From: an uncultured Burkholderiales bacterium
GTDB lineage: Bacteria > Pseudomonadota > Gammaproteobacteria > Burkholderiales > Burkholderiaceae_C
DNA length: 64,000 bases
Reading direction: 5' to 3'
Assembly: GCA_945952065.1 (NCBI GenBank)
Contig: CAMFGY010000003.1
Coordinates: forward strand, 248,001-312,000
Made by a program: the position numbers and the translations under genes. Shown here in pieces: positions 1 through 64,000 of the stretch (positions are counted from its first letter, which is position 1; the number at the start of each line of letters is the position of its first letter). The notes below the pieces were generated by a model. It searched no databases and had not been told where the DNA came from. It worked only from the letters and a program-made list of their open reading frames with translations.

Positions 1-793
1 AGGTGTAGTTGGTGGCCTTGCCGGTGCCGATGCCGGCCCAGTTGCCGGTGTTCAGGGCGGTCAGGTAGGTGTTGATCTGGGTGCGCAGCGCGCTGCTGTA
101 GCCGCCAGATGCTGTCGAAGCCAAGTCGTTCACGCCGCCCGCAATGGTGCCCTCGCGCAGGCCGCCGGTTGTGGAGCTGTAGTTGGCGTAGGTGCCAGCC
201 GTGGCGCCGGCCTTGGTGTCACCGAGGATTTCCCACAGCGCATACTGGAAGGCGGCCGACTTGGTCGCGTTGTTGCTCAGCGTTGCATCCGCATAGGCAT
301 AGCTGAACAGCTCAGTGATCTTGTTCAAGACACGGGTATTGCCAGCGCCACCGGCTGCTTGATCTTCGTACTTGCTGCTGCCAGCGCCGCCGACGGTGGC
401 GTAGTCGCCGCCCTTGGCGAATTGTTCGTTGTAGGTGGTCAGCGCGGCGGGGGTGCCCGTCGTGGTGATGAACTGACTCAATGCAGCGTTACCGGCTCCG
501 GTCAACTTGGTGTAAGTCATCGGGCTGGTGATGTAGGTCAAGGGATCCAGGCAGTACACCCAGAACGACGGGCCATTGGTCGACTCTTTGTAGTTGCCGG
601 CACCCAGGGTCGCGGGCTTCTTCACCAAGGCTTCGCCAAAGGTCAGGTTCTCGGCACGGTATTGGTTGGTCGCACCGCCATCTTGAAGCGTGACAGTCTG
701 AGCTTGGCTCAGGCCGGCGCTCAGGCTCAGCACGGCGACTGCGGCGGCTTGGCAGAACAAGGCGGTCTTGGCGGCAGGGAACGTGAGTTTCAT
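1..793 (-). CDS. Secreted protein with possible Cys-Gln thioester domain, probable PEP-CTERM substrate (C-terminus beyond window)
   Basis: The reading frame starts with ATG at 793 on the minus strand and runs off the left edge after 264 codons, so the C-terminus is not visible. Residues 1-31 form a signal peptide ending in a Leu/Ala-rich stretch and SQAQ. Two spaced motifs stand out: FWVYCLDPLT with Cys at about residue 81, and AAFQYALWEIL with Gln at about 183. A Cys in a YC(I/L)D context followed by a Gln before A.WE is the pattern of thioester-forming domains, and it also occurs in PEP-CTERM anchored proteins. The nearby prsT and a clear PEP-CTERM protein at 17962-18702 make export and exosortase sorting plausible, but the sorting signal itself lies outside the window. 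Function is unknown. The thioester call is an inference from two short motifs. Confidence 0.6.
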   Translation of the reverse strand, partial: MKLTFPAAKTALFCQAAAVAVLSLSAGLSQAQTVTLQDGGATNQYRAENLTFGEALVKKPATLGAGNYKESTNGPSFWVYCLDPLTYITSPMTYTKLTGAGNAALSQFITTTGTPAALTTYNEQFAKGGDYATVGGAGSSKYEDQAAGGAGNTRVLNKITELFSYAYADATLSNNATKSAAFQYALWEILGDTKAGATAGTYANYSSTTGGLREGTIAGGVNDLASTASGGYSSALRTQINTYLTALNTGNWAGIGTGKATNYT

Positions 794-871
794 GATGTGA
801 GAGCCTGTTGACGCTTTTCCAGCGGTATTTTGATGCTGGGGCGAATCGTAACGTTTAGTTTCGGGGGAACA

Positions 872-889
872 ACCCCGTGAACGCGGGGT
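872..889. repeat. Short perfect inverted repeat upstream of the truncated secreted gene
   Basis: Arms ACCCCG (872-877) and CGGGGT (884-889) flank a 6-base loop. They lie in the 179-bp gap between prsT and the secreted gene, about 80 bp upstream of the latter's start. No T-run follows on either strand, so this is not a convincing terminator. It may be a weak hairpin in the leader or an operator half-site pair. Confidence 0.3.
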
Positions 890-972
890 CGGCGCAGCAG
901 TAGCCCATGTTTTTCGGGCTGCCGTGACGGAGTGCTGGTTTTCCCTGGCTGGCACGCGGCAGTCTCCGGGGC

Positions 973-3828
973 TCAGAGCCCCAGTTCTTGCTTCAAAGCG
1001 TTCAGTTCCTTGCTTTCTGCTGGGCGATTGGGCGCATTCAAGGCGGCGGACAGCTCTTCTTTCGCTTCAGCTTTGCGGCCCGACTTGGACAAAGCATAGG
1101 CCAGATGGAAGCGAATGCTGCCGTTGCTGGGGTCGCGCAAGCGGGCCTCACGCAAATGGCGCAGCGAAAGGTCATATTTACCTTGCAAGGCCAAGACCCA
1201 ACCCAGGGTGTCGGCCGCCTCGGCGCTGGCCGGCGCCAATTTCAGAGCTTGTTCTGCTGTGCCCAGGGCTTTGGCGTCGCCCATGCTTTGCAACAAGACG
1301 GCGTAGCTGCTCATGGCGCCTACGTCTTTGGGGTTCAAGGCCAGCAATTGCACAAAGCTCTTGGCTGCTGCCTCGTTCTTGCCCAAATTGGTCTGCAACT
1401 CGGCGAGCGCCCGCAGCAAGCCGGTGTCTTGGGGTGCTTTTTTCGACTGCGTCTCAATCAAGGCCAAGGCCTTGTCGGCCTCGCCATTGGCCACAAATGC
1501 CCGCGCCAAAAGCATGGCGTGTTGAACCGACGGAGCTTTGTCCAAGACCTGACGGTAGGCCGCTTGGGCCGCAGGAAACTGCCGACGCAACATGGCCACA
1601 TTGCCATTGGCCAGCAAAGTGGACGGATGGGCGGCATGTTTGCTGTTCAGCGCCTTCAGGGCCGCGTCCAGCTTGGCTGGGTCGCCTTTCAGGGCTTCGA
1701 TTTCCACTTGGAAGACCAAGGCTTGCAAGTCATTGGGATCGGCTTGCAGCGCTTTTTGCGCACTGTACGCGGCCCCTTCCAGATTGCCGGCTTGAATCAA
1801 CAGTCGGCCAATGTGCACCTGTTGAGCAGCGTCAAAGTCGGCCAAACGGCTCGCGTCTTGGAACAGGGTTCGGGCGCTTGCCTTGTCGCCGGCCGCCAGA
1901 TAAGCCCGACCCAGGGCCAGCATGACGGGAGGGCGATTGGGCAGCTTGGCATTCAAGGTCTTGCCGACGGCAATGGCTTTGTCGGCCTGGGCCTGACCCA
2001 AGAACAGCTCCATCAGGGTCAAGCCCGGGCGAGAGTCATTCTTTTGCAAGTCATTGGCGCTTTGGAGCAGTTCGATGGCCTCATTCAAGCGGCCGGCACG
2101 GACTTCCAGCACGCCCATCTGGAACAGCAAATCGGTGTCTTTTTTGTCGCGGTTGTGCCAAAGCTTGAGGCGGGTGCGGGCTTCGTCAAAGCGCTGCTCT
2201 TCCATGTCCAGCCAGCTCAGATTGATGGCCGCGGGTTTGAAGTTCGCATCCTTGACCAAGAGCTGTTGGAAGGTTTGGCGGGCGGCTTTTTTATCGCCCA
2301 CCCGGCCTTGGATATTGCCCAGAAAGTTCTGAATCGTCAGATTGGCTGGATCAGCCTTGGCGAGGCTTTGCGCTGTTTGCAAGGCTTGGCTGGTCTTGCC
2401 CTGGTTGAGCAAGCTCATGGCCAATTGAATGCCGGCGCGTGTGTCCGAAGGGTTGGCGGCGAAGACGCTTTCCAGATTGGACACGCCAAGCTTGATCTGG
2501 CCCAGGCCCAGTTGGCTGAAGGCCAATTCACGTTTGGCATCAGGGCCGGCGTTGGACTTGGCCGCTTTTTCAAAGAATTCGCTGGCGCGCAAATACTGCT
2601 TGCGTGCCATTTGCAAGCTGCCGAGCAGCATCAGCACTTGCGGATCATCGGGCGCAACTCTTTGGGCACCTTCGAGCAAGGTGCTGGCGCGCGAGTAGTC
2701 CTTGGCGTCAATCAGAATGCTGCCCAAGAGCAGTTGCGCGCTGAAGTGCTTGGGGTTCAAGGTGAGCAAGGTGTCGAGATAGGCCTTGGCTTTCTCGTTG
2801 TTGTCCAGCGCCTTGTGCGCCAGCGCGCCCGCCATCAAAACCGGGTCATTGCCGGCCAAGGAGGCCGGCTTTTGCGCATCCACCAATTCGGCGGCCTTGG
2901 TGTAGGCAGCGCGAGCGGCATTCACATCGCCGCGCTGCGCGGCCAGTACCGCGCGCACATAGGAGGCGCGTGGGTCTGCCACACCCCAGCCATCGAGCAA
3001 ATCGATGTCTTTTTCTGCTTCCTTTTCGCGCCCCAACATCAGTAGCAAAGACGCGCGGGCGACGCGGGAGTCCACCTGTTTTTCATTCAGCGCCAGCGCT
3101 TTTTCGTGTGCGGCCAGCGCACCCTTGCTGTCTTTGAGGTTCAGCAAGATGCTGCCCAAGGTGTACCAAGCCGCCGCGTTCTTCGGTTCAAGCTCGACGG
3201 CCTTGCTTGCCGCAGCACGAGCTTTGGCGCCTTCGCCCTGGCGCATCAGCAAGGGGGCTTCGGCCATCCATGGCGCAGCAAGTTCGGGCTTGAGCGCGCG
3301 GGCCTCGGCAAACGCCTTGCTGGCCTGTGCTGCATTACCCAAGCCTGCATAGGCCGATCCGCGCAGGGTCAGGATGTCGGCATGAATGGCGCTGGGCATG
3401 CCCGTGGTGTGGATCTCATCCAAGAGCTTTTTGCGCTCACCCGTGATCAAGTAGAGCTGGCCTTGCGAGACCAGCACTTCGCTGCGGCTCACGCCTTGCT
3501 TTTGAGCCTCGGCCAGCGCCACCTCGGCCGCCGCGTACTCCCCCTTGGCGAGCAAGACCTTGCCCAGCAACAGATGAGCCGCCAACATTTTCTTGTCTTG
3601 CTGAAGGCTGTTCTTCAGCTGGATGCTGGCACTGTCCAAATCACCCGCTTCAAAGCGCTTCAGAGCGTCTTCGTAATAGCTGGCCGCTTTTTCGGGCGTT
3701 GCCGCCGCGAAATGGGGCACAAGCGATGAAGCCGCAATGAAGCAGGCAAGCACAGCGGGGCGCAGCCCATCAAGACGCGGGGTCGTGAGGGGCTGAGGGC
3801 AAAGGGCAGGGGCTTTTTTGAGGCGCAT
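973..3828 (-). CDS. prsT: PrsT-type TPR lipoprotein/secreted scaffold of the XrtA/PEP-CTERM system
   Basis: The 951-residue protein has an N-terminal hydrophobic export segment (about residues 24-43) followed almost entirely by tetratricopeptide repeats. These include recurring pairs such as AAWYTLGSILLNLKDSKGAL and FHLAYALSKSGRKAEAKEEL near the C-terminus. The opening of the mature part, YYEDALKRFEAGDLDSASIQLKNSL followed by AAHLLLGKVLLAKGEYAAAE, matches the start of the PrsT family, which accompanies exosortase A and exopolysaccharide loci. TPR arrays act as protein-protein scaffolds, and PrsT is thought to help PEP-CTERM protein or polysaccharide export. Here it is separate from any exosortase gene in the window, which is less usual. 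The ATG at 3828 is supported by the signal sequence. The next gene starts 180 bp further on, so it is probably monocistronic. Confidence 0.88.
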   Translation of the reverse strand: MRLKKAPALCPQPLTTPRLDGLRPAVLACFIAASSLVPHFAAATPEKAASYYEDALKRFEAGDLDSASIQLKNSLQQDKKMLAAHLLLGKVLLAKGEYAAAEVALAEAQKQGVSRSEVLVSQGQLYLITGERKKLLDEIHTTGMPSAIHADILTLRGSAYAGLGNAAQASKAFAEARALKPELAAPWMAEAPLLMRQGEGAKARAAASKAVELEPKNAAAWYTLGSILLNLKDSKGALAAHEKALALNEKQVDSRVARASLLLMLGREKEAEKDIDLLDGWGVADPRASYVRAVLAAQRGDVNAARAAYTKAAELVDAQKPASLAGNDPVLMAGALAHKALDNNEKAKAYLDTLLTLNPKHFSAQLLLGSILIDAKDYSRASTLLEGAQRVAPDDPQVLMLLGSLQMARKQYLRASEFFEKAAKSNAGPDAKRELAFSQLGLGQIKLGVSNLESVFAANPSDTRAGIQLAMSLLNQGKTSQALQTAQSLAKADPANLTIQNFLGNIQGRVGDKKAARQTFQQLLVKDANFKPAAINLSWLDMEEQRFDEARTRLKLWHNRDKKDTDLLFQMGVLEVRAGRLNEAIELLQSANDLQKNDSRPGLTLMELFLGQAQADKAIAVGKTLNAKLPNRPPVMLALGRAYLAAGDKASARTLFQDASRLADFDAAQQVHIGRLLIQAGNLEGAAYSAQKALQADPNDLQALVFQVEIEALKGDPAKLDAALKALNSKHAAHPSTLLANGNVAMLRRQFPAAQAAYRQVLDKAPSVQHAMLLARAFVANGEADKALALIETQSKKAPQDTGLLRALAELQTNLGKNEAAAKSFVQLLALNPKDVGAMSSYAVLLQSMGDAKALGTAEQALKLAPASAEAADTLGWVLALQGKYDLSLRHLREARLRDPSNGSIRFHLAYALSKSGRKAEAKEELSAALNAPNRPAESKELNALKQELGL

Positions 3829-3962
3829 CTCGACAGTATCGGGAATTCAGTCGCGCTTATGAAGCCGACAGGTGGGCGCAGCGGTGAAATTGTTCATGCG
3901 CATGGGTTCGGCGCGAAGGAAAGGAGGCTCCTGCTGGGGGAGAAGCGATGGGGGCGCCGTCC

Positions 3963-4685
3963 TCAGTAACGCAGATCCAAGGTGAGCACATCGTTGTCCC
4001 GCTTCATTTGAAAACGGGTCAAGAAACTATTGCCAAGCAATACATGACTCATCTGGCCGGGCACCACAATGGCCTCGACTTGGCGCACCTCGACCTCGCC
4101 GATGCGCACCGAATCCAGGGTTAGCACATGGGCAGGCACGGTGCCGTTGGCGGTTTGCGTCATCACGCGTCGGCCATTGCTGTACTTGATGCCCATGCGC
4201 TCGGCCTCGCTTTGGCTGATCGAAATGGCCGTGGCCCCGGTGTCCACCAGGAATTGGGTGCTCTGGCCATTGATGCTGCCGCTGGTCGTGAAGTGCCCGC
4301 CAGGGCCGGAGCTCAACACAATCTTGCGCCCATTGCCGCTGGCGGCGTTTGCTTCGCCCAGGCGGCCGGGGCTTGCGCCCATCTGCAAGGTGTAGCGCCG
4401 GCCGCCCACCTCGATCTGGGCGCTGCCATCTTGCAAAGACAAGAGGCGCACGCCGCGCACGGTTTCGCCCACCGGCACGGTGCGCGCTTCACCATCAATC
4501 ATCAAAAGTGCCGCTTTGGCGCCCAGGCTGCCATTGAAGGCAACCCTTGGGCCTTGCCCTTGTCCTTGGCCTTGCACTGGCATTTGGGCTTGTGCGCCAG
4601 CGGCCACTGCGCACAGCAGCAGCCCTGTGATCAAGGCGCGTGACAGTGGGCGGGGCGCAGGGCAGCAGCGGTGCGCGGCGCTCAT
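3963..4685 (-). CDS. Secreted retropepsin-like aspartic protease (clan AA)
   Basis: The protein is about 240 residues. It has a signal peptide ending near AGAQAQ, then a Gln/Gly-rich linker, then a single retropepsin fold in the C-terminal half. The catalytic motif is FLVDTGATAISIS, with the Asp at about residue 148. The flap-like GGHFTTSGSINGQ precedes it, and HVLLGNSFLTRF fits the conserved hydrophobic-Gly motif. This matches the bacterial clan AA protease family (TIGR02281 type), which probably acts as a homodimer in the periplasm. Substrates are unknown. ATG at 4685 is preferred over an in-frame GTG two codons upstream; neither has a clear ribosome binding site. It lies 14 bp after yajQ and may be co-transcribed with it. 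Confidence 0.82.
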   Translation of the reverse strand: MSAAHRCCPAPRPLSRALITGLLLCAVAAGAQAQMPVQGQGQGQGPRVAFNGSLGAKAALLMIDGEARTVPVGETVRGVRLLSLQDGSAQIEVGGRRYTLQMGASPGRLGEANAASGNGRKIVLSSGPGGHFTTSGSINGQSTQFLVDTGATAISISQSEAERMGIKYSNGRRVMTQTANGTVPAHVLTLDSVRIGEVEVRQVEAIVVPGQMSHVLLGNSFLTRFQMKRDNDVLTLDLRY

Positions 4686-4699
4686 GAGCACTCAGTCTG

Positions 4700-5194
4700 T
4701 CAGTCGCGGAAGTTGCCGTATTCCAGCGGCACGTCGGCAAATTCTTTCTTCAGCAAGGCGATGCCGACTTGCAAGTCATCCCGGTTCTTGCCGGTCACGC
4801 GCACGGTGTCGCCTTGAATCGAACCTTGCACCTTCAGCTTGGCGTTCTTGATCGCGGCCACGATCTTCTTGGCCAAATCGGACTCAATGCCGTTTTTGAT
4901 CTTGTAGACCTGGCGCACTTTGTCGCCGCCGAGCTTTTCGATCTTGTCTTGCTTGTCCAGGAAGCTGATGACCACGCCTTGCTTGATCAGCTTGGCATAC
5001 AGCACGGTTTCGATCTGCTCGAGCTGGAACTCGCTGTTGCCCACGGCGTGGATTTCTTTTTCTTTGTCCTTCAGGCTGACCTCGGCCGGTGTGCCTTTGA
5101 AGTCAAAACGCGTCGAGATCTCTTTGGCGCTGGTTTCAACACCATGTTTGATCTTGACCATATCGGGTTCGAGGGTGGTGTCAAAGCTGGGCAT
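4700..5194 (-). CDS. yajQ: YajQ-family nucleotide (c-di-GMP) binding protein
   Basis: The 164-residue protein starts [20 protein letters not shown] and contains [12 protein letters not shown], both hallmarks of the YajQ family. Length is typical of the family (about 160). Members consist of two ferredoxin-like subdomains. Some bind cyclic di-GMP and modulate transcription factors, others have been reported to bind nucleic acids. The gene is divergent from murB with about 65 bp between the starts. A GGDEF-EAL protein at 33832-35907 shows that c-di-GMP is likely used in this organism, but no direct partner is adjacent. Confidence 0.95.
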
Positions 5195-5258
5195 GTTTAT
5201 TTATGAGTTGTGGGCGCGTCCGGCAAGGATAGCCCGGTTGATCTGGGAAAATTCTGCC

Positions 5259-6344
5259 ATGCAGGAACAAGCTGTGAATCCCCCGTCTGAACCGAACAAG
5301 CCCGGCAGCCAAGAATTGCTGCTGGAGTCATCGGTCAATTTGAAGCCATTCAACACCTTTGGCCTGCCGGCCACCGCCCATTGCTTGGTGCGGATTCGTG
5401 AAGCGGCCGATGTGCGCCGCGTGGTGGACCATCCAAAGCTGGGTCGGGCGCCCAAGTTTATCTTGGGCGGTGGCAGCAATATCGTGCTGACCAAGGACAT
5501 TGAGGCCGTGGTGCTGAAGATGGAAATCCCCGGCTTGCGCCTGCTCGAAGAGCGGGACGATGCCTGGATCATCGAGGCGGGCGCCGGCGTTTCTTGGCAT
5601 GCCTTGGTGCAGTGGAGCGTCGAGGCCGGCTATCCCGGCTTGGAGAATATGGCCTTGATTCCCGGCACCGTGGGGGCGTCGCCGGTGCAAAACATTGGCG
5701 CCTACGGCTTGGAGCTGAAAGACCGGCTCGACAGCGTGGAGGTGGTGGACCTGACCACGGGCCGCACGGTCTTGCTGCCTGCCTCGGTGTGCCAGTTCGG
5801 CTATCGCGACAGCGTCTTCAAGCAGACCGGGCCGGGTGGTCTGGCGGGCAAATGCGTGATCACCCGTGTGCGCCTGGCGCTGCCCAAACCCTGGCGTCCG
5901 GTTTTGGGTTATTTGGAGTTGGAACGCAAGATGGCCGAAACCGGCATCAGCCAGCCCACATCGCGGCAGATTTTTGATTGGGTCTGCCAGATCCGGCGCG
6001 CCAAGCTGCCCGACCCCGCCGTCATCGGCAATGCGGGGAGTTTTTTCAAGAACCCGGTGGTCACGCTCGAGCAATGCCGCGACATCATCGGCCGCGACCC
6101 CGGCATCGTGCACTACCCCATGCCGGACGGCGCGATCAAGCTGGCCGCGGGCTGGATGATTGACGCCTGTGGTTGGAAGGGCAAGACCGTGGGCGGGGCA
6201 GGCGTGTATGAAAAGCAGGCGCTGGTGCTGGTGAACCGCGGTGAGGCGCGCGGCGCCGAGGTGGTGACGCTGGCCCGGGCCATCCAAGAAAGCGTGTATG
6301 GCCGCTTTGGCATCCGCCTGGAGTCTGAGCCGGTGATGTTGTGA
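5259..6344 (+). CDS. murB: UDP-N-acetylenolpyruvoylglucosamine reductase
   Basis: The 361-residue FAD-dependent enzyme reduces UDP-GlcNAc-enolpyruvate to UDP-MurNAc in cytoplasmic peptidoglycan precursor synthesis. Diagnostic motifs are LKPFNTFGLPA near the N-terminus, LGGGSNIVLT for FAD/pyrophosphate binding, the block GLENMALIPGTVGASPVQNIGAYG, NAGSFFKNP containing the catalytic Ser, and a C-terminal LES-PVML-like tail. Length and order fit type I (E. coli-like) MurB. The reading frame is open far upstream, but ATG at 5259 gives the normal family N-terminus. Convergent with argG, the two share the hairpin at 6397-6424. Confidence 0.96.
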   Translation: MQEQAVNPPSEPNKPGSQELLLESSVNLKPFNTFGLPATAHCLVRIREAADVRRVVDHPKLGRAPKFILGGGSNIVLTKDIEAVVLKMEIPGLRLLEERDDAWIIEAGAGVSWHALVQWSVEAGYPGLENMALIPGTVGASPVQNIGAYGLELKDRLDSVEVVDLTTGRTVLLPASVCQFGYRDSVFKQTGPGGLAGKCVITRVRLALPKPWRPVLGYLELERKMAETGISQPTSRQIFDWVCQIRRAKLPDPAVIGNAGSFFKNPVVTLEQCRDIIGRDPGIVHYPMPDGAIKLAAGWMIDACGWKGKTVGGAGVYEKQALVLVNRGEARGAEVVTLARAIQESVYGRFGIRLESEPVML

Positions 6345-6396
6345 CCGGTGATGTTGTGAGGCTGGTTTGAAGCTGGCCTACGTTGCGGACACAAAA

Positions 6397-6424
6397 AAGG
6401 CTCAGCGGTGGCTGAGCCTTTTTT
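6397..6424. terminator. Bidirectional rho-independent terminator between murB and argG
   Basis: A perfect 10-bp stem AAGGCTCAGC/GCTGAGCCTT with a GGTG loop is flanked by an A-run on the left and a T-run on the right. It can therefore terminate both convergent genes. It ends 17 bp from the argG stop. Confidence 0.92.
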
Positions 6425-6440
6425 CATTCAAGGGCAGAGA

Positions 6441-7900
<1,460 letters not shown>

Positions 7901-8013
7901 GCCCGGTTTCCGCCCGTCGCGCCAAGTCAACAAAGTGGCTGCTTTGGGCGCCGGGACTGGGCCTCTGAGCGCGGGCCCTGGTTCGGCTTTGAACGCCGGG
8001 CACAGCTCAGCGT

Positions 8014-8487
8014 TCAGCGCTCATATTGGGCCAAAACCTTGACGCTGTTGTCCAACGCTGCCTTGTCGATATAGCCAATCGCGCCGGGGGTGTTGGCCAC
8101 CAAGCGCTTGACCTCGGCATCGCTGCCCAGTGCGCGCGGAGCTTGCGCACGGCCGGTGAACATGATGCGCGACCAGTAGGCCTTGACCTGCGCTTCGTCC
8201 CGGTTGGCCACGGCTTTGTAAAACAAGGAACGCACCGGTTTGCCCTCGTTTTGGTCAATGGGAGTCAATACCGCGGAGCCGGGAAGGGCATCCACCTTGC
8301 CCAGAAAAAGATTGGCAATTTGCTCGGGCTTGGGCGGCGCGGCGATGGTGCTGGGGTGCACGATCACCACCACTTGCGCCTGTGCGGGCGCGCTCAGCAG
8401 CAACAAGCCGAACAAGCCGAACAAGCCGCTCAGCCTCGCGAGGGCAGCCCCGCATCGGGATGGTTTGGCGTGCTTGTGCATGGCCAT
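8014..8487 (-). CDS. Small PstS-like periplasmic binding protein
   Basis: The 157-residue protein has a signal peptide (hydrophobic Leu/Phe run, then SAPAQAQ) and a single domain resembling half of a PstS/phosphate-type solute-binding protein. IANLFLGK, YWSRIMFTGRAQAPRAL and the C-terminal NTPGAIGYIDKAAL are typical of that family. Full PstS is about 330 residues, so this is a one-lobe, short relative. It starts 4 bp after the porin stop and is the third gene of the kinase-porin-binding protein operon. No ABC permease or ATPase is nearby, so a sensing or ligand-capture role for the upstream kinase is more likely than classical import. ATG at 8487 was chosen; a second ATG follows two codons later. 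Confidence 0.72.
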   Translation of the reverse strand: MAMHKHAKPSRCGAALARLSGLFGLFGLLLLSAPAQAQVVVIVHPSTIAAPPKPEQIANLFLGKVDALPGSAVLTPIDQNEGKPVRSLFYKAVANRDEAQVKAYWSRIMFTGRAQAPRALGSDAEVKRLVANTPGAIGYIDKAALDNSVKVLAQYER

Positions 8488-8491
8488 GCGC

Positions 8492-9766
8492 TCAGAACAC
8501 GAAATCCAGATTGAGGCCCAGCACATGGAAGTGCTGGCCCTGGCGGGGCGGATTGAGCGGGTCTGGGTTGACCAAATAGCTGGCACCCGCCGGGCTGTCG
8601 ACCGTGATGCGATCCCACTGCAGCTTCAAAGCCATATTGGCCATGAAGTCCCACCGCAGGCCAATGGAACTGCTGTGCTGGGCGTTCGTGGAGTTGGCCG
8701 CAAAGCTGCTCATCCCGGCGTTGATGGCGGGGCTGTGAAAGCCGGTGATCACGGGGGCGGGGGCGGTCCAACGTTTGGCATAAATGGCATAGGGCATCCA
8801 GGCCTTGATGCGCCAGCCGCCGAGCACATAAAAAGCCTGCGCATTGGGCGCGATGGTTGGCCCCGGTTCGTCCCAGTGGATCAGCGTGTATTCGCTTTGA
8901 ACGAGGTAGTCGCCGGGGTCATAAACAGCGCCCAAGCCGGTGTAGTTCACGCGCTTGTTGAACAAGCTCAGCCTTTGAGCCAGCTCGGGGTTGTCGGCCG
9001 CGGCGCGATTGAACAAGGCTTTGGCCCTGGAAACGTCATAGTCGGTCACGCCCCGGTTGTGCACCAGTCGCAGCATCAAGTCCTGGCTCTCGTACATGAG
9101 GTCGATCGACAGCAGTCGTCGGAACTGGCCTTTGTCCTCGGCCGCGCTGCGGTCGTTGGAGGGGCCGGCAAATGTGGCTGCGCCATAGCCAACTTGCGCC
9201 GTCAGGCTGCCATCTGCAAAAGCATGGCGATGGCGAACTTGCAGCATGTCGGAGTGGCTGACCATGGACTGCAGATTGACCTCCACCGGCGCGCGCAGAA
9301 ACGGATTGGCGTAGCCGATCAGCCGGTAATCTGAGGCCAGAAAGTAAGGGTGCGGGCTGCGCCCAATGCGCAGCGAGTTGTTGCGATCGAAGTTGTATTG
9401 CAGATTCAGGATCTGCACCGAAGGCATGTAGTTGTTGCGATTGTTGTGGCGCGTCATCAACTGCGCCACTGCTTCCAATTGGTCTGAAAAACCGTAGTTG
9501 GCTTGCACCGCCAAACGGCTGTCGGGTTTGCTGCTGAGCTTGGCGCTGCGGCCAGCGCCATTGGGCGCGTCGGCGAAACTGCCTTTGAAGTCGGCCTGAT
9601 CGCTGTCCATATAGCTCAAGCCCAAGGTGCCGAAGCCGCTCAGCTTCAAACCTTGCTGCACTTGGCCCTGCGCAGCCATGCTGGCGCCAAGCAAGGCCAG
9701 GGCGCAAGCGCAGGCACGCAAGCAGCTTCGCCCCGAGGTGGATTCAACCCTGTTCGCTGGGCTCAT
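8492..9766 (-). CDS. Porin-like outer-membrane beta-barrel protein
   Basis: The 424-residue protein has a signal peptide (LLGASMAAQGQ at about 25-35). It then shows alternating amphipathic strands typical of porins, beginning LKLSGFGTLGLSYMD and ending in a C-terminal aromatic, LGLNLDFVF, the signal recognised by the BAM complex. Segments such as QILNLQYNFDRNNSLRIGR resemble the barrel strands of Burkholderiales porin-like proteins that accompany sensor genes. The start codon overlaps the stop of the kinase gene (ATGA at 9763-9766), implying translational coupling. The substrate is unknown. It probably delivers or gates the ligand seen by the neighbouring binding protein and kinase, which is inference from context only. 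Confidence 0.75.
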   Translation of the reverse strand: MSPANRVESTSGRSCLRACACALALLGASMAAQGQVQQGLKLSGFGTLGLSYMDSDQADFKGSFADAPNGAGRSAKLSSKPDSRLAVQANYGFSDQLEAVAQLMTRHNNRNNYMPSVQILNLQYNFDRNNSLRIGRSPHPYFLASDYRLIGYANPFLRAPVEVNLQSMVSHSDMLQVRHRHAFADGSLTAQVGYGAATFAGPSNDRSAAEDKGQFRRLLSIDLMYESQDLMLRLVHNRGVTDYDVSRAKALFNRAAADNPELAQRLSLFNKRVNYTGLGAVYDPGDYLVQSEYTLIHWDEPGPTIAPNAQAFYVLGGWRIKAWMPYAIYAKRWTAPAPVITGFHSPAINAGMSSFAANSTNAQHSSSIGLRWDFMANMALKLQWDRITVDSPAGASYLVNPDPLNPPRQGQHFHVLGLNLDFVF

Positions 9767-12700
9767 GATGGCGTTGGCTCATCCTTTAGCGGGGCCTGCA
9801 AAGGCAGGTCGATGATGGCGATTGTGCCCCGTCCGGGCTCGCTCTTGAGCTCAATTTTTCCGCCCAGCAGGCCCGTCACCAAGCTGTAGACGATGTGCAG
9901 GCCCAGCCCGGAGCCACCTTGCCCAAGTTTGGTGGTGAAGAAGGGATCAAAGACACGCGGCAAATGCTCGGCCGCAATGCCTGAGCCATTGTCTTCAACG
10001 AACAAGCGCAGTCGCTCGGCGTCCAAGCGCTCGGCGCGCAGTAAGACATGGGCGTCGGCTGAGGGGCTCTCAAAGCCATGGCTCATGGCGTTGTTGATCA
10101 GGTTCATCAAGACCTGACCCAAAGGCCCGGGATAGCTGTCGAGCTTGAATTCGGGGTCGATCTCGTTGAGCAGGGCGACCTTGGCCTTGCGCAGGCTGGG
10201 CTGCAGCGTCAACGCGATCTCCAAGGCCAACTCTTGGAGTTTGAAGACCCGCCGCTGATAACTCGATTGATCGACGGCCACTTGCTTGAAGCTGCGGACC
10301 AATTCTGCGGCGCGGTTCAGGCTGCGCAACAACATCTCGGCAGCTTGCTGAGAGTCCGCCATGAAGGACTCCAGCGTGGAGCGGCGCAGGCCCTGCGCGA
10401 CGGAAGCGCTGAAGTCGCGTTGCTGGTCCAGCAAGGTGCTGGCCATCATGACGGCGTTGCCGATGGGGGTGTTGAGCTCGTGGGCCACGCCGGCCACCAG
10501 TGCCCCCAGGCTCGCCAGCTTCTCGGAGCGTACCAACTCCTGTTGCGTCTGCTTCAAACTCTCCAACGCCATGGCCAGCTCCTGGGTACGGGCCAGCACG
10601 CGGCTTTCCAGGCTGGCATTGAGTTGCTGCATCTGCGTCTGGCTGCGCTTGCGCTCGATGATGTCCCGCACGATGGCCCAGTAGCCGACCGGCTGGGCTT
10701 GCTCATCAGTCTCCAGATAGGTGCGCACCTCCACCGGCAGGGTGTGGCCATCGAAATGGATGAGCTCTTTTTCATAGACCTTGGAGTAGCCGTCCAGTTT
10801 GACTTGGTACTTGAGGATGTCGCGCTCCATTTGCCGCCAAGCCGGCGGGGTCAAGTCTTCGTGGTGCAGGCCCAGCAACTCGCTCTCGGTATAGCCCAGC
10901 ATGCGCTGCAAGGCCGCGTTGCTGTCGGTCAGGCGGCCCTGCAAATCAAAAGCCACGAAACCGTCGATCATGCTGCTGTGCAAGCGCCGGTAGCGGGCTT
11001 CGCTGGCCTGCAGGGCCAACAGGGCGGCCCGGCTTGCGCTGATGTCTTGCTGCACCGTGACCAGCAGCAGCTTGCTGCCCACCCGGACCAAGCGGGCCGA
11101 GACTCTGCACAGCAGCTTGGCCCCGTCGCCGCGCCGATACTCGATCTCCAAACCCGCCACTGCCGCTGTTTGCTGCACGGCTTGCAGCAGCTCTGTGCGC
11201 TGCAGGGGGTCAATCCAAAGACCCGGTTCGACGTGGGTACGGCCCACCACGGCCTCCAGCGCGTAGCCAAACTGCTGCAGCCAGGCTTCATTGGCGGTCA
11301 CGATGGCGTAGTCGGCCTCGGCGTCCGAGATCAGCACCGCGACCGGGGTGGCCGCCAGCAGCGCCTGCAACTGGCTCTCGCTGTCGCGCAAGACCTGCTC
11401 GGCGGCCAAACGATCGGTCAAATCCAGATAAGTGCTCAGGATCAGCTGGTTGCCCTGATTGACGATGTAGCGCCCCGACACTTCGCAGTGCCGGATCTGG
11501 CCGTCTGCTCGGCGCAGCGCCACCTGCAGCCCGGTGATCTCCCCTTCGGCCTGCAGGCGGGAGACAAAATCATGTCGTGCCTTGGGGTCGACCCACAGGC
11601 CAAAGGCGGCGCCACCGTGGCCTTCGGCCTGCTCTGGGGTATAGCCAAAGCAGCGATACCAAGCCTCGTTCCAATGCGACAGACTCAAGCCCTCGGTGAT
11701 GGGCGAATACGCCATGGGCACCGGCGCAAACTGAAAAATCGCCATAAAGCTCAGTTCGCTTTGGCGCAGCAACTCCTCCGCACGCTTGAGTTCCGAGATG
11801 TCGGAGATCACTGACAGTGCGACCGGCTCTGAGTCGAGGGTGATCAAGCGGCTGCTGAGCATGCCCCAGTAGACGTCCTTGGAGTCGGGGCGCGCCAATT
11901 GCACCGTCAAGCCATCGATGCGGCCGGTGCTCAAGAGCTGCTCGGCCTGCGCCTCGCGCAACTGCTGTTCCTCGGCATTGTTGGCGGGGCGCCGGTGGCT
12001 GCCAATCAACTCAAGCCGGCTTCGGCCCAGCGCATGTTCGGCCGCCGGGTTGAGGTCGATGATCTTGTCGTCACCGAGGCGGCTCAAGGTGATGGGGTGC
12101 GGAAAGGCTTGAAACACCAAGCGAAAGCGCTGCTCGGCGGCGGCCAGGCTCTCCGCCATGCGGTTGAACGAGGCGGCCACTGCGGCAACCTCGTCATCGC
12201 CCAAGACCTCAGCGCGGGCGGCCTGATCGCCCGACTGCAGCCGGATCTGCGCCTCGCTGAGCCGGTTCAAGGGATGCATCAACCAGCGGTACAGCAAGAG
12301 GCTGCCAGCGAAGCCTGCCGCCAATGAGACGGCCAGCAACAACAGGGCTTGATGGCGCAGCGCATCGGCTGCGGCGCTCAAGTCGCGCTCGGCCTGACTG
12401 AGCACCAAGCGCCAATCGGTTTGACCAATCGTGCTTTGCCAAACCCGCACCCATCGCTGCTGGCGCTGCAAGCTCAATTTCGCCGGAATTGAAGCCTGGC
12501 CGTTCATGGCCTGGGCCAAGGCCTGCTGCTCCTCAGGGATTTCGCTCCATCGCCCGGCCAAAGGCTGGCCCTGCGCATCCAGAATCAAGGCCTGTGCATC
12601 ACTGGGGGCGGCCGACTCGTTGGCGGGGGCCAACACCTGCCGCAATGAAAAAGCGGCGGCCAGCACACCCAAGGTTTCGCCTTTGGCGCTGTTCAAAGGC

Positions 12701-13167
12701 AGAAGGTGCAAGAGCATGGGCTCGCCCAACGCTGTGCTGATCATCAGGCGGCGTTCACGGGATTGGGCCGAGTCTGCCGGCAGTGACAGGCCCAAGCGTG
12801 TTGATGCCTCTCGGCCAGCGGCGAACAATTGCCCCTGTGTGTCCAGCAAGGCCAAGGCTTTGACATCGCTGATGTGGGCCTGCCAGCGCGCCAGGATGGC
12901 GCCTGCCTTGCCCCTGGCTGGGGTCGAGCCGAGCGCTGCCATGCGGTCTTGGAGCTCGGCGCTGTCGGCCAGCAATTGCAGCAAGGCCGCTTGCTCAATC
13001 AGGCGGCGCGACAGCTCAAAGGCCCGAACATCGACCAAAGCCTGGGCTTGCAACTCGCTGGCTTGCGCCTCCTCGGCCGCTTTGCGGCTCAGCAGGCCCA
13101 GACCCAAAGCACCGCCCAAAAGTACCGGTCCAATCACGACCGTTAGCATTTTGGGCAGCAGCTTCAT
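9763..13167 (-). CDS. Membrane-bound multi-PAS sensor histidine kinase
   Basis: The 1134-residue inner-membrane kinase has an N-terminal TM (about 8-28) and a long periplasmic Cache-like sensor region to about 285. A second TM (about 290-312) is followed by a HAMP segment ending in DDEVAAVAASFNRMAESL. About four PAS/PAC modules follow (WNEAWYRCFGYTPEQ, NAALQRMLGYTESELLG). The dimerisation His is in AGVAHELNTPIGN (about H896), followed by an HATPase domain with NLINNAMSHGF, EDNGSGI and GQGGSGLGLHIV. It is first in a three-gene operon with the porin and binding protein. No response regulator is adjacent, so its phosphotransfer partner is elsewhere. Its kinase core resembles that of the protein at 47968-50328. 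Confidence 0.93.
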   Translation of the reverse strand: MKLLPKMLTVVIGPVLLGGALGLGLLSRKAAEEAQASELQAQALVDVRAFELSRRLIEQAALLQLLADSAELQDRMAALGSTPARGKAGAILARWQAHISDVKALALLDTQGQLFAAGREASTRLGLSLPADSAQSRERRLMISTALGEPMLLHLLPLNSAKGETLGVLAAAFSLRQVLAPANESAAPSDAQALILDAQGQPLAGRWSEIPEEQQALAQAMNGQASIPAKLSLQRQQRWVRVWQSTIGQTDWRLVLSQAERDLSAAADALRHQALLLLAVSLAAGFAGSLLLYRWLMHPLNRLSEAQIRLQSGDQAARAEVLGDDEVAAVAASFNRMAESLAAAEQRFRLVFQAFPHPITLSRLGDDKIIDLNPAAEHALGRSRLELIGSHRRPANNAEEQQLREAQAEQLLSTGRIDGLTVQLARPDSKDVYWGMLSSRLITLDSEPVALSVISDISELKRAEELLRQSELSFMAIFQFAPVPMAYSPITEGLSLSHWNEAWYRCFGYTPEQAEGHGGAAFGLWVDPKARHDFVSRLQAEGEITGLQVALRRADGQIRHCEVSGRYIVNQGNQLILSTYLDLTDRLAAEQVLRDSESQLQALLAATPVAVLISDAEADYAIVTANEAWLQQFGYALEAVVGRTHVEPGLWIDPLQRTELLQAVQQTAAVAGLEIEYRRGDGAKLLCRVSARLVRVGSKLLLVTVQQDISASRAALLALQASEARYRRLHSSMIDGFVAFDLQGRLTDSNAALQRMLGYTESELLGLHHEDLTPPAWRQMERDILKYQVKLDGYSKVYEKELIHFDGHTLPVEVRTYLETDEQAQPVGYWAIVRDIIERKRSQTQMQQLNASLESRVLARTQELAMALESLKQTQQELVRSEKLASLGALVAGVAHELNTPIGNAVMMASTLLDQQRDFSASVAQGLRRSTLESFMADSQQAAEMLLRSLNRAAELVRSFKQVAVDQSSYQRRVFKLQELALEIALTLQPSLRKAKVALLNEIDPEFKLDSYPGPLGQVLMNLINNAMSHGFESPSADAHVLLRAERLDAERLRLFVEDNGSGIAAEHLPRVFDPFFTTKLGQGGSGLGLHIVYSLVTGLLGGKIELKSEPGRGTIAIIDLPLQAPLKDEPTPS

Positions 13168-13261
13168 CCAAAACCCTCAATCCATGAGCCTTATTGGGGA
13201 AGGACTCTAACAGTCGGCTTTGTGCTTGGGCGCTGAAAAGTGGCGGAGTTTCCCTGGGGTC

Positions 13262-14119
13262 TTAAAAGCCAGCGCCGGCCTGCGCCAAATAGCTTTGCTC
13301 TTCGGGCGTGGAGACCCGGCCAAGAATTGCGTTGCGGTGGGGGTAGCGACCAAAGCGCAGAATCAGTTTGCGATGCTTGTGGGCGTAGTCCAATGCGCCG
13401 CTCAGACGCGAATCCAGCGCTGCCAGTTTGCTGAACTCTTGCACCGAGCGATCTTGCAGGACACGGTCTTCGGCATGCTCCAGAGGCATCAGGGCAAACC
13501 AGCGTTGCAGCGCGGAGAGGGTCAGGTCTTGCCCTTGGTGGAGCAGATACAGGCTGTCTTGCAAAGCCAGTGCGTCTCCGGCGAAGGCACGGGCCTGGCC
13601 GCGATAGATGTTGCGGGTGAATTGGTCGAGCAAAAGGATGCGGGCCAGCCGCCCCAAAGGGTGCGGGCACCAGTCTTGCAAGCCGCCCGCCAAGGCCTCT
13701 TCCACCCAAGGGCCAAAGCGGGCTTGGATGTCGGCGTCGGTGCTTTCGCGCTTGGTGAACCAGAGCGCGCGGATTTGCCCATATTCGCTGCTGCCGACGG
13801 CGCCGAACCAGTAGTTCAACACTGTTTGAATGGCCGCTTGGAGGGTCAGGACTTGCCATTGCGGATGGCGCTTCAAATAGCTGGCCACATAGCTGCAGGC
13901 TGGGATAACTTGCTTTTCTTGCGCCGCCGCCCAGTTCAGCGCATGGGCCACCAACTGAGCCGCCAGCCCTCGGCCTTGCAAAGCAGGGGCCACGCCGGTG
14001 TGGGTGAACACCAGGGCCTGATCGTGCAGCCGATAGTCCAGCTCCATATCATGGCCGTCAAGCTGGGCGCTGAAACGGCCTCGGCGGCTGTCGTGATGGA
14101 TGTTCAGGGTGTCAGTCAT
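13262..14119 (-). CDS. GNAT (YjdJ-type) - DUF924 fusion protein
   Basis: The 285-residue protein appears to join two families. Residues 1-90 match the small YjdJ-type N-acetyltransferase fold: ELDYRLHDQALVFTHTGV, then the acetyl-CoA loop ALQGRGLAAQLVAHAL and VIPACSYVASYLKRHP. From about 95 a complete DUF924 domain follows (VLNYWFGAVG, ALWFTKRE, HPLGRLARILLLDQFTRNIYRG, FGRYPHRNAILGR). Both families usually occur as separate small proteins. The biochemical role of DUF924 is not established. The frame is continuous, so the fusion is not a sequencing artefact that I can see. It is a single gene between the kinase operon and yaeQ. Confidence 0.85.
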   Translation of the reverse strand: MTDTLNIHHDSRRGRFSAQLDGHDMELDYRLHDQALVFTHTGVAPALQGRGLAAQLVAHALNWAAAQEKQVIPACSYVASYLKRHPQWQVLTLQAAIQTVLNYWFGAVGSSEYGQIRALWFTKRESTDADIQARFGPWVEEALAGGLQDWCPHPLGRLARILLLDQFTRNIYRGQARAFAGDALALQDSLYLLHQGQDLTLSALQRWFALMPLEHAEDRVLQDRSVQEFSKLAALDSRLSGALDYAHKHRKLILRFGRYPHRNAILGRVSTPEEQSYLAQAGAGF

Positions 14120-14150
14120 CGGCCGGTCCAGGATCTGGAAGTGAAAAGGC

Positions 14151-14711
14151 TCAAAGCTGCGGGACCTTCAAGGCCACGGGTGTGATCTCTAAAGAATCGG
14201 CGCTGCTCGAAACGTAGATGCCGCCATCTTGCACCGTGATTTGCAATTGCATGCTGCGCTCGGCGAATTTCGACAAGGCTTGCGACTGCTCATGTGGGAT
14301 TTGCCAAACTGCCAGCCGCGGTGCACGCACCAGCTTGCCTTCGATGCCTGCCCACCAGATCGCGCTGCTGTAGCTGTAGGTGTAGACGCTGACGCGTTCG
14401 GCACGGCCGTGGGCCTTCAGCAAGCGGCGATCGTCCGGTTGGCCCAGGTCAATCCAGTGCACGATCTCTCCGGTCAGGTCACGCTGCCACAACTCCGGCT
14501 CCTCCACATCGGCCAAGCCCTTGCTCAGCTCCAGCTTGCCGCGCAACTCATCGGCGGGCACGTTCAGCGCAAAGGCCAGGATGCGGATCATCATGCGCTC
14601 ATCGGTCTCCGAGGGCTGACGGGCGATGGTGAGGTTGTGCTCGCCGTAGACATTGCGGTCCATGTCAGCGATTTGCAACTGGGCTTTGTGAATGGTGGCT
14701 TTGATGGCCAT
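14151..14711 (-). CDS. yaeQ: YaeQ family protein
   Basis: The 186-residue protein opens MAIKATIHKAQLQIADMDRN and contains HNLTIARQPSETDERMMIRILAFAL, the conserved core of YaeQ, at typical length (about 180). Structures of the family show a PD-(D/E)XK nuclease-like fold, and a role in transcript elongation through RfaH suppression has been proposed. The exact function is unclear. The stop is 32 bp upstream of the next minus-strand gene start, so the two may form a transcript. Confidence 0.93.
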   Translation of the reverse strand: MAIKATIHKAQLQIADMDRNVYGEHNLTIARQPSETDERMMIRILAFALNVPADELRGKLELSKGLADVEEPELWQRDLTGEIVHWIDLGQPDDRRLLKAHGRAERVSVYTYSYSSAIWWAGIEGKLVRAPRLAVWQIPHEQSQALSKFAERSMQLQITVQDGGIYVSSSADSLEITPVALKVPQL

Positions 14712-14938
14712 AGGGGCTGAACTTTGGTGGATGCGAGCCGGGCATTATCGAACGCGATTCCCTGCCACGCCGGGGAAGGCCCTGAGCAAGGCGCTCGGCG
14801 GACATGGCATGATTCGGGGATGGCGCCGCATTGGGGCGCTTTTTCTTAGATGCCGGGCCAGTCAATTAAAAGGTCGCGGGTGTTGTCGGCGCCACCGTTG
14901 GGGGCGCTATCTGCATGAAAGAAAGCCAGAGTTTTGCC

Positions 14939-15601
14939 ATGAAACATCTCCTCGTCTCCCTGCTTGCTGCCGCGCTGCTGCCGGCGTTTGCGCAGTCCAC
15001 CGTCAACCCCAATGCCAAGGTGGACCCGAAGAACAACAAGGTCAGCAAGCCGGTTGTGGACAAGCCCAAGCAAAAGCTGATGACGCGCGATGAGTTGCGC
15101 AATTGCATGAACGCCAATGAGGCCAACCGCGTCGAAGGCGAGGCCATCAAGGCTGCTCAAGCCGCTCAAACCAAAGAACGCGCCGAATTGCTGGCCGAGA
15201 AAGACGAACTGAGCAAGCAGGGCGATGCCTTGACCACGCGCACCAATGAGTTGCTGGCCGAGCGCGCCGCGCTGCTCAAGCTCAACGAAGAGCTGAAGGT
15301 GTCTTTGCCCAAGGCCAAGAAGGAAGAGGCCGAAGCCTTGAAGAAGGACTACGACGCCAAGGCCGAGGCCCACGGTGCTCGCATCGACGCCCTGAACGCT
15401 GACAAGGTCAAGTACAAGGCGCTGTCGCCCGCTTTTGATGCCAAGGCCGAAGCGCACAACCAGGCCAACAAGGCCCTGGAAGCGCGCGCCGAAGCCTATT
15501 TGGACAAGCTCGACGAATGGAAGGCCGAGTGCAGCAACAAGCCTTACGACGAAGCTGACGAAATCGCCATCAAGAAAGAAAAGGCCGCGGCCGCCAAATA
15601 A
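14939..15601 (+). CDS. Exported coiled-coil protein of unknown function
   Basis: The 220-residue protein has a clean signal peptide (LLVSLLAAALLPAFAQS) and a Lys/Pro-rich segment. From about residue 45 an almost continuous Ala/Glu/Lys coiled coil begins (LLAEKDELSKQGDALTTR and following heptads), with two Cys in LRNCMNAN and WKAECSNK that could form a disulfide. The composition and charge suggest a periplasmic rod. I do not recognise a named family. ATG at 14939 places the signal peptide correctly; an ATG eight codons upstream is possible. A strong terminator follows at 15692. Confidence 0.75.
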   Translation: MKHLLVSLLAAALLPAFAQSTVNPNAKVDPKNNKVSKPVVDKPKQKLMTRDELRNCMNANEANRVEGEAIKAAQAAQTKERAELLAEKDELSKQGDALTTRTNELLAERAALLKLNEELKVSLPKAKKEEAEALKKDYDAKAEAHGARIDALNADKVKYKALSPAFDAKAEAHNQANKALEARAEAYLDKLDEWKAECSNKPYDEADEIAIKKEKAAAAK

Positions 15602-15691
15602 GCTGCCCGCAGGGCTTGAGGACGCTGACGCAGGCTGCACGCACCGGATGCGCGGCCTTCCGTCAATGAGTTCAGCCCTGCACCGTGAGCC

Positions 15692-15724
15692 AAGGCGCCA
15701 TCCTGACCCGGAGGCGCCTTTTTT
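15692..15724 (+). terminator. Rho-independent terminator
   Basis: An 8-bp stem AAGGCGCC/GGCGCCTT with a 13-base loop is followed by TTTT. It lies about 90 bp after the coiled-coil gene and 43 bp before the M3 peptidase start. Confidence 0.85.
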
Positions 15725-15766
15725 GTTTCAGGCCTGACCCACAAGGCCTGCCCGGAGACACCGACC

Positions 15767-17857
15767 ATGAACAGCCCCACGCCCCTGAGTTCGACCCGCC
15801 CCGCCGCAGACAACCCGCTGCTGCAGCCCTGGACCGGCCCTTACGGTCTGCCCCCATTTGCCCAAATCCAGGCCAGCCAATTCGCTCCAGCTTTTGCAGT
15901 AGCCTTGGCCGAACATGCGGCCGAGCTGGATGCCATTGCGAACCAAGCGGCTGCGCCGGATTTCGAGAACACCTTGGCGGCGTTCGATCGCAGCGGTCAA
16001 GGCCTGGGCCGCATCGAGACCGTGTTTTACGCCCTGGCCGCTTCGGCCACCTCGCCCGAGATGCAAGCGGTGCAGCGCGCCATGGCGGCGCCTTTGGCGG
16101 CGCACAACAACCGCATCTATATGCATCAAGCGCTGTTCAAACGTGTGGACGCGCTGTACCAAGAGCGCCAGTCCTTGGGCCTGAGTGCCGAGCAGCTGCG
16201 CTTGTTGGAGCGCGTGCATTTGGACTTTGTGCGCGCGGGTGCCAAGCTGGATGCCGTGGCTCAGGCGCGTTATGCCCAGGTGATGGAGCGACTGGCCGAG
16301 CTCAACACCCAGTTTGCGCAAAACGTGTTGGGGGACGAATGCAATTACCGGCTGGTCTTGTCGACTGAAGCCGACCTGGCCGGTCTGCCTGATTTCGTGC
16401 GAGCCAGTGCGGCCCAGGCGGCGCTTGAGCGCGGTCTGCCCGGTCAGCATGTGATCACGCTGTCGCGCTCTCATATCGTGTCCTTCTTGACCTTCAGCGA
16501 GCGTCGTGATCTGCGCGAGCAGGCCTGGCGCGCCTGGGTTGGGCGTGGCGAGGCCGCGGGTGAGACGGACAACCGGACCATCGCCCAGGAGATCCTCAGC
16601 TTGCGCAATGAGCAAGCGCGCTTGCACGGTTACAGCTGCTTTGCCGATTACGCTTTGGCCGACACCATGGCCGGCAGCCGCGCGGCGGTGGCCGGCCTTT
16701 TGGACAAGGTCTGGCAGCCGGCTTTGGTTGCCGCCGAGCAAGAGCGCGCCGCGTTGCAGGCCATGATGCTGTCCATGGGCCACGCGTTTGCGCTGGAGGC
16801 TTGGGATTGGCGCTTTTATGCCGAAAAGGTACGCAAAGCCCGTTATGACCTGGAAGAGGCTGAGGTCAAACCTTACTTCCCCTTGGATGCGATGGTGGCA
16901 GCGGCCTTCGATTGCGCGGGGCGCTTGTTTGGCCTGCGCTTTGAATACAAGGCCGAAGTGGCGGGCTATCACCCGGATGTGAAGGTCTATGAGGTGAAGG
17001 ATGCCGACGGCTCCTTGCGTGGCATCTTCATGCAAGACAACTTTGCCCGCAGCAGCAAGCGCAGCGGCGCTTGGATGAATGCCTTGCGTTGGCAGGCGCG
17101 CAATGGCCGCGAAGGCATGGATCGTGTGCCCATCATTCAAAACAACAACAACTTCGCCAAGGGTGCGCCCGGTGAGCCCACGCTCTTGAGCTTTGACGAT
17201 GCGCGCACCTTGTTCCATGAGTTCGGTCATGGCCTGCATGGACTGTTGTCCGAGGTGCATTACGAGCGCCTGTCGGGCACCCAGGTCTTGCGCGACTTTG
17301 TCGAGTTGCCCTCGCAGATTTTTGAGCACTGGATGAGTGAGCCCGAGGTCTTGAAAAAGCATGCCCGTCACTACCGCACGGGCGAGGTCATTCCCGACAC
17401 CTTGTTGGCCAAGCTCAAGGCCGCCGAGATGTTCAACCAAGGCTATGAGACGGTGCGCTACACCGCCAGTGCCCTGGTGGACTTGGCCGCGCACTCTCTC
17501 CCCGATGCGCAAGGCCCGGACGTGGTGGACTTTGAAGCCAAGACCATGGCTGCCTACGGACTGCCGGCGGCGATCGGCATGAACCATCGCATGACGCATT
17601 TCCAGCACCTGTTCTCGGGCTCCAGCTATGCCTCGGGCTATTACGTGTATATGTGGGCCGAGGTCTTGGACTGCGATGGCTTTGACGCCTTTGTCGAGGC
17701 GGGCAGCGCTTTTGATCCGCAAGTGGCGGCGCGCTTGCGCGAGTGCATTTTGTCCACCGGCAATAGCCGCGAACCCGGGGCGGCGTTCCGAGCCTTCCGC
17801 GGCCGCGATGCCGTGGTCGAGCCCATGCTCAAAAGCCGCGGTCTGTTGACCGTATAA
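15767..17857 (+). CDS. M3-family metallopeptidase (Dcp/oligopeptidase A-like)
   Basis: The 696-residue cytoplasmic zinc peptidase has the zinc-binding motif LFHEFGHGLHGLL at about residues 484-496 and a downstream Glu ligand in the QIFEHWMSEPEVL segment. The N-terminal helical half (FENTLAAFDRSGQGLGRIETVF) and QDNFARSSKRSGAWM are typical of peptidyl-dipeptidase Dcp, while length and fold are also shared with PrlC. Such enzymes degrade short peptides released by other proteases. A GGAG element precedes ATG 15767. The gene is followed by a perfect palindrome and a strong terminator. I cannot separate Dcp from PrlC by eye. Confidence 0.92.
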   Translation: MNSPTPLSSTRPAADNPLLQPWTGPYGLPPFAQIQASQFAPAFAVALAEHAAELDAIANQAAAPDFENTLAAFDRSGQGLGRIETVFYALAASATSPEMQAVQRAMAAPLAAHNNRIYMHQALFKRVDALYQERQSLGLSAEQLRLLERVHLDFVRAGAKLDAVAQARYAQVMERLAELNTQFAQNVLGDECNYRLVLSTEADLAGLPDFVRASAAQAALERGLPGQHVITLSRSHIVSFLTFSERRDLREQAWRAWVGRGEAAGETDNRTIAQEILSLRNEQARLHGYSCFADYALADTMAGSRAAVAGLLDKVWQPALVAAEQERAALQAMMLSMGHAFALEAWDWRFYAEKVRKARYDLEEAEVKPYFPLDAMVAAAFDCAGRLFGLRFEYKAEVAGYHPDVKVYEVKDADGSLRGIFMQDNFARSSKRSGAWMNALRWQARNGREGMDRVPIIQNNNNFAKGAPGEPTLLSFDDARTLFHEFGHGLHGLLSEVHYERLSGTQVLRDFVELPSQIFEHWMSEPEVLKKHARHYRTGEVIPDTLLAKLKAAEMFNQGYETVRYTASALVDLAAHSLPDAQGPDVVDFEAKTMAAYGLPAAIGMNHRMTHFQHLFSGSSYASGYYVYMWAEVLDCDGFDAFVEAGSAFDPQVAARLRECILSTGNSREPGAAFRAFRGRDAVVEPMLKSRGLLTV

Positions 17858-17859
17858 GA

Positions 17860-17890
17860 CAACAAGGCCCGGTATGACCGGGCCTTGTTG
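17860..17890. repeat. Perfect 14-bp inverted repeat after the M3 peptidase
   Basis: Arms CAACAAGGCCCGGT and ACCGGGCCTTGTTG enclose an ATG loop directly after the stop codon. There is no T-run, so the structure more likely protects the mRNA 3' end or acts with the terminator 47 bp downstream. Confidence 0.75.
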
Positions 17891-17936
17891 CGAGTGCTTG
17901 GCCTTGGCTCAGAAGAGGACGAGGGCCGGCAGGGCA

Positions 17937-17959
17937 GGGGCGGGCCGCCCCTTTTTTTT
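17937..17959 (+). terminator. Strong rho-independent terminator
   Basis: GGGGCG/CGCCCC stem with a 3-base loop is followed by eight T residues. It terminates plus-strand transcription from the M3 peptidase 2 bp before the end of the convergent PEP-CTERM gene. Confidence 0.85.
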
Positions 17960-17961
17960 GT

Positions 17962-18702
17962 TCAGTCCGCAGCTTTGGGCTTGCGGCGGTAGCTGGCGGC
18001 AGCCAAGCCCAAAGCGACGAGGGCCAAGCTGGCAGGCTCGGGCACATCGTTGCGCGGCGTGCCGCCCCCAGAACCGCCGGAGCCACCGGTGCCGCCACCG
18101 CCATCGCCGCCGCCGTTGCCTGGCTGTGTCACGCCGATGGCACCGGTCGCGCCTGCGCAACCTTGCAGGGTGCTGCTGGGGGTGCAGATCACATCCGAGG
18201 CAAAGTAGGCCGTGGTGTTTGGGGCGAAAAAGCCGAAGTCGGTGTACTCGGCATTGAGCACGGTGAAGGTCAGGGGGTCCAGCATTTGGCCTGGAGCGCC
18301 ATTCGCGCAACCCGCCCCAGTGCAATCCAGCATCAGGCTGAAGCCAGTGCCGAACGGTTGGTTGGACCCAGGAGCGGCCACCGTGACATTGCTGTTGGCG
18401 ACCCCATTGAACAAGATGTTGCTGATGTCGGAGGTGCTCACTCCCAGCGCATTGAAGGAGAAGATCGAGTGCGGCCCGCCGGTGTTGACGAAGTTCAAGT
18501 CGGCACGCAAAGCCACCGAGACCGTGATGTCGGTGCCAATGTCATTGAGGGTGACGGTGCCATAGGGCCCGGCCCCGAAAGCGCCAACATCCGTGGCGGT
18601 GAAGGAGTAAACCACCGGGCTGGCCCAAGCGGCGCCCGAGGCGCTCAACAAGAGCCCGGCCGCGCACAGCGAGCCCAAGGCCGTTCGAATGCTTGATTTC
18701 AT
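17962..18702 (-). CDS. PEP-CTERM sorting domain protein
   Basis: The 246-residue secreted protein has a signal peptide (LCAAGLLLSASGAAWAS). The body is predicted to be beta-rich, with four Cys in DCTGAGC and ICTPSSTLQGC, followed by a Gly/Ser linker. The terminal sorting signal is VPEPASLALVALGLAAAS with a basic tail YRRKPKA. The VPEP motif, hydrophobic segment and Arg cluster define PEP-CTERM proteins, which exosortase cleaves and which are usually surface or biofilm-matrix associated. The function of the body is unknown. It is preceded on the same strand by the S8 protease gene (144 bp gap). Its presence fits the prsT gene at 973-3828. Confidence 0.93.
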   Translation of the reverse strand: MKSSIRTALGSLCAAGLLLSASGAAWASPVVYSFTATDVGAFGAGPYGTVTLNDIGTDITVSVALRADLNFVNTGGPHSIFSFNALGVSTSDISNILFNGVANSNVTVAAPGSNQPFGTGFSLMLDCTGAGCANGAPGQMLDPLTFTVLNAEYTDFGFFAPNTTAYFASDVICTPSSTLQGCAGATGAIGVTQPGNGGGDGGGGTGGSGGSGGGTPRNDVPEPASLALVALGLAAASYRRKPKAAD

Positions 18703-18846
18703 ACTGGCTCCAGTCTTTCTGAGTTGGAGGTTCTGTGACCTCCCGTGCTTGCTGACAACGCAATCGAATTGGCCTGCCGAGGAGGCGGGTGAGGGCCAAC
18801 TGTCATGCTCCCTACGACGACTTCCTGCTGAAAAAAGAGAAACCCA

Positions 18847-21003
18847 CTATTTGCTGACCGTGACCGAGGTGGTGCTTTTGTTGCCCGCCGCATCCTGGGC
18901 AATGGCTTGAATGGTGTAAGTGCCGCTGGCCGCTTTGCGGGTGTTCCAGCTGTAACTGAGCGTGCCGCCGCTGCCGCTGGCGACCTGCGCGCCATTGATC
19001 AACAGGGTTTGCTTGATGCCGGCGGCCCCCGAGTCATCGCTGGCGCTGCAAGAGATGCTGACCGTGCCCGAAACGACACTGCCGTTTTTCGGGTTGTTGA
19101 TGCTCAGGCTGGGGGGCGTGGTGTCGGGGGGCAGGTTGTTGGCCACATTGACACTCACGCTCGGCGACGCGGCTGAATTGCCGGCCGCATCGAAGGCATA
19201 GGCCACCAGGGTGTTCATGCCATTGCTGTTCTTGCTGGAGTCCCAAACAAAGCCAAAGGGTGCCGCCGTGTCGGTGGCCACGGTCACACCATTGACTCTG
19301 AGCTCCACCTTGCTGACGCCGACGTTGTCGCTTGCATTGACGTCCACCGACACCAATCCGCTGACGCTGCTATTGGCCAGTGGCGCACTGATGGCAGCAC
19401 TTGGGGCTTGGGTGTCGGCCACCGTGGCGCTCAGGCTGGCTTGCACCGCGGCCGCAGCGTTCACTCGGCCATAGCCGTAAAGGCTGTCGCGCCCCACTGC
19501 GCCCAGATCCACAGCGCTGGAGTACAGCAGGCTTTCCACTTGGCTGCTGCCCAGGGTCGGGCGCGCCGCCATCATCAGGCCGACCACGCCCGCAACCACG
19601 GGGCTGGCCAGCGAGGTGCCCCACCAGGCCTGATACCCACCGCCGAGGACGGTGGTCCAGATGTCCTGGCCCGGCGCGGCAATGCTGACGGCGCTGCCAT
19701 AGCTGGACCAGGAGGTCTTGACGTCGTTGCTGTCGGTGGCCGAGACGACGACCATCGTGCTGGTCGGTGCAATGCCCTCGTCAACCCCGTTGTTGCCTGC
19801 CGCGACCACCACCAAGCCGCCCTTGCTCTTCATGTACTGCGCGGCGTTTTGGACGCTTGCGCTGCCCGCCGCGGCATAGCTGACATTGGCCACGCGGGCG
19901 CCGTTGTCGGCGGCCCAGTTCAAGCCCTGGGCAATGGTGCTGAAGTAGGCATAGGCGTTGGCGTCGGCAATGCGCACCGGCATGATGCGGGCTTGGCCGG
20001 CAACCGCGGCCACGCCGGTCCCGTTGTTCAAGCTGGCGGCTGCAGCACCCGCCACCGCCGTGCCATGGCCATGAACATCGCTGGTGTTGGCATTGCCGTC
20101 GACGAAGTTCCAACCCGCCACCATGCGGGCACTGAGGTCTGGGTGGCTGCCGTCAACACCGGTGTCCAAGATGGCAATGGTCACGCCCGCCCCTTGGCTG
20201 CTGTCCCAGGCGCTGCTGCTGCCAATTTTTCCCAAATGCCATTGGCTTCCGGCATAGGGGTCATTGGCGGTGAACGAGGCCGGCAGTCGCCGGTCCAGTT
20301 CGGCAAATTTCAATTGAGGATGGCGGGCCAACAGCGCCGCGACGGCTTGCTCCGATCCTGCGGGCAGGCTCACGAGATGAAGATCGCTGCGCCCAATGCG
20401 CTTGGCGCGACCTCCATGTGGGGCCAGCAATTTGCTCATCTGCGCATCATTGACGCCCGCACGGGCCCCGACCAACAAACGCCCGGGTGCATGAACCATG
20501 GGGGCCGGAGCGGCGGCGGTGGGCTCGGCCTTGAGGGCGGCCTCGGGGTCCAGCAAGGCCAGGGCGGGGTCGTTTGGAGCCAGAGCGGTGCGCTTGGTGC
20601 GCGCCAGATGGTGGCCGTTGATGGTCACCAGCACGCAATAGCTGGCCTCGCAATAGCTGAGTGCCAACTCTTCATCGCGATCTGACCACTGGGCGCGATT
20701 CGGCTCGGTACAGCGATTGTCGGCGCCCGCTTGTAGGCCTTGGAGTTGCCCCTCATAGCTTTGCTGGCCGACGATGCTGTCGCGCCGGATCGAGACGACT
20801 TCGTCGAAACGGTGCGCGTTGATGCGCTCTTTGAGCCGCTCCCGCAAGGCCTGCGGCATGTCTTGAAACCGATCCAGCACCGGCGCGAGTTGCCCTTCAA
20901 AGGGCTGCTGGTGGCTGGGCTGCCAAATGCATGAGCCCACCGGGCTTGCAGAGCTGCTGAGACTGGCTGCCAGCGCAATTGCCGTCAAAACCATGAGGAC
21001 CAT
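18847..21003 (-). CDS. Secreted subtilisin-like serine protease with C-terminal Ig-like domains
   Basis: The 718-residue protein has a short signal segment and an N-terminal region with Cys pairs (about 24-125). A fervidolysin-like prodomain ends in LKFAELDRRLPAS. The S8 catalytic domain has Asp280 (AILDTGVDG), His313 (HGHGTAVAG), the oxyanion Asn404 (AAGNNG) and Ser464 (WGTSLASPV). Two Ig-like repeats follow (about 535-625 and 632-718), each opening with D.(Q/T).P and containing ASDN or ASDD. The triad is complete, so it should be active. It ends in the second Ig domain with no PEP-CTERM signal, so it is probably released or retained by the Ig domains. It could process cell-surface proteins, including the neighbouring PEP-CTERM protein; that link is only proximity. 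Confidence 0.92.
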   Translation of the reverse strand: MVLMVLTAIALAASLSSSASPVGSCIWQPSHQQPFEGQLAPVLDRFQDMPQALRERLKERINAHRFDEVVSIRRDSIVGQQSYEGQLQGLQAGADNRCTEPNRAQWSDRDEELALSYCEASYCVLVTINGHHLARTKRTALAPNDPALALLDPEAALKAEPTAAAPAPMVHAPGRLLVGARAGVNDAQMSKLLAPHGGRAKRIGRSDLHLVSLPAGSEQAVAALLARHPQLKFAELDRRLPASFTANDPYAGSQWHLGKIGSSSAWDSSQGAGVTIAILDTGVDGSHPDLSARMVAGWNFVDGNANTSDVHGHGTAVAGAAAASLNNGTGVAAVAGQARIMPVRIADANAYAYFSTIAQGLNWAADNGARVANVSYAAAGSASVQNAAQYMKSKGGLVVVAAGNNGVDEGIAPTSTMVVVSATDSNDVKTSWSSYGSAVSIAAPGQDIWTTVLGGGYQAWWGTSLASPVVAGVVGLMMAARPTLGSSQVESLLYSSAVDLGAVGRDSLYGYGRVNAAAAVQASLSATVADTQAPSAAISAPLANSSVSGLVSVDVNASDNVGVSKVELRVNGVTVATDTAAPFGFVWDSSKNSNGMNTLVAYAFDAAGNSAASPSVSVNVANNLPPDTTPPSLSINNPKNGSVVSGTVSISCSASDDSGAAGIKQTLLINGAQVASGSGGTLSYSWNTRKAASGTYTIQAIAQDAAGNKSTTSVTVSK

Positions 21004-21184
21004 CCAATTCAGTTCAAGTCGCCGTAACTCTTGACCCGAGTTTTCGACGCTCGCTCCCTGAATTTGGGACCAGTATCAGCCGCCCGGGTGGCTTTTGCCT
21101 AGCTCCCCAAGCCCCCGCAAGTGAGGGGGACTTGTGATTTTCTTTGACGCCTGCATCGGCGTGGTCAGAACCGGCTTGTGCGGC

Positions 21185-21634
21185 TCAAAGGGCGAAGAAA
21201 GTGTCCAGCCCCTGCAGAAAACTCTTGAAGTCAATGGGTTTGGTCCAATAGGCCAAAAAGCCGGCCGCAATCGCGCGGCGCATATCGCCATCCATGGCAT
21301 TGGCCGACAAGGCAATGCAGGGGATGTGGGCCGTGAGTGGATCCGCGCGCAACTGTTGCAACACTTGATAGCCGTCGAAATCGGGCAATTGCATGTCCAG
21401 CAAAATCAGCTCGGGTTGCAGCTCGCGCGCGCATTGCAAACCCCGGCGGCCGTCTTCGGCGCAGCTCAAGCTCAGCTGTGGGCGGCTGGCCACCAGTTCT
21501 TCCACCACCAATGTGTTGACCGCGTTATCTTCGATATAAAGCATGCGTCCCCGGCAGGATGCTGGGGCGAGGCTGGGGGCTGGGGCCAAAGACGCAGCGC
21601 AGGGCAATTCAGAAAAAGTGGTGGGCGCAGACAT
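21185..21634 (-). CDS. Stand-alone receiver domain protein
   Basis: The 149-residue protein carries a single REC domain: acidic pocket YIEDN, phospho-acceptor Asp80 in LILLDMQLPDFDGY, the SANAM switch region and Lys in WTKPIDF. It has no output domain. The sequence style (RMLYIEDN..N, GRRGLQ.ARELQPELILLD) is that of receiver domains usually found at the C-terminus of hybrid kinases. The first 30 residues are Ala/Pro/Ser-rich and unlike a receiver, so translation might start nearer residue 31. No kinase gene is adjacent. The two orphan kinases in the window are possible but unproven partners. Confidence 0.85.
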   Translation of the reverse strand: MSAPTTFSELPCAASLAPAPSLAPASCRGRMLYIEDNAVNTLVVEELVASRPQLSLSCAEDGRRGLQCARELQPELILLDMQLPDFDGYQVLQQLRADPLTAHIPCIALSANAMDGDMRRAIAAGFLAYWTKPIDFKSFLQGLDTFFAL

Positions 21635-21799
21635 GGCGGCAGTCTAAGCCGCCCAGGGAGGGCTTTCCTCAGGTCGGCCCGCACCTTGTGGGTTGCAGGC
21701 TTCGGTATTTGCCCGGCTTGACTTTCGAAGGTCTGGCCCCAATTGGGTTTCTTAGGCCAATTCGGGCGGGACCTCAAACCCCATGTTTTTGGAGTGTGC

Positions 21800-22570
21800 A
21801 TGAGTGAGATGCGGAATGAAGCGGCCCGGCCCTATGCCTTGGTCACAGGGGCGGGCTCCGGCGTGGGGCGTGCTGCCGCACAGGCGCTGTTGAAAGCAGG
21901 CTACTGTGTTGCTTTGGTGGGGCGACGTGAGCAAGCGCTAGAAGCTACGGCGGCAGCTTCGGCGGCCCCCGAGAATGCCCGGGTCTGGCCTGCCGATGTG
22001 AGCCGCGCCAGCGACGTGAGCGCCCTGTTCGAGCGCGTGCGCGCGGAGTTTGGTCGGCTCGATTTGCTCTTCAACAATGCCGGCATCGGCGCACCGGCCC
22101 TGCCCATCGATGAACTGAGTGTGGAGCAGTGGCAGGCGGTGGTCGATGTTAATCTCAGTGGCAGCTTTTTGTGCGCCCAGGCGGCGTTCAAGTTGATGAA
22201 AAACCAAAGCCCCCGTGGGGGGCGCATCATCAACAATGGCTCGATCTCGGCGCATGCGCCGCGCCCCAATTCGGCGCCTTACACCGCCACCAAGCATGCC
22301 ATCACTGGCCTGACCAAGGCCTTGGCCCTGGATGGGCGCGCCTTTGATATTGCCTGCGGGCAGTTGGATTTGGGCAATGCTTTGACCGAGATGGCCTTGC
22401 CGATGACGCGCGGGGTGCCGCAGGCCAATGGCAGCATTGCGGCTGAGGCGACAATGGATGTGGAGCACGCGGCCAGTGCCTTGCTCTATATGGCCAGCCT
22501 GCCTTTGTCGGCCAATGTGCAGTTCATGACGGTGATGGCGACCAAAATGCCTTTTGTGGGCCGGGGTTGA
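21800..22570 (+). CDS. Short-chain dehydrogenase/reductase
   Basis: The 256-residue NAD(P)-dependent oxidoreductase has the Rossmann nucleotide motif [12 protein letters not shown] near the N-terminus, [11 protein letters not shown] (NNAG) and an active-site [10 protein letters not shown] with the Y..xK pair; the catalytic Ser is in NNGSISAH. Its substrate cannot be predicted. ATG 21800 is preceded by a GGAG at suitable spacing; the frame is open 19 codons further upstream. Followed closely by a small membrane protein gene. Confidence 0.9.
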
Positions 22571-22621
22571 GGCTTTGCCTCGGCAGCGCGCTTGGTTTGA
22601 GACTGCAGGAAAGGACTTGTT

Positions 22622-22912
22622 TTGCTGTCTGCTTTGTTAACTTTGATCGCCCGAGTGTTCTTCACCGTGGCCACGGTGGTGTTGGTGCTCGCCCTGATGG
22701 CGCTGGCCTTGCTGACCATGCTGGGCTTGCTGGTTTGGAGCCTGCTGCGTGGCCGCCGTCCGGTCTTGGACACCTCGGGGTTCGCACGTGCGCGCAATTT
22801 CCGCGCCGGGCGTGGTGCAGCCCCTGCGTCGGGACGGCCGGTGCGGCCGACCGGCGAAATCATCGACGTGGAAGCCCGCGAGGTCAGCGGTGTAGCCATC
22901 CGGCGCGATTGA
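22622..22912 (+). CDS. Small membrane protein of unknown function
   Basis: The 96-residue protein starts with TTG at 22622, preceded by AGGAAAGGA. A single long hydrophobic segment (about 3-42) is followed by a basic, Arg/Gly/Pro-rich tail, ending TGEIIDVEAREV. I do not recognise the family. It lies 51 bp after the SDR gene and could be co-transcribed. Confidence 0.6.
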   Translation: MLSALLTLIARVFFTVATVVLVLALMALALLTMLGLLVWSLLRGRRPVLDTSGFARARNFRAGRGAAPASGRPVRPTGEIIDVEAREVSGVAIRRD

Positions 22913-22962
22913 ATCAAGCTGCGCGGGCGTGAACCTGCGCCTGTGCCTGCGCCGGCTTCGGG

Positions 22963-23871
22963 CTACCAGCGTTTGCTGCTGAGCTCAGCCAGGATCTCGC
23001 CATAGATGCGATAGCGACCGGCACTGATGGCGCCGGCTTCCACCGCTTCGCGCACCCCGCAGCCGGGCTCGTGCTGATGGGTGCAGTTGTAGAAGCGGCA
23101 GTGGTCGGCATGGGCGCGCAGATCCGGCATCAAAAGCGGCAGCTGCGCCGGCTCGATCTGCTTAAGGCCAAACTCTTGAAAGCCGGGCGAGTCGATCAAG
23201 GCACTCTGGCGCTCGGCATCCACCCAATACCACTGCGTGGTTGTGGTGGTGTGGCGGCCCGAATTCAGCGCCACAGAAATATCGCCCACCTGGGCTTTGG
23301 CATCGGGGATCAGCAAATTGATCAAGGTGCTTTTGCCAGTGCCACTGGGCCCCAAGACAAAGCTGCGCTTGCCGTTCAACCAGGGCGTTAGCAAGGCGCG
23401 TGAGCCTTCGGGGTCGGCCTTCAGGGCCAGCTCCATCACCCGCAGCCCCATGGCGCGGTAGGGGGCCAGCCGTTCACGTGCGGCCTCGGTGCCGGGCAGA
23501 TCGGTCTTGTTCAGGGCGATGGTGGTTTCTATGCCCGCGGCCTCAGCGGCGATCAGCGCCCGGCACAGCTGGCTTTCGCTGAACACCGGTTCCACCGCGA
23601 CCAGGATCAGGAGCTGATCGAGATTGGCGGCAAAGCTCTTGGTCTTCCACTCATCTTGGCGAAACAGCAGATTGCGGCGCGGCTCCACGGCCTCGATCAC
23701 GCCCTCGTCACTGCTGGCCGGCGCCCAGCGCACCTCGTCGCCCACCACGCAATCGCTTTTTTTGCCACGCGGATGGCAGACCCGACGCTGCCCATCGCTG
23801 TCTTCGACGATGTAGTGGCGGCCATGACCGCGCACCACCAAACCCAGGTCCAACTCAGCAAAGCGGCTCAT
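22963..23871 (-). CDS. rsgA: Ribosome small-subunit-dependent GTPase A
   Basis: The 302-residue protein has the circularly permuted GTPase order G4-G1-G3: ALNKTDLP, then GPSGTGKSTLIN, then DSPGFQEFGL. It has an N-terminal OB-like domain and a C-terminal zinc site CRFYNCTHQHEPGC. RsgA is a late 30S assembly checkpoint factor that releases RbfA. Its start overlaps the M48 protease stop by 4 bp (23868-23871), so the two are translationally coupled. The trio with orn is a recurring betaproteobacterial arrangement. Confidence 0.97.
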   Translation of the reverse strand: MSRFAELDLGLVVRGHGRHYIVEDSDGQRRVCHPRGKKSDCVVGDEVRWAPASSDEGVIEAVEPRRNLLFRQDEWKTKSFAANLDQLLILVAVEPVFSESQLCRALIAAEAAGIETTIALNKTDLPGTEAARERLAPYRAMGLRVMELALKADPEGSRALLTPWLNGKRSFVLGPSGTGKSTLINLLIPDAKAQVGDISVALNSGRHTTTTTQWYWVDAERQSALIDSPGFQEFGLKQIEPAQLPLLMPDLRAHADHCRFYNCTHQHEPGCGVREAVEAGAISAGRYRIYGEILAELSSKRW

Positions 23872-25205
23872 GCGCGAGCGCCCATCGCGGGCGGCTGGGC
23901 TTGCGCCATGATGGCGCCGAGGCGTTCGCTGGCCGGCGGGTGCGAGTAGTAAAAGCGCGCGTATACCGGGTCCGGCGTCAAGGTGCCGGCATTGTCCTCA
24001 TGCAGCTTGAGCAGGGCCGCCGCCAGATCGGCACCGCTGGCATGGGTGCAAGCATAGGCGTCGGCCTGGAACTCATCGCGCCGCGACATCCAACTGCCCA
24101 ACGGGGTGAAGAAAAAGCCGAACACCGGCAGCACCAGCATGAACAGCAGCAGGGCCAGGGCGTCGTTCGGCGCGGCCAAATTCGGCTGCACTGCAAAGGC
24201 AAGATAAAAGCCCGGCTGCGCCGACAGCCAGCCCAGGAGCGCAAAGCCCGCCAAGCTCAGAGCAAACAGGCTGAGCATGCGCTTGAGCACATGCTTGTGC
24301 TTGAAATGCCCGAGTTCATGGGCCAGCACCGCCTCCACCTCGGGGCCGTTCAGACGGGCCAGCAAGGTGTCGAAAAACACCACCCGCTTGGCTGGGCCAA
24401 AACCGGTGAAGTAGGCATTGCCATGGGCCGAGCGTCGGCTGCCATCCATCACGAACAAGCCCTTGGCGGCAAAGCCGCAGCGCGCCATCAGGCCCTCAAC
24501 GCGGTTTCTCAAAGCCTCATCGGGCAGGGGCTCGAATTTGTTGAACAGTGGCGCAATCACGGTGGGGTAGAGCACCAGAATCAAGAGATTGAAGCCCATC
24601 CAAGTGCCCCAGGCCCACAGCCACCAAAAGCGCCCCGCGGCCCCCATCAGCCACAAAATCAAAGCTGCAATTGGCAGGCCGATCAGCAGGCCGACGACAG
24701 CGCCCTTCAAGGCGTCGTTCAGATAGAGCTTCCAGGTCAGGCGGTTGAAACCAAAGCGCTGCTCGATGCTGAAGGTGTTGTAGAGCTCCCAAGGCAGATC
24801 CAGCAGCGAGCCGATCAGCACAAAGGCGACCAAGAGGCTGAGTTGATAGGCCATGGGCCCGAAGCGCTGGGCGGTAGCTTCATAGATCCAGCCGTTCAGC
24901 AGGTCCAGGCCGCCCAACAGGGTCCAGCCCAGCAGCACCGCGCTGCTGAAGGCCAGATTCAACAGGCCAAAGCGGCTGCGCACCACGGTGTAGTCGGCCG
25001 CTTTTTGATGGGCATCCAGCGGCACCGTGGCGGCGAACGCGGCCGGCACGGCCGCGCGGTGCTGCATGACATGGCGGATTTGCCGGCTGCTGAGCCAGAG
25101 CTTGATCAGCAAGCTCAGCAACAAGGCGGCGACAAAGGCCAAACTCAGCACGCCGGGATTCAGCGCAGGCAGAGCCGGCAGGGAGGTGAAAAGGCTTTCG
25201 GACAT
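23868..25205 (-). CDS. M48-family (Ste24-like) membrane metalloprotease
   Basis: The 445-residue integral membrane protein has about six or seven hydrophobic segments and the zinc motif LAHELGHFKHKHV at about 281-293 (HExxH), with a downstream Glu in RRDEFQADAYA. Length and the N-terminal TM arrangement fit CAAX-prenyl-protease-type Ste24 homologues rather than the shorter HtpX. Bacterial members are thought to act in membrane protein quality control. ATG 25205 was chosen over an upstream in-frame start because it leaves 58 bp to the divergent orn gene. Confidence 0.93.
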   Translation of the reverse strand: MSESLFTSLPALPALNPGVLSLAFVAALLLSLLIKLWLSSRQIRHVMQHRAAVPAAFAATVPLDAHQKAADYTVVRSRFGLLNLAFSSAVLLGWTLLGGLDLLNGWIYEATAQRFGPMAYQLSLLVAFVLIGSLLDLPWELYNTFSIEQRFGFNRLTWKLYLNDALKGAVVGLLIGLPIAALILWLMGAAGRFWWLWAWGTWMGFNLLILVLYPTVIAPLFNKFEPLPDEALRNRVEGLMARCGFAAKGLFVMDGSRRSAHGNAYFTGFGPAKRVVFFDTLLARLNGPEVEAVLAHELGHFKHKHVLKRMLSLFALSLAGFALLGWLSAQPGFYLAFAVQPNLAAPNDALALLLFMLVLPVFGFFFTPLGSWMSRRDEFQADAYACTHASGADLAAALLKLHEDNAGTLTPDPVYARFYYSHPPASERLGAIMAQAQPPAMGARA

Positions 25206-25263
25206 GGGCGAAGTGTAGGGCTGCGACAATGTCACCGAATCTTTTGGATAGAAAGCCTTGTGA

Positions 25264-25839
25264 ATGAACACCGAGACCGCTGCAGCCCCTGTGCTGGCCC
25301 TCAATGATCAAAACCTGATTTGGATCGATCTGGAAATGACGGGTCTGTTCCCCGACAAAGACCGCATCATCGAGATCGCCGTGGTGGTGACCGATGCGCA
25401 GCTGACGCAGCGTGTTGAGGGCCCGGTGTTTGCGATTCACCAAAGCGATGAAACCCTGGACAAGATGGACGCCTGGAACAAGGGCACGCATGGCAAGAGC
25501 GGCTTGATCGACCGCGTCAAGGCCTCGACCGTCAATGAAGACGAGGCCGTGGCCAAGACCATCGAGTTCTTGAAGCAGTATGTGCCGGCGGGCAAGTCGC
25601 CGATGTGCGGCAACAGCATTTGCCAAGACCGCCGCTTCCTGGCCAAATACATGCCCAAGCTGGAGTCCTTCTTCCACTATCGCAATCTGGATGTCTCCAC
25701 GCTGAAGGAATTGGCCAAGCGTTGGAAGCCCGGCATTTTGGATGGCTTCAAGAAGGCGCAGGCGCACACCGCGCTGGCCGACATCAATGAATCCATCGAT
25801 GAGCTCGCGTATTACCGTGAGCATTTCCTGAGCTTGTGA
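25264..25839 (+). CDS. orn: Oligoribonuclease
   Basis: The 191-residue DEDDh exonuclease degrades 2-5 nt RNAs and pGpG, the end product of c-di-GMP breakdown. Motifs are [12 protein letters not shown] (Exo I: Asp, Glu), the [16 protein letters not shown] region (Exo II) and [15 protein letters not shown] (Exo III, His and Asp). Length is typical of Orn. It would complete the c-di-GMP degradation path begun by the EAL protein at 33832-35907. It is divergent from the M48 gene. Confidence 0.97.
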
Positions 25840-25879
25840 TTTTTCGCTGCCGCTTCCTGTCTTTCTGCAAGAGTGCAGG

Positions 25880-27793
25880 GTGACGACCCCTCCCGCATCA
25901 TCCCGCCCGCTTTGGGCTGCTTTTGACTTCCCGCGCCACCCCTTGGCGCGGGATGATGGCGAGCGGGTGCGCGGTGCGTTCTATGGCCCGCCGACGCGCT
26001 GGCTGCGCGCCTTTGCGGCGCAGGACCTGGTGGCGGTGATCGACGCTGCCCATCAAGCCAGCCGCGATGGGGCTTGGGTGCTGGGCGGCTTGCGCTATGA
26101 GGCCGCCGCGGCCCTGGACCCGGCTTTGCCCGGGCGCCTGCATACGGCCGATGTGGCGGGCCGGCCCGCGTTGGCGGAGTTTGCGGTGTATGAAACGGCG
26201 CCCGAGGATTGGCCTGCGCCGGATGCACGGCCCCCGCAGCAAGCAGCACCGTTGTGCAGCCCTTGGCTGGACACGCAAACGCCCGCCGAGGAAGCCTGTC
26301 AGATCGAGGCCATCCGCGAGTGGATTCGGGCCGGTGACTGCTATCAGGTCAATTTGACCACCCGCTTGCGCGCGCAGCTGGGCGCACAGCAGGACTTGGC
26401 GACGCTGTTCTTGGCTCTGCATCAGGCGCAGCCCGGGGGCTTCTCGCTGTTCTTGCGCGAGGCCGGTGTGGCCAGCGTGTCGCCGGAATTGTTCTTCGAC
26501 TGGCGGCCCTTGCCGGGCGCGCAAAGCACCTGCTTGTTGGCCGCGCAACCGATGAAAGGCACCACGCCGCGCGGCCGCGATGCCGCTGCCGACGAGGCCG
26601 CCCAGGCCTATCTGCGCACCAGCATCAAAGAGCGTGCTGAGAACCTGATGATCGTGGACTTGCTGCGCAATGATTTGAGCCGGGTGGCCACGCTGGGTTC
26701 GGTGCGGGTGCCGCGATTGTTTGAGCTCTTGGCCCTGCCCACGGTCTGGCAAATGACCTCCACCGTGACGGCGGTGAGCCGGCCGCGCTTGAAGTTGTCC
26801 GAAGCTTTGGCGGCCTTGTTTCCCTGCGGCTCGGTGACCGGCGCGCCCAAGCAGCGCGCCATGCAAATCATCGAAAGCCTGGAGCCCGGGCCGCGCGGCT
26901 GGTATTGCGGGGCGCTGGGTCTGATGCAACCCGGGGGCATCGTCACTTTCAATGTGCCAATCCGTACGGTGGAAAGCTTGCCGGCCGGTGAAGTGCAGGG
27001 GCAAGCCTCGGCGGGTGTCTTGCAAGCCGGAGTGGGCAGCGCCATCACGCTGGATTCTGTGGCCACGGCCGAGCTGGAGGAGTGGCATGCCAAGACACGC
27101 TTTTTGCTGCGGGCGCAGGCGCCGATTGCCGCGCTTGAAACCCTGCGGCTGGAGCGAGGCGTGTTTTGGCGGCAGGCGGGGCATTTGGCGCGTTTGCAGC
27201 GCACCGCGCAGCACTTCGGCCTGCCTTTGTCCTTGAGCGAGGTTCGGGCCCAACTGGCGGCCTTGGCGGCAACCCATGCGCAGGGCAGCTGGCGGGTGCG
27301 ACTGACTTTGTCGGCGCAGGGGGCGGTGGAGACGGCCATCACGGCCTTGCCACAAACACCGGCTACAGTTGCCTTGACACTGGCAGACCGCCCCATGGCC
27401 ACGCGTGGCCCAGGCGCTGAGTTCCTTTTGCACAAAACCACCCGCCGCGAGGCCTATGAAGCCTTTGCTCAGCGCAAGCCCGCGCAGGTGTTTGATGTGC
27501 TGCTGTGGAACGAGGACGGCGAGCTCACCGAATGTACTTTTGGCAATATCGCCATAGAGTTGGAGGGCCAGTGGCTGACGCCACGGCTGGAAGCCGGCTT
27601 GTTGCCGGGTGTGTACCGAGAAGAACTGCTGCAGCTCGGGCGATTGCGAGAGGCGCGCTTGCTGCGCGCCGATCTGGCGCGCGCCTCCGGGCTTGCTTTT
27701 TTTAACAGTCTGCGCGGCTGGTGTCCTGCCATTTTAGTGCCGGAACCGCCCGAAGCGACAGACGCGAAAGCGTCGCAAGACGCTGATCGCTGA
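25880..27793 (+). CDS. pabB: Aminodeoxychorismate synthase component I fused to 4-amino-4-deoxychorismate lyase
   Basis: The 637-residue protein makes p-aminobenzoate for folate. Residues 1-410 are a PabB-type chorismate enzyme with AAQPMKGTTPRGRD (active-site Lys at about 226), IVDLLRNDLSR and PCGSVTGAPKQRAM. Residues about 420-630 are a PLP-dependent fold-type IV lyase (PabC) with LLHKTTRREAYE (PLP Lys at about 519) and NEDGELTECTFGNIA. Fused PabB-PabC proteins are known in proteobacteria. The GTG start at 25880 is the first in-frame codon with the expected N-terminus. It is 20 bp before the next gene, likely co-transcribed. The glutamine amidotransferase PabA is not present in the window. 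Confidence 0.93.
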   Translation: MTTPPASSRPLWAAFDFPRHPLARDDGERVRGAFYGPPTRWLRAFAAQDLVAVIDAAHQASRDGAWVLGGLRYEAAAALDPALPGRLHTADVAGRPALAEFAVYETAPEDWPAPDARPPQQAAPLCSPWLDTQTPAEEACQIEAIREWIRAGDCYQVNLTTRLRAQLGAQQDLATLFLALHQAQPGGFSLFLREAGVASVSPELFFDWRPLPGAQSTCLLAAQPMKGTTPRGRDAAADEAAQAYLRTSIKERAENLMIVDLLRNDLSRVATLGSVRVPRLFELLALPTVWQMTSTVTAVSRPRLKLSEALAALFPCGSVTGAPKQRAMQIIESLEPGPRGWYCGALGLMQPGGIVTFNVPIRTVESLPAGEVQGQASAGVLQAGVGSAITLDSVATAELEEWHAKTRFLLRAQAPIAALETLRLERGVFWRQAGHLARLQRTAQHFGLPLSLSEVRAQLAALAATHAQGSWRVRLTLSAQGAVETAITALPQTPATVALTLADRPMATRGPGAEFLLHKTTRREAYEAFAQRKPAQVFDVLLWNEDGELTECTFGNIAIELEGQWLTPRLEAGLLPGVYREELLQLGRLREARLLRADLARASGLAFFNSLRGWCPAILVPEPPEATDAKASQDADR

Positions 27794-27813
27794 TCAACCT
27801 GAAACCGAATCCC

Positions 27814-30615
27814 ATGGCCACGAGTCCCAAGAAGGCGCGCCCTAGCGCGCCAGCCAGCCCTGTTGTTGCCGACGAACGCGTCGACGCGACCCAGCAGCCG
27901 GCCCCCAAGCGGGCCGCCAAAAAAGCAGCCGCAAAAAAGGTGGTCGCCTCCAACGCGCCCAGTCAAAAGGCCGAGCCGGCGAAGGCATCGGCACCAGCAG
28001 CCAAGCCTGCGAAGGCCGCCGCCAAAGCCACGGCAAAGTCCAAGGCTCAGACCGCGCAAACGCCTGCTCCTGCTGTTCCTTCTGCTCCTGCCGCTGCAGA
28101 GCCCGAGATCGCAGCTCAAGCCAAGCCCGCTCGCAAGCGCGCCAAAGAGGCCCAGCCTGCCCAGCAAGTGCCGGAACCGGCCGCTGTTGCAACTGCGCTC
28201 AAGGGCAGGCCTCAATCAGCCAGCAAGGCCGCCCCTAAGCTTGCCCCCCAACCCGCGGGGCAAGCCGAGGCGCCCAAGCCCAGTCCGGCTCGCAAGCGCA
28301 AGTCGTCCACCCAGGCCGAGGTGCGCGACATCTTGAACGGGGTCGAGGCTGCGTCTCTTGCTTCTGCGGAAGCTGAAGTCGTCGAGGCGGCCTCGCCAAG
28401 CCCGGCTCCAGCCCCGGTCGTCAAGCCTGCTGCAGCGCTGAAAGAGTCCGGCAAGCAGAGCAACAAGAAGGCCAACAAGCCGCTCAGCAAAAAAGCCAGC
28501 GAGGCCAGCGGCAAGGACAGCAAGACGGCCAAGCCCGCTGCTGCGCCCGCCTTGGAGCCAGCCCCCGCCACGGTCGCGTCAAAGAAAGACAGCCGCCCCG
28601 CGAAGGCGCCGGCACCCGCTCCGCGCTTTGAAATGCAGGCGCTCGATGCCAGCCGCTGGATGGTGTTTGGGGACTATCAGCTGCGCGCCTTGGACGGCAG
28701 TGCGGGCCGCTGGCGCGTGCAAGTGCGCGGCAGCAACCCGGCCGAATGCCGCTGCAATTGCGAAGCATTTTTGTGGGGTGACCGCGGCCTGTGCGAGCAC
28801 ATCGAATTTGCCCTGGGGCATTTGCTGGATGATGCCGAACAACGCGCTTTGTTGGCCCAGGGCTATCAGACCGACTACAGCGAGATTCGGCTGGGCTTTG
28901 GTGCACGCCGCCATCTGCGCTGGCGCCCAGGGCGTGCCTGCCCTGAAGCGCTTGGCCAAGCCGCTCAAGCGCTGCTGGACGGACGCGGACGCTTGCAAAT
29001 CGAGTCGGACCAAGACCTGCCCGCGCTTTTGGCGCTGGCCGCTGAGGCCGGGCATGAGTTGCGGGTCGAACCTGCGGTGTGGGACTTGCTGGCCATCGCC
29101 CGCGATGCGCGTCGACGCGTCTTGCGCATCGCTCAAGCTTGCCCCGAGGGGCTGGAAAGCCCGGCGCTGCGCCAGTTGCTGAAGCTGCCTTTGCCGATGT
29201 ACCAGTTGGAGGCGGCGGTGTTCGCAGCCTGTGCGGGTCGCAGCTTGCTGGCTGATGATTTGGGTCTGGGCCTGTATGCGCCAGCCTATGCGGCGGCGGC
29301 TTTGTTGCAGAGTCAATTCGGGCTGGAGCGGGTCTTGGTCCTGTGTGCCGAGTCGGCGCAAACGCGCTGGCTGAATGAGGCCCAAACCCTGTGCAATATG
29401 CCGGCGCAAATGATTTGGGGCGATGCCGAAACCCGCCGTCGCCAATGCGCTTGGCGCCCCGAGGGCGGGCCGGAGTTGCGCATTGCGTCTGTGGCCTCCT
29501 TGGCGCAAGACCTGCAATTGCTGCAGGGCTATGCCCCCGAGCTGATCATCGTTGACGAAGCGCAGCGCTTGGACGGCGCTAGCCTGGCCTTGTTGCGGCA
29601 GTTGGATCAGGGTTTTGTGCTGATGCTCAGCAGCGAATTGCTGGACGAGCAGCCCCAGACCCTGATGCCCTTGGTGGACTTGCTGGACCGCCAGCGCCAT
29701 GGCGCCTGGGAACGCTTTGTGGAACAGCATGTGCTGCGCGATCCGCAAGGCCAGCTCAGCGGCTTCAAAGCCTTGGAGTCCTTGGACAAGAGCTTGGAGC
29801 AAGTTTTGTTCAGCCGCAGCCGGGCGGATTTGTTGCCCACCTTGCCGCTGGCTTTGGTGCAATTGCGCGCTGTGGCCCTGAGTGAGGCGCAGCAGGCCTT
29901 GCAAGCGCCCCTGATGGAGGGCTTGCGGCAAAGCGTGGCGCGCTGGCAGCGCAGCGGCTATGTGTCGGATGCCGAGCAACTGGGGCTGCAAGCGCGCTTG
30001 CAGGACCTGCGTCGTCTGGCCATCGCGCCGCAGCTTTTGCTCGCTGATGCGGCCGTCGATGCTGCCAGCGAGGCGCCCAAGCTCTCGGCGGCGGTGGCGG
30101 TCTGCCGTGAAGTCTTGGGCCGCGCGGTCGACACCTTGGTGGTGTTTTGCCAATGGGACGATGCCTTGCAAGCCCTGGCGGCACGCTTGCAAGCCCAGGG
30201 CGTGGCCCATGTGCATCTGCCCGCCGAGGCCCCGCTGGCCCAGCGCCAAGCTTTACTCCGCCAGGCCTTGGCCGGCGCCCAGCCCTTGGTGATTTTGTGC
30301 AGCGATGCGGCGGCACGCGGCTTGAGCTTGGGCGGTGAACGCCGCGGCCTGCTCAATTTGGAGCTGGCGTGGAGCGAGGCCTTGTTGGAGCAGCGCTTGA
30401 GCTGTGTCCTGCATGCGGACAGCCGGGGCCTGCCGATGATTCAGCTGCTGACCCAAACAGGCTTGGAACAGGCCATGCTGCAAACCCTGGATGCCCATGG
30501 GCAAGCGCCTGCGGCGGGGCTGGATGGTGAGCTGGGGCAGACCTTGCTGCAGGGCGAGGCGCTGGATCGCTTCATGCACGTCTTGCTGGATCTGACCCAG
30601 GTCTGGGGGACTTGA
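27814..30615 (+). CDS. SWIM zinc-finger / SNF2-like protein with inactivated Walker A and Lys-Ala-rich tail
   Basis: The 933-residue protein has three parts. Residues 1-270 are low-complexity Lys/Ala/Pro, like histone H1/AlgP, predicted disordered and DNA-binding. A SWIM-type zinc site follows, C314-x-C316...C327-x-H329, in CRCNCEAFLWGDRGLCEH. From about 440 the sequence resembles SNF2 ATPases: AELIIVDEAQ at about 581-584 (motif II) and CSDAAARGLSLGGE and NLELAWSEALLEQRL near the C-terminus (motifs V/VI). The expected motif I DxGLGKT reads DDLGLGLY at 482-488, so the phosphate-binding Lys is replaced by Leu and the Thr by Tyr. It is therefore probably not an ATPase. A chromatin or nucleoid scaffolding role is a guess. 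Confidence 0.8.
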   Translation: MATSPKKARPSAPASPVVADERVDATQQPAPKRAAKKAAAKKVVASNAPSQKAEPAKASAPAAKPAKAAAKATAKSKAQTAQTPAPAVPSAPAAAEPEIAAQAKPARKRAKEAQPAQQVPEPAAVATALKGRPQSASKAAPKLAPQPAGQAEAPKPSPARKRKSSTQAEVRDILNGVEAASLASAEAEVVEAASPSPAPAPVVKPAAALKESGKQSNKKANKPLSKKASEASGKDSKTAKPAAAPALEPAPATVASKKDSRPAKAPAPAPRFEMQALDASRWMVFGDYQLRALDGSAGRWRVQVRGSNPAECRCNCEAFLWGDRGLCEHIEFALGHLLDDAEQRALLAQGYQTDYSEIRLGFGARRHLRWRPGRACPEALGQAAQALLDGRGRLQIESDQDLPALLALAAEAGHELRVEPAVWDLLAIARDARRRVLRIAQACPEGLESPALRQLLKLPLPMYQLEAAVFAACAGRSLLADDLGLGLYAPAYAAAALLQSQFGLERVLVLCAESAQTRWLNEAQTLCNMPAQMIWGDAETRRRQCAWRPEGGPELRIASVASLAQDLQLLQGYAPELIIVDEAQRLDGASLALLRQLDQGFVLMLSSELLDEQPQTLMPLVDLLDRQRHGAWERFVEQHVLRDPQGQLSGFKALESLDKSLEQVLFSRSRADLLPTLPLALVQLRAVALSEAQQALQAPLMEGLRQSVARWQRSGYVSDAEQLGLQARLQDLRRLAIAPQLLLADAAVDAASEAPKLSAAVAVCREVLGRAVDTLVVFCQWDDALQALAARLQAQGVAHVHLPAEAPLAQRQALLRQALAGAQPLVILCSDAAARGLSLGGERRGLLNLELAWSEALLEQRLSCVLHADSRGLPMIQLLTQTGLEQAMLQTLDAHGQAPAAGLDGELGQTLLQGEALDRFMHVLLDLTQVWGT

Positions 30616-31154
30616 GTCCCTGCTCGGGGGCTGAGGGATGAGGGGCACCCCCTTTGTGCACGCGTGGAGTGCAGGCCGTTCGCGTGATTTTTGTCACGCC
30701 TCGGGCGCTGCGGCGGGCGGGGGTGAAAGATTTAATTCCGTGAAAACCCTAGTGTGCTATAGTCGCGGTCTTGCTTCAGTGGAAGAAGTTCTTTGCTGAT
30801 GGACGCTGAAGCATTTCGTACGTCTCCTCTGACCTCGTTCAGGCCGCTGCCCAAATTCTCTTGCGCGCAGCGATGCAGCCTCCGCCCTCGGGTGGTGTGC
30901 GGCACACCTTCTCAGGTGAAGCGCTGAACATCCTTCGGGTTCGGTCGGCGGCGATGCCGTCGCTATGACTGTTCCCCCGGCGCCGCACCTGGCACCGCCC
31001 GGCATGTATTGCCGCACTTCAAGACCCGGTGCACGACGCGAGCTTTCTCCCAGCGACTTGATTGGCTTGATGCGCAGACCTTTTGGGGCGCCTCAAGCGC
31101 CTGTGTTCGTCCCTTTTTTCTGCGGGGCGGGGCACAGCTTTGTTGAAAGAAGAT
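30616..31154 (+). promoter_or_regulatory. Long untranslated leader and putative promoter of the DEAD-box helicase gene
   Basis: The 539-bp gap holds an extended -10-like element TGCTATAGT (TATAGT at 30758-30763), with a weak -35 near TTCCGT upstream. If transcription starts near 30770 the mRNA would carry about 385 nt of leader. The leader contains several self-complementary segments and a 42-codon frame from ATG 30799 to 30927 with no good ribosome binding site. Long leaders are common upstream of cold-shock RNA helicases, where they mediate autoregulation. I see no conventional gene in this stretch. Confidence 0.4.
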
Positions 31155-32900
31155 ATGAGTTTCGAAAATCTAGGCCTGAACGAATCCCTGCTGCGCGCTG
31201 TCAAAGACGCCGGTTACGAGAACGCCACCGAAGTGCAATCGCTGGCCATTCCTGCAGGCGTGAAGGGCCTTGACCTGATGGTGTCCTCGCGCACCGGCAG
31301 CGGCAAGACCGCCGCCTTCATCCTGCCCGCCCTGCAAAAGGTGCTGGAAGGCCGTGCGGCTGCAGCCGCTGCGGCAGCCGCCGCCGTCGCCGCCGGGGGC
31401 GAAGCCCCGCGCCGTGAGCGCGGCAAGGTCTTGGGCCCGCGCGTGCTGGTGCTGTGCCCCACCCGCGAGTTGGCCATGCAAGTGGCCAAGGCTGCGCAAA
31501 CCTATGGCCGCCATGTGCCCGGCTTGAAGCTGTCCACGGTCTTGGGCGGCATGCCTTACGCCTTGCAGCTCAAGCAGTTGAGCGGCCCCTTGGACATCTT
31601 GATCGCCACACCGGGCCGTTTGATGGATCACATCCAGTCGGGCCGTGCGGTGCTGGAAAACGTCGAGCTCTTGGTGCTGGACGAAGCCGACCGCATGTTG
31701 GACATGGGCTTCATCGACGACATCAAGTTCATCGCCGAGCGCATCCCCGCGACGCGTCAAACCGTGATGTTCAGCGCCACCTTCGCGGGTCATGTGGGCC
31801 GTCTGGCGCAAGACCTTTTGCGTGATCCGCAGCGTGTGGACGTGGCCTCGCACACCGACACCCACGAGAACATCACCCAGCGTTTGCACTGGGCTGACAA
31901 CAACAACCACAAAGACCAGTTGTTGGAGCATTTGCTGGCCGACAAGGGCCTGGATCAAGCCGTGGTGTTCACCAGCACGCAGCGTGATGCCGACTGGCTG
32001 GCCGAGCGCCTGCAAGAAATCGGCCACGCCGTGGCCCCACTGCACGGCGGCATGCCGCAAGGCCGCCGCAACCGCGTGTTGATGGCCCTGCGTCGTCGTG
32101 AAGTGCGTGTGTTGGTGGCCACCGATGTTGCGGCGCGCGGCATTGACGTGCCCACCATCACCCACGTCATCAACTATGGTCTGCCCATGAAGGCCGAGGA
32201 CTATGTGCACCGCATCGGTCGTACCGGTCGTGCAGGCCGTGAAGGCTTGGCCGTGACCTTGGCCACGCGTGACGATGTGTCGATGATTCGCCGCATTCAG
32301 CAGTTCACCACCCAAACCATCCCTTCGGCGCAGATCGAAGGCCTGGAGCCCAAGACGCAAGAGCCGCGCATTTTCCCGCCGCGGCCCGCCGGTGCCGGTG
32401 GTTTTGAGGATCGCGGCGCTCGTCCTGGCTGGGGCGGCAAGCCTGGCTACGGCGGCAAGAACTTCTTTGGCAACAAGCCTTTCCAGCGCGACGGCGGTCG
32501 CCCTTTCCACCGTGATGGCGCTCGTTCCGGCGGTGGTTTCGAGCCGCGTGGCGACTTCCGTCAGGATGCACCTCGCCCGCAGTTCGAGCGTGGCCATGAG
32601 CGTCCGCAGTTCGAGCGCGGCTATGAGCGCCCGCAATTCGAGCGTGGCCATGATCGCCCCCAGTTTGACCGCGGCGGTGATCGCGGCGGCGAGCGCAGCT
32701 TTGCGCCGCGTGGTGATCGCCCGGCCTTTGCGCCGCGCAATGACCGCCCCGCGTTTGGCGACAGCAAGCCTTCTTTCGGCGGCAAGCCCAGCTTTGGCGG
32801 CGACCGTCGCCCGGGCGGCAGCTTTGAGTCGCGCGGCCCTGGCGGCCCCAAGCGCAACGGCCCCCCTTCGGGCACCCGTCGCAGCGGTTTCGGTCGCTGA
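31155..32900 (+). CDS. DEAD-box ATP-dependent RNA helicase (RhlE-like)
   Basis: The 581-residue RNA helicase has all core motifs: the Q motif region (ATEVQSLAIP), Walker A SRTGSGKTAAF, CPTREL (Ia), ATPGRL, VLDEADRML (II), FSATF (III), ATDVAARGID (V) and HRIGRTGRAGR (VI). There are two oddities. A 10-residue Ala run (about 66-76) sits between motifs I and Ia. The C-terminal 150 residues are a Gly/Arg/Phe-rich tail with four 9-residue repeats (PQFERGHER type). The tail probably binds RNA. ATG at 31155 is supported by AAAGAAGA upstream. Confidence 0.95.
   Translation: MSFENLGLNESLLRAVKDAGYENATEVQSLAIPAGVKGLDLMVSSRTGSGKTAAFILPALQKVLEGRAAAAAAAAAAVAAGGEAPRRERGKVLGPRVLVLCPTRELAMQVAKAAQTYGRHVPGLKLSTVLGGMPYALQLKQLSGPLDILIATPGRLMDHIQSGRAVLENVELLVLDEADRMLDMGFIDDIKFIAERIPATRQTVMFSATFAGHVGRLAQDLLRDPQRVDVASHTDTHENITQRLHWADNNNHKDQLLEHLLADKGLDQAVVFTSTQRDADWLAERLQEIGHAVAPLHGGMPQGRRNRVLMALRRREVRVLVATDVAARGIDVPTITHVINYGLPMKAEDYVHRIGRTGRAGREGLAVTLATRDDVSMIRRIQQFTTQTIPSAQIEGLEPKTQEPRIFPPRPAGAGGFEDRGARPGWGGKPGYGGKNFFGNKPFQRDGGRPFHRDGARSGGGFEPRGDFRQDAPRPQFERGHERPQFERGYERPQFERGHDRPQFDRGGDRGGERSFAPRGDRPAFAPRNDRPAFGDSKPSFGGKPSFGGDRRPGGSFESRGPGGPKRNGPPSGTRRSGFGR
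32577..32684 (+). repeat. Four tandem 27-bp repeats in the helicase tail
   Basis: Units of 27 bp (32577-32603, 32604-32630, 32631-32657, 32658-32684) encode PQFERGHER, PQFERGYER, PQFERGHDR and PQFDRGGDR. The repeats are within the coding frame, so copy number changes would keep the frame. Confidence 0.9.
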
Positions 32901-32947
32901 TCCAGCTTTGTTGTGCTTCGGCCTGATGTGAACTCAGGCCGGCTCGA

Positions 32948-32991
32948 AACAACCCGCCCTCTGCGCGTCAGAGCGCGGGTTGTTGTTTTTT
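32948..32991 (+). terminator. Rho-independent terminator after the RNA helicase
   Basis: AACAACCCGC and GCGGGTTGTT arms form a 10-bp stem with a 17-base loop, followed by G and a run of T to 32991. It is 47 bp after the stop and 73 bp before the next gene. Confidence 0.85.
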
Positions 32992-33063
32992 GCATTCGCT
33001 GCGCGATGTGGCAGAGTGCGCGGGCTGCTTTTTTCAAACTTTGCTTCAATCTTGCCAACAGAG

Positions 33064-33687
33064 ATGCGACAGCCCGGAACGCTGAGCCAGTGGGACGATG
33101 CCAAGGGCTATGGCTTCATCAGCCCCGCCAATGGCGAGGCCAAGGTCTTTGTCCACATCAAGGCCTTCGAGTTGCGGGCGGAGCGGCCCCGCTTGGGTGA
33201 AGTTCTGGACTTCGAGATCGGCCATGATGCCCAGGGAAAGCGCCGCGCCTTGCGCGTGCGAGCGCGGCGCAGGCCGATGCCGGGGCAGCGGCCGGGCGGT
33301 GCCGCCCGAGCTTCTTCCTCGTCCTTCGGCGGCTTGGTGCTGGTGCCCGCGTTTGCCTTGCTGTACCTGGTTTGTCATCTGCTGTGGCCCATGCCGCCGG
33401 CTGTGTGGGGCGGCTATATGGCCATGAGCATCGCCACATTCATTGTGTATGCCGGTGACAAACGGGCGGCCCGCTTGGGGCAATGGCGGGTGTCGGAGCG
33501 TACTTTGCACCTGCTGGCGCTGGCCTGTGGCTGGCCGGGCGCCTTGTTGGCTCAGCAGACGCTGCGGCACAAATCGGAAAAAACCTCGTTTCGACGCGTG
33601 TTTTTCTTGTGTGTGGCCCTGAATGTGCTGGGCTTTTTGGCCGTGTTCACGCCGGCACTGGGACGTTTGCCGAGTCTTTGGCATTGA
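33064..33687 (+). CDS. Cold-shock domain / DUF1294 membrane protein
   Basis: The 207-residue protein has an N-terminal cold-shock domain (GTLSQWDDAKGYGFISPANGEAKVFVH with the RNP1-like KGYGFI and RNP2-like VFVH). About three hydrophobic segments follow in a DUF1294 C-terminal half (YAGDKRAARLGQWRVSERTLHLLAL, GWPGALLAQQ, HKSEKTSFR). This domain pair is known in proteobacteria but its role is unknown. ATG 33064 gives the normal CSD start. A further ATG exists upstream without the domain. The gene is separated from the helicase by a terminator. Confidence 0.9.
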   Translation: MRQPGTLSQWDDAKGYGFISPANGEAKVFVHIKAFELRAERPRLGEVLDFEIGHDAQGKRRALRVRARRRPMPGQRPGGAARASSSSFGGLVLVPAFALLYLVCHLLWPMPPAVWGGYMAMSIATFIVYAGDKRAARLGQWRVSERTLHLLALACGWPGALLAQQTLRHKSEKTSFRRVFFLCVALNVLGFLAVFTPALGRLPSLWH

Positions 33688-33831
33688 GGGAAAAGCCGGG
33701 CTGAGGCCGGCCAACTTTTCCTGCATGGTTTGGGCGAGCAACCAGATAATCCGTCGATGTTGGCGGGCGTTTGTGAGCCCGGCGTTTTCTATTCAAGCTG
33801 CCTTGTGCCAGCGCTTGCGGCAGGAGACAAG

Positions 33832-35907
33832 ATGAGTTTGCTTCAGTCGGATGCAGCAGCCTCAGGGTTGCTGAGTCCCTGGGCCTGGATTGCGGTCGTG
33901 GCGGTTGTCGCGGCCTTGCTGCTTTTCGTCGGCGCGGAAATACAGGGTTTGCGGGACTTGAGCCGCAAACAGCAGGTGCGTGGCAGTTGGTGGGCCTCGG
34001 CCTTGTTGATGGGGGCGGGTCTGTGGTGGCCTATGCACGCCTTGTCGGAGCGCGGCTTCGAGTCCCCGGCTGGCTTGGTCAGCGCTTGGCCTTTGTTGAG
34101 CCTGGGCCTGAGCTTGGCCTTGGCCGAGATGGTTTTGGAAGCGGTACGCCCCCGACGCGCCCGCACCTTGCATGCGCGGCTGGTGATGGGCGCCGGGGCG
34201 CTGCTCTTGTTCTTGCTGCAAGGGCAGCTGATCAGCCGGGGCCTGGCCCTGGCATGGACGCAAAAGCTCCCCGACTTGCTGGCAGCCGCTTTATTGCAAT
34301 TGGGCTTGCTGGCCTTTTTGTTGATGCCCTCGGGCCTGGGCTGGCAGGTGCGGGCTTTGCGAGCGGCCGCGGCTTTGGCCGCCGCCGCCTTGCCCTTGAT
34401 GGTTTTGTATGCCCTCGACCCGCTGTGGTTGATGGGTCTGCTGCCCTCGGTGCCTTTGAGTTTGGCATTGCTCTTGCTGGCACTGGTGGGCGCCAGCTAT
34501 GCCTTGGGCTTGATGCATTTGGCCGAGCTCACCGGCGGCGGCACCGGCTTGCGGGAGGCGCAAAACGCCGCGCTGGTGGACCCCTTGACGGGCTTGGCCA
34601 CGCGCCTGGGCTTGGAGCAGCAATTGAGCCAATTCGTGATCGAGTGCGACAAGGATGAGGGTGCCTTGGCCCTGGTCATGTTCGACTTGGACGGCTTCAA
34701 TCCTGTCAACAGCAGCTTGGGTCACGACAGCGGCGACGCCTTGCTGCGGCAGGTGGCTGAGCGTTTGCGTCATCGTTTGGGCGAGCAGGGGATTGCGGCC
34801 CGTATCGGTGGGGATGAGTTTGTGGTGCTGTTGCGCACGCCGTCGAGCAAAGAGGTCTTGGCTGATTTTGTGAATGCCACTTTGCAGGACCTGGCGCGCC
34901 CCTATGAGTTGGATCAGCGTGAACTGGCCCTGTCGGCCTCGGCTGGCATTGCCCGCTACCCTTTTGACGGCGGCAAAGCGCGTTTGCTGGGCTGCGCTGA
35001 TGCGGCCAAAAATGCGGCCAAGCGACTGGGTGGCTCTTGCTACTGCTTTTTTGCGCCGGGTATGGAAAGCGATACCCGCGAGCAGCTCGACATCCTGCGC
35101 GATTTGCGGCTGGCGATTGAGCGCAATGAACTGGAGCTGTTTTACCAGCCCAAGATTGACGCGCGCAGCGCCCAGATCACGGCCGCCGAAGCCTTGCTGC
35201 GTTGGCACCACCCCACGCGAGGCATGGTGTCGCCTGCGGTCTTCATCCCGGTGGCCGAGCGCTTTGGCTATATGCGGGAGTTGGGCAACTGGGTGATTGA
35301 TGACGCCTGTCGGCAAGCCCGGGTCTGGCGCGAAAGCGGCCTGCGCATGCGGGTGGCCATCAATTTGTCGGCCCACCAAATGCGCCAGGACGACATCATT
35401 GAGCGCATTGAGCGCGCGCTTGAGACCTACAACGTTCACCCCTCTTTGCTGACCTGCGAAATCACGGAATCGGTGGTGATGGAAAACACCCAGGCCATTC
35501 AAGAGACCTTCAAGCGTTTGGGCGAGTTGGGGGTGCACCTGTCGATTGATGACTTTGGCACCGGCTACTCCTCACTCAGCTATTTGCGTCAACTGCCGGC
35601 CAAGGAGTTGAAGGTGGACCGCGCCTTCATCACCGACATCGTCACCAGCGTGGATGCACGTGCCGTGGTGGACGCGGTGGTCAAGCTCGCCCATGCCTTG
35701 GGCCTGCGGGTGGTGGCCGAAGGGGTGGAAACCCAAGGGCAGCAGGCCATTTTGGCGGGCATGGGTTGCGACGAATTGCAGGGCTATTTGTTCGCTCGGC
35801 CGATGTCGGCCCAGGCAATTTTGCTTTGGGCCACGGAGGACAAGCACAACGCGCCGGCCTTCCGCGCCTCCTTGTTTGGTGAAACCTCGTACACCGAAAA
35901 GCTCTGA
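33832..35907 (+). CDS. Membrane-bound GGDEF-EAL protein
   Basis: The 691-residue protein has about seven N-terminal hydrophobic segments (residues 15-230). A GGDEF domain follows with an intact RIGGDEF at 324-330, then an EAL domain with AEALLRW (EAL at 453-455) and IDDFGTGYSSLSYLRQLP. Both motifs look intact, so it may make or degrade c-di-GMP, or one domain may act as a regulatory GTP-binding site. ATG 33832 is preceded by GGAG. It ends 51 bp before the SMC operon, so read-through is possible. Confidence 0.93.
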   Translation: MSLLQSDAAASGLLSPWAWIAVVAVVAALLLFVGAEIQGLRDLSRKQQVRGSWWASALLMGAGLWWPMHALSERGFESPAGLVSAWPLLSLGLSLALAEMVLEAVRPRRARTLHARLVMGAGALLLFLLQGQLISRGLALAWTQKLPDLLAAALLQLGLLAFLLMPSGLGWQVRALRAAAALAAAALPLMVLYALDPLWLMGLLPSVPLSLALLLLALVGASYALGLMHLAELTGGGTGLREAQNAALVDPLTGLATRLGLEQQLSQFVIECDKDEGALALVMFDLDGFNPVNSSLGHDSGDALLRQVAERLRHRLGEQGIAARIGGDEFVVLLRTPSSKEVLADFVNATLQDLARPYELDQRELALSASAGIARYPFDGGKARLLGCADAAKNAAKRLGGSCYCFFAPGMESDTREQLDILRDLRLAIERNELELFYQPKIDARSAQITAAEALLRWHHPTRGMVSPAVFIPVAERFGYMRELGNWVIDDACRQARVWRESGLRMRVAINLSAHQMRQDDIIERIERALETYNVHPSLLTCEITESVVMENTQAIQETFKRLGELGVHLSIDDFGTGYSSLSYLRQLPAKELKVDRAFITDIVTSVDARAVVDAVVKLAHALGLRVVAEGVETQGQQAILAGMGCDELQGYLFARPMSAQAILLWATEDKHNAPAFRASLFGETSYTEKL

Positions 35908-35930
35908 TTCGGGCCTGTGCCGTGGGGAGA

Positions 35931-35951
35931 GCTCGCGCGAGCGGGGATAAT
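35931..35951 (+). promoter_or_regulatory. Palindrome and -10-like element before the SMC operon
   Basis: A perfect 12-bp palindrome GCTCGCGCGAGC (35931-35942) is followed by GATAAT (35946-35951), a good -10 match. The ATG at 35959 is only 7 bp further on, so transcripts from this site would be nearly leaderless. No good -35 is visible. The palindrome position fits an operator for a repressor such as the WYL protein at 40869, but that is inference. Confidence 0.35.
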
Positions 35952-35958
35952 CGCGCCC

Positions 35959-37293
35959 ATGCGGGAGAACCCAAACCCAGCGAGCGAAGACGAAGCTCGC
36001 TTTGAAGACTATTTTCGCGATGCCGTCGCCCCCAGCGAGGCCCAACTGCTGTGGCAACTGGAACGCCAAGACGGCCAAGCCGGGCTGATGGCGGCCTTGC
36101 GCGCGCTCTTTCACGGCCCGGCCAGTTTGGTCAAGCTGCGTGTCTGGGTGTTCATGGAAGTGATGGCCATGCCGGCTTCGCGCATCAGCCGCGAGGCCTT
36201 GAATCAGCACTTCCATCAGCTGCGCGATGAGCCGCTGGAGTTGGTGCTCAAACGCCTGCGCGAAGCCGATCTGCTGGCCTGGGACGGCTCTAACCAGCAA
36301 TACGGCGTCACCCCTTTGGCGCAACAACTGCTGGGGCTTTTGTCGCCCCTGGTGACCAGCAATGCCCAAGACGCCGATCTGACCTCGCTCTTGACCAATG
36401 TGGCCGGTGCCCATCAGCTCGGCACCCTGGACTCGGCGCAGCTGCAGCATTTGCAGGCCCAGCTTTCGCGCTTGTACGACGAGTTCGCGGACGCGATTGC
36501 CAGCGGCTCGGAATTCCATTTGCGGCGGGCCCGCCAGCGTTTTGGCAAGGCCCTGAGCCTGGTGGAGAAAGCCAGCGAAGCTTTGTCGGCCATCATGGTG
36601 CAAGCCCAAGAAGAGGGCAATGCCAAGCTGGAGCGCTTGGCGCGCGAGCTGGGTTTGGCGCAGGCACGGCTGCTGTCCATGGCCAGCCAGTTCAACCGGG
36701 CCTTGCAGCAGGCGGATCGGCAGCGCGTCACGCTGGGCTCCACCGGCATCACCAACACCGATGTGCGGCGCTGGTTGCAAAGCGTGCATTTCTTGGAGAA
36801 CTTGGCACTGGGGGCATTGTCCCGGCCGGTGCATCCGGTGCTGGTGGCCCAACATGAATTGCTGGACACCGCCGAGGCCGAGTTCGAGCGTGATCGACCC
36901 AAGCCCAAGGAAGCCGAGGCCTTGCCCAGCGTTCAAGCTGCGCCCGAAGGCGAACTGGCAGTGATGAGCTTGCCGCCCGAGATGAGCGTGATGCAGGCCC
37001 TGCTGACGCGCTGGACCGAGGCGGGCGAGGTCGAGCAAGACCTGGCCCCTGCTGTGCTGGGGGGCAGCTACGCGCGGGCTTCTTACCGTGCGCAATTGCT
37101 GCCACTGCTGGGCGACAAAGAAGCCCAGCATTTGAGCGGCGCCACCGGTGATATGGCCCGCCAGCCCTGGCGTGTGCGCTGGACGGCGGAACAAGGCGAG
37201 GTCGATGACGAACACATCCGCTGGATGAGCCGTGGCGTGCTGCGTGCCGCCCCTGGCCAAGAACAAGACAAGAAAGACGAGACCCAAGCATGA
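35959..37293 (+). CDS. Kleisin-like (MksF/JetA-type) protein of an SMC complex
   Basis: The 444-residue protein is mostly helical. An N-terminal part with HTH-like segments (FMEVMAMPASRISREALNQHF; LELVLKRLREADLLAWDGSNQQYGVTPLAQQLLGL) is followed by long helices (about 160-290), an acidic linker and a C-terminal winged-helix-like section. This layout matches kleisins of MukF/MksF/JetA type, which bridge two SMC heads. Assignment rests on position and architecture, not on a specific motif. It overlaps the next gene by 4 bp (ATGA at 37290), as expected for stoichiometric complexes. Confidence 0.55.
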   Translation: MRENPNPASEDEARFEDYFRDAVAPSEAQLLWQLERQDGQAGLMAALRALFHGPASLVKLRVWVFMEVMAMPASRISREALNQHFHQLRDEPLELVLKRLREADLLAWDGSNQQYGVTPLAQQLLGLLSPLVTSNAQDADLTSLLTNVAGAHQLGTLDSAQLQHLQAQLSRLYDEFADAIASGSEFHLRRARQRFGKALSLVEKASEALSAIMVQAQEEGNAKLERLARELGLAQARLLSMASQFNRALQQADRQRVTLGSTGITNTDVRRWLQSVHFLENLALGALSRPVHPVLVAQHELLDTAEAEFERDRPKPKEAEALPSVQAAPEGELAVMSLPPEMSVMQALLTRWTEAGEVEQDLAPAVLGGSYARASYRAQLLPLLGDKEAQHLSGATGDMARQPWRVRWTAEQGEVDDEHIRWMSRGVLRAAPGQEQDKKDETQA

Positions 37294-38033
37294 GCGCTGC
37301 TCTTGATGATGCCGCCGCGCTGGCGGCGCAACTGCTGGCGCGCCGCTGGCTGCCACGCAGCCACCCCTTGGTGCGCCGCGCGCTGATCGACAACGAAGTC
37401 TGGACCGCCCTGGGCCAGCGCCTGGCCGCCGTGGGTCTGCGGGTGATCGACAACCTGTATGCCGACCACATCAGCCTGGCCATGTTGCGCCCGGCCGAAG
37501 TGGCGGTGTTTGGCGAAACCGGCCTGGCCGCCAACAACAATCTGGATTTGCCGCGCGACGGTGTGGCGCTCTTGGTGGTGCTGTGGTCGCTGATCGTGCT
37601 GCCCAAGCGGCAGCGCCAGGTGGCGCGCGCCGATGCCAAGGAATTGGGCCAGAACGAAATGTTCGCCACTGACAAGCCGCTGCCCACCGCCGCCAGCGTC
37701 AGCCCGACGCTGAGCTACCGCAGCCTCTTGGCCGACTTTGGCAACCAGCTGGGCAAGAAGATGCGGCTGGACAGCAATTTGAAGCTGCTGGAACGTAACG
37801 GCTTCATCACACGGCGTGGTGAAGACATTGCCGAAGGCCCTTTGCTGGACCTGCTGCTGGACTACGACACCTTGGCGCCGCGCATTCTGGACGGTGCTTT
37901 GGGCGATGTGATGGCCCGCACCACCGATCCGGCCGTGGCCGCCGCCATTTGGCTGGCGCGCCAGCCCGAGTTGATTCCCGAAGAGGCTGTGGAAGAAGAC
38001 GCACAGCCGCTACAAGACCAAAGCGAGACCTGA
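37290..38033 (+). CDS. Kite/winged-helix (MksE/JetB-like) SMC partner
   Basis: The 247-residue protein has two winged-helix-like regions: VWTALGQRLAAVGLRVIDNLYADHISLAM, a hydrophobic helix GVALLVVLWSLIVLPKRQRQ, and LLADFGNQLGKKMRLDSNLKLLERNGFI. These features are those of MukE/MksE/JetB 'kite' proteins, which bind the kleisin centrally. It sits between the kleisin-like and SMC genes, overlapping both (4 bp and 1 bp). The family assignment is from architecture and order. Confidence 0.55.
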   Translation: MSAALDDAAALAAQLLARRWLPRSHPLVRRALIDNEVWTALGQRLAAVGLRVIDNLYADHISLAMLRPAEVAVFGETGLAANNNLDLPRDGVALLVVLWSLIVLPKRQRQVARADAKELGQNEMFATDKPLPTAASVSPTLSYRSLLADFGNQLGKKMRLDSNLKLLERNGFITRRGEDIAEGPLLDLLLDYDTLAPRILDGALGDVMARTTDPAVAAAIWLARQPELIPEEAVEEDAQPLQDQSET

Positions 38034-40852
38034 TGTTTCACCTGCAATCGCTGGAACTGCTGCACTGGGACTACATCCAGCGCGTGACCATGCCGCTGGA
38101 CGGCGCCATCATCACCATCGCCGGCCCGAACGGCTCGGGCAAGACCACCTTGCTCGATGCCATGCGCACCCTGCTGGGCCTGGAATGCTCGGGCGGGCGC
38201 ACCTACAAGACTTATGCGCGGCACGCCAATGCCGAGAGCGCCTGGCTGCGCGCCTTGGTGGACAACCGCCCGCGTGGGCGCCAAAACAGCTCGCGGCCCT
38301 TCGCCAGCTCGCTGTTCTATTCCGATCAAGTCACCTTGGCCTGCCGCATTGAACGGCATGGGGGGGACTGGCAGCGCCGCTATCTGATGGTGGAGGGCGT
38401 GCAGACCATTGAGCAAATGAGCGAGATGGCCGAGAAGGAATGGATGGGCATTGAGGCTTGGCGCCGCCGTCTGGAGGCCGCCGGCCTGACCCGCGCCATC
38501 GGCCGGGTGTTGGCGCTGGAGCAGGGCCAAACCGACCGCCTGTGCGAGCTCTCGCCCAAGGAATTGCTGCGTCTTGTGTTCGAGGTCTTTGGCGACCAAG
38601 AGGTGTTGGACCGCTACGACCAAGCGCGCAGCCACCAGCAGCATTTGCTCAAAGAGGTGGAGCAGGCCGCGCATGAGTTGTCGCACACCCAGGCACAGCT
38701 GTCGGATCTGGCCAACCGCGTGACCAGCTATCAGCAGTACCAGCTGCGCCTGCGCGAGCGCGAGCGCTTGTCCACGGAAGTCTTGCCGGTCTTGCAGTGG
38801 AGCGAGGCGCGGACCCGCATTGCCCAGGGCTTGCGCGAGCTGCATCGCCAGCGCCTCTTCGCCGGGGCGGACGCGCGCAGCCAGGCCGCCAAGCGGGCCG
38901 AGTTGCTGGCCTTGTTTGAGGCCTCGCAGCAGGCCAAGAACCGCTTGCTGGAGCTGGAGCAAGAGCGCAAAAACAACCGTGCCGCCTTTGACGCGGCCCG
39001 CGAAGCCGAGCGACCGATGGAGCTTTTGGCCAAGCGCGAAGAAGAGCTGCGCGGGCTGGCCGCCGTCGAGACCGATGCGCAAGAGCTGGCCCAGCGCGTG
39101 GAAGACCTGAGCGCGCGCCAGCACCAGCTGCGCGAGAGCTTCACCCGCGCCAATGACCAGCGCAACAAGGCGCAGGCCGCCATGGATGCCTTGGCCGGCC
39201 AGCGCTTGCCGCCGCCGCCGGCGGAGGTCACACGCTTCCGGCGCGCGCTGGATGACGCCGGCATCGCCCACCATGTCTTGGCCGACTGCATTGACATTGC
39301 CGATGAAGCCTGGCGTGCAGCAGCCGAGGGCATGTTGCGGCCCTCGCGCTGGGTGGTGGTATTGGCGCGCAGCGGCGATGAGGCCCATGCCTTCGCGCTG
39401 GCCTCGCGCGAGCGCTATCGCCACTATGTGGTGGCCGATGCCGAGCAGGCGCCGGCCGTGGTACCGCCGGACTCATTGCTGGCCGCTTTGAAAATCAATG
39501 CCAAGCTGCCCGGCTGGCTATTGCGTCAGCTCGGCGCCATCCGCCGTGTCAAAGACACCGAGGCTGGCGCGCGCACCGGGGGCGAGTGGATCACGCCGGA
39601 TGCTTACTACCGCGACGGGCGCGGCGGCCGCAGCTTGTGGGTGGAGCCGCGCGACTTCCAGTTTGGCGTTTCGGCGCTGGATTCGCGCCGTCAGGCGCTG
39701 GAAAAAGAGTTGGCTCGTTATGACGCTGAACTGACCCGTTTGGCCAAAGAGCAGGCCGAGGTGGAACGTCAGTTCAAAGACGCCCAGCGCGCCGCGCAAG
39801 GCCACAAGGCCGCCAAAGAATTGGGCGAACGCGCCGAAGAATTTGCTGCCGCGCGCGAGCGGCTGCCGGCCCTGCGGCAAGCGCGTATTGAAGCATCCGC
39901 TCGCATGAGTTCGCTGGAGGCCGAGCATGACCGCGCGCTGACGGCCCACACCCGCAGCGAGCGCGACTATGAGTCGGCCCAGCAAAGCCTGAAGGCCAGC
40001 GAAGACAATGTCGGCCGGGCGCAGCGCGAGCACGCGGCCAAGCTGGCCGATCTGCGTGCCCAGGCCAAGGCCTCGCGCGAGGCGCGCGCGCGCTTCCCGG
40101 CCGCCTGGGTGCAGCCGTCCACGCTGCAAGCCTTGCGCGATGAGTTTGAAAATGCCAAACAGGCTGAGATCGCCGGCCGCCATGTGCAGGCCGAGTTGGA
40201 CAACGGCGTCTGGGAAACCGACCCGCAGGTGCAAGACCGCCACCACCGCATGAACGCTGCGGTGCTGGAGCAGACCAGCCAGTTGGAAGACCGCCGTGCC
40301 AGCAATGAGATGGCCCGCATCGCGGCCTTCAACGCCCGCGAACGCTATATCGACGTCTTGCGTGCCACGGTGCGGCGCTACAAAAAGAATGTGCAGGAGC
40401 TGGGCGAGTTGGCCGGCGTGATGGCGCAGGCGGAACTGCCGCATCTGGACAATGACGATATGGTGTTGGCCCAGGCCGGCCTGCAGGTCAAGTTCAATTT
40501 CGACGGCAAGGGCGAAGTGGGCCTCAACGATGGCGAAGCCTCCGGCGGCCAACAGGTGCTCAAGAGCCTGATCCTCTTGGTGGGCTTGATGAAAGACGAC
40601 GACTCGCCGGGCGGCTTTGTCTTCATCGACGAGCCTTTTGCCCATTTGGATGTGCGCAATATCCAGCTGGTCGGCCACTTCCTGCGCTCGACCCGGGCGC
40701 AATACTTGCTGACCACGCCGATCACGCACAACGTCGAAGTTTTCGAGCCCAGCGAGATCACCCTGGTCACCAGCAAGAAGCCGCGCGGCGAGCGCTGGGC
40801 GCCGCCGATTGCGGTGCTGGCGCGCCGGCCTGAGAAGTCGGTTTACGGCTGA
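38033..40852 (+). CDS. SMC-family ATPase (MksB/JetC-like)
   Basis: The 939-residue protein has an N-terminal ATPase half with Walker A GPNGSGKTTL at about 31-40 and a Q-loop-like EQGQTDRL (about 163-170). Coiled coil spans about 195-395, and a globular hinge about 400-545 contains YYRDGRGGRSLWVEPRDFQFG. The return coiled coil is about 550-750. The C-terminal half has an ABC-type signature EASGGQQVL (about 835-843) and Walker B FVFIDEPFAHLD (about 862-873). It is shorter than SMC/MukB (1100-1480). MksB and JetC condensins vary in this range. It starts in the stop codon of the kite-like gene (TGATG). DNA loop extrusion or compaction is the expected activity. Confidence 0.9.
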   Translation: MFHLQSLELLHWDYIQRVTMPLDGAIITIAGPNGSGKTTLLDAMRTLLGLECSGGRTYKTYARHANAESAWLRALVDNRPRGRQNSSRPFASSLFYSDQVTLACRIERHGGDWQRRYLMVEGVQTIEQMSEMAEKEWMGIEAWRRRLEAAGLTRAIGRVLALEQGQTDRLCELSPKELLRLVFEVFGDQEVLDRYDQARSHQQHLLKEVEQAAHELSHTQAQLSDLANRVTSYQQYQLRLRERERLSTEVLPVLQWSEARTRIAQGLRELHRQRLFAGADARSQAAKRAELLALFEASQQAKNRLLELEQERKNNRAAFDAAREAERPMELLAKREEELRGLAAVETDAQELAQRVEDLSARQHQLRESFTRANDQRNKAQAAMDALAGQRLPPPPAEVTRFRRALDDAGIAHHVLADCIDIADEAWRAAAEGMLRPSRWVVVLARSGDEAHAFALASRERYRHYVVADAEQAPAVVPPDSLLAALKINAKLPGWLLRQLGAIRRVKDTEAGARTGGEWITPDAYYRDGRGGRSLWVEPRDFQFGVSALDSRRQALEKELARYDAELTRLAKEQAEVERQFKDAQRAAQGHKAAKELGERAEEFAAARERLPALRQARIEASARMSSLEAEHDRALTAHTRSERDYESAQQSLKASEDNVGRAQREHAAKLADLRAQAKASREARARFPAAWVQPSTLQALRDEFENAKQAEIAGRHVQAELDNGVWETDPQVQDRHHRMNAAVLEQTSQLEDRRASNEMARIAAFNARERYIDVLRATVRRYKKNVQELGELAGVMAQAELPHLDNDDMVLAQAGLQVKFNFDGKGEVGLNDGEASGGQQVLKSLILLVGLMKDDDSPGGFVFIDEPFAHLDVRNIQLVGHFLRSTRAQYLLTTPITHNVEVFEPSEITLVTSKKPRGERWAPPIAVLARRPEKSVYG

Positions 40853-40868
40853 GTCGCGAGGTCTGGTG

Positions 40869-41561
40869 ATGTCTCGGGCCGCGCGCTTGCTGGACTTGAT
40901 GCAGCTTTTGCGTCGCCACCGCCAGCCCATCCAAGGGGCGGCGCTGGCGCAGCAGCTGGGCATCAGCCTGCGCACGCTGTACCGCGATATCGCCACACTG
41001 CAAGCCCAGGGCGCGCAGATCGAAGGGGAGGCGGGCCTGGGCTATGTGCTCAAACCGGGCTTTGTGCTGCCGCCGCTGATGTTCAGTGCGGATGAGTTAG
41101 AGGCCTTGGTGCTGGGCTCGCGCTGGGTGGCCGGGCGCAGTGATGACGCCGCTTTGGCCGAGGCCGCGCGTCAAGCGCTGGCGAAGATTTCGGCCGTCTT
41201 GCCGGCTGATTTGCGCTTTGAGTTGGACAGCGCGGCCTTGTTGGTGGGGCCGGGCGAGGCTTTGCGTGCGGACAGTTCGGTGCAAGCCGGCCTGCGCTCG
41301 GCGCTGCGCAATGAGCGCAAAGTGACACTGCAATACCAGGACCTCAAGGGCGTGACCAGCGAACGCGTGGTCTGGCCTTTCGCGCTGGGTTTTTTTGATT
41401 CGGCCCGGGTCTTGGTGGCCTGGTGTGAGCTGCGCCAAGCAAGGCGCAACTTCCGACTGGATCGCATTGCATCGATGCAAATCATGGCGGAGCGCTACCC
41501 GCGCCCGCGTCAGGCCTTGCTGGCCGAGTGGCGTGCGCAAGAAGGCATTGAGCCGCAGTAG
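40869..41561 (+). CDS. HTH-WYL domain transcriptional regulator
   Basis: The 230-residue protein has an N-terminal winged HTH (LLRRHRQPIQGAALAQQLGISLRTLYRDIATLQAQGAQI) and a WYL domain (VTLQYQDLKG, VVWPFALGFFDSARVLVAWCEL) ending RNFRLDRI. It resembles YafY-type regulators, which sense nucleic-acid-like ligands in some cases. A GAGG sits 7 bp before ATG 40869. It starts 16 bp after the SMC gene and is probably in the same transcript. WYL regulators often accompany defence genes, which supports the reading of this block as a regulated SMC system. Confidence 0.9.
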   Translation: MSRAARLLDLMQLLRRHRQPIQGAALAQQLGISLRTLYRDIATLQAQGAQIEGEAGLGYVLKPGFVLPPLMFSADELEALVLGSRWVAGRSDDAALAEAARQALAKISAVLPADLRFELDSAALLVGPGEALRADSSVQAGLRSALRNERKVTLQYQDLKGVTSERVVWPFALGFFDSARVLVAWCELRQARRNFRLDRIASMQIMAERYPRPRQALLAEWRAQEGIEPQ

Positions 41562-41570
41562 TTAGGGCTT

Positions 41571-41584
41571 CAAGCCGCGGCTTG
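41571..41584. repeat. Perfect palindrome after the WYL gene
   Basis: CAAGCCGCGGCTTG lies 9 bp after the WYL stop. There is no T-run, so it is not a clear terminator; it could be a transcript end or an operator. Confidence 0.3.
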
Positions 41585-41675
41585 CGCGCTGCTGCCAGAA
41601 ATTGACAGTGCTGGTTTTTACGATGCCTGCCAGGTCCAAAGGGGACCGGTTCTAAAAAACACAGGAGCGCATCGC

Positions 41676-42056
41676 ATGAACCAGCAGCCCAATTTTCTTT
41701 TGCTTTATGTCGCCAGCCCGGTCGAGAGCGCAGCCTTCTACGCCCGCGTCTTGGGCCGCTCGCCGGTTGAAAGCTCGCCTACCTTCGCCATGTTTGCACT
41801 GGATGGGGGCCTGATGCTGGGCTTGTGGGCGCGTCAGACGGTGCTGCCGGCAGTGGCAGGACCCTCGCCCCATGCCAGCGGCGAGTTGGCGTTTGCCCAA
41901 GCGAGCAAGGAAGCGGTGGATGCCGTCTTTGGCACTTGGCGCGAACTGGGCCTGCCCTTCATTCAGTCGCCAACGATGATGGACTTCGGCTACACCTTCA
42001 CCGCCATCGACCCCGACGGACATCGCCTGCGTGTGTTTGCGCCAAATGGGCAGTGA
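41676..42056 (+). CDS. VOC-superfamily (glyoxalase-like) protein
   Basis: The 126-residue protein has the vicinal-oxygen-chelate fold pattern: [18 protein letters not shown] at the start, an acidic beta-hairpin region [16 protein letters not shown] and C-terminal [12 protein letters not shown]. Members bind metals or small ligands and include drug-resistance and glyoxalase-like proteins. The substrate is not predictable. A CAGGAG precedes ATG 41676. The EVE gene start is 7 bp downstream of its stop. Confidence 0.88.
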
Positions 42057-42063
42057 GCAAGCC

Positions 42064-42621
42064 ATGCGCGCGCAAACCTTGATGCAGAGCGCCTTTTTGC
42101 CGGGCTTTGAACCGGCGGCCCCGGCTTTGCTGCCTGAAGCAAGCGGGGCTCATGGGGGGCGCTGCTGGATTGCCGTGGCCAGCGCCGAACATGTGCGGAT
42201 CGGCCGCGCCCAAGGTTTTATGCAGGTCTGCCACGGCAAGGCGGCGCCGCTGCGGCGATTGCGGCCCGGCGACTGGGTGGCTTACTACTCGCCCAGCCGA
42301 CAGTTCGGCGGCAAGGACCGTTTGCAGGCCTTCACCGCGCTCGGGCGGGTGCGCGCACGCGAACCCTATGCTTTTGATATGGGCGGCGGCTTTGTCCCGT
42401 TTCGTCGCGATGTGGATTGGATCCTGCCCGCGCAAGAGGCTCCGATTCAAGCCTGGCTGGAGCAGCTGTCGTTCTCGCGGGGGCAGCCGCACTGGGGCTA
42501 TCAGCTGCGCTTTGGTTTGTTTGAAGTCAGCCCGCAGGACATGGCTTTGATTGCACAAGCCATGGGGGTGGGGGCTGCATGGCAAGCCGCCGCGCAGGCC
42601 CTCGCGCAAGACAGCGCCTGA
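42064..42621 (+). CDS. EVE domain protein
   Basis: The 185-residue protein has an EVE (PUA-like) domain spanning about 35-165: [42 protein letters not shown]-like strand and a C-terminal [17 protein letters not shown] domains bind modified bases (methylated cytosine or adenine) in several restriction or defence contexts. The start at 42064 was chosen; in-frame ATG 42046 and GTG 42031 lie within the VOC gene's end. Its neighbours are VOC and the SMC/WYL block. Confidence 0.8.
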
Positions 42622-42655
42622 TGCGGCATGGGGCCTCTTGCCGCCACCACGGCTC

Positions 42656-43414
42656 TCAGTTGCGGGCGTGGGTGACGCGGTATTCGGCCACCCCGGCGAT
42701 GTCTTGCACCCGGCTGGCGTAGCGCGTCAAGGTGGCGCCGCCATAGTTGTGCTTGGCGGTGCAGACAAAGCGCCATTCTTCGCGACCACCGGCCAGTTCG
42801 ATGCTGAGCGAGCCCGGGGCAAAGCGAAAGCCCAGTTGGTTTGAGAATTCGGCCAACTCCTCTTGCTGAAACTGGCGTCCGGGCTGGCCGCGCAGCATCA
42901 CCGCAATGGCGGGATGCGAGGGCAGGTGAGACTCCAATTTGGCACCCCACATCATCAGGCTGGCGCACAGCAGGGTCAGCATGATGGCCGCAAAGTAAAA
43001 GCCCATGCCCAACAAGATGCCGATGGAGGAGGCCGCCCAAAGCGAGGCGGCGGTGGTCAGCCCGCTGATGTTCATGCCCTCGCGCATGATCACGCCGGCA
43101 CATAAAAAGCCGATGCCTGTCACCACACCTTGGATCACGCGAGTCGGGTCGGCCAAGGAGGGCGGCACGCTGCCCCCTTGCAGACCGCCAAACCATTGAT
43201 GCGGGTAGGCCAGCAAAATAACCACGCCGGTGGAGGCCATGCACACCAGGGCATAGGTGCGCATGCCCGCGGCGCGTCCATGAAAAGCGCGCTCGTACCC
43301 GAGTACCAGACCCAAGACCATCGCCCCCAAGAGGTGCAGCAGCATCAAGACATTGGCCTGCCATTGCTCGGCGGTCCAGTAGCGCAAGAGGTGGTCAAGG
43401 TCGAGCAGGTTCAT
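42656..43414 (-). CDS. MgtC/SapB family membrane protein
   Basis: The 252-residue protein has about five TM segments in the first 160 residues with LGLVLGYERAFHGRAAGMRTYALVCMAS and the conserved GIGFLCAGVIMREG and GLTTAASLWAASSIG. The C-terminal soluble domain (about 170-252) is common in MgtC-like proteins. The family acts in magnesium-limited growth and virulence by regulating ATP synthase or phosphate uptake in some species; the role here is unknown. Confidence 0.92.
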   Translation of the reverse strand: MNLLDLDHLLRYWTAEQWQANVLMLLHLLGAMVLGLVLGYERAFHGRAAGMRTYALVCMASTGVVILLAYPHQWFGGLQGGSVPPSLADPTRVIQGVVTGIGFLCAGVIMREGMNISGLTTAASLWAASSIGILLGMGFYFAAIMLTLLCASLMMWGAKLESHLPSHPAIAVMLRGQPGRQFQQEELAEFSNQLGFRFAPGSLSIELAGGREEWRFVCTAKHNYGGATLTRYASRVQDIAGVAEYRVTHARN

Positions 43415-43484
43415 CGCATGGCTCTCGCCCTGGCTGAGGTGCCAGTCCCGCTTCGATGCTACGCCTGCGGAAAAAATGGCGGCA

Positions 43485-43510
43485 AGAAAAAAGGCCCCAA
43501 ACGGGGCCTT
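43485..43510 (-). terminator. Rho-independent terminator of the tandem FKBP gene
   Basis: AAGGCCCC (43491-43498) and GGGGCCTT (43503-43510) form an 8-bp stem with a 4-base loop. On the minus strand it is followed by a T-rich run TTTTTCTTG. It lies about 33 bp after the FKBP stop. Confidence 0.75.
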
Positions 43511-43543
43511 TGTCTGTGCTCTGTCGGGCGAGCCGGGCCGGCT

Positions 43544-44266
43544 TCAAACCGCCAGCAGTTCGACTTCAAACAGCAGCGTGGCGTTCGGAGGAATCACGCC
43601 ACCGGCGCCGCGCGGGCCATAGCCCAGCTCGGAAGGAATCACCAGCATGCGGGTGCCGCCCACCTTCATGCCTTGCACGCCTTCGTCCCAGCCGCGAATG
43701 ACTTCGCCGCCGCCCAGTGCAAAGCGGAAGGGATCGCCGCGGTCCTTGCTGGAGTCGAACTTCTTGCCCTTGTTGCCCTTTTTGTAGAGCCAGCCGGTGT
43801 AGTGCACGGTGACGCGCTGACCCGCCTTGGCTTCGGCGCCTTCACCGACCACGGTGTCTTCAAACTGCAGGCCGCTGGGCGTGGTCGTGAGGTTCAGCTC
43901 GATGGGAGTGTCGCCGCCGCTCACGGCCAGCAGTTCCACTTCAAAAATCAGCGTGGCATTGGGCGGAATCACGCCACCGGCGCCGCGTGCGCCATAGCCC
44001 AGCTCGGGCGGGATGATGAGGGTGCGGCTGCCGCCGATCTTCATGCCTTGCACGCCTTCGTCCCAGCCGCGGATGACCATGCCCCCATCGAGCTCGAACT
44101 TGAAGGGTTGGCCGCGGTCTTTGCTGGAATCGAACTTGGCGCCCTTGGCGCCGTCTTTGAAGAGCCAACCGGTGTAGTGCACGCTGACGTCGTGGCCGGA
44201 CTTGGCTTCGGCGCCGCTGCCCTCGACCGTGTCGTCGATCTGCAAGCCGCTAGGGGTGGTGATCAT
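43544..44266 (-). CDS. Tandem-domain FKBP-type peptidyl-prolyl isomerase
   Basis: The 240-residue protein consists of two FKBP domains (about 1-115 and 126-240) joined by a short linker (SGGDTPIELNL). Each has VHYTGWL, GWDEGVQGMK, GYGARGAGG or GYGPRGAGG, and IPPNATL.FEVELLAV. The two copies are about three quarters identical by eye, including FDSSKDRG, so they arose by an internal duplication. The active-site residues Tyr, Asp, Phe and Trp positions appear in both. There is no signal peptide, so it is cytosolic. The monocistronic gene ends at a terminator. Confidence 0.95.
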   Translation of the reverse strand: MITTPSGLQIDDTVEGSGAEAKSGHDVSVHYTGWLFKDGAKGAKFDSSKDRGQPFKFELDGGMVIRGWDEGVQGMKIGGSRTLIIPPELGYGARGAGGVIPPNATLIFEVELLAVSGGDTPIELNLTTTPSGLQFEDTVVGEGAEAKAGQRVTVHYTGWLYKKGNKGKKFDSSKDRGDPFRFALGGGEVIRGWDEGVQGMKVGGTRMLVIPSELGYGPRGAGGVIPPNATLLFEVELLAV

Positions 44267-44338
44267 GGGGGCTCCTTATGCCTTCAGGGTTCGTTGTTTT
44301 GTTGCCGGCCGCCATTGTCGCAGCAGGCGAGGCCGGCA

Positions 44339-45262
44339 TCATGCCAGCATTTGTTGGCGCCAAGCGAGCAAGGCCTGCGCCAGTACCTCGGCCACGCTTT
44401 GCCCCTCAACGCTCAGGCCCAGCACGGCCGCCGCCTGCTTCAAGGCCTGCGGCGGCTGGCTCAAATCGAGGGCGGTCGCACCGTTTTGTTTGGACAGTTT
44501 TTGCCCATCGGCGCCCATGACCAAGGGCGTGTGCAAATAGCGCGGCCTTGGCAAACCCAGCAGCTGCTGCAGGCGGATTTGGCGCGGCGTGTTGTCGGCC
44601 AAGTCTTCTCCGCGCACGATGTCGCTGATGCCTTGTTCGGCGTCATCGACCACCACGGCCAGCTGGTAGGCCCACAGGCCGTCGGCGCGCTTGAGCACAA
44701 AGTCGCCGACCTCACGGCTGAGGTTTTGTTGCTGCGCACCCAGGCGTCGGTCTTGCCAATGCAGGGTCAGGTCTTGCGTCTGGGCCCCATCGGCATGGCT
44801 GCGCAGGCGCCAGGCGCGGGCCACTTGACCCGCAGGCAGGCCACGCCGACAGGTACCGGGGTAGACCAACTCGCCATGGCGCTCGCTGGTCCAGCCTTGG
44901 GCGGCCAGGGCTACGCTGATCTGTTTGCGAGAGCAGGCGCAGCCATAGACCCATCCCGCTGTTTGCAGGCGCTGCAAGGCTTGGGCATAGAGCGCTTCGC
45001 GGGCCGATTGCCACTGCGGCGGTGCGTCGGGCAGCAAGCCGCAGCGGCTGAGTTGCTCCAGGATCAAACGGTCGGTGCCGGGCGGGCAGCGCGGCTTGTC
45101 GATGTCCTCGATGCGGATCAGCCATCGCCCGCCATGGGCTCGCGCATCCAGCCAACTGGCCAGGGCGGCCACCAAAGAGCCCGCATGCAGCGGGCCGGTG
45201 GGCGAGGGGGCGAAGCGACCGATATAGGGGGGCTCGGCGGGTGTGAGGCAGGGGGCAGTCAA
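44339..45262 (-). CDS. gluQ: Glutamyl-Q tRNA(Asp) synthetase
   Basis: The 307-residue paralogue of the GluRS catalytic core has the HIGH-like [17 protein letters not shown], the KMSKS-like LSKQNGA, and a Cys-rich zinc motif ([17 protein letters not shown]). GluQRS attaches glutamate to queuosine at position 34 of tRNA(Asp). The TTG start at 45262 overlaps the LysR stop by 3 bp and gives the family N-terminus; no ATG lies upstream. The downstream part lacks the anticodon-binding domain, as usual for this family. Confidence 0.94.
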
Positions 45263-46257
45263 AGAATCAAGCCTTCATGTTGCTCCAGCAAAGCGTGGCG
45301 AGTGCTTGCGCTTTGCAGTTGTTGCAGCCACCAGCTCAGCGCCAAGCCGGGCGGCTGGCCGCTCGGGGCGCTGCCTTGCCCACTGCTTTTGCGCCAGGCG
45401 TAGTGCATGGGAAAACGGTTGGGCGCTTGCCTGCGGGTCAGCTCCACCAAGCGCCCCGCCTCGATATGGCGGCGCACCATGGCGCGCGGCAGATTGCCGC
45501 AGCCAATGCCGCGCAGCATGGCTTCGAGCTTGCTGGACATGCTGGGCAGGGTCAGCACCTCTTGGCCGGGCACCACGCCGATGGTCACGGGCGCCAGGCT
45601 GCGGGCGGTGTCGGCCACGGTGATGATGCGGTGCTCGGCAATCGCGCTCAGCTCCAAGGGCTGCGGCAGCTGCGCCAGCGGGTGATGGGGGGCGGCGCAA
45701 AACACCATCTCCATCTCGCCCAGCAATTCGCAATGCACGGCGCTGCCCGGCGGCTGGGCCGAGGTGCCGATGGCCAGATCGGCCTGCCCGGAGATCAAGG
45801 CCTCCCAGGTGCCCGCCAGCACATCGACCCGCAGCTTCAAGCGGGTGGGCGGCGCGCTGGGGGCCTCGGGGCTGCCCGCCTTGATTTGATAGAAGGCCTC
45901 CATCAAATCAAAAATGGCGCGGCGCGCAATGGCATCGTCGATCACCAGGGTCAGCTCGCTTTCCCAGCCGGTGGCGATGCGTCGCACGCGGTTGGCCACG
46001 GCGTCGATTTCTTGCAGCAAGCGCCGGCCTTCGAGCAGCAATTCCTGGCCGGCAGCGGTCAGCTCGGCTTGGCGCGAGCGGCGGTCAAACAGCAGCACGT
46101 CCAGGGCTTCTTCCAGTTGCCGCACGCTATAGGTCAGGGCGGAGGGCACTTTGCCCATCTCACGCGCGGCCGCTGCAAAACTGCCGGTGCGTGCGATGGT
46201 GTCCATCATGCTCAGCGCCTCGGGGGTCAGCGCGCGGTACTTCTCGGGTTTGTGCAT
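45259..46257 (-). CDS. LysR-type transcriptional regulator
   Basis: The 332-residue regulator has an N-terminal winged HTH ([45 protein letters not shown]) and a C-terminal type 2 periplasmic-binding-like effector domain. It is divergent from the pirin gene (133 bp apart), the classic layout for LysR control of its neighbour. Two dyads in that gap fit its binding sites. It shares a 4-base overlap with gluQRS. Confidence 0.93.
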
Positions 46258-46279
46258 GGTCTCGGGTCTCGCTCAGGGC

Positions 46280-46306
46280 TTCATCTTATTTGAACGATGC
46301 CTTCAA
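46280..46306. promoter_or_regulatory. Overlapping T-N11-A dyads between lysR and pirin
   Basis: TTCA-N7-TGAA (46280-46294) and TTGAA-N7-TTCAA (46290-46306) overlap and both fit the T-N11-A LysR box. They lie in the 133-bp divergent gap, about 85 bp upstream of the pirin ATG. Confidence 0.5.
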
Positions 46307-46390
46307 GGGACATGCGCCATTTCTGCACAGGGCTGGCCTACATTGACGCCATGCCGCAATGCTTGCGACCGATGATTCAGGAGAACCGCC

Positions 46391-47113
46391 ATGCTTGAAC
46401 TGATCAAATCTTCCGAACGGGGCTATGCCGACCATGGCTGGCTGAAGTCCTTTCACAGCTTTTCCTTTGCCGACTACTTTGATGCCAAGCGCATGGGCTT
46501 TGGTGCTTTGCGCGTCATCAATGAAGATCGCATCGCGCCGGGCACGGGCTTTGGCACCCATGGTCACCGGGATATGGAAATCATCAGCTATGTGTTGGAC
46601 GGCGAGTTGGCCCACAAAGACAGCATGGGCAATGGCTCGGCGGGCGGGGCCCACAGCGGGGTGATCCGGCCCGGCGATGTGCAGCGCATGAGTGCCGGCA
46701 CGGGCGTGCGCCACAGCGAGTTCAACCATGCTGAGGGGCAGAGCACCCACTTTTTGCAGATCTGGATTCAGCCCAATCAATTGGGCGTGGCGCCCAGCTA
46801 TCAGCAAGAGCATTTCGCTGCGCATGAAAAGCGCGGCCGTTTGCGCCTGATCGCCTCAGCTGACGGGGCCGAAGGCTCGGTGCGCATCCATGCCGATGCC
46901 CGGCTGTACGCGGCCTTGTTGGACGGAAGCGAGAGCACCTCACTCGACCTGGCCCCCGGCCGCCTGGCCTATGTGCATGTGGCGCGGGGCCGCTTGGAGG
47001 TGAACGGGCAAAGCTTGTCGGCGGGCGACGCCTTGCAGCTGCGCGAGGAGGCGAGCGTGCTGCTGTCGGCTGGCCAGGATGCGGAGGTGCTGGTCTTTGA
47101 TCTTGCCCCTTGA
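46391..47113 (+). CDS. Pirin family protein
   Basis: The 240-residue bicupin has the metal site GTHGHRDMEIISYVLDGELAHKDSMGN in the N-terminal cupin and GDVQRMSAGTGVRHSEFN after it, with a degenerate C-terminal cupin. Close relatives such as YhhW act as quercetin dioxygenases or redox-sensitive regulators. AGGAGA precedes ATG 46391. The divergent LysR regulator is likely to control it. Confidence 0.95.
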   Translation: MLELIKSSERGYADHGWLKSFHSFSFADYFDAKRMGFGALRVINEDRIAPGTGFGTHGHRDMEIISYVLDGELAHKDSMGNGSAGGAHSGVIRPGDVQRMSAGTGVRHSEFNHAEGQSTHFLQIWIQPNQLGVAPSYQQEHFAAHEKRGRLRLIASADGAEGSVRIHADARLYAALLDGSESTSLDLAPGRLAYVHVARGRLEVNGQSLSAGDALQLREEASVLLSAGQDAEVLVFDLAP

Positions 47114-47224
47114 GCCAGTCGGGCAGTCGCTCTTGGCCGTTTGTCCGGCACGAGGTCAGTAAGGAGTTCTGGCACTATCCTTGCGAGTGAAGTTCTTGCT
47201 CTTTTGCTCTTGAGTCTGCCCGCC

Positions 47225-47938
47225 ATGAAACTGTTTGATCTCCTCACCTTTTTGCCCGCCTTGGATTGGCTCGCCCTCTTGGTTTTTTTTGCGGCCTGGG
47301 CGGGCTACGCGAGTTTTGCCAAACGGCGTTCGCAGTTTGACGGTTCTTTGTTGGCGGCCACCAATTTGGAACGCTGGCGCTGGATGTATCAGGCGACCTT
47401 TCGCGATGTGCGGGTGGTAGACGGCGTGGTGGTGCAAAACCTCTCCACCAGTCCTTCCTTCTTTGCTTCCACCACCATTCTGATCATCGGCGGCTTGCTG
47501 GCCATGCTGGGCGCGGGCGAGAAGGCCTCGGAGTTGGTGCGCGAGCTGCCCTTCACCGCGCGCACCTCGGAGTTGGTCTTCGAGCTGAAATTGGTGCTGT
47601 TGACGGCGATCTTCATCTACGCCTTTTTCCGTTTCACTTGGAGCATGCGTCAGTACACCTTTGGCGCCTTGCTGGTGGGCGCTGCGCCAGACCACACCCG
47701 CTTCGAGAGTGGCGAGGCCTCGCGTGAAGCGTTTGCGGACCGGGCAGGGCGGGTGATGGGCTTGGCCGCTGAGACCTTCAATGACGGGCTGCGTGCCTAC
47801 TATTTGTCGTTTGCGGCCGTGGCCTGGTTCTTCTCACCCTGGGCTTTTTTGGTGGCCACTTTTGGCGTGATCTATGTGCTGTACCAGCGCGAATTTCACT
47901 CGGATATTTTGAAGGTCTTGCGGTCCAGCGGCACCTGA
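47225..47938 (+). CDS. DUF599 family membrane protein
   Basis: The 237-residue protein has about four TM segments (LPALDWLALLVFFAAWAGY, ASTTILIIGGLLAML, LVFELKLVLLTAIFIYAFFRF and a C-terminal one) with FEL.L and SF.TW-type residues and Arg/Glu-rich loops typical of DUF599. Function is unknown. ATG 47225 opens MKLFDLLTFLPAL; an upstream in-frame codon would add a non-conserved 28 residues. Confidence 0.85.
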   Translation: MKLFDLLTFLPALDWLALLVFFAAWAGYASFAKRRSQFDGSLLAATNLERWRWMYQATFRDVRVVDGVVVQNLSTSPSFFASTTILIIGGLLAMLGAGEKASELVRELPFTARTSELVFELKLVLLTAIFIYAFFRFTWSMRQYTFGALLVGAAPDHTRFESGEASREAFADRAGRVMGLAAETFNDGLRAYYLSFAAVAWFFSPWAFLVATFGVIYVLYQREFHSDILKVLRSSGT

Positions 47939-47967
47939 GTCGCGCAGGCTTGGGCGCGACAGAGTGA

Positions 47968-50328
47968 TCAAGTCTTGGGCCGAGGGGCAAGCAAGGGCAG
48001 GGTGATGAAGACCGTGCAGCCCCGGCCGGGCGCGGACTCGATCTTCACCACGCCACCCAGTGTCTTATTGACCAAGTTGTCGACGATGGACATGCCCAGG
48101 CCGCTGCCACCGCGGCCGATCTTGGTGCTGAAGAACGGGGTGAAGAGCTGCGCCAAAGTGGCCTCGTCCATGCCTCGGCCATTGTCTCGGCATTGAATCA
48201 AAACATGGTCCGTTCCCGCCCATTCGGCGCTGATGCGGAGCTCGCCGCCTTGCTCTAGACCTTCAAAGGCATGGAGGTAAGCGTTGTTGATCAGATTGGT
48301 CAGCACCTGTTCCAGTGGGCCGGGGTAGCTGTCGAAGACCATGCCTTCGGGCACGTCCAACTGGATGTGGATCTTCTCGCGTTGATGGCGCTTCAAGCCT
48401 GGAGCGAGTGCATCCAGCAATTCCTGCAAGACCTGGCGCAAATCGAAGCTGCGCCTTTGCTCACTGGCCTGATCGGTGGCCACTTGACGAAAACCTTTGA
48501 GCAAATCAACCGCCCGCTCCATATTGCGCGCCGCCAACTCGCTGCCTTCGATCATCTGCGAGAGAAACTGCGTCAAATCACTGCGGCGCAGCGCCTTGCC
48601 ATTGAGCACGTTGTGCTGAAACTCTTTGGCCAAGGCAGCCAGGGTACTGGCGCCAATCAAGCCATTGCTCATCGGCGTGCTGAGTTCATGCGAGACACCG
48701 GCCACCAAGGTGTTCAAGGTCGCCTTGGCTTCGCTGCGTACCAAGTCCTCGCGGGCCATGCGCAGTTTTTGCATGGCTTCTTCCAACTCCGCGCCGCGCT
48801 GCGCCACGCGCTGCTCCAGGGTGTTGTTCAACTCCAGAATGCGCGCCTCGGCCTGCTTGCGGTCTTCGATCTCCACCATGGCGCCCGCAATCAGCAGCGC
48901 CCGGCCCTGCGCATCCCTTTGCAAGACCTGGCCGGTGTTGGACACCCAAACCCAGCCCAGTTGGGCGTGGCGGCGCCGGTACTCCACGGTGTAGGCCGGT
49001 GTTTCGCCGCGCAGGTGTTGATGCAGGGCCTGCTCGATGCGGGCGAGCTCATCGGGGTGGCAGTCGTCTTGCCAGCGGTAATTTTTGCGGGCGCGGAACT
49101 CGGCGAGGTCCAGCCCGCCGATTTCGGCCCAGCGCTTGTTGACCCGAATCTCTTGCGTTTGGAAGTTGTACTCCCAACTGCCGGCCTGGGTACCGTCGAT
49201 GACGTTTTGCAAGCGTTGGTGCTCGTCCATCAAAGAAAGCTGGGCTTGCTGCAGGCGGCGCCGGTCTTGCAAGGTGCGTGCCGTGGCCACCATCAACAGC
49301 AGCGTGAACAACAGCCCCGCCGCAAGCACCCAGGCCGCAGGGCTGGGCGGCAGTGCGGCGAAAAACTCCGGTCGAGGTTGCAGGCGCAACTGCCAGCTGC
49401 GTTGCGCCACATGGATCGTTCTGACTCGATCTTGTTTTTGCGCGGCGCTCGCCTGCACGGCGTTTGCGCCGACCGAGGGGCTGCTGTAAATGGCTTTGTC
49501 CAAGGCCATGGCGGGGTCAAAGACCCGCAGGTCCAGATGTGCGGCCGAGGCAAGCTCGCTGGCTTGTTGCAACAAAGGCGGCAATTCGATCACCAAGGCC
49601 AGATAGCCCCGCAGCCGCCGTTGCGGTGGCAGGCTGCCGGGCTCATGGTCCCAATAGACCGGCGTGGTGATGGAAAAACCAAAGGCCTGAGAGCCAGGAA
49701 TGTCGCCGCGCAAGACGCGAAAGCTCTCTGAGGCCACCGGCAGCCCGAGCTGGGCGGACTGCAGCTTGGAGCGCATGCGCAGCTCGTCGGCGGCCAAGTT
49801 GAAGCCCCAGGCGGCATTGGTTTCCGGCCAGGAGTACAGCACAGGCAAATAGTGGTCGCGCGCTGGCGCTGGCAGCCAATGGCCGGTGTTGACGTCGGGC
49901 TCCACCACGCGAAAGTCACCCAGCCCTTGCGCGCGGGCCTCTTGTTCGAAGCGGGCACGCTCGGCCGCCGCCAGCAGCGGTTGCCACTCCATCACTTTGA
50001 CGCTGGGCAGCTGCTCGGTCAGGCCTTGGGCATAACGATTGAACTCGGCGCGTTGCAGCTGAGGCTTTTGCTCCAGCATCAGGCTGGCACTGCGCGCCGC
50101 CTCGGCGGTGCGAATCAACTCCAGCTCCACCGAGCTGAGCACTTTGTTGACTGCCGCGCTGAGGATCTCTTCCTGGCGCAGGGCGTCGGCATCTCGCAAG
50201 GCCCGGTAGCCCAGACCACTCATGCTGCCGCCGATCAGCGCGATGACCAGAAGCGCCCAGAGCTCCTTCAAGCCCAGGCCCGTGGCTGCCGTGCGCGGCG
50301 AAGCAGAGCTTGGGGCCGTGGCGCTCAT
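47968..50328 (-). CDS. CHASE-PAS sensor histidine kinase
   Basis: The 786-residue membrane kinase has TM1 (about 24-44), an extracellular CHASE domain (about 80-290, with LPSVKVMEWQPLL and FGFSITTPVYW) and TM2 (about 325-350). One PAS/PAC (about 375-490) is followed by a coiled coil, then HisKA with H547 in AGVSHELSTPMSNG and HATPase with NLINNAYLHAF, RDNGRGM and GRGGSGLGMSIV. CHASE domains bind extracellular small ligands. No response regulator is adjacent. It may share partners with the kinase at 9763-13167. Confidence 0.93.
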   Translation of the reverse strand: MSATAPSSASPRTAATGLGLKELWALLVIALIGGSMSGLGYRALRDADALRQEEILSAAVNKVLSSVELELIRTAEAARSASLMLEQKPQLQRAEFNRYAQGLTEQLPSVKVMEWQPLLAAAERARFEQEARAQGLGDFRVVEPDVNTGHWLPAPARDHYLPVLYSWPETNAAWGFNLAADELRMRSKLQSAQLGLPVASESFRVLRGDIPGSQAFGFSITTPVYWDHEPGSLPPQRRLRGYLALVIELPPLLQQASELASAAHLDLRVFDPAMALDKAIYSSPSVGANAVQASAAQKQDRVRTIHVAQRSWQLRLQPRPEFFAALPPSPAAWVLAAGLLFTLLLMVATARTLQDRRRLQQAQLSLMDEHQRLQNVIDGTQAGSWEYNFQTQEIRVNKRWAEIGGLDLAEFRARKNYRWQDDCHPDELARIEQALHQHLRGETPAYTVEYRRRHAQLGWVWVSNTGQVLQRDAQGRALLIAGAMVEIEDRKQAEARILELNNTLEQRVAQRGAELEEAMQKLRMAREDLVRSEAKATLNTLVAGVSHELSTPMSNGLIGASTLAALAKEFQHNVLNGKALRRSDLTQFLSQMIEGSELAARNMERAVDLLKGFRQVATDQASEQRRSFDLRQVLQELLDALAPGLKRHQREKIHIQLDVPEGMVFDSYPGPLEQVLTNLINNAYLHAFEGLEQGGELRISAEWAGTDHVLIQCRDNGRGMDEATLAQLFTPFFSTKIGRGGSGLGMSIVDNLVNKTLGGVVKIESAPGRGCTVFITLPLLAPRPKT

Positions 50329-50354
50329 GGATCAGCCTGGGGCCCGTCGCGGCT

Positions 50355-51125
50355 TTACTTCAGCCCGCCGCTCAAGAACTGCTGCAAGCGCTGGCTTTGC
50401 GGCTTGAGCAAGACTTCGCGCGGATTGCCTTCCTCCTCAACCCGGCCCTGGTGCAGGAACAAGGTGTAGTTGGACACCTCGCGGGCAAAGCCCATTTCGT
50501 GGGTGACGACGATCATGGTGCGGCCTTCGGCGGCGAGGTCGCGCATCACCTTCAGCACTTCGCCCACCAACTCTGGGTCGAGCGCCGAGGTGGGTTCGTC
50601 AAACAGCATCACCTCGGGCTCCACCGCCAGGGCGCGCGCAATCGCCACGCGTTGCTGCTCGCCGCCGGAGAGTTGGGCCGGATAGACGTCTTTGCGGTGG
50701 CTGACACCGACCCGCGCCAGCAGCGCTTCGGCCTTGGCGATGGCCTCGGCACGCGGCACGCCCAGCACATGGATGGGCGCCTCGATGACGTTTTCAATCA
50801 CCGTGCGGTGGCCCCAGAGGTTGAAGTTTTGGAACACCATGGCCAGGCGCGAGCGCCAGTGCTGCAGTTGTTTGGCGTCGGCGGATTTGAGGCTGCCATC
50901 GCGGTCACGCACCAGCTTGAGTTCTTCGCCATTCAGCGACAAGCGCCCCTCATAGGGCTGCTCTAGCAAATTCAAGCAGCGCAAAAAAGTGCTTTTGCCT
51001 GAGCCGCTGGAGCCGATCAGGGTGATCACATCGCCGGTTTTGGCCGACAGTGAGACGCCTTTGAGCACCTCACGTTCCCCGTAGCGCTTGTGCAGGTTTT
51101 CAACAATCAAACTGGCTTCAGACAT
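50355..51125 (-). CDS. Basic amino acid ABC transporter ATPase (HisP-like)
   Basis: The 256-residue ATPase has Walker A GSSGSGKSTFLRC, Q-loop QNFNLWGHRTV, signature LSGGEQQRVA and Walker B LFDEPTSALDPE. The order (RVAIARALAVEPEVMLFDEPTSALD) is typical of polar amino acid importers. It closes a five-gene minus-strand operon (binding protein, two permeases, deacylase, ATPase), all oriented the same way. Histidine or arginine/ornithine is the likely substrate class. Confidence 0.95.
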   Translation of the reverse strand: MSEASLIVENLHKRYGEREVLKGVSLSAKTGDVITLIGSSGSGKSTFLRCLNLLEQPYEGRLSLNGEELKLVRDRDGSLKSADAKQLQHWRSRLAMVFQNFNLWGHRTVIENVIEAPIHVLGVPRAEAIAKAEALLARVGVSHRKDVYPAQLSGGEQQRVAIARALAVEPEVMLFDEPTSALDPELVGEVLKVMRDLAAEGRTMIVVTHEMGFAREVSNYTLFLHQGRVEEEGNPREVLLKPQSQRLQQFLSGGLK

Positions 51126-51137
51126 GTCTTGGCTCTC

Positions 51138-52253
51138 TCAGGCGCCCAGCAATTTGCCGGTGCGGGTGGCGTTCAGGCCGGCAACCTTGGCGATTGTCAT
51201 GCCTGCAGTGGCGAAGCGAACAAAGTCGCGGGCAAAGAACAGGCCGTCCACGGGGCTCTTCATTTCGGTGACATTGCCGCTGAAGGGGCAAATCACATGG
51301 GCCAGCACATCGCCGGCGGCCACGGTTTCGCCCGCTTGCCGCAAAAAGGTCAAAACGCCCGCGCTGGCGGTTTTGATAGGCATGCAGCCGGCCAAGGGGC
51401 GGGCATCGCCCACCGGCGCGGGCATGGCCGGTGCCGGGCCGCTGATCAGGCCGCGATAGTTCAGGAAGTCGATGATGTTTTGCGCATCGGCCTCGGCCAA
51501 GCCATGTTCGACATCGGCGGCGCCGCGCAACTCCACCGTGACGGCCAAGCAGGCTTGCGGGATGGGGAATCGGCCCGCGAAGCGTCGGTCCCATTTCCAC
51601 CAGACCTGCGAGCAGGCTTCGTCGAAGGGGTTGTCGCCGGAGTCTTGCGCCAACAAGGTGACGCGTGCGCCCAGATAGATGGCCAGCGCCTCGCACTCCG
51701 GCCAGCAGGGCGTCTCGGTGTAGAGGTGCATGACGGCCTGGGCGTCGCAGTGCAGATCGAGCACGATGTCGGCATCGCAAGACATCTGCATCAAGAGGCG
51801 CCGCAGCGATTTCAGCTCCGTATCGGCCGGGGCGGCGGCAATGGCTTTGAGCAACTCGCGCCGCAGGACCTTGACGTTAGCGTCGGCATCTGGCCCCAGC
51901 TCGCTTTCGGCGGCCAAGGCGGCGGCCTCGATCTGGTCGGGGTAATGGCGGTTGAAGTTTTCACCGGAGCTGGCTTCGAAGCGGCCCAGATGCAGATGCA
52001 GCGCGTATTGCGACAAGCCAATCGGGTTGGCCACCGGCACCAGGATGATTTCGCCGTCGATGCGGCCGGCTTCTTCCAGCGCTTGCAGCTTTTGGCGCAG
52101 ATGGTGGGCCACCAGCATGCCGGGCAGTTCATCGGCATGCAGCGAGGCCTGGATATAGGCCTTTTTGCCACCGGGCTTGCCATAGTGCAGCGAGATCAAC
52201 TCGCGTTGCGTGCCGGGGGCGGGAGAGAGCAGTGGGTGATGTTGGATTTGCAT
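51138..52253 (-). CDS. Succinylglutamate desuccinylase/aspartoacylase-family deacylase
   Basis: The 371-residue zinc carboxypeptidase-like enzyme has zinc ligands in SLHADELPG (H39, E42) and in DADIVLDLHCDA (H168), matching the M14-like desuccinylase/aspartoacylase superfamily. The C-terminal part has a lipoyl-like beta-barrel pattern (AGCMPIKTASAGVLTFLRQAGETVAAGDVLAHV). Embedded in the transporter operon, it may deacylate an imported N-acyl amino acid. The exact substrate is unclear; AstE itself works on succinylglutamate. Confidence 0.85.
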   Translation of the reverse strand: MQIQHHPLLSPAPGTQRELISLHYGKPGGKKAYIQASLHADELPGMLVAHHLRQKLQALEEAGRIDGEIILVPVANPIGLSQYALHLHLGRFEASSGENFNRHYPDQIEAAALAAESELGPDADANVKVLRRELLKAIAAAPADTELKSLRRLLMQMSCDADIVLDLHCDAQAVMHLYTETPCWPECEALAIYLGARVTLLAQDSGDNPFDEACSQVWWKWDRRFAGRFPIPQACLAVTVELRGAADVEHGLAEADAQNIIDFLNYRGLISGPAPAMPAPVGDARPLAGCMPIKTASAGVLTFLRQAGETVAAGDVLAHVICPFSGNVTEMKSPVDGLFFARDFVRFATAGMTIAKVAGLNATRTGKLLGA

Positions 52254-52328
52254 CGAGAGCAGGGTTCAGGTCCTTGCGGCCACGCGCTCATGCAAGCACC
52301 GAGCTGACATGCGCGCGCGGTCCGCCAA

Positions 52329-53024
52329 TCAACGGGGCATCAAAGGCTTGAGCCAGCGGGCCTCGGCCTTGTGGAACAGGCCCACCAGGGTCAGCGTCAT
52401 CAGGAAGTAGAAGACCGCTGCGGTGATGAAGGCCTCGAAGGGGATGTAATAGGTTGAGTTGACTTGGCGCGCCGCGCCGGTCAGATCCAAGATGGTGACG
52501 ATGCTGGCCAGCGAGGTGCCGTGCAACATAAAGATTGCCTCATTGCTGTAGGCCGGCAAAGAGCGGCGCAGGGCCGAGGGCAAGATGATGCGTCTGAACA
52601 TCACCCAGCGGCTCATGCCAATCGCCTTGGCCGCTTCAATCTCACCGGCCGGTAGTGCCTTGATGGCGCCGGCAATGATCTCGGTGGTGTAGGCGCAGGT
52701 GTTCAACACAAAGCTCAGGCAGGCGCAGAACCAGGCCGAGCTCAAATAGGGCCAAAACAGGCTTTCGCGCACCGCCTCAAACTGCGCCAGTCCGTAATAG
52801 ATCAGGAACAGCTGCACCAGCATGGGCGTGCCGCGAAACACATAGGTGTAGAGCCAGATCAGGCGCGACACCGCGCCGCCCCAGCCGCTGCTGAGGCTGC
52901 GCAAAACGCCCAGCGGCACCGCAAACAACAGGCCCAGTACCAGCGAAATCACCAGCAACTGAAAGGTCGCCCAGGCACCGTCCAGATAGAGGGGGAAGTT
53001 CTCAACAATGGCTTCGAAATTCAT
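52329..53024 (-). CDS. Amino acid ABC transporter permease (HisM-like)
   Basis: The 231-residue permease has about five TM segments and the EAA-like loop GEIEAAKAIGMSRWVMFRRIILPSALR. It overlaps the first permease (ATGA at 53021-53024). The two permeases are expected to form the heterodimeric channel. Confidence 0.93.
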   Translation of the reverse strand: MNFEAIVENFPLYLDGAWATFQLLVISLVLGLLFAVPLGVLRSLSSGWGGAVSRLIWLYTYVFRGTPMLVQLFLIYYGLAQFEAVRESLFWPYLSSAWFCACLSFVLNTCAYTTEIIAGAIKALPAGEIEAAKAIGMSRWVMFRRIILPSALRRSLPAYSNEAIFMLHGTSLASIVTILDLTGAARQVNSTYYIPFEAFITAAVFYFLMTLTLVGLFHKAEARWLKPLMPR

Positions 53025-53725
53025 AAAGCACTCTTTCGCACGCCGGTCGAGAAACGCTTCTCCAGCCAGTTGAAAAGGAACTCACTGGCGGTGGTGAAGA
53101 GCAAATAAATCAGGGCCACAGCCAGATAGAAAACAAAGGGCTCGCGGGTCGTGCCTGCCGCTTGCTGGCCCCGCGTCATCAGGTCAGACAGACCAATCAC
53201 CGACACAATCGCCGTGCTTTTGATCAGCACCAGCCAGTTGTTCGACAAACCCGGCAAGGCATGGCGAAACATCTGCGGCCAAGTGATGCGCCAGGCGATT
53301 TGCCAGGGGCTCAGGCCAAAGGCCAGGCCAGCTTCGCGCTGGCCGGGGGGCACCGCCAAAAAGGCGCCACGGAAGGCCTCGGTCAGATAGGCGCCAAAGA
53401 TGAAACCAATCGTCAGCACCCCGGCGATATAGGGGTTGATGTCGATGTATTCGTCATGACCCAGGCTGGTCGCGATGCTGTTCACCGCCACTTGGCCGCC
53501 GTAAAAAATCAGCAGCATCAGCACCAGATCGGGCACCCCGCGGATCAGCGTGGTGTAGAGATAAGCCAGGGCGCGGGCGAATCGCCACTTCGACAGCTTG
53601 GCCATCGCGCCCATCAGTCCCAGCGTCACCGCCATGGCCAAAGAGGCCAGGGCCACGCTCAGCGTGACCCCAGCACCCTCCAGCAGGCTGGGCAGGAAGT
53701 CAAACAACAATCCTTGCAAAGCCAT
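53021..53725 (-). CDS. Amino acid ABC transporter permease (HisQ-like)
   Basis: The 234-residue permease has about five TM segments and the EAA loop GQREAGLAFGLSPWQIAWRITWPQMFRHALP, as in HisQ. N-terminal SVALASLAMAVTLGLMGAMAKL and the ASEFLFNWLEKRFS tail agree. It follows the binding protein gene with a 6-bp gap. Confidence 0.93.
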   Translation of the reverse strand: MALQGLLFDFLPSLLEGAGVTLSVALASLAMAVTLGLMGAMAKLSKWRFARALAYLYTTLIRGVPDLVLMLLIFYGGQVAVNSIATSLGHDEYIDINPYIAGVLTIGFIFGAYLTEAFRGAFLAVPPGQREAGLAFGLSPWQIAWRITWPQMFRHALPGLSNNWLVLIKSTAIVSVIGLSDLMTRGQQAAGTTREPFVFYLAVALIYLLFTTASEFLFNWLEKRFSTGVRKSAL

Positions 53726-53731
53726 CAGGTC

Positions 53732-54517
53732 TTACTTTTTCGGTGCGATGTCGTAGGGGAAGTACTTGTCATTGAGCTTCTTGAAGGTGCCATTGGCGGC
53801 CACGGCAGCAATCGCATCATTGAACTTCTTGCCCAAGGTCTTTTCGTCGGCCTTGCGCATGCCCACGCCGGAGCCGGTACCGAAGTACTTCACGTCGTCG
53901 TAGTTGGGGCCGATCATCGCAAAGCCCTTGCCTTCGGGCTTGCTCAAAAAGCCTTGGTCAATTGCCACCAGGTCAGCCAGGGTCAGTTCGATGCGGCCCG
54001 ACTTCAGGTCCAAAAAGGCCTGGTCTTGCGTTGCGTAGCGCACGATCTCGCTTTGCTTGAAGGTGGCGGCGGCGAACTTTTCGTGGATGGTGGCGCGCTG
54101 CACGCCGATCTTCTTGCCCTTCAGGCCGGCGGGCGAGAAGTCCAGCTTGGCATCGGCCTTGCCTGCAAAGCGTGCGGGCGTGTTGTAGTAGGCGTTGGAG
54201 AAGGCGATGGTCTTCTTGCGCTCATCGGTGATGGAGACGGAGGCGATGATGGCGTCCACCTTCTTGGCTTGCAGTGCGGGGATCAGGCCGTCGAAGTCTT
54301 GTTGCACCAAGGTGCACTCGGCCTTCATTTCCGCGCAATAGGCCAGGGCCAGGTCGATCTCGAAGCCTTTGAGCTTGCCGTCGGCGCCGACTTCAGAGAA
54401 GGGAGGGTAGGCGCCTTCAACGCCAATGCGGATTTTTTTCCATTCCGGGGCCTGGGCTTGGGCGACGAGGGCGCTGCAGCCAAGGGCGATCAGGGCAATC
54501 AGTTGACGTTTTTGCAT
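53732..54517 (-). CDS. Basic amino acid ABC transporter binding protein (HisJ/ArgT-like)
   Basis: The 261-residue periplasmic protein has a signal peptide (IALIALGCSALVAQAQA). It has the family 3 solute-binding features: RIGVEGAYPPFSEVGADGKLKGFEIDLALAYCAEM, then FDGLIPALQAKKVDAIIASVSITDERKKTIAFSNAYY. The Arg-contacting motif suggests lysine/arginine/ornithine/histidine. It heads the operon; 71 bp separates it from the next gene upstream. Confidence 0.94.
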   Translation of the reverse strand: MQKRQLIALIALGCSALVAQAQAPEWKKIRIGVEGAYPPFSEVGADGKLKGFEIDLALAYCAEMKAECTLVQQDFDGLIPALQAKKVDAIIASVSITDERKKTIAFSNAYYNTPARFAGKADAKLDFSPAGLKGKKIGVQRATIHEKFAAATFKQSEIVRYATQDQAFLDLKSGRIELTLADLVAIDQGFLSKPEGKGFAMIGPNYDDVKYFGTGSGVGMRKADEKTLGKKFNDAIAAVAANGTFKKLNDKYFPYDIAPKK

Positions 54518-54588
54518 GACATCTCCAGGGAAGTGGTGATTGATGAAACCGAAGCGAGCATCTTGCTATGGATGCAAGCCTGCGGCAC

Positions 54589-55557
54589 CTAGGGTTTGAG
54601 CGTAGTCAGGAATGCTTGGACCGGCGCCACGCTGGCGGCCGGGTCTTCTTCGTGGGGCACATGGCCCAGGCCGGGCAGCACGAGCAGTTGGCTGCCGGCA
54701 ATATCGCGCGCAAAAGCCTGGCCATTGGCCGGCGGAATCAGGCGGTCGCGCTCGCCCCACAGAATCAGGGTGGGCAGGCGCAGCTGCTTCAGACGATCGA
54801 TATGGTTGCCAAAGCGCATTTGCACCAAGCGTTGATGCAAGGCCTGGCGATTGCCGGCCCGCAAGGTCAACTCGAAATAGCGGTCCACCAATTCGGGCGT
54901 GACTTTGCCCGGGTCGCCGTAGACGCTGCGCACGCTGCTGGACACCAGTTGGCGGGGCAGCAAAAACTGGCTCAAGTAGCTCGCACCCGGCAAACGGGCC
55001 ATGTAAAAGCCCAGCGGCACAGCCTCGGGCTTGAAGTCGTAGCCACTGGCATCAACCAAGATCAAGCCGGCGGCCAGTTCGGGGCGGTCGGCGGCCACGG
55101 TCCAAGCCACCTCGCCGCCCAGTGAATTGCCAACCAAAACTGCGCGTTCAATTTTCAAATGGGCCAGCAATTGGCGGACAAAAGCGCTGTAGGCCTCGAT
55201 GCTGTAGTCGCCCGTGATGGCCGGGCCGGTCAGGCCAAAGCCCGGCAAATCAAAGCTGATCACGCGGCGTGTGGGGCTCAGCGCGGCCACCCAGCCTTCC
55301 CAGGTGTGCAAACTGGCTGAAGTGCCGTGAATCAAGACGATGGGCAAGGGGTCGTCGCTGGGGCCTTGGTCGCGCACATGCACCAATTGGCCCTTCAGAT
55401 CAATGAACTCCGAAGGCGCAGGTGCCCATAGTGGCAGCAGGCTTTCCAAGCTGCGGTCTTCCGCCTTGGTGGCTGCAAAGCCCAGGGCCGCCGCCAGCAG
55501 CAAGACCCCCAGCAGACGCAGCAGGAGATCCGGCCAGGCCAGGCTTTGCCCACTCAT
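54589..55557 (-). CDS. Alpha/beta hydrolase
   Basis: The 322-residue protein has an N-terminal membrane anchor or signal segment ([18 protein letters not shown]), oxyanion-loop motif [15 protein letters not shown] and nucleophile elbow [11 protein letters not shown], then acid [11 protein letters not shown] and His in [11 protein letters not shown]. It belongs to the esterase/haloalkane dehalogenase-like hydrolases; the substrate is unknown. Its start overlaps the trhO stop (ATGA at 55554-55557). Confidence 0.92.
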
Positions 55558-56372
55558 CCGGCGCTGACCTTGTGGCTGTCTGCGGGCTTGGCGCGGTGGG
55601 CTTCGCTGGCCGGGCGCTGAATTTCGCGGGCGGCGTGCAGGCCGGCGTCCAGGGCTTCGCGCTCATCAAAGACAAAGCAGCTGCCCTTGTAGTGGGGACC
55701 GCCGGTCTCTTCAAAGTACTTGAGGATGCCGCCTTCGAGCTGGTAGACCGGGCCGTCCAGGCCTTGCTGCTGCAAGTAAATGGCCGCCTTTTCGCAGCGG
55801 ATGCCGCCGGTACAAAAGCTCACCACGGTCTTGCCCATCAGTTCTTCGCGATGGGTTTGCACGGCCTCGGGGAATTCGCTGAATTTGGCAATGCGCCAGT
55901 CGATGGCGCCTTCAAAAGTGCCGTAGTCCACCTCGAAGGCATTGCGGGTGTCCAGCGTCACCACCGGGCGGCCTTCGTCGTCATGGCCTTGGTCCAGCCA
56001 GCGCGCCAGCGTCGCAGCCGGCAGCGCGGGCGCGCGCGGCAGCGCATCGGGCCGGATCGCCGGGTGGTTCATACGGATGATTTCGTTCTTGACCTTGACC
56101 AGCAGCTTGCGAAATGGCGTGCTCTCGCTCCAGCTTTCTTTGGGGGCGAGGTCGGCAAAGCGCGGGTCTTGGCGCAGCGCATCCACCCAAGCGTTCACGG
56201 CCTCGCCGCTGCCCGCCAGAAAGAGATTGATGCCTTCTTCCGCCAGCAAGACCGTGCCCTTCAGACCCAGATCCAGCGCGCGCTGGTAGAGCGTTTCGCG
56301 CAGCGCCGCGCAGTCCGGCAGGCTGACGAATTTGTAGGACGAGATGTTCAGGACGGGGAGCGTTGCGTTCAT
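55554..56372 (-). CDS. trhO: tRNA uridine(34) hydroxylase (rhodanese-domain)
   Basis: The 272-residue protein is of the TrhO/YceA family. An N-terminal ferredoxin-like part ([32 protein letters not shown]) precedes a rhodanese domain with [20 protein letters not shown] and catalytic Cys in [12 protein letters not shown]. TrhO carries out prephenate-independent O2-dependent 5-hydroxylation of U34. ATG 56372 gives the family start (MNATLPVLN). Coupled to the downstream alpha/beta hydrolase. Confidence 0.93.
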
Positions 56373-56462
56373 GTCTTGGGGGTCAAGGTCAGGCTGAATT
56401 GTAGGCAAGTGCCAGCAGCCGCCCTGTCAGCGCGCCCGAGTGCGGTGTTGGTGGGCTTCAAG

Positions 56463-56699
56463 ATGCAGTCCAATACGGGCATGAATTCCCACCCAGACAC
56501 CGAGCAGCGCCTGATCGATTTGGAGATCAAGGCTTCCTTCAGCGAAGACTTGCTCGACCAGCTCAATCAAATCATCACCCGCCAGCAAGACCAGATCGAC
56601 GCCCTGCGACGCGAGGTCGCGGCACTGCGTCAGCAAATGCCCGAGGCTGGCGGCCCGGTGTTTCGCAGCCTGCGCGACGAATTGCCGCCGCATTATTGA
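56463..56699 (+). CDS. slyX: SlyX protein
   Basis: The 78-residue helical protein ends PPHY and contains EQRLIDLEIKASFSEDLLDQLNQIITRQQDQID, matching SlyX in length and character. A start at the second ATG (56481) would give 72 residues, the E. coli length. SlyX is a coiled-coil protein of unclear function. It ends 8 bp before the convergent PAS-LuxR gene's stop. Confidence 0.85.
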   Translation: MQSNTGMNSHPDTEQRLIDLEIKASFSEDLLDQLNQIITRQQDQIDALRREVAALRQQMPEAGGPVFRSLRDELPPHY

Positions 56700-56707
56700 A
56701 GGCTCAA

Positions 56708-57253
56708 TCAGGCGCTGAGCAGCTTGTGGATCAGGTCCGGCGTGGAGGCGGCGGCGTACTTTTTCATCAGGCGGCCGCGGTAGACGTCGACGGTGCGAGG
56801 GCTCACGCCGAGGCGGCGGCCGATCAGCTTGCTGGTCAGGCCTTCGATCAACAAGGCGGCGATTTCGCGTTCGCGCGGCGTCAACTCGGCCTTGAGTTGG
56901 CGGTGTGCCGACAAGTCTTCAAAACTCCAGATGCCCTCGGCATGGGGGTCGGCCGGATTCAGGGCGCGGCCCGACACATGGCACCAAAACAGCTGCGCCG
57001 AGCCGAGCCGCTTCATCACCCGCTCGTCGGCATAAAAGCCCTGCGCATCCAGGCGAGCGGCAATGCGCTCGCCGGTGCGTTCGAACTCTGCGGGGCTGGG
57101 GTAGAGCACTTCAAAACTCTGGCCGATCAATTGCTCGCGCTCGGCGGCAAACATGCTCAGCAGTTGTTGGTTGCAGTCCACGATCAGGCGGCGGGCGGAG
57201 ATCACCAAACCAATCGGGGCCAGATCAAAGGCGCTGCGGTAGTCCAGACTCAT
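56708..57253 (-). CDS. PAS-LuxR-type transcriptional regulator
   Basis: The 181-residue protein has a PAS domain (DYRSAFDLAPIGLVISARRLIVDCNQQLLSMFAAEREQLIGQSFEVLYP; FWCHVSGRALNP) and a C-terminal LuxR HTH (LTPREREIAALLIEGLTSKLIGRRLGVSPRTVDVYRGRLMKKY). No receiver domain, so it senses through PAS. It is divergent from scoAB (200 bp apart), and the gap carries five 11-bp repeats and a dyad. ATG 57253 gives the PAS start. Confidence 0.9.
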   Translation of the reverse strand: MSLDYRSAFDLAPIGLVISARRLIVDCNQQLLSMFAAEREQLIGQSFEVLYPSPAEFERTGERIAARLDAQGFYADERVMKRLGSAQLFWCHVSGRALNPADPHAEGIWSFEDLSAHRQLKAELTPREREIAALLIEGLTSKLIGRRLGVSPRTVDVYRGRLMKKYAAASTPDLIHKLLSA

Positions 57254-57279
57254 CGTGATTGCTAGGGCTGTTGAGCAAA

Positions 57280-57334
57280 GGTCGAACAAGAGTCGAAAAA
57301 GGGTCGAACAAGGGTCGAACAAGGGTCGAACAAG
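57280..57334. repeat. Five tandem 11-bp repeats upstream of the PAS-LuxR gene
   Basis: Five contiguous 11-bp units of GGTCGAACAAG (57280-57290, 57291-57301, 57302-57312, 57313-57323, 57324-57334); the second unit differs (AGTCGAAAAAG), the others are identical. The 11-bp period is close to one helical turn, so all units would face the same side of DNA. They start 27 bp upstream of the PAS-LuxR start codon. Confidence 0.95.
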
Positions 57335-57373
57335 GCCTGAAATCGGCCCCCTCGTGAGAGGACTTAGGCGATT

Positions 57374-57404
57374 CTACGTAAGCACTACTTAATCGGATAC
57401 GTAG
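57374..57404. promoter_or_regulatory. CTACGTA-N17-TACGTAG dyad before scoA
   Basis: Two 7-bp arms, CTACGTA (57374-57380) and TACGTAG (57398-57404), form a perfect inverted repeat 49 bp upstream of the scoA start, in a locally AT-rich patch. The 17-bp spacer is a typical distance for a dimeric regulator or for two promoter elements. The likely binder is the divergent PAS-LuxR protein, by position only. Confidence 0.45.
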
Positions 57405-57452
57405 TACGCTTCGCAGCTGGCTTTCAGCTTTTGGCTTGACGGAGATTCACGC

Positions 57453-58148
57453 ATGAACAAGGTATTCCCCAGCGCTGCAGCGGCGCTTCAGGGCATCGTC
57501 AAAGATGGGCAGTTGCTGGCCGTGGGCGGCTTTGGCCTGTGCGGCATTCCCGAGGCTTTGATCGCAGCGCTGCGCGACAGCGCGGTCAAAGACCTGACGG
57601 TCATTTCCAACAACGCCGGGGTCGAGGGCTTTGGCCTGGGGCAGTTGCTGGAAACCCGCCAGATCAAAAAAATGATCTCCAGCTATGTGGGCGAGAACAA
57701 AGAGTTCGAGCGTCAGTACCTGGCCGGCGAGTTGCAACTGGAATTCACGCCGCAAGGCACTTTGGCTGAAAAGCTGCGCGCTGGTGGCGCCGGCATCCCG
57801 GCTTTCTACACCCGCACCGGTGTGGGCACCATCGTGGCCGAGGGCAAGGAGTTGCGCGAGTTTGACGGCCACACCTATGTGCTCGAACACGCGCTGTGCC
57901 CCGAGGTCGCCCTGGTCAAGGCCTGGAAGGCCGACAAGAGCGGCAATCTGATCTTCCGGCGCACCGCCCGCAACTTCAATCCTGCCGCCGCCATGGCCGG
58001 CAAGATCACCGTGGTGGAAGTCGAGCATCTGGTCGAAGTGGGCGAGATCGACCCCGACTCGGTGCATCTGCCGGGCATTTATGTGCACCGCATCGTCGTC
58101 AATGCGAACCCGGAAAAGCGCATCGAGAAGCGCACCATTTCGCAGTAA
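57453..58148 (+). CDS. scoA: 3-oxoacid CoA-transferase subunit A
   Basis: The 231-residue subunit has the CoA-transferase family [14 protein letters not shown] glycine-rich loop, [15 protein letters not shown] and the [13 protein letters not shown]-like segment [12 protein letters not shown], with [13 protein letters not shown]. It pairs with ScoB to transfer CoA from succinyl-CoA to acetoacetate in ketone body and short-chain acid use. Its stop is 80 bp before scoB. The upstream PAS-LuxR regulator probably controls the pair. Confidence 0.95.
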
Positions 58149-58228
58149 GCACCCCTCAATTAGCGGAGCCGCACAGCACCTCCAGAAGCAGGTGCCACGG
58201 CTCTCAAGGACTTGGAGAGAAGATCATC

Positions 58229-58867
58229 ATGGCCTGGACACAAGACCAAATGGCGGCGCGTGCCGCCCAAGAGTTGGAAGACGGCTTTTATGTGAACCTG
58301 GGCATCGGCATCCCGACCCTGGTGGCGAACTTTGTGCCGGCGGACAAGGAAGTCTGGCTGCAAAGCGAAAACGGCATGTTGGGCATCGGCCCCTTTCCCA
58401 CCGAAGACCAAGTGGATGCCGACCTCATCAATGCGGGCAAGCAAACCGTCACCACGATTGCCGGCTCCTCGATCTTTGGCAGCCACGAGTCCTTCGCGAT
58501 GATTCGCGGCGGCAAGATCAATCTGAGCATCTTGGGCGCCATGCAGGTCAGCGAAAAAGGCGATCTGGCCAATTGGATGATTCCCGGCAAGATGGTCAAG
58601 GGCATGGGCGGCGCCATGGACTTGGTGGCCGGCGTCAAACGCGTGATCGTGCTGATGGAGCATGTGGCGCGTAAAAAAGACGGCACGACCGATTTGAAGA
58701 TCCTGCCCGCTTGCACCTTGCCTTTGACCGGCGTGGGCGTGGTCAACCGCATCATTACCGACCTGGCCGTGATGGACGTGACTCCTGCGGGCCTGAAGCT
58801 GGTCGAGTTGGCCGATGGCGTGACGCGCGAAGAAGTGCAGAGCAAGACCGGCGTGCCGCTGCTCTGA
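58229..58867 (+). CDS. scoB: 3-oxoacid CoA-transferase subunit B
   Basis: The 212-residue subunit has [11 protein letters not shown], the catalytic Glu in [12 protein letters not shown], and [29 protein letters not shown] precedes ATG 58229. It completes the SCOT-type enzyme with ScoA, and both use the same promoter region. A terminator follows at 58911. Confidence 0.95.
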
Positions 58868-58910
58868 GCCGCTCAGCGGGGGCGCACCCCGGCCAAGACG
58901 CGATGAAGCC

Positions 58911-58946
58911 AAGGGCCCAGCCAGCCCGCTGAGGCCCTTTTTTTTT
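58911..58946 (+). terminator. Rho-independent terminator after scoB
   Basis: AAGGGCC (58911-58917) and GGCCCTT (58933-58939) form a 7-bp stem with a 15-base loop, followed by T residues to 58946. It lies 44 bp after the scoB stop. Confidence 0.75.
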
Positions 58947-59049
58947 GTGGCCTTGCTTGTGTGGCTGAAGCGAGGACTGTAAAGGGATTGGCGTGCGGTC
59001 GGGCGGGCGGCTCTGGATTAGCATGGGGAACACGCCGAGGAGTGTTTCC

Positions 59050-59523
59050 ATGCAAAAACTGCTCTTGAAACTGATGATGTCTGGCCTTGCTGCGGCTTGG
59101 ACTGGCGCCGGGGCGCAGCCCGCCACCACTGCGCCCAGTGTGTTTGATGCCGACCTGGCAAAGTCCGTCGGCGCAGACGATTACGGCATGCGCAAGTATG
59201 TCTTGGTGGTGCTCAAAACCGGGCCCAAGCCCATGCCGACGGGGCCGGCACGTGACGAGATGTTCAAAGGCCACTTTGCCAATATCAAGCGCTTGGCGGC
59301 CGAGGGTAAGTTGGCCTTGGCTGGGCCTTTTGATGGGAAGGATGGCTGGCGAGGCCTCTTTATCCTGGCGGTCTCAGATCTCGAAGAGGCCCAACAACTG
59401 GCCGCGACCGACCCAGTGATCAGCAGCGGTGAGATGGTGGCCGAGTATCACAAGTACTATGGTTCGGCGGCCTTGATGCTGGTGAATGAGGGGCACGCCA
59501 AAGTGGCGAAAAAGAGCTTTTGA
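59050..59523 (+). CDS. Exported YciI-like protein
   Basis: The 157-residue protein has a signal peptide-like N-terminus (LLLKLMMSGLAAAWTGAGAQ) and a YCII domain (KYVLVVLKTGPKPMPT..., GHFANIKRLAAEGKLALAGPFDG, GLFILAVSDLEEAQQLAATDPVISSGEMVAEYHKYY). YCII domains are dimeric alpha-beta barrels with a His/Asp catalytic-like pair, usually cytosolic. GAGGAG precedes ATG 59050. A second YciI-like gene lies at 60534. Confidence 0.88.
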   Translation: MQKLLLKLMMSGLAAAWTGAGAQPATTAPSVFDADLAKSVGADDYGMRKYVLVVLKTGPKPMPTGPARDEMFKGHFANIKRLAAEGKLALAGPFDGKDGWRGLFILAVSDLEEAQQLAATDPVISSGEMVAEYHKYYGSAALMLVNEGHAKVAKKSF

Positions 59524-59539
59524 GATTTGGCCTGGGGCC

Positions 59540-60478
59540 TTAGATCGTTGCAGGCTCGGGTCTCGAGCGACGGCCCAGCACCGCTATGCTGATCAACAGC
59601 AAAGCACCGCCGAGGTACTGAATTGCATTCATGGGCTGATTCAAGAACAGCGCAGACAGGAGTACTGCGGTCAAGGGTTCCAAGAGCGTGGCGATGGTCA
59701 GCGCACTGGGTTTCAAGCGAGCGGCGCCCCAACTGAAGGCCAAGAGCGCCAGGGCCGCGGTCACCACCCCCAGGTAGAGAAACCACGCTTGCGGCGGCAG
59801 TTCCTGGGGCCAAATGAAGGGGCGGTACAAGGCGAACAAGCCCATCGCCGCCGCAGCGACGGCAGTCAAGCAGGTGGTGGCCGGTCCCGCACCCAAGGCG
59901 ATTGAAATGCGACCGCTGATGATGGAAAAGCCTGCATACAAAAAGGCTGAGGCCAATGAATACATCAGCCCTAGCTTCAGGCTGCCTGTGGCTGTTTGCG
60001 CAGAGCTTGGCTCATGGCGCGTGACCAACAGAACCGTGCCCAAGAGTGCGGCCGCGAGTACCAGCAGCAATTGCCAATCGGCGCGTTCCTGGCCACGCGC
60101 CACCGTCCAGACGCTGACGATGACGGGCGGTAGGCACAGGGCAATCAAGGTCGGGATGGAGGCGCCAATTTGCTCAATGCCAAGGAACCAAAAGAGCACA
60201 TAGGCCGCCATGGCCACGCCAGCCAGGACGACAGAACCCAGCACAGGGCGCAAACGGTGCCAGTGGATGTGCCGGCCAAAAAAAGCCAGCAGCACCAAGG
60301 CGCCGAGCAAAAAACGCCAAAACGAGATGGCCTCTGGCCTGAATCCATATTGAGTGACCAAAAGGTTGACCACCAATGCCCCCGTGCCCCAAAGCACGCC
60401 GGCGGCGCAGGCGGCCATAAAGCCCCAAGCTGAGGCGGTATGCGGCGTGGGCGAGGAAAAAGGGGCGTCCTTGTGCAT
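59540..60478 (-). CDS. EamA/DMT family transporter
   Basis: The 312-residue membrane protein has about ten TM helices in two EamA halves, starting AACAAGVLWGTGALVVNLL and with the second half at LKLGLMYSLASAFLYAGFSIISGRI. ATG 60478 was chosen over an in-frame TTG 11 codons upstream. Substrates are usually small metabolites or amino acids. The gene lies between the two YciI-like genes. Confidence 0.92.
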   Translation of the reverse strand: MHKDAPFSSPTPHTASAWGFMAACAAGVLWGTGALVVNLLVTQYGFRPEAISFWRFLLGALVLLAFFGRHIHWHRLRPVLGSVVLAGVAMAAYVLFWFLGIEQIGASIPTLIALCLPPVIVSVWTVARGQERADWQLLLVLAAALLGTVLLVTRHEPSSAQTATGSLKLGLMYSLASAFLYAGFSIISGRISIALGAGPATTCLTAVAAAAMGLFALYRPFIWPQELPPQAWFLYLGVVTAALALLAFSWGAARLKPSALTIATLLEPLTAVLLSALFLNQPMNAIQYLGGALLLISIAVLGRRSRPEPATI

Positions 60479-60533
60479 GAGGTCCAGTGAATTGCGCCGG
60501 GCGCCAAGCAAGGCCGGGGCGCTTTGTTTTTTC

Positions 60534-60953
60534 TTAAGGTGAGCGCATGCCGATCAGCCAAGGCCGAATCTCGACGCGCAGCAAGCCGCTTTGGACAGCG
60601 GGATCCGCCAACGCGAAGGTGCGGACCTCTTCTTCGCTGAGTCCTGCGCGGGGCAGCATCATGCCGCCGCCTTGCTCGTCCAGGTGGGGGCCACCCAGCA
60701 CCAGCTTGTCTTCCTTCAGCCATTGGCGGTAGTGGGCGATATGGCTTTGCAAGCCTGCTTGCTCGAACATGCTTTTGCCGGGCTGCCAATTGGGGCCGGG
60801 ACGATGAAACACCACATAGCGGATGTCCCGGGCAGGGGCATCTGCGGGTCGTTGGGGCGCTTGATGGGGCGTTGGATCGGAGGCTTGTGCTTGCAGAGTA
60901 GGCACGCTGACCAGCAGTGGGAGCAGCACACTCAGTGTTGGAAAGACCCGCAT
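60534..60953 (-). CDS. Exported YciI-like protein
   Basis: The 139-residue protein has a signal peptide (VFPTLSVLLPLLVSVPTLQAQA) and a YCII-like domain (RYVVFHRPGPNWQ, QSHIAHYRQWLKEDKLVLGGPHLDEQGGGMML, LADPAVQSGLLRVEIRPWLIGM). AGGAG precedes ATG 60953 on the minus strand. It is the second exported member in the region and shares the domain with 59050-59523. Confidence 0.85.
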   Translation of the reverse strand: MRVFPTLSVLLPLLVSVPTLQAQASDPTPHQAPQRPADAPARDIRYVVFHRPGPNWQPGKSMFEQAGLQSHIAHYRQWLKEDKLVLGGPHLDEQGGGMMLPRAGLSEEEVRTFALADPAVQSGLLRVEIRPWLIGMRSP

Positions 60954-61009
60954 GATGCAATCTCCTGGCGCTGGCTTTAGGGCGATGGACCTCAAGCTTT
61001 TTCGCTTGT

Positions 61010-61552
61010 TCAAGGCCTTGATCTTGCTCCGTCCTGAGCTGAGTGCGGCTCAGCCAGGGCTTGGAGTTCGGCGCCGCTGAGTCGGTAGTAAACCTTCTCC
61101 GTCACGGCTTGGGCGCCCAAGCGCTCATAAAAAGCCATGGCGCCTTGGTTGCCGCTCTCGGTGGTCCAGTCAAAGCGGACGCAGTTTTTCTCTACCGCGT
61201 AAGCCGCGAGGCGGCGCATCAGCTGTTCGCCCAATCCTTGACCGCGCCAAGCCTGGCGCACGAACAGGTCTTTCATGAACAGCTGTCCACCTTGCTGGGG
61301 TGCGGGGTAGAGCAGGGAATAGGTGGCCAAGCCGGCGATCTCGGCGCCGTCCAGCGCCACCAGGACTTGAACGCCGGAGTCTGCGCCCAGCAGGCCCTGT
61401 TTGAGGCTTTGGCTCAGCGCTTCGGCGCTTGCACCTCGAGCGCCAAAGTAGTGCTGATCCAATTCATGCATGGCGCGCACCAACGCAGGAAAAAGGCTTT
61501 CGTCAAAGGGCTGGAAGCGCATGTTTTCTTTCTCTAAGCGCACAGTGGCCAT
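61010..61552 (-). CDS. GNAT-family N-acetyltransferase
   Basis: The 180-residue protein has the GNAT core with FMKDLFVRQAWRGQGLGEQLMRRLA (acetyl-CoA binding motif A) and NQGAMAFYERLGAQ (motif B). Its substrate is unknown. The start (ATG 61552) overlaps the stop of the glutaminyl cyclase gene (ATGA), so they are likely co-translated. An alternative ATG lies 10 codons in. Confidence 0.9.
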   Translation of the reverse strand: MATVRLEKENMRFQPFDESLFPALVRAMHELDQHYFGARGASAEALSQSLKQGLLGADSGVQVLVALDGAEIAGLATYSLLYPAPQQGGQLFMKDLFVRQAWRGQGLGEQLMRRLAAYAVEKNCVRFDWTTESGNQGAMAFYERLGAQAVTEKVYYRLSGAELQALAEPHSAQDGARSRP

Positions 61553-62325
61553 CAGGGCGTCATCGGCCGGGCCACCAGCCGAATTTCAAACAACTTGGGC
61601 CAGAGTTTGCCGGTGACGAAGAGGCGTTTTTTGGCGGCGTCATAGGCGATGCCATTGAGCACGTCTTCGCTGCCGCGCCCCACACCCGCTGTTTGCAGCA
61701 GGCCGCTCAGGTCGATCACGCTGTGCACCTGGCCGCTGTTGGGGTCGATGCGCAAAATTAGTTCGGACTTCCAGACATTGGCGTAGATCTGTCCCTCCAC
61801 CCATTCCAGCTCATTGAGTTGCTCCACCGGGCGGCCCAGGGCCGTGACCTGAAGCCGCTTGACCTCTTTGAGCGTGCTCGGGTCGAAAAAGCGCAGCGTG
61901 GCGGTGCCGTCGCTGAGGATCAGATGCTGGTCGTTGTGGGTCAGGCCCCAGCCTTCGCCGCTGTAATTGAACTGGCGCTTGAGTTTGAAGGTCTTGAGGT
62001 CCCACACAAAGCCGGTTTGAGACTGCCAAGTCAGGCTGTACAACTCATCTTTCCAGGCCGTCATGCCTTCGCCGAAATACTGCTGAGGGATGTCGACTTT
62101 TTGCAGGACTTTGCCGCTTTCCAGGGCGACTTTGCGGATCGTTGAGCGGCCATGCAAGCCGGTGCTCTCAAACAGCACGCCATCGCGAAACAGCAGCCCT
62201 TGGGTGAAGGCCTCGGGGTCATGCGGATAGCTGTTGACCACCACCGCATCAAAGACCGGCAAGCGCACCCTTTGTGCTTGGGCGGGCAGGGCCAGCAGCA
62301 TGGCGCACAGCAGGGTTAGCGCCAT
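61552..62325 (-). CDS. Glutaminyl-peptide cyclotransferase
   Basis: The 257-residue secreted protein has a signal peptide (LTLLCAMLLALPAQAQ). It then shows the plant-type glutaminyl cyclase pattern: beta-propeller-like repeats, YPHDPEAFTQGLLF, FGEGMTAWKDELYSLTWQ, FNYSGEGWGL and LNELEWVEGQIYANVW, and GIAYDAAKKRLFVTGKLWP. The enzyme converts N-terminal Gln to pyroglutamate. ATG 62325 fits the signal peptide; an in-frame TTG 28 codons upstream would give a longer, non-signal N-terminus. Confidence 0.9.
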   Translation of the reverse strand: MALTLLCAMLLALPAQAQRVRLPVFDAVVVNSYPHDPEAFTQGLLFRDGVLFESTGLHGRSTIRKVALESGKVLQKVDIPQQYFGEGMTAWKDELYSLTWQSQTGFVWDLKTFKLKRQFNYSGEGWGLTHNDQHLILSDGTATLRFFDPSTLKEVKRLQVTALGRPVEQLNELEWVEGQIYANVWKSELILRIDPNSGQVHSVIDLSGLLQTAGVGRGSEDVLNGIAYDAAKKRLFVTGKLWPKLFEIRLVARPMTP

Positions 62326-62762
62326 ACCGCAAGGCGCAGACTTCAAAGAGCGCAAGTCAAGCAGGCGGCGAAGGTTCAAGCGGGTGAGGAGCGTGATCAA
62401 GGCTTGCAATTGAGGCGTCCGGTTTCAGTGCTGTGCCAACAAGAAGAACAGCGGGGCTGGTGCGAGAAAAGATCGAGTGAGCCTGTATTTCACCATCTCT
62501 GCGCTCGGGCTCGCCCTGCGGGTGGCCGAACGAGGTGCTTGCGCGCCTGCCTGAAGCTTTGTGTTGGGTGGTTGAGCTTTGGGGCAGTGATGCATCGCGG
62601 CCACAGATCGCCCCAAATTTGCTGCCGCGCTTCAATTTGTAAATGAGAACGGTTATTATTTGACTCTTGTCGAGAGAGTCAACCCAGGTCGTCCCCAGGT
62701 AGGCGCGCAAGGCGCCAGTGCTCGTCGTTTTGTTTTTCTTTTGTCTGCCGGGATCCGACCTC
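62326..62762. other. Intergenic region upstream of the siderophore receptor
   Basis: The 437-bp gap between the glutaminyl cyclase and the receptor contains the Fur-box-like site at 62638-62662 and no other gene I can support. Its left part belongs to the upstream, unconserved extension of the cyclase reading frame. Confidence 0.5.
62638..62662 (+). promoter_or_regulatory. Fur-box-like site upstream of the siderophore receptor
   Basis: TGTAAATGAGAACGGTTATTATTTG resembles the 19-bp Fur consensus; aligned at 62639-62657, 12 of 19 positions match. It lies about 100 bp upstream of the receptor ATG, and its AT-rich character contrasts with the surrounding GC-rich DNA. Iron repression is the expected outcome. 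Confidence 0.6.
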
Positions 62763-64000
62763 ATGTCCGCATTTATCAAGAGCCGCAAGCATGCGGCTGC
62801 GTCTCCGTCTTTGTCTGGTGTCAGTGTTGCTGTGTCTGCGCTGGCCTTGAGCATGCCTCTGGGCGCCTTGGCGCAAGAGGCCGTCAACAAGACCGAGAAC
62901 GCCTTGCCGGTGGTGCGCGCCAAGGCCAAGGCCATCACCGAAAACGAGTTCAAGGCCGAGGCCGCGTCCAGCGCCAAGTTTGTCAAGCCGCTGCTGGAAA
63001 CACCGCAGACCATCACCGTCATCAACAAAGAGTTGCTGCAGCAGCAAGGCACGGCTTCCCTGAGCGAAGCGCTGCGCAACACCCCAGGCATCACCTTCAC
63101 GCTGGGTGAGAACGGCAACACCAATACCGGCGACGCCGTTTTCATGCGCGGATTTGATGCCAGCGCCAATATCTTTGTGGACGGTGTGCGCGATCTGGGC
63201 GGCATCACCCGCGACACCTTCAATGTGGAGGCGGTGGAAGTGGTGAAGGGCCCGAGCGGCGCCGACAACGGCCGCGGCTCGCCCAATGGCTATATCAATA
63301 TGGTCAGCAAAAAGGCGCAGCTGCGCGACTTTGCCGAAGGCGCGGCGCAAGTCTCCAGTGGCAGCCGCGTGCGCTTGAGCGCTGATCTGAACAAAAAGCT
63401 GGACCTGGGTTTGCCCGGCGCCGCTTTCCGCTTGAACGCCTTCAGCGACCGTGGCAATGTGGTCGGCCGCGATGTGATCGAGCGCAACCGTTGGGGCGTG
63501 GCCCCCAGCCTGACCCTGGGCCTGGGCACGGCGACCCGCGCAACGCTGAGCTATTTGCATGTCAGCCAAGACGCGACGCCCGATGGCGGCGTGCCCGGCG
63601 TGGGCCTGATGGGCTTCACCAGCGCCTCGGTATACAAGACTTTGGCGAGTGCGACCGCAACGCCGCCGAGCGGCGCCGTCACGGCCAATGACATCCAGCC
63701 GGTGTCGCGCAGCAACTTCTATGGCAGCGCCAATGACTTCGACAAGACCACGGCCGATATGCTGACCGTGCAGTTGGAGCATGACTTTGCGCCCGGCAGC
63801 ACCTTGCGCAACACCACGCGCTTGGGCCGCACCCAGCAGGACCTGAATCTGACCAACATCATCATCAGCTCGGGCAATTGGTCCATCGTGGGCGATGCGA
63901 GCAAGCCGGAGACCTGGACCGTGGGCCGTCTGCGTCTGGGGCGCGATCAGCGCAACCAGATCCTGGCCAATCAGACCAATCTGAGCACGGCCTTCACCGT
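62763..64000 (+). CDS. TonB-dependent siderophore receptor (C-terminus beyond window)
   Basis: About 412 residues are visible, cut at the right edge. A signal peptide (SALALSMPLGALAQ) precedes a plug domain: ETPQTITVINKELLQQQGTASLSEALRNTPGITF, FMRGFDASANIFVDGVRDLGGITRDTFNVEAVEVVKGP and NGRGSPNGYINMVSKKA. The start of the barrel follows. The FxRGF and VEVVKGP motifs mark siderophore (catecholate or hydroxamate) receptors. It transports ferric-siderophores across the outer membrane using TonB-ExbB-ExbD. No TonB box is obvious in the short region before the plug. Confidence 0.93.
   Translation, partial: MSAFIKSRKHAAASPSLSGVSVAVSALALSMPLGALAQEAVNKTENALPVVRAKAKAITENEFKAEAASSAKFVKPLLETPQTITVINKELLQQQGTASLSEALRNTPGITFTLGENGNTNTGDAVFMRGFDASANIFVDGVRDLGGITRDTFNVEAVEVVKGPSGADNGRGSPNGYINMVSKKAQLRDFAEGAAQVSSGSRVRLSADLNKKLDLGLPGAAFRLNAFSDRGNVVGRDVIERNRWGVAPSLTLGLGTATRATLSYLHVSQDATPDGGVPGVGLMGFTSASVYKTLASATATPPSGAVTANDIQPVSRSNFYGSANDFDKTTADMLTVQLEHDFAPGSTLRNTTRLGRTQQDLNLTNIIISSGNWSIVGDASKPETWTVGRLRLGRDQRNQILANQTNLSTAFT

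Follow-up and report, generated by a model that had tools for sequence, protein, structure and literature searches.

The described systems closest to the locus analyzed here are the anti-plasmid system Wadjet type I or MksBEFG (JetABCD) and the MksBEF complex of Pseudomonas aeruginosa. P. aeruginosa MksBEF stands beside SMC-ScpAB (PMC7485682), the coiled coil of its MksB is short (PMC4255302), and it lacks JetD (PMC10586767). MksBEFG of C. glutamicum makes no contribution to chromosome folding (PMC7022226), a finding that counts against a condensin reading of the operon described below. A survey by titles and abstract openings, covering papers outside subscription journals, found nothing on the present SMC family and no recent intermediates of JetD loss.

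In the window, the 64,000-nucleotide stretch of DNA analyzed here, the genes considered all lie on the + strand. The kleisin subunit (JetA/MksF/MukF-like, 444 aa; 35959..37293, ATG at 35959, TGA at 37293) is followed by the kite subunit (JetB/MksE-like, 247 aa; 37290..38033, ATG at 37290, TGA at 38033), whose start overlaps the kleisin stop as ATGA, and then by the SMC ATPase (JetC/MksB-like, 939 aa; 38033..40852, ATG at 38033, TGA at 40852), which overlaps the kite gene as TGATG. A 16-bp gap (40853..40868), located where some relatives have jetD and too short for a nuclease remnant, separates SMC from the gene for a WYL/HTH regulator (230 aa; 40869..41561, ATG at 40869, TAG at 41561; Pfam HTH_11 and WYL). 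The reading frames confirmed both overlaps and the gap, as given in the initial annotation. The kleisin-kite-SMC order recurred in relatives, where kleisin and kite overlapped mostly by 4 bp and kite and SMC mostly overlapped by 1 bp or stood a few bases apart. Among 18 genomes of the genus, 15 had an SMC orthologue and three had none; this and the recurrence in relatives showed that the operon is no chance set of frames. The proposal of a four-gene operon holds for the window alone, the fourth gene, WYL, being no stable member.

The SMC carried the ATPase motifs of the Wadjet/Mks/Muk superfamily: Walker A (GPNGSGKTT, residues 31-39; 38123..38149), the ABC signature (ASGGQ, residues 836-840; 40538..40552) and Walker B (VFIDEP, residues 863-868; 40619..40636). 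In an alignment of 23 SMC sequences, that of the window included, all positions of the three motifs were invariant (G31 and N33-T39 within Walker A) except P32, the sole Walker A position to vary, and the earlier statement that the motifs are intact was borne out. The protein matched Pfam SMC_N (E 1.2e-14) and PADLOC JetC1 models (best E 4.9e-25, mainly mid-protein coverage). In a profile search, a region of about residues 342-588 (39056..39796) matched the Smc chain 4rsj_A (E 8.5e-4), which we take to be a hinge construct; a hinge within these residues is plausible. Frames of 933-947 aa were found for 120 of 123 SMCs, the remaining three being cut or broken, and in a head tree these SMCs formed their own clade beside JetC1, JetC2, MukB and short MksB.

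The predicted kleisin fold (pLDDT 77.7, pTM 0.41), its structural elements read by eye, comprised an N-terminal winged helix, a helical middle and a C-terminal winged helix. Foldseek gave no kleisin match at E<=0.001; the top hit, with E 7.4e-3 and a TM-score of 0.17, was to a JetABCD entry (chain 8q72_E, 466 residues, assigned to JetA by size), and ranks 2 and 3 were weak matches to MukE-MukF entries. Pfam and NCBIfam yielded nothing for the kleisin below E 0.05, JetA models of PADLOC matched none of 41 kleisins at E<=0.01, and LeoA was matched by five of the 41 (best 7.7e-5). For the kite (model pLDDT 63.3), there were just three Foldseek matches at E<=0.001, all to JetABC chains assigned to JetB by size (176-195 residues): 8as8_C (4.2e-5), 8dk1_F and 8dk1_E, each with probability 1.00 and TM-scores of 0.26-0.35, in a range that was low for both subunits (0.16-0.35). 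DUF4194 was detected in 19 of 41 aligned kites at E<=0.01 (best 2.4e-6), the window kite scoring under the curated cut-off, and the PADLOC JetB models matched kites weakly (JetB1 11/41, JetB3 4/41, best 8.8e-4). The models point to Wadjet JetABC(D) chains as the best fold matches, clearly for the kite, which has the predicted JetB/MksE fold, and weakly for the kleisin.

Like Wadjet type I, the operon has the kleisin-kite-SMC order and the kite fold match, and in some relatives SMC is directly followed by a Toprim nuclease whose acidic residues are conserved and which JetD1 models match. Unlike type I, the window has no nuclease, its SMC family is shorter than JetC (1115-1223 aa in ten frames) with a separate head clade, and its kleisin and kite lack the joint JetA and JetB profile matches of PADLOC Wadjet types I and II. 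PADLOC controls gave E values below 1e-130 for JetA2, JetB2 and JetD2 of L286 and for JetD1 of L173; the other frame presumed to be a type I JetD, that of L167 (both it and L173 read stop to stop), matched nothing, nor did a candidate fourth gene in L164. Wadjet type II is alike in combining an SMC-type ATPase with partner genes and a JetD, and differs in its SMC frames (1377 and 1380 aa) and head clade. As to type III, the four JetB3 kite matches came with no JetA model match, and a JetB3 search of 321 genomes and controls found no type III locus for comparison. MukBEF, to which the kleisin bears the weak likeness noted above, differs in that a 1508-aa frame, taken as MukB by size (L161), gave a short local profile match only, and in that the window's cell retains SMC and ScpA. 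MksBEF of P. aeruginosa shares the lack of JetD, a short-armed SMC and a place beside the canonical SMC; however, five short-SMC operons found via the MksE family PF21980, with no P. aeruginosa sequences among them, formed another SMC head clade, and PF21980, the family defining MksBEF, had no match in the window genome, the kite being unmatched even at E<=1. When kleisin and kite were compared profile to profile with reference groups of type I, short Mks and Muk systems, chosen by position and length, no match emerged; the family's SMC profile matched one reference protein (L164, E 2.5e-5), and its kleisin, kite and JetD profiles matched none. Apparently, this is an unclassified lineage of Wadjet-like systems, and one only partly covered by the models of PADLOC-DB 2.0.0. 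Because the kleisin has no JetA match and the kite matches JetB models weakly, defence finders may well have overlooked it.

The ordinary Smc-ScpAB system was rejected, since the window genome encodes a canonical SMC and ScpA apart, as separate genes on contigs C7 and C34, and the operon does not pair its SMC with an ScpA kleisin. The operon is accordingly distinct from Smc-ScpAB, and its description as a nuclease-less SMC complex of three genes, of Mks/Wadjet type, was supported by the folds, DUF4194 and these separate genes. The reported lack of an MksG/JetD-type nuclease, which a Wadjet (JetABCD) operon includes, extended to the whole window genome, whose 74 contigs gave no match with PF09983, JetD profile A1 or JetD2.

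We consider it fairly likely that the three genes specify a Wadjet/Mks-like loop extruder that works without a nuclease, is descended from a JetABCD-like ancestor and probably serves as a second condensin. By analogy with its family, two SMC heads would be bridged by a kleisin carrying the kite subunits, and ATP hydrolysis would drive DNA loop extrusion. Judging from relatives, the ancestor would have been a four-gene system with a Toprim nuclease directly downstream of SMC; the clade of the window would have lost the nuclease gene, as other branches did on several occasions, whereas the motor has stayed intact. By analogy with P. aeruginosa MksBEF, the complex most likely now acts alongside the canonical SMC as an additional condensin, helping to organize or segregate the chromosome.

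The core genes are under purifying selection without the nuclease: dN/dS of kleisin, kite and SMC was at most 0.21 in 15 pairs, and that of SMC without JetD was 0.02-0.17. Outside the genus the operon was patchy, occurring in 46 of 300 genomes of the order and, in a phylum sample, in 6 of 398 genomes with that of the window counted in; such a spread fits defence as well as housekeeping. It would agree with a core that still serves defence, extruding incoming circular DNA and either silencing it without cutting or passing it to a host nuclease, and the relatives with JetD do resemble plasmid-restriction systems. We regard this as unlikely, however, given the low dN/dS, the presence of the operon in 15 of the 18 genus genomes, and an upstream neighbour that, of the 13 named loci in the clade of the window, 11 have in common. 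Moreover, the JetD profile found no JetD in trans among the 18 genus genomes, and no other gene family recurred next to SMC in more than 4 of 55 loci examined, with crude gene calls.

Within the family, from which 80 of 205 relatives were kept as a sample, the nuclease was not foreign: of the 120 rows of the family tree that could be scored, 26 had a JetD-type Toprim gene immediately behind SMC, with no more than 138 bp between the end of the SMC match and the start of the JetD match. The Toprim E...D-x-D residues were invariant in 12 aligned members, and PADLOC JetD matched all six relatives tested (best E 1.2e-21 to 4.2e-6), marking these as divergent JetD proteins. A search of solved structures with the JetD profile retrieved, at E<=1, only topoisomerase VI A (E 0.052) and an unrelated repressor, and no chain of JetD, although JetD structures do exist (PMC10586767). 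Comparison with a JetD1 reference group gave 0.1%, a value of little weight as membership of that group is uncertain (the L167 frame had matched nothing). In loci without JetD, those of the window's clade among them, the profile revealed no hidden divergent copy. Neither did a rough pattern for Toprim residues applied to 97 loci, in some of which the sequence ended soon after SMC; this pattern is weak, since in the reference loci it missed every type I JetD and its one match, in L163, was to an implausible frame.

Rows with JetD fell on both sides of the midpoint, with at least 10 state changes; a root carrying JetD would imply 17 losses. As these unrooted counts are compatible with gain or loss, and as 94 of 120 rows, one with a remnant included, have no intact JetD, an ancestrally nuclease-free condensin might have gained JetD several times, the window then showing the ancestral state and defence being derived. 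We find this improbable, because JetD occupied one slot in all 26 loci and mostly co-diverged with SMC (r=0.887 for 25 loci, a value reached in none of 2000 permutations). Some exchange did occur in Herbaspirillum, where the correlation among Herbaspirillum-like loci alone was 0.39; the positions of L114 and L118 in the JetD tree disagreed with those in the SMC tree. Three pairs of relatives had jetD gone between matching flanks (L073/L074 and L114/L101, each with and without JetD, kept 93-95% DNA identity on both sides of the gap), and in a fourth locus about 48 codons of jetD were left. Two family members came from other orders; L248 had JetD behind SMC and L249 did not, a distribution that further disfavours gain. 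Loss of the nuclease in the window's clade is thus the most likely course, because it best fits the tree and the matching flanks. One upstream neighbour was located no more than 8 kb away in 4 of the 17 named loci with JetD and in 29 of 62 others, so that both states occur at one place, and no residues separated cores with JetD from those without it except one conservative kite site.

Together, these comparisons of sequences suggest that the nuclease was shed repeatedly while the motor remained under strong selection. We would put forward only tentatively, at somewhat less than an even chance, the fuller proposition of an unclassified, short-armed Wadjet-like lineage that defence finders probably miss and that became a resident condensin by shedding its nuclease repeatedly. 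The operon offers a natural test case of how a defence machine may become a chromosome organizer; if that proposition is true, the family, with its recent intermediates, would display in living form the passage from defence to housekeeping already proposed for MksBEF. Its close relatives with and without JetD would allow a direct test of whether the core folds the chromosome before nuclease loss, after it, or both.

Behind WYL in the window are genes for a glyoxalase/VOC protein (41676..42056; Pfam Glyoxalase, E 8.3e-9) and an EVE-domain protein (42031..42621; Pfam EVE, E 7.2e-14). That WYL is the regulator and EVE an alternative effector of a new four- to six-gene defence unit is suggested by the common strand, the 16-bp gap and the 16-38 bp between SMC and WYL hit ends in 8 of 10 linked named loci, but it is very improbable and was largely ruled out by linkage in relatives, as WYL was more than 3 kb away or absent in 61 of 71 named loci, the hit ends were 274 and 1539 bp apart in L046 and L049, WYL-glyoxalase pairs lacked an adjoining SMC in 3 of 18 other WYL loci, and WYL relatives lay far from SMC in two genomes (G030 and G021). 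Of the 71 named loci surveyed, just 10, all close to the window, had WYL within 3 kb downstream of SMC, and neither of the roles suggested for WYL and EVE in the initial annotation was supported. The glyoxalase gene followed WYL in all 10 linked loci; the three pairs without SMC came from three other genomes (L264-L266), made up three of the four other WYL loci at >=60% identity, and were joined by EVE once (L264). This linkage supports placing WYL, glyoxalase and EVE outside the SMC system, as bystanders. Promoter-like sites numbered 0, against 0.7 in shuffles, and terminator-like sites 7, against 6.7.

Re-reading of the sequence bore out the three frames proposed in the initial annotation, with the overlaps joining the genes for the kleisin (35959 to 37293), the kite protein (37290 to 38033) and the SMC protein (38033 to 40852), as well as the WYL gene 16 bp downstream of SMC. 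The SMC protein matched Pfam SMC_N (E = 1.2e-14), and its motifs, described earlier as intact, were conserved in the alignment. The predicted fold of the kite protein (pLDDT 63.3) gave exactly three Foldseek matches at E ≤ 0.001, all of them chains of JetABC entries of a size fitting JetB, with low TM-scores (0.26–0.35); its sequence was in weak agreement with the fold, with 19 of 41 aligned members of the family matching DUF4194 (E ≤ 0.01). The kleisin was predicted to have winged-helix ends; Foldseek ranked a JetABCD chain first for it and two chains from MukE-MukF entries next, none at E ≤ 0.001, and it matched no sequence family. Profiles of the kleisin and kite proteins found no relative among solved structures. 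With PADLOC models, no kleisin of the window's family (the kleisin-kite-SMC relatives of this operon) was recognized as JetA, and 5 of 41 kleisins matched LeoA (best E = 7.7e-5); as controls, JetA2, JetB2 and JetD2 of locus L286 and JetD1 of L173 were found at E below 1e-130.

To place the family we built a tree of SMC heads (first and last 230 aa) from 19 members, 10 JetC1, 2 JetC2 and 5 short MksB proteins, one MukB and the window cell's own SMC, with reference groups picked by position and size. The family formed one clade (100/99), as did JetC1, JetC2 and short MksB, in a tree that does not resolve the deeper branching order and in which long branches meet. By profile-profile score the family's SMC was near JetC1 (99.2) and short MksB (98.7) but farther from MukB (78.4). 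Among the five short MksB operons, L165 seems to include a JetD-like gene (3410 to 4735; E = 1.6e-5); the short MksB family may therefore also be variable in its nuclease.

SMC orthologues occurred in 15 of the 18 genomes of the genus. Of 300 genomes of the order, 82 reached E ≤ 0.001; in only 46 of them, counting the window's, did the match cover most of the SMC length at E below 1e-100, and in the other 36 it was short. Matches were found in 6 of 398 phylum genomes at E ≤ 1e-30, again including the window's, and in 2 of 72,556 plasmid records at E ≤ 1e-20. The window belongs to a Paucibacter/Roseateles-like genome; its SMC shares 97% identity with the SMC of Paucibacter sp. Y2R2-4 (L045). 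Two Variovorax plasmids (L281, 6025 to 7488; L282, 6016 to 7389) each carry part of a gene of this SMC family, truncated next to an IS1071 transposase gene. The front half is on one record; the back half is on the other, where a JetD-type gene with only a hypothetical-protein annotation comes after it.

Neighbour clustering revealed that in 8 of 55 chosen loci the gene immediately behind SMC encodes a protein of roughly 400 aa. PADLOC JetD models matched all six of those tested (best E per protein 1.4e-9, 4.2e-6, 4.2e-16, 1.2e-21, 3.5e-12 and 2.2e-13), and one of the six exceeded the cut-off for Pfam JetD_C or DUF2399. Compared with solved structures, the JetD profile found no JetD chain; it aligned with topoisomerase VI A (E = 0.052) across the Toprim acidic residues, and E266, D315 and D317 (numbering of L073) were invariant in 12 aligned members. 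When 63 genomes were searched with the profile (all 18 of the genus and 45 others of the order with a long SMC match), nine gave a strong match, eight beside SMC and one, in G148, split over a contig end; genome G195 had a match of 49 positions only, and G063 had an additional, weaker match on a different contig, probably a second system. None of the 18 genus genomes had a match, and the 16-bp gap after the window's SMC gene leaves no jetD remnant, in line with the nuclease noted earlier as missing.

Comparison of the loci suggests that jetD has been lost within the family. JetD was scored at 123 loci, 79 from the scan of named genomes (best 80 of 205 confirmed relatives) and 44 others; for the tree, the window was added and two loci whose SMC match was short were left out. 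Among the 122 rows, 93 lacked JetD, 26 had it, one held a remnant and two had too little downstream DNA. At least 10 changes of state are needed, or 17 losses if JetD is placed at the midpoint root without regain, that root being a drawing convention on a tree built by a quick method, with no mixture model, that drew long-branch warnings. JetD and SMC pairwise distances were correlated across 25 of the 26 JetD-containing loci, with the truncated L216 left out (0.887; 0 of 2000 permutations as high); by group, the correlation was 0.87 for nine Roseateles-like loci but only 0.39 for eight Herbaspirillum-like ones. At L114 and L118 JetD branches away from the sister loci whereas SMC does not, possibly through nuclease exchange within Herbaspirillum. 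Of two relatives from other orders, L248 has JetD behind SMC and L249 lacks it. Among the named loci (best 80 of 205 relatives), 4 of 17 with JetD (L086, L087, L089 and L090) and 29 of 62 others shared one upstream neighbour at a distance of up to 8 kb, indicating that both states occur at one place; in the remaining 13 of the 17 it was not seen within 8 kb.

Close pairs illustrate the proposed loss of jetD. Between L073 and L074, with both flanks 91–95% identical, the 1223 bp that contain jetD in L073 correspond to 22 bp in L074; between L114 and L101 (flanks 93–95%), 1354 bp face 71 bp. Assembly error is possible for L074 and L101, since both are labelled metagenome bins. In the comparison of L103, which is not so labelled, with L104 (flanks 87–88%), jetD is gone and about 0.9–1.8 kb of other DNA is in its place. 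In L181 (contig of 5.47 Mb; about 10340 to 11450) about 48 jetD codons are left, followed by apparent repeats, as if the gene had been broken by repeat insertion. Judged by eye, these repeats are several copies of a palindrome-rich sequence.

The three-gene operon is intact, conserved and under purifying selection, with jetD present at some loci and absent from others. For 15 pairs chosen by hand, of which 14 lack JetD and one is mixed (L073/L074), dN/dS was 0.014–0.212 for kleisin, 0.006–0.166 for kite and 0.019–0.171 for SMC; in five JetD-containing pairs the values were 0.063–0.155, 0.070–0.233 and 0.041–0.116. The ranges overlap, and loci without the nuclease appear to conserve the core about as strictly as those that have it. 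A single conservative kite site separated loci with JetD from those without.

The same cell holds a canonical SMC and ScpA. P. aeruginosa MksBEF is reported to participate in packing and segregating the chromosome (PMC7485682); by analogy, the window complex would most likely act as a second condensin, and as expected from its family, a kleisin-bridged SMC dimer would carry out ATP-driven loop extrusion. Against this, C. glutamicum MksBEFG is reported to make no contribution to the folding of the chromosome (PMC7022226). Published work already describes a Mks complex free of JetD and proposes its origin from JetABCD (PMC10586767); titles and abstract openings in the literature gave no account of the window's lineage or its repeated, partly recent losses.

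The WYL gene, previously counted as the fourth gene of the operon, proved not to be a stable partner of it. It lay within 3 kb of SMC in only 10 of the 71 named loci with at least 2.9 kb behind SMC (from 79; best 80 of 205 relatives), all within the window's 14-row clade; between hit ends the gap was 274 bp in L046 and 1539 bp in L049. A glyoxalase gene followed WYL in all 10. Among 18 WYL loci away from SMC (1.5-kb flanks), glyoxalase adjoined WYL in three (L264, L265 and L266), which make up three of the four sharing ≥ 60% identity; in L264 EVE was also present, with SMC not adjoining. Genomes G030 and G021 own both WYL and SMC, with WYL on another contig or 1.6 Mb from SMC. By these linkages, WYL is tied more closely to the genes downstream of it than to SMC. 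The GGDEF-EAL gene (33730 to 35907), which ends 51 bp upstream of the kleisin gene, looks like a bystander too, since 6 of the 79 named loci (best 80 of 205 relatives) carry a relative with ≥ 66% identity upstream.
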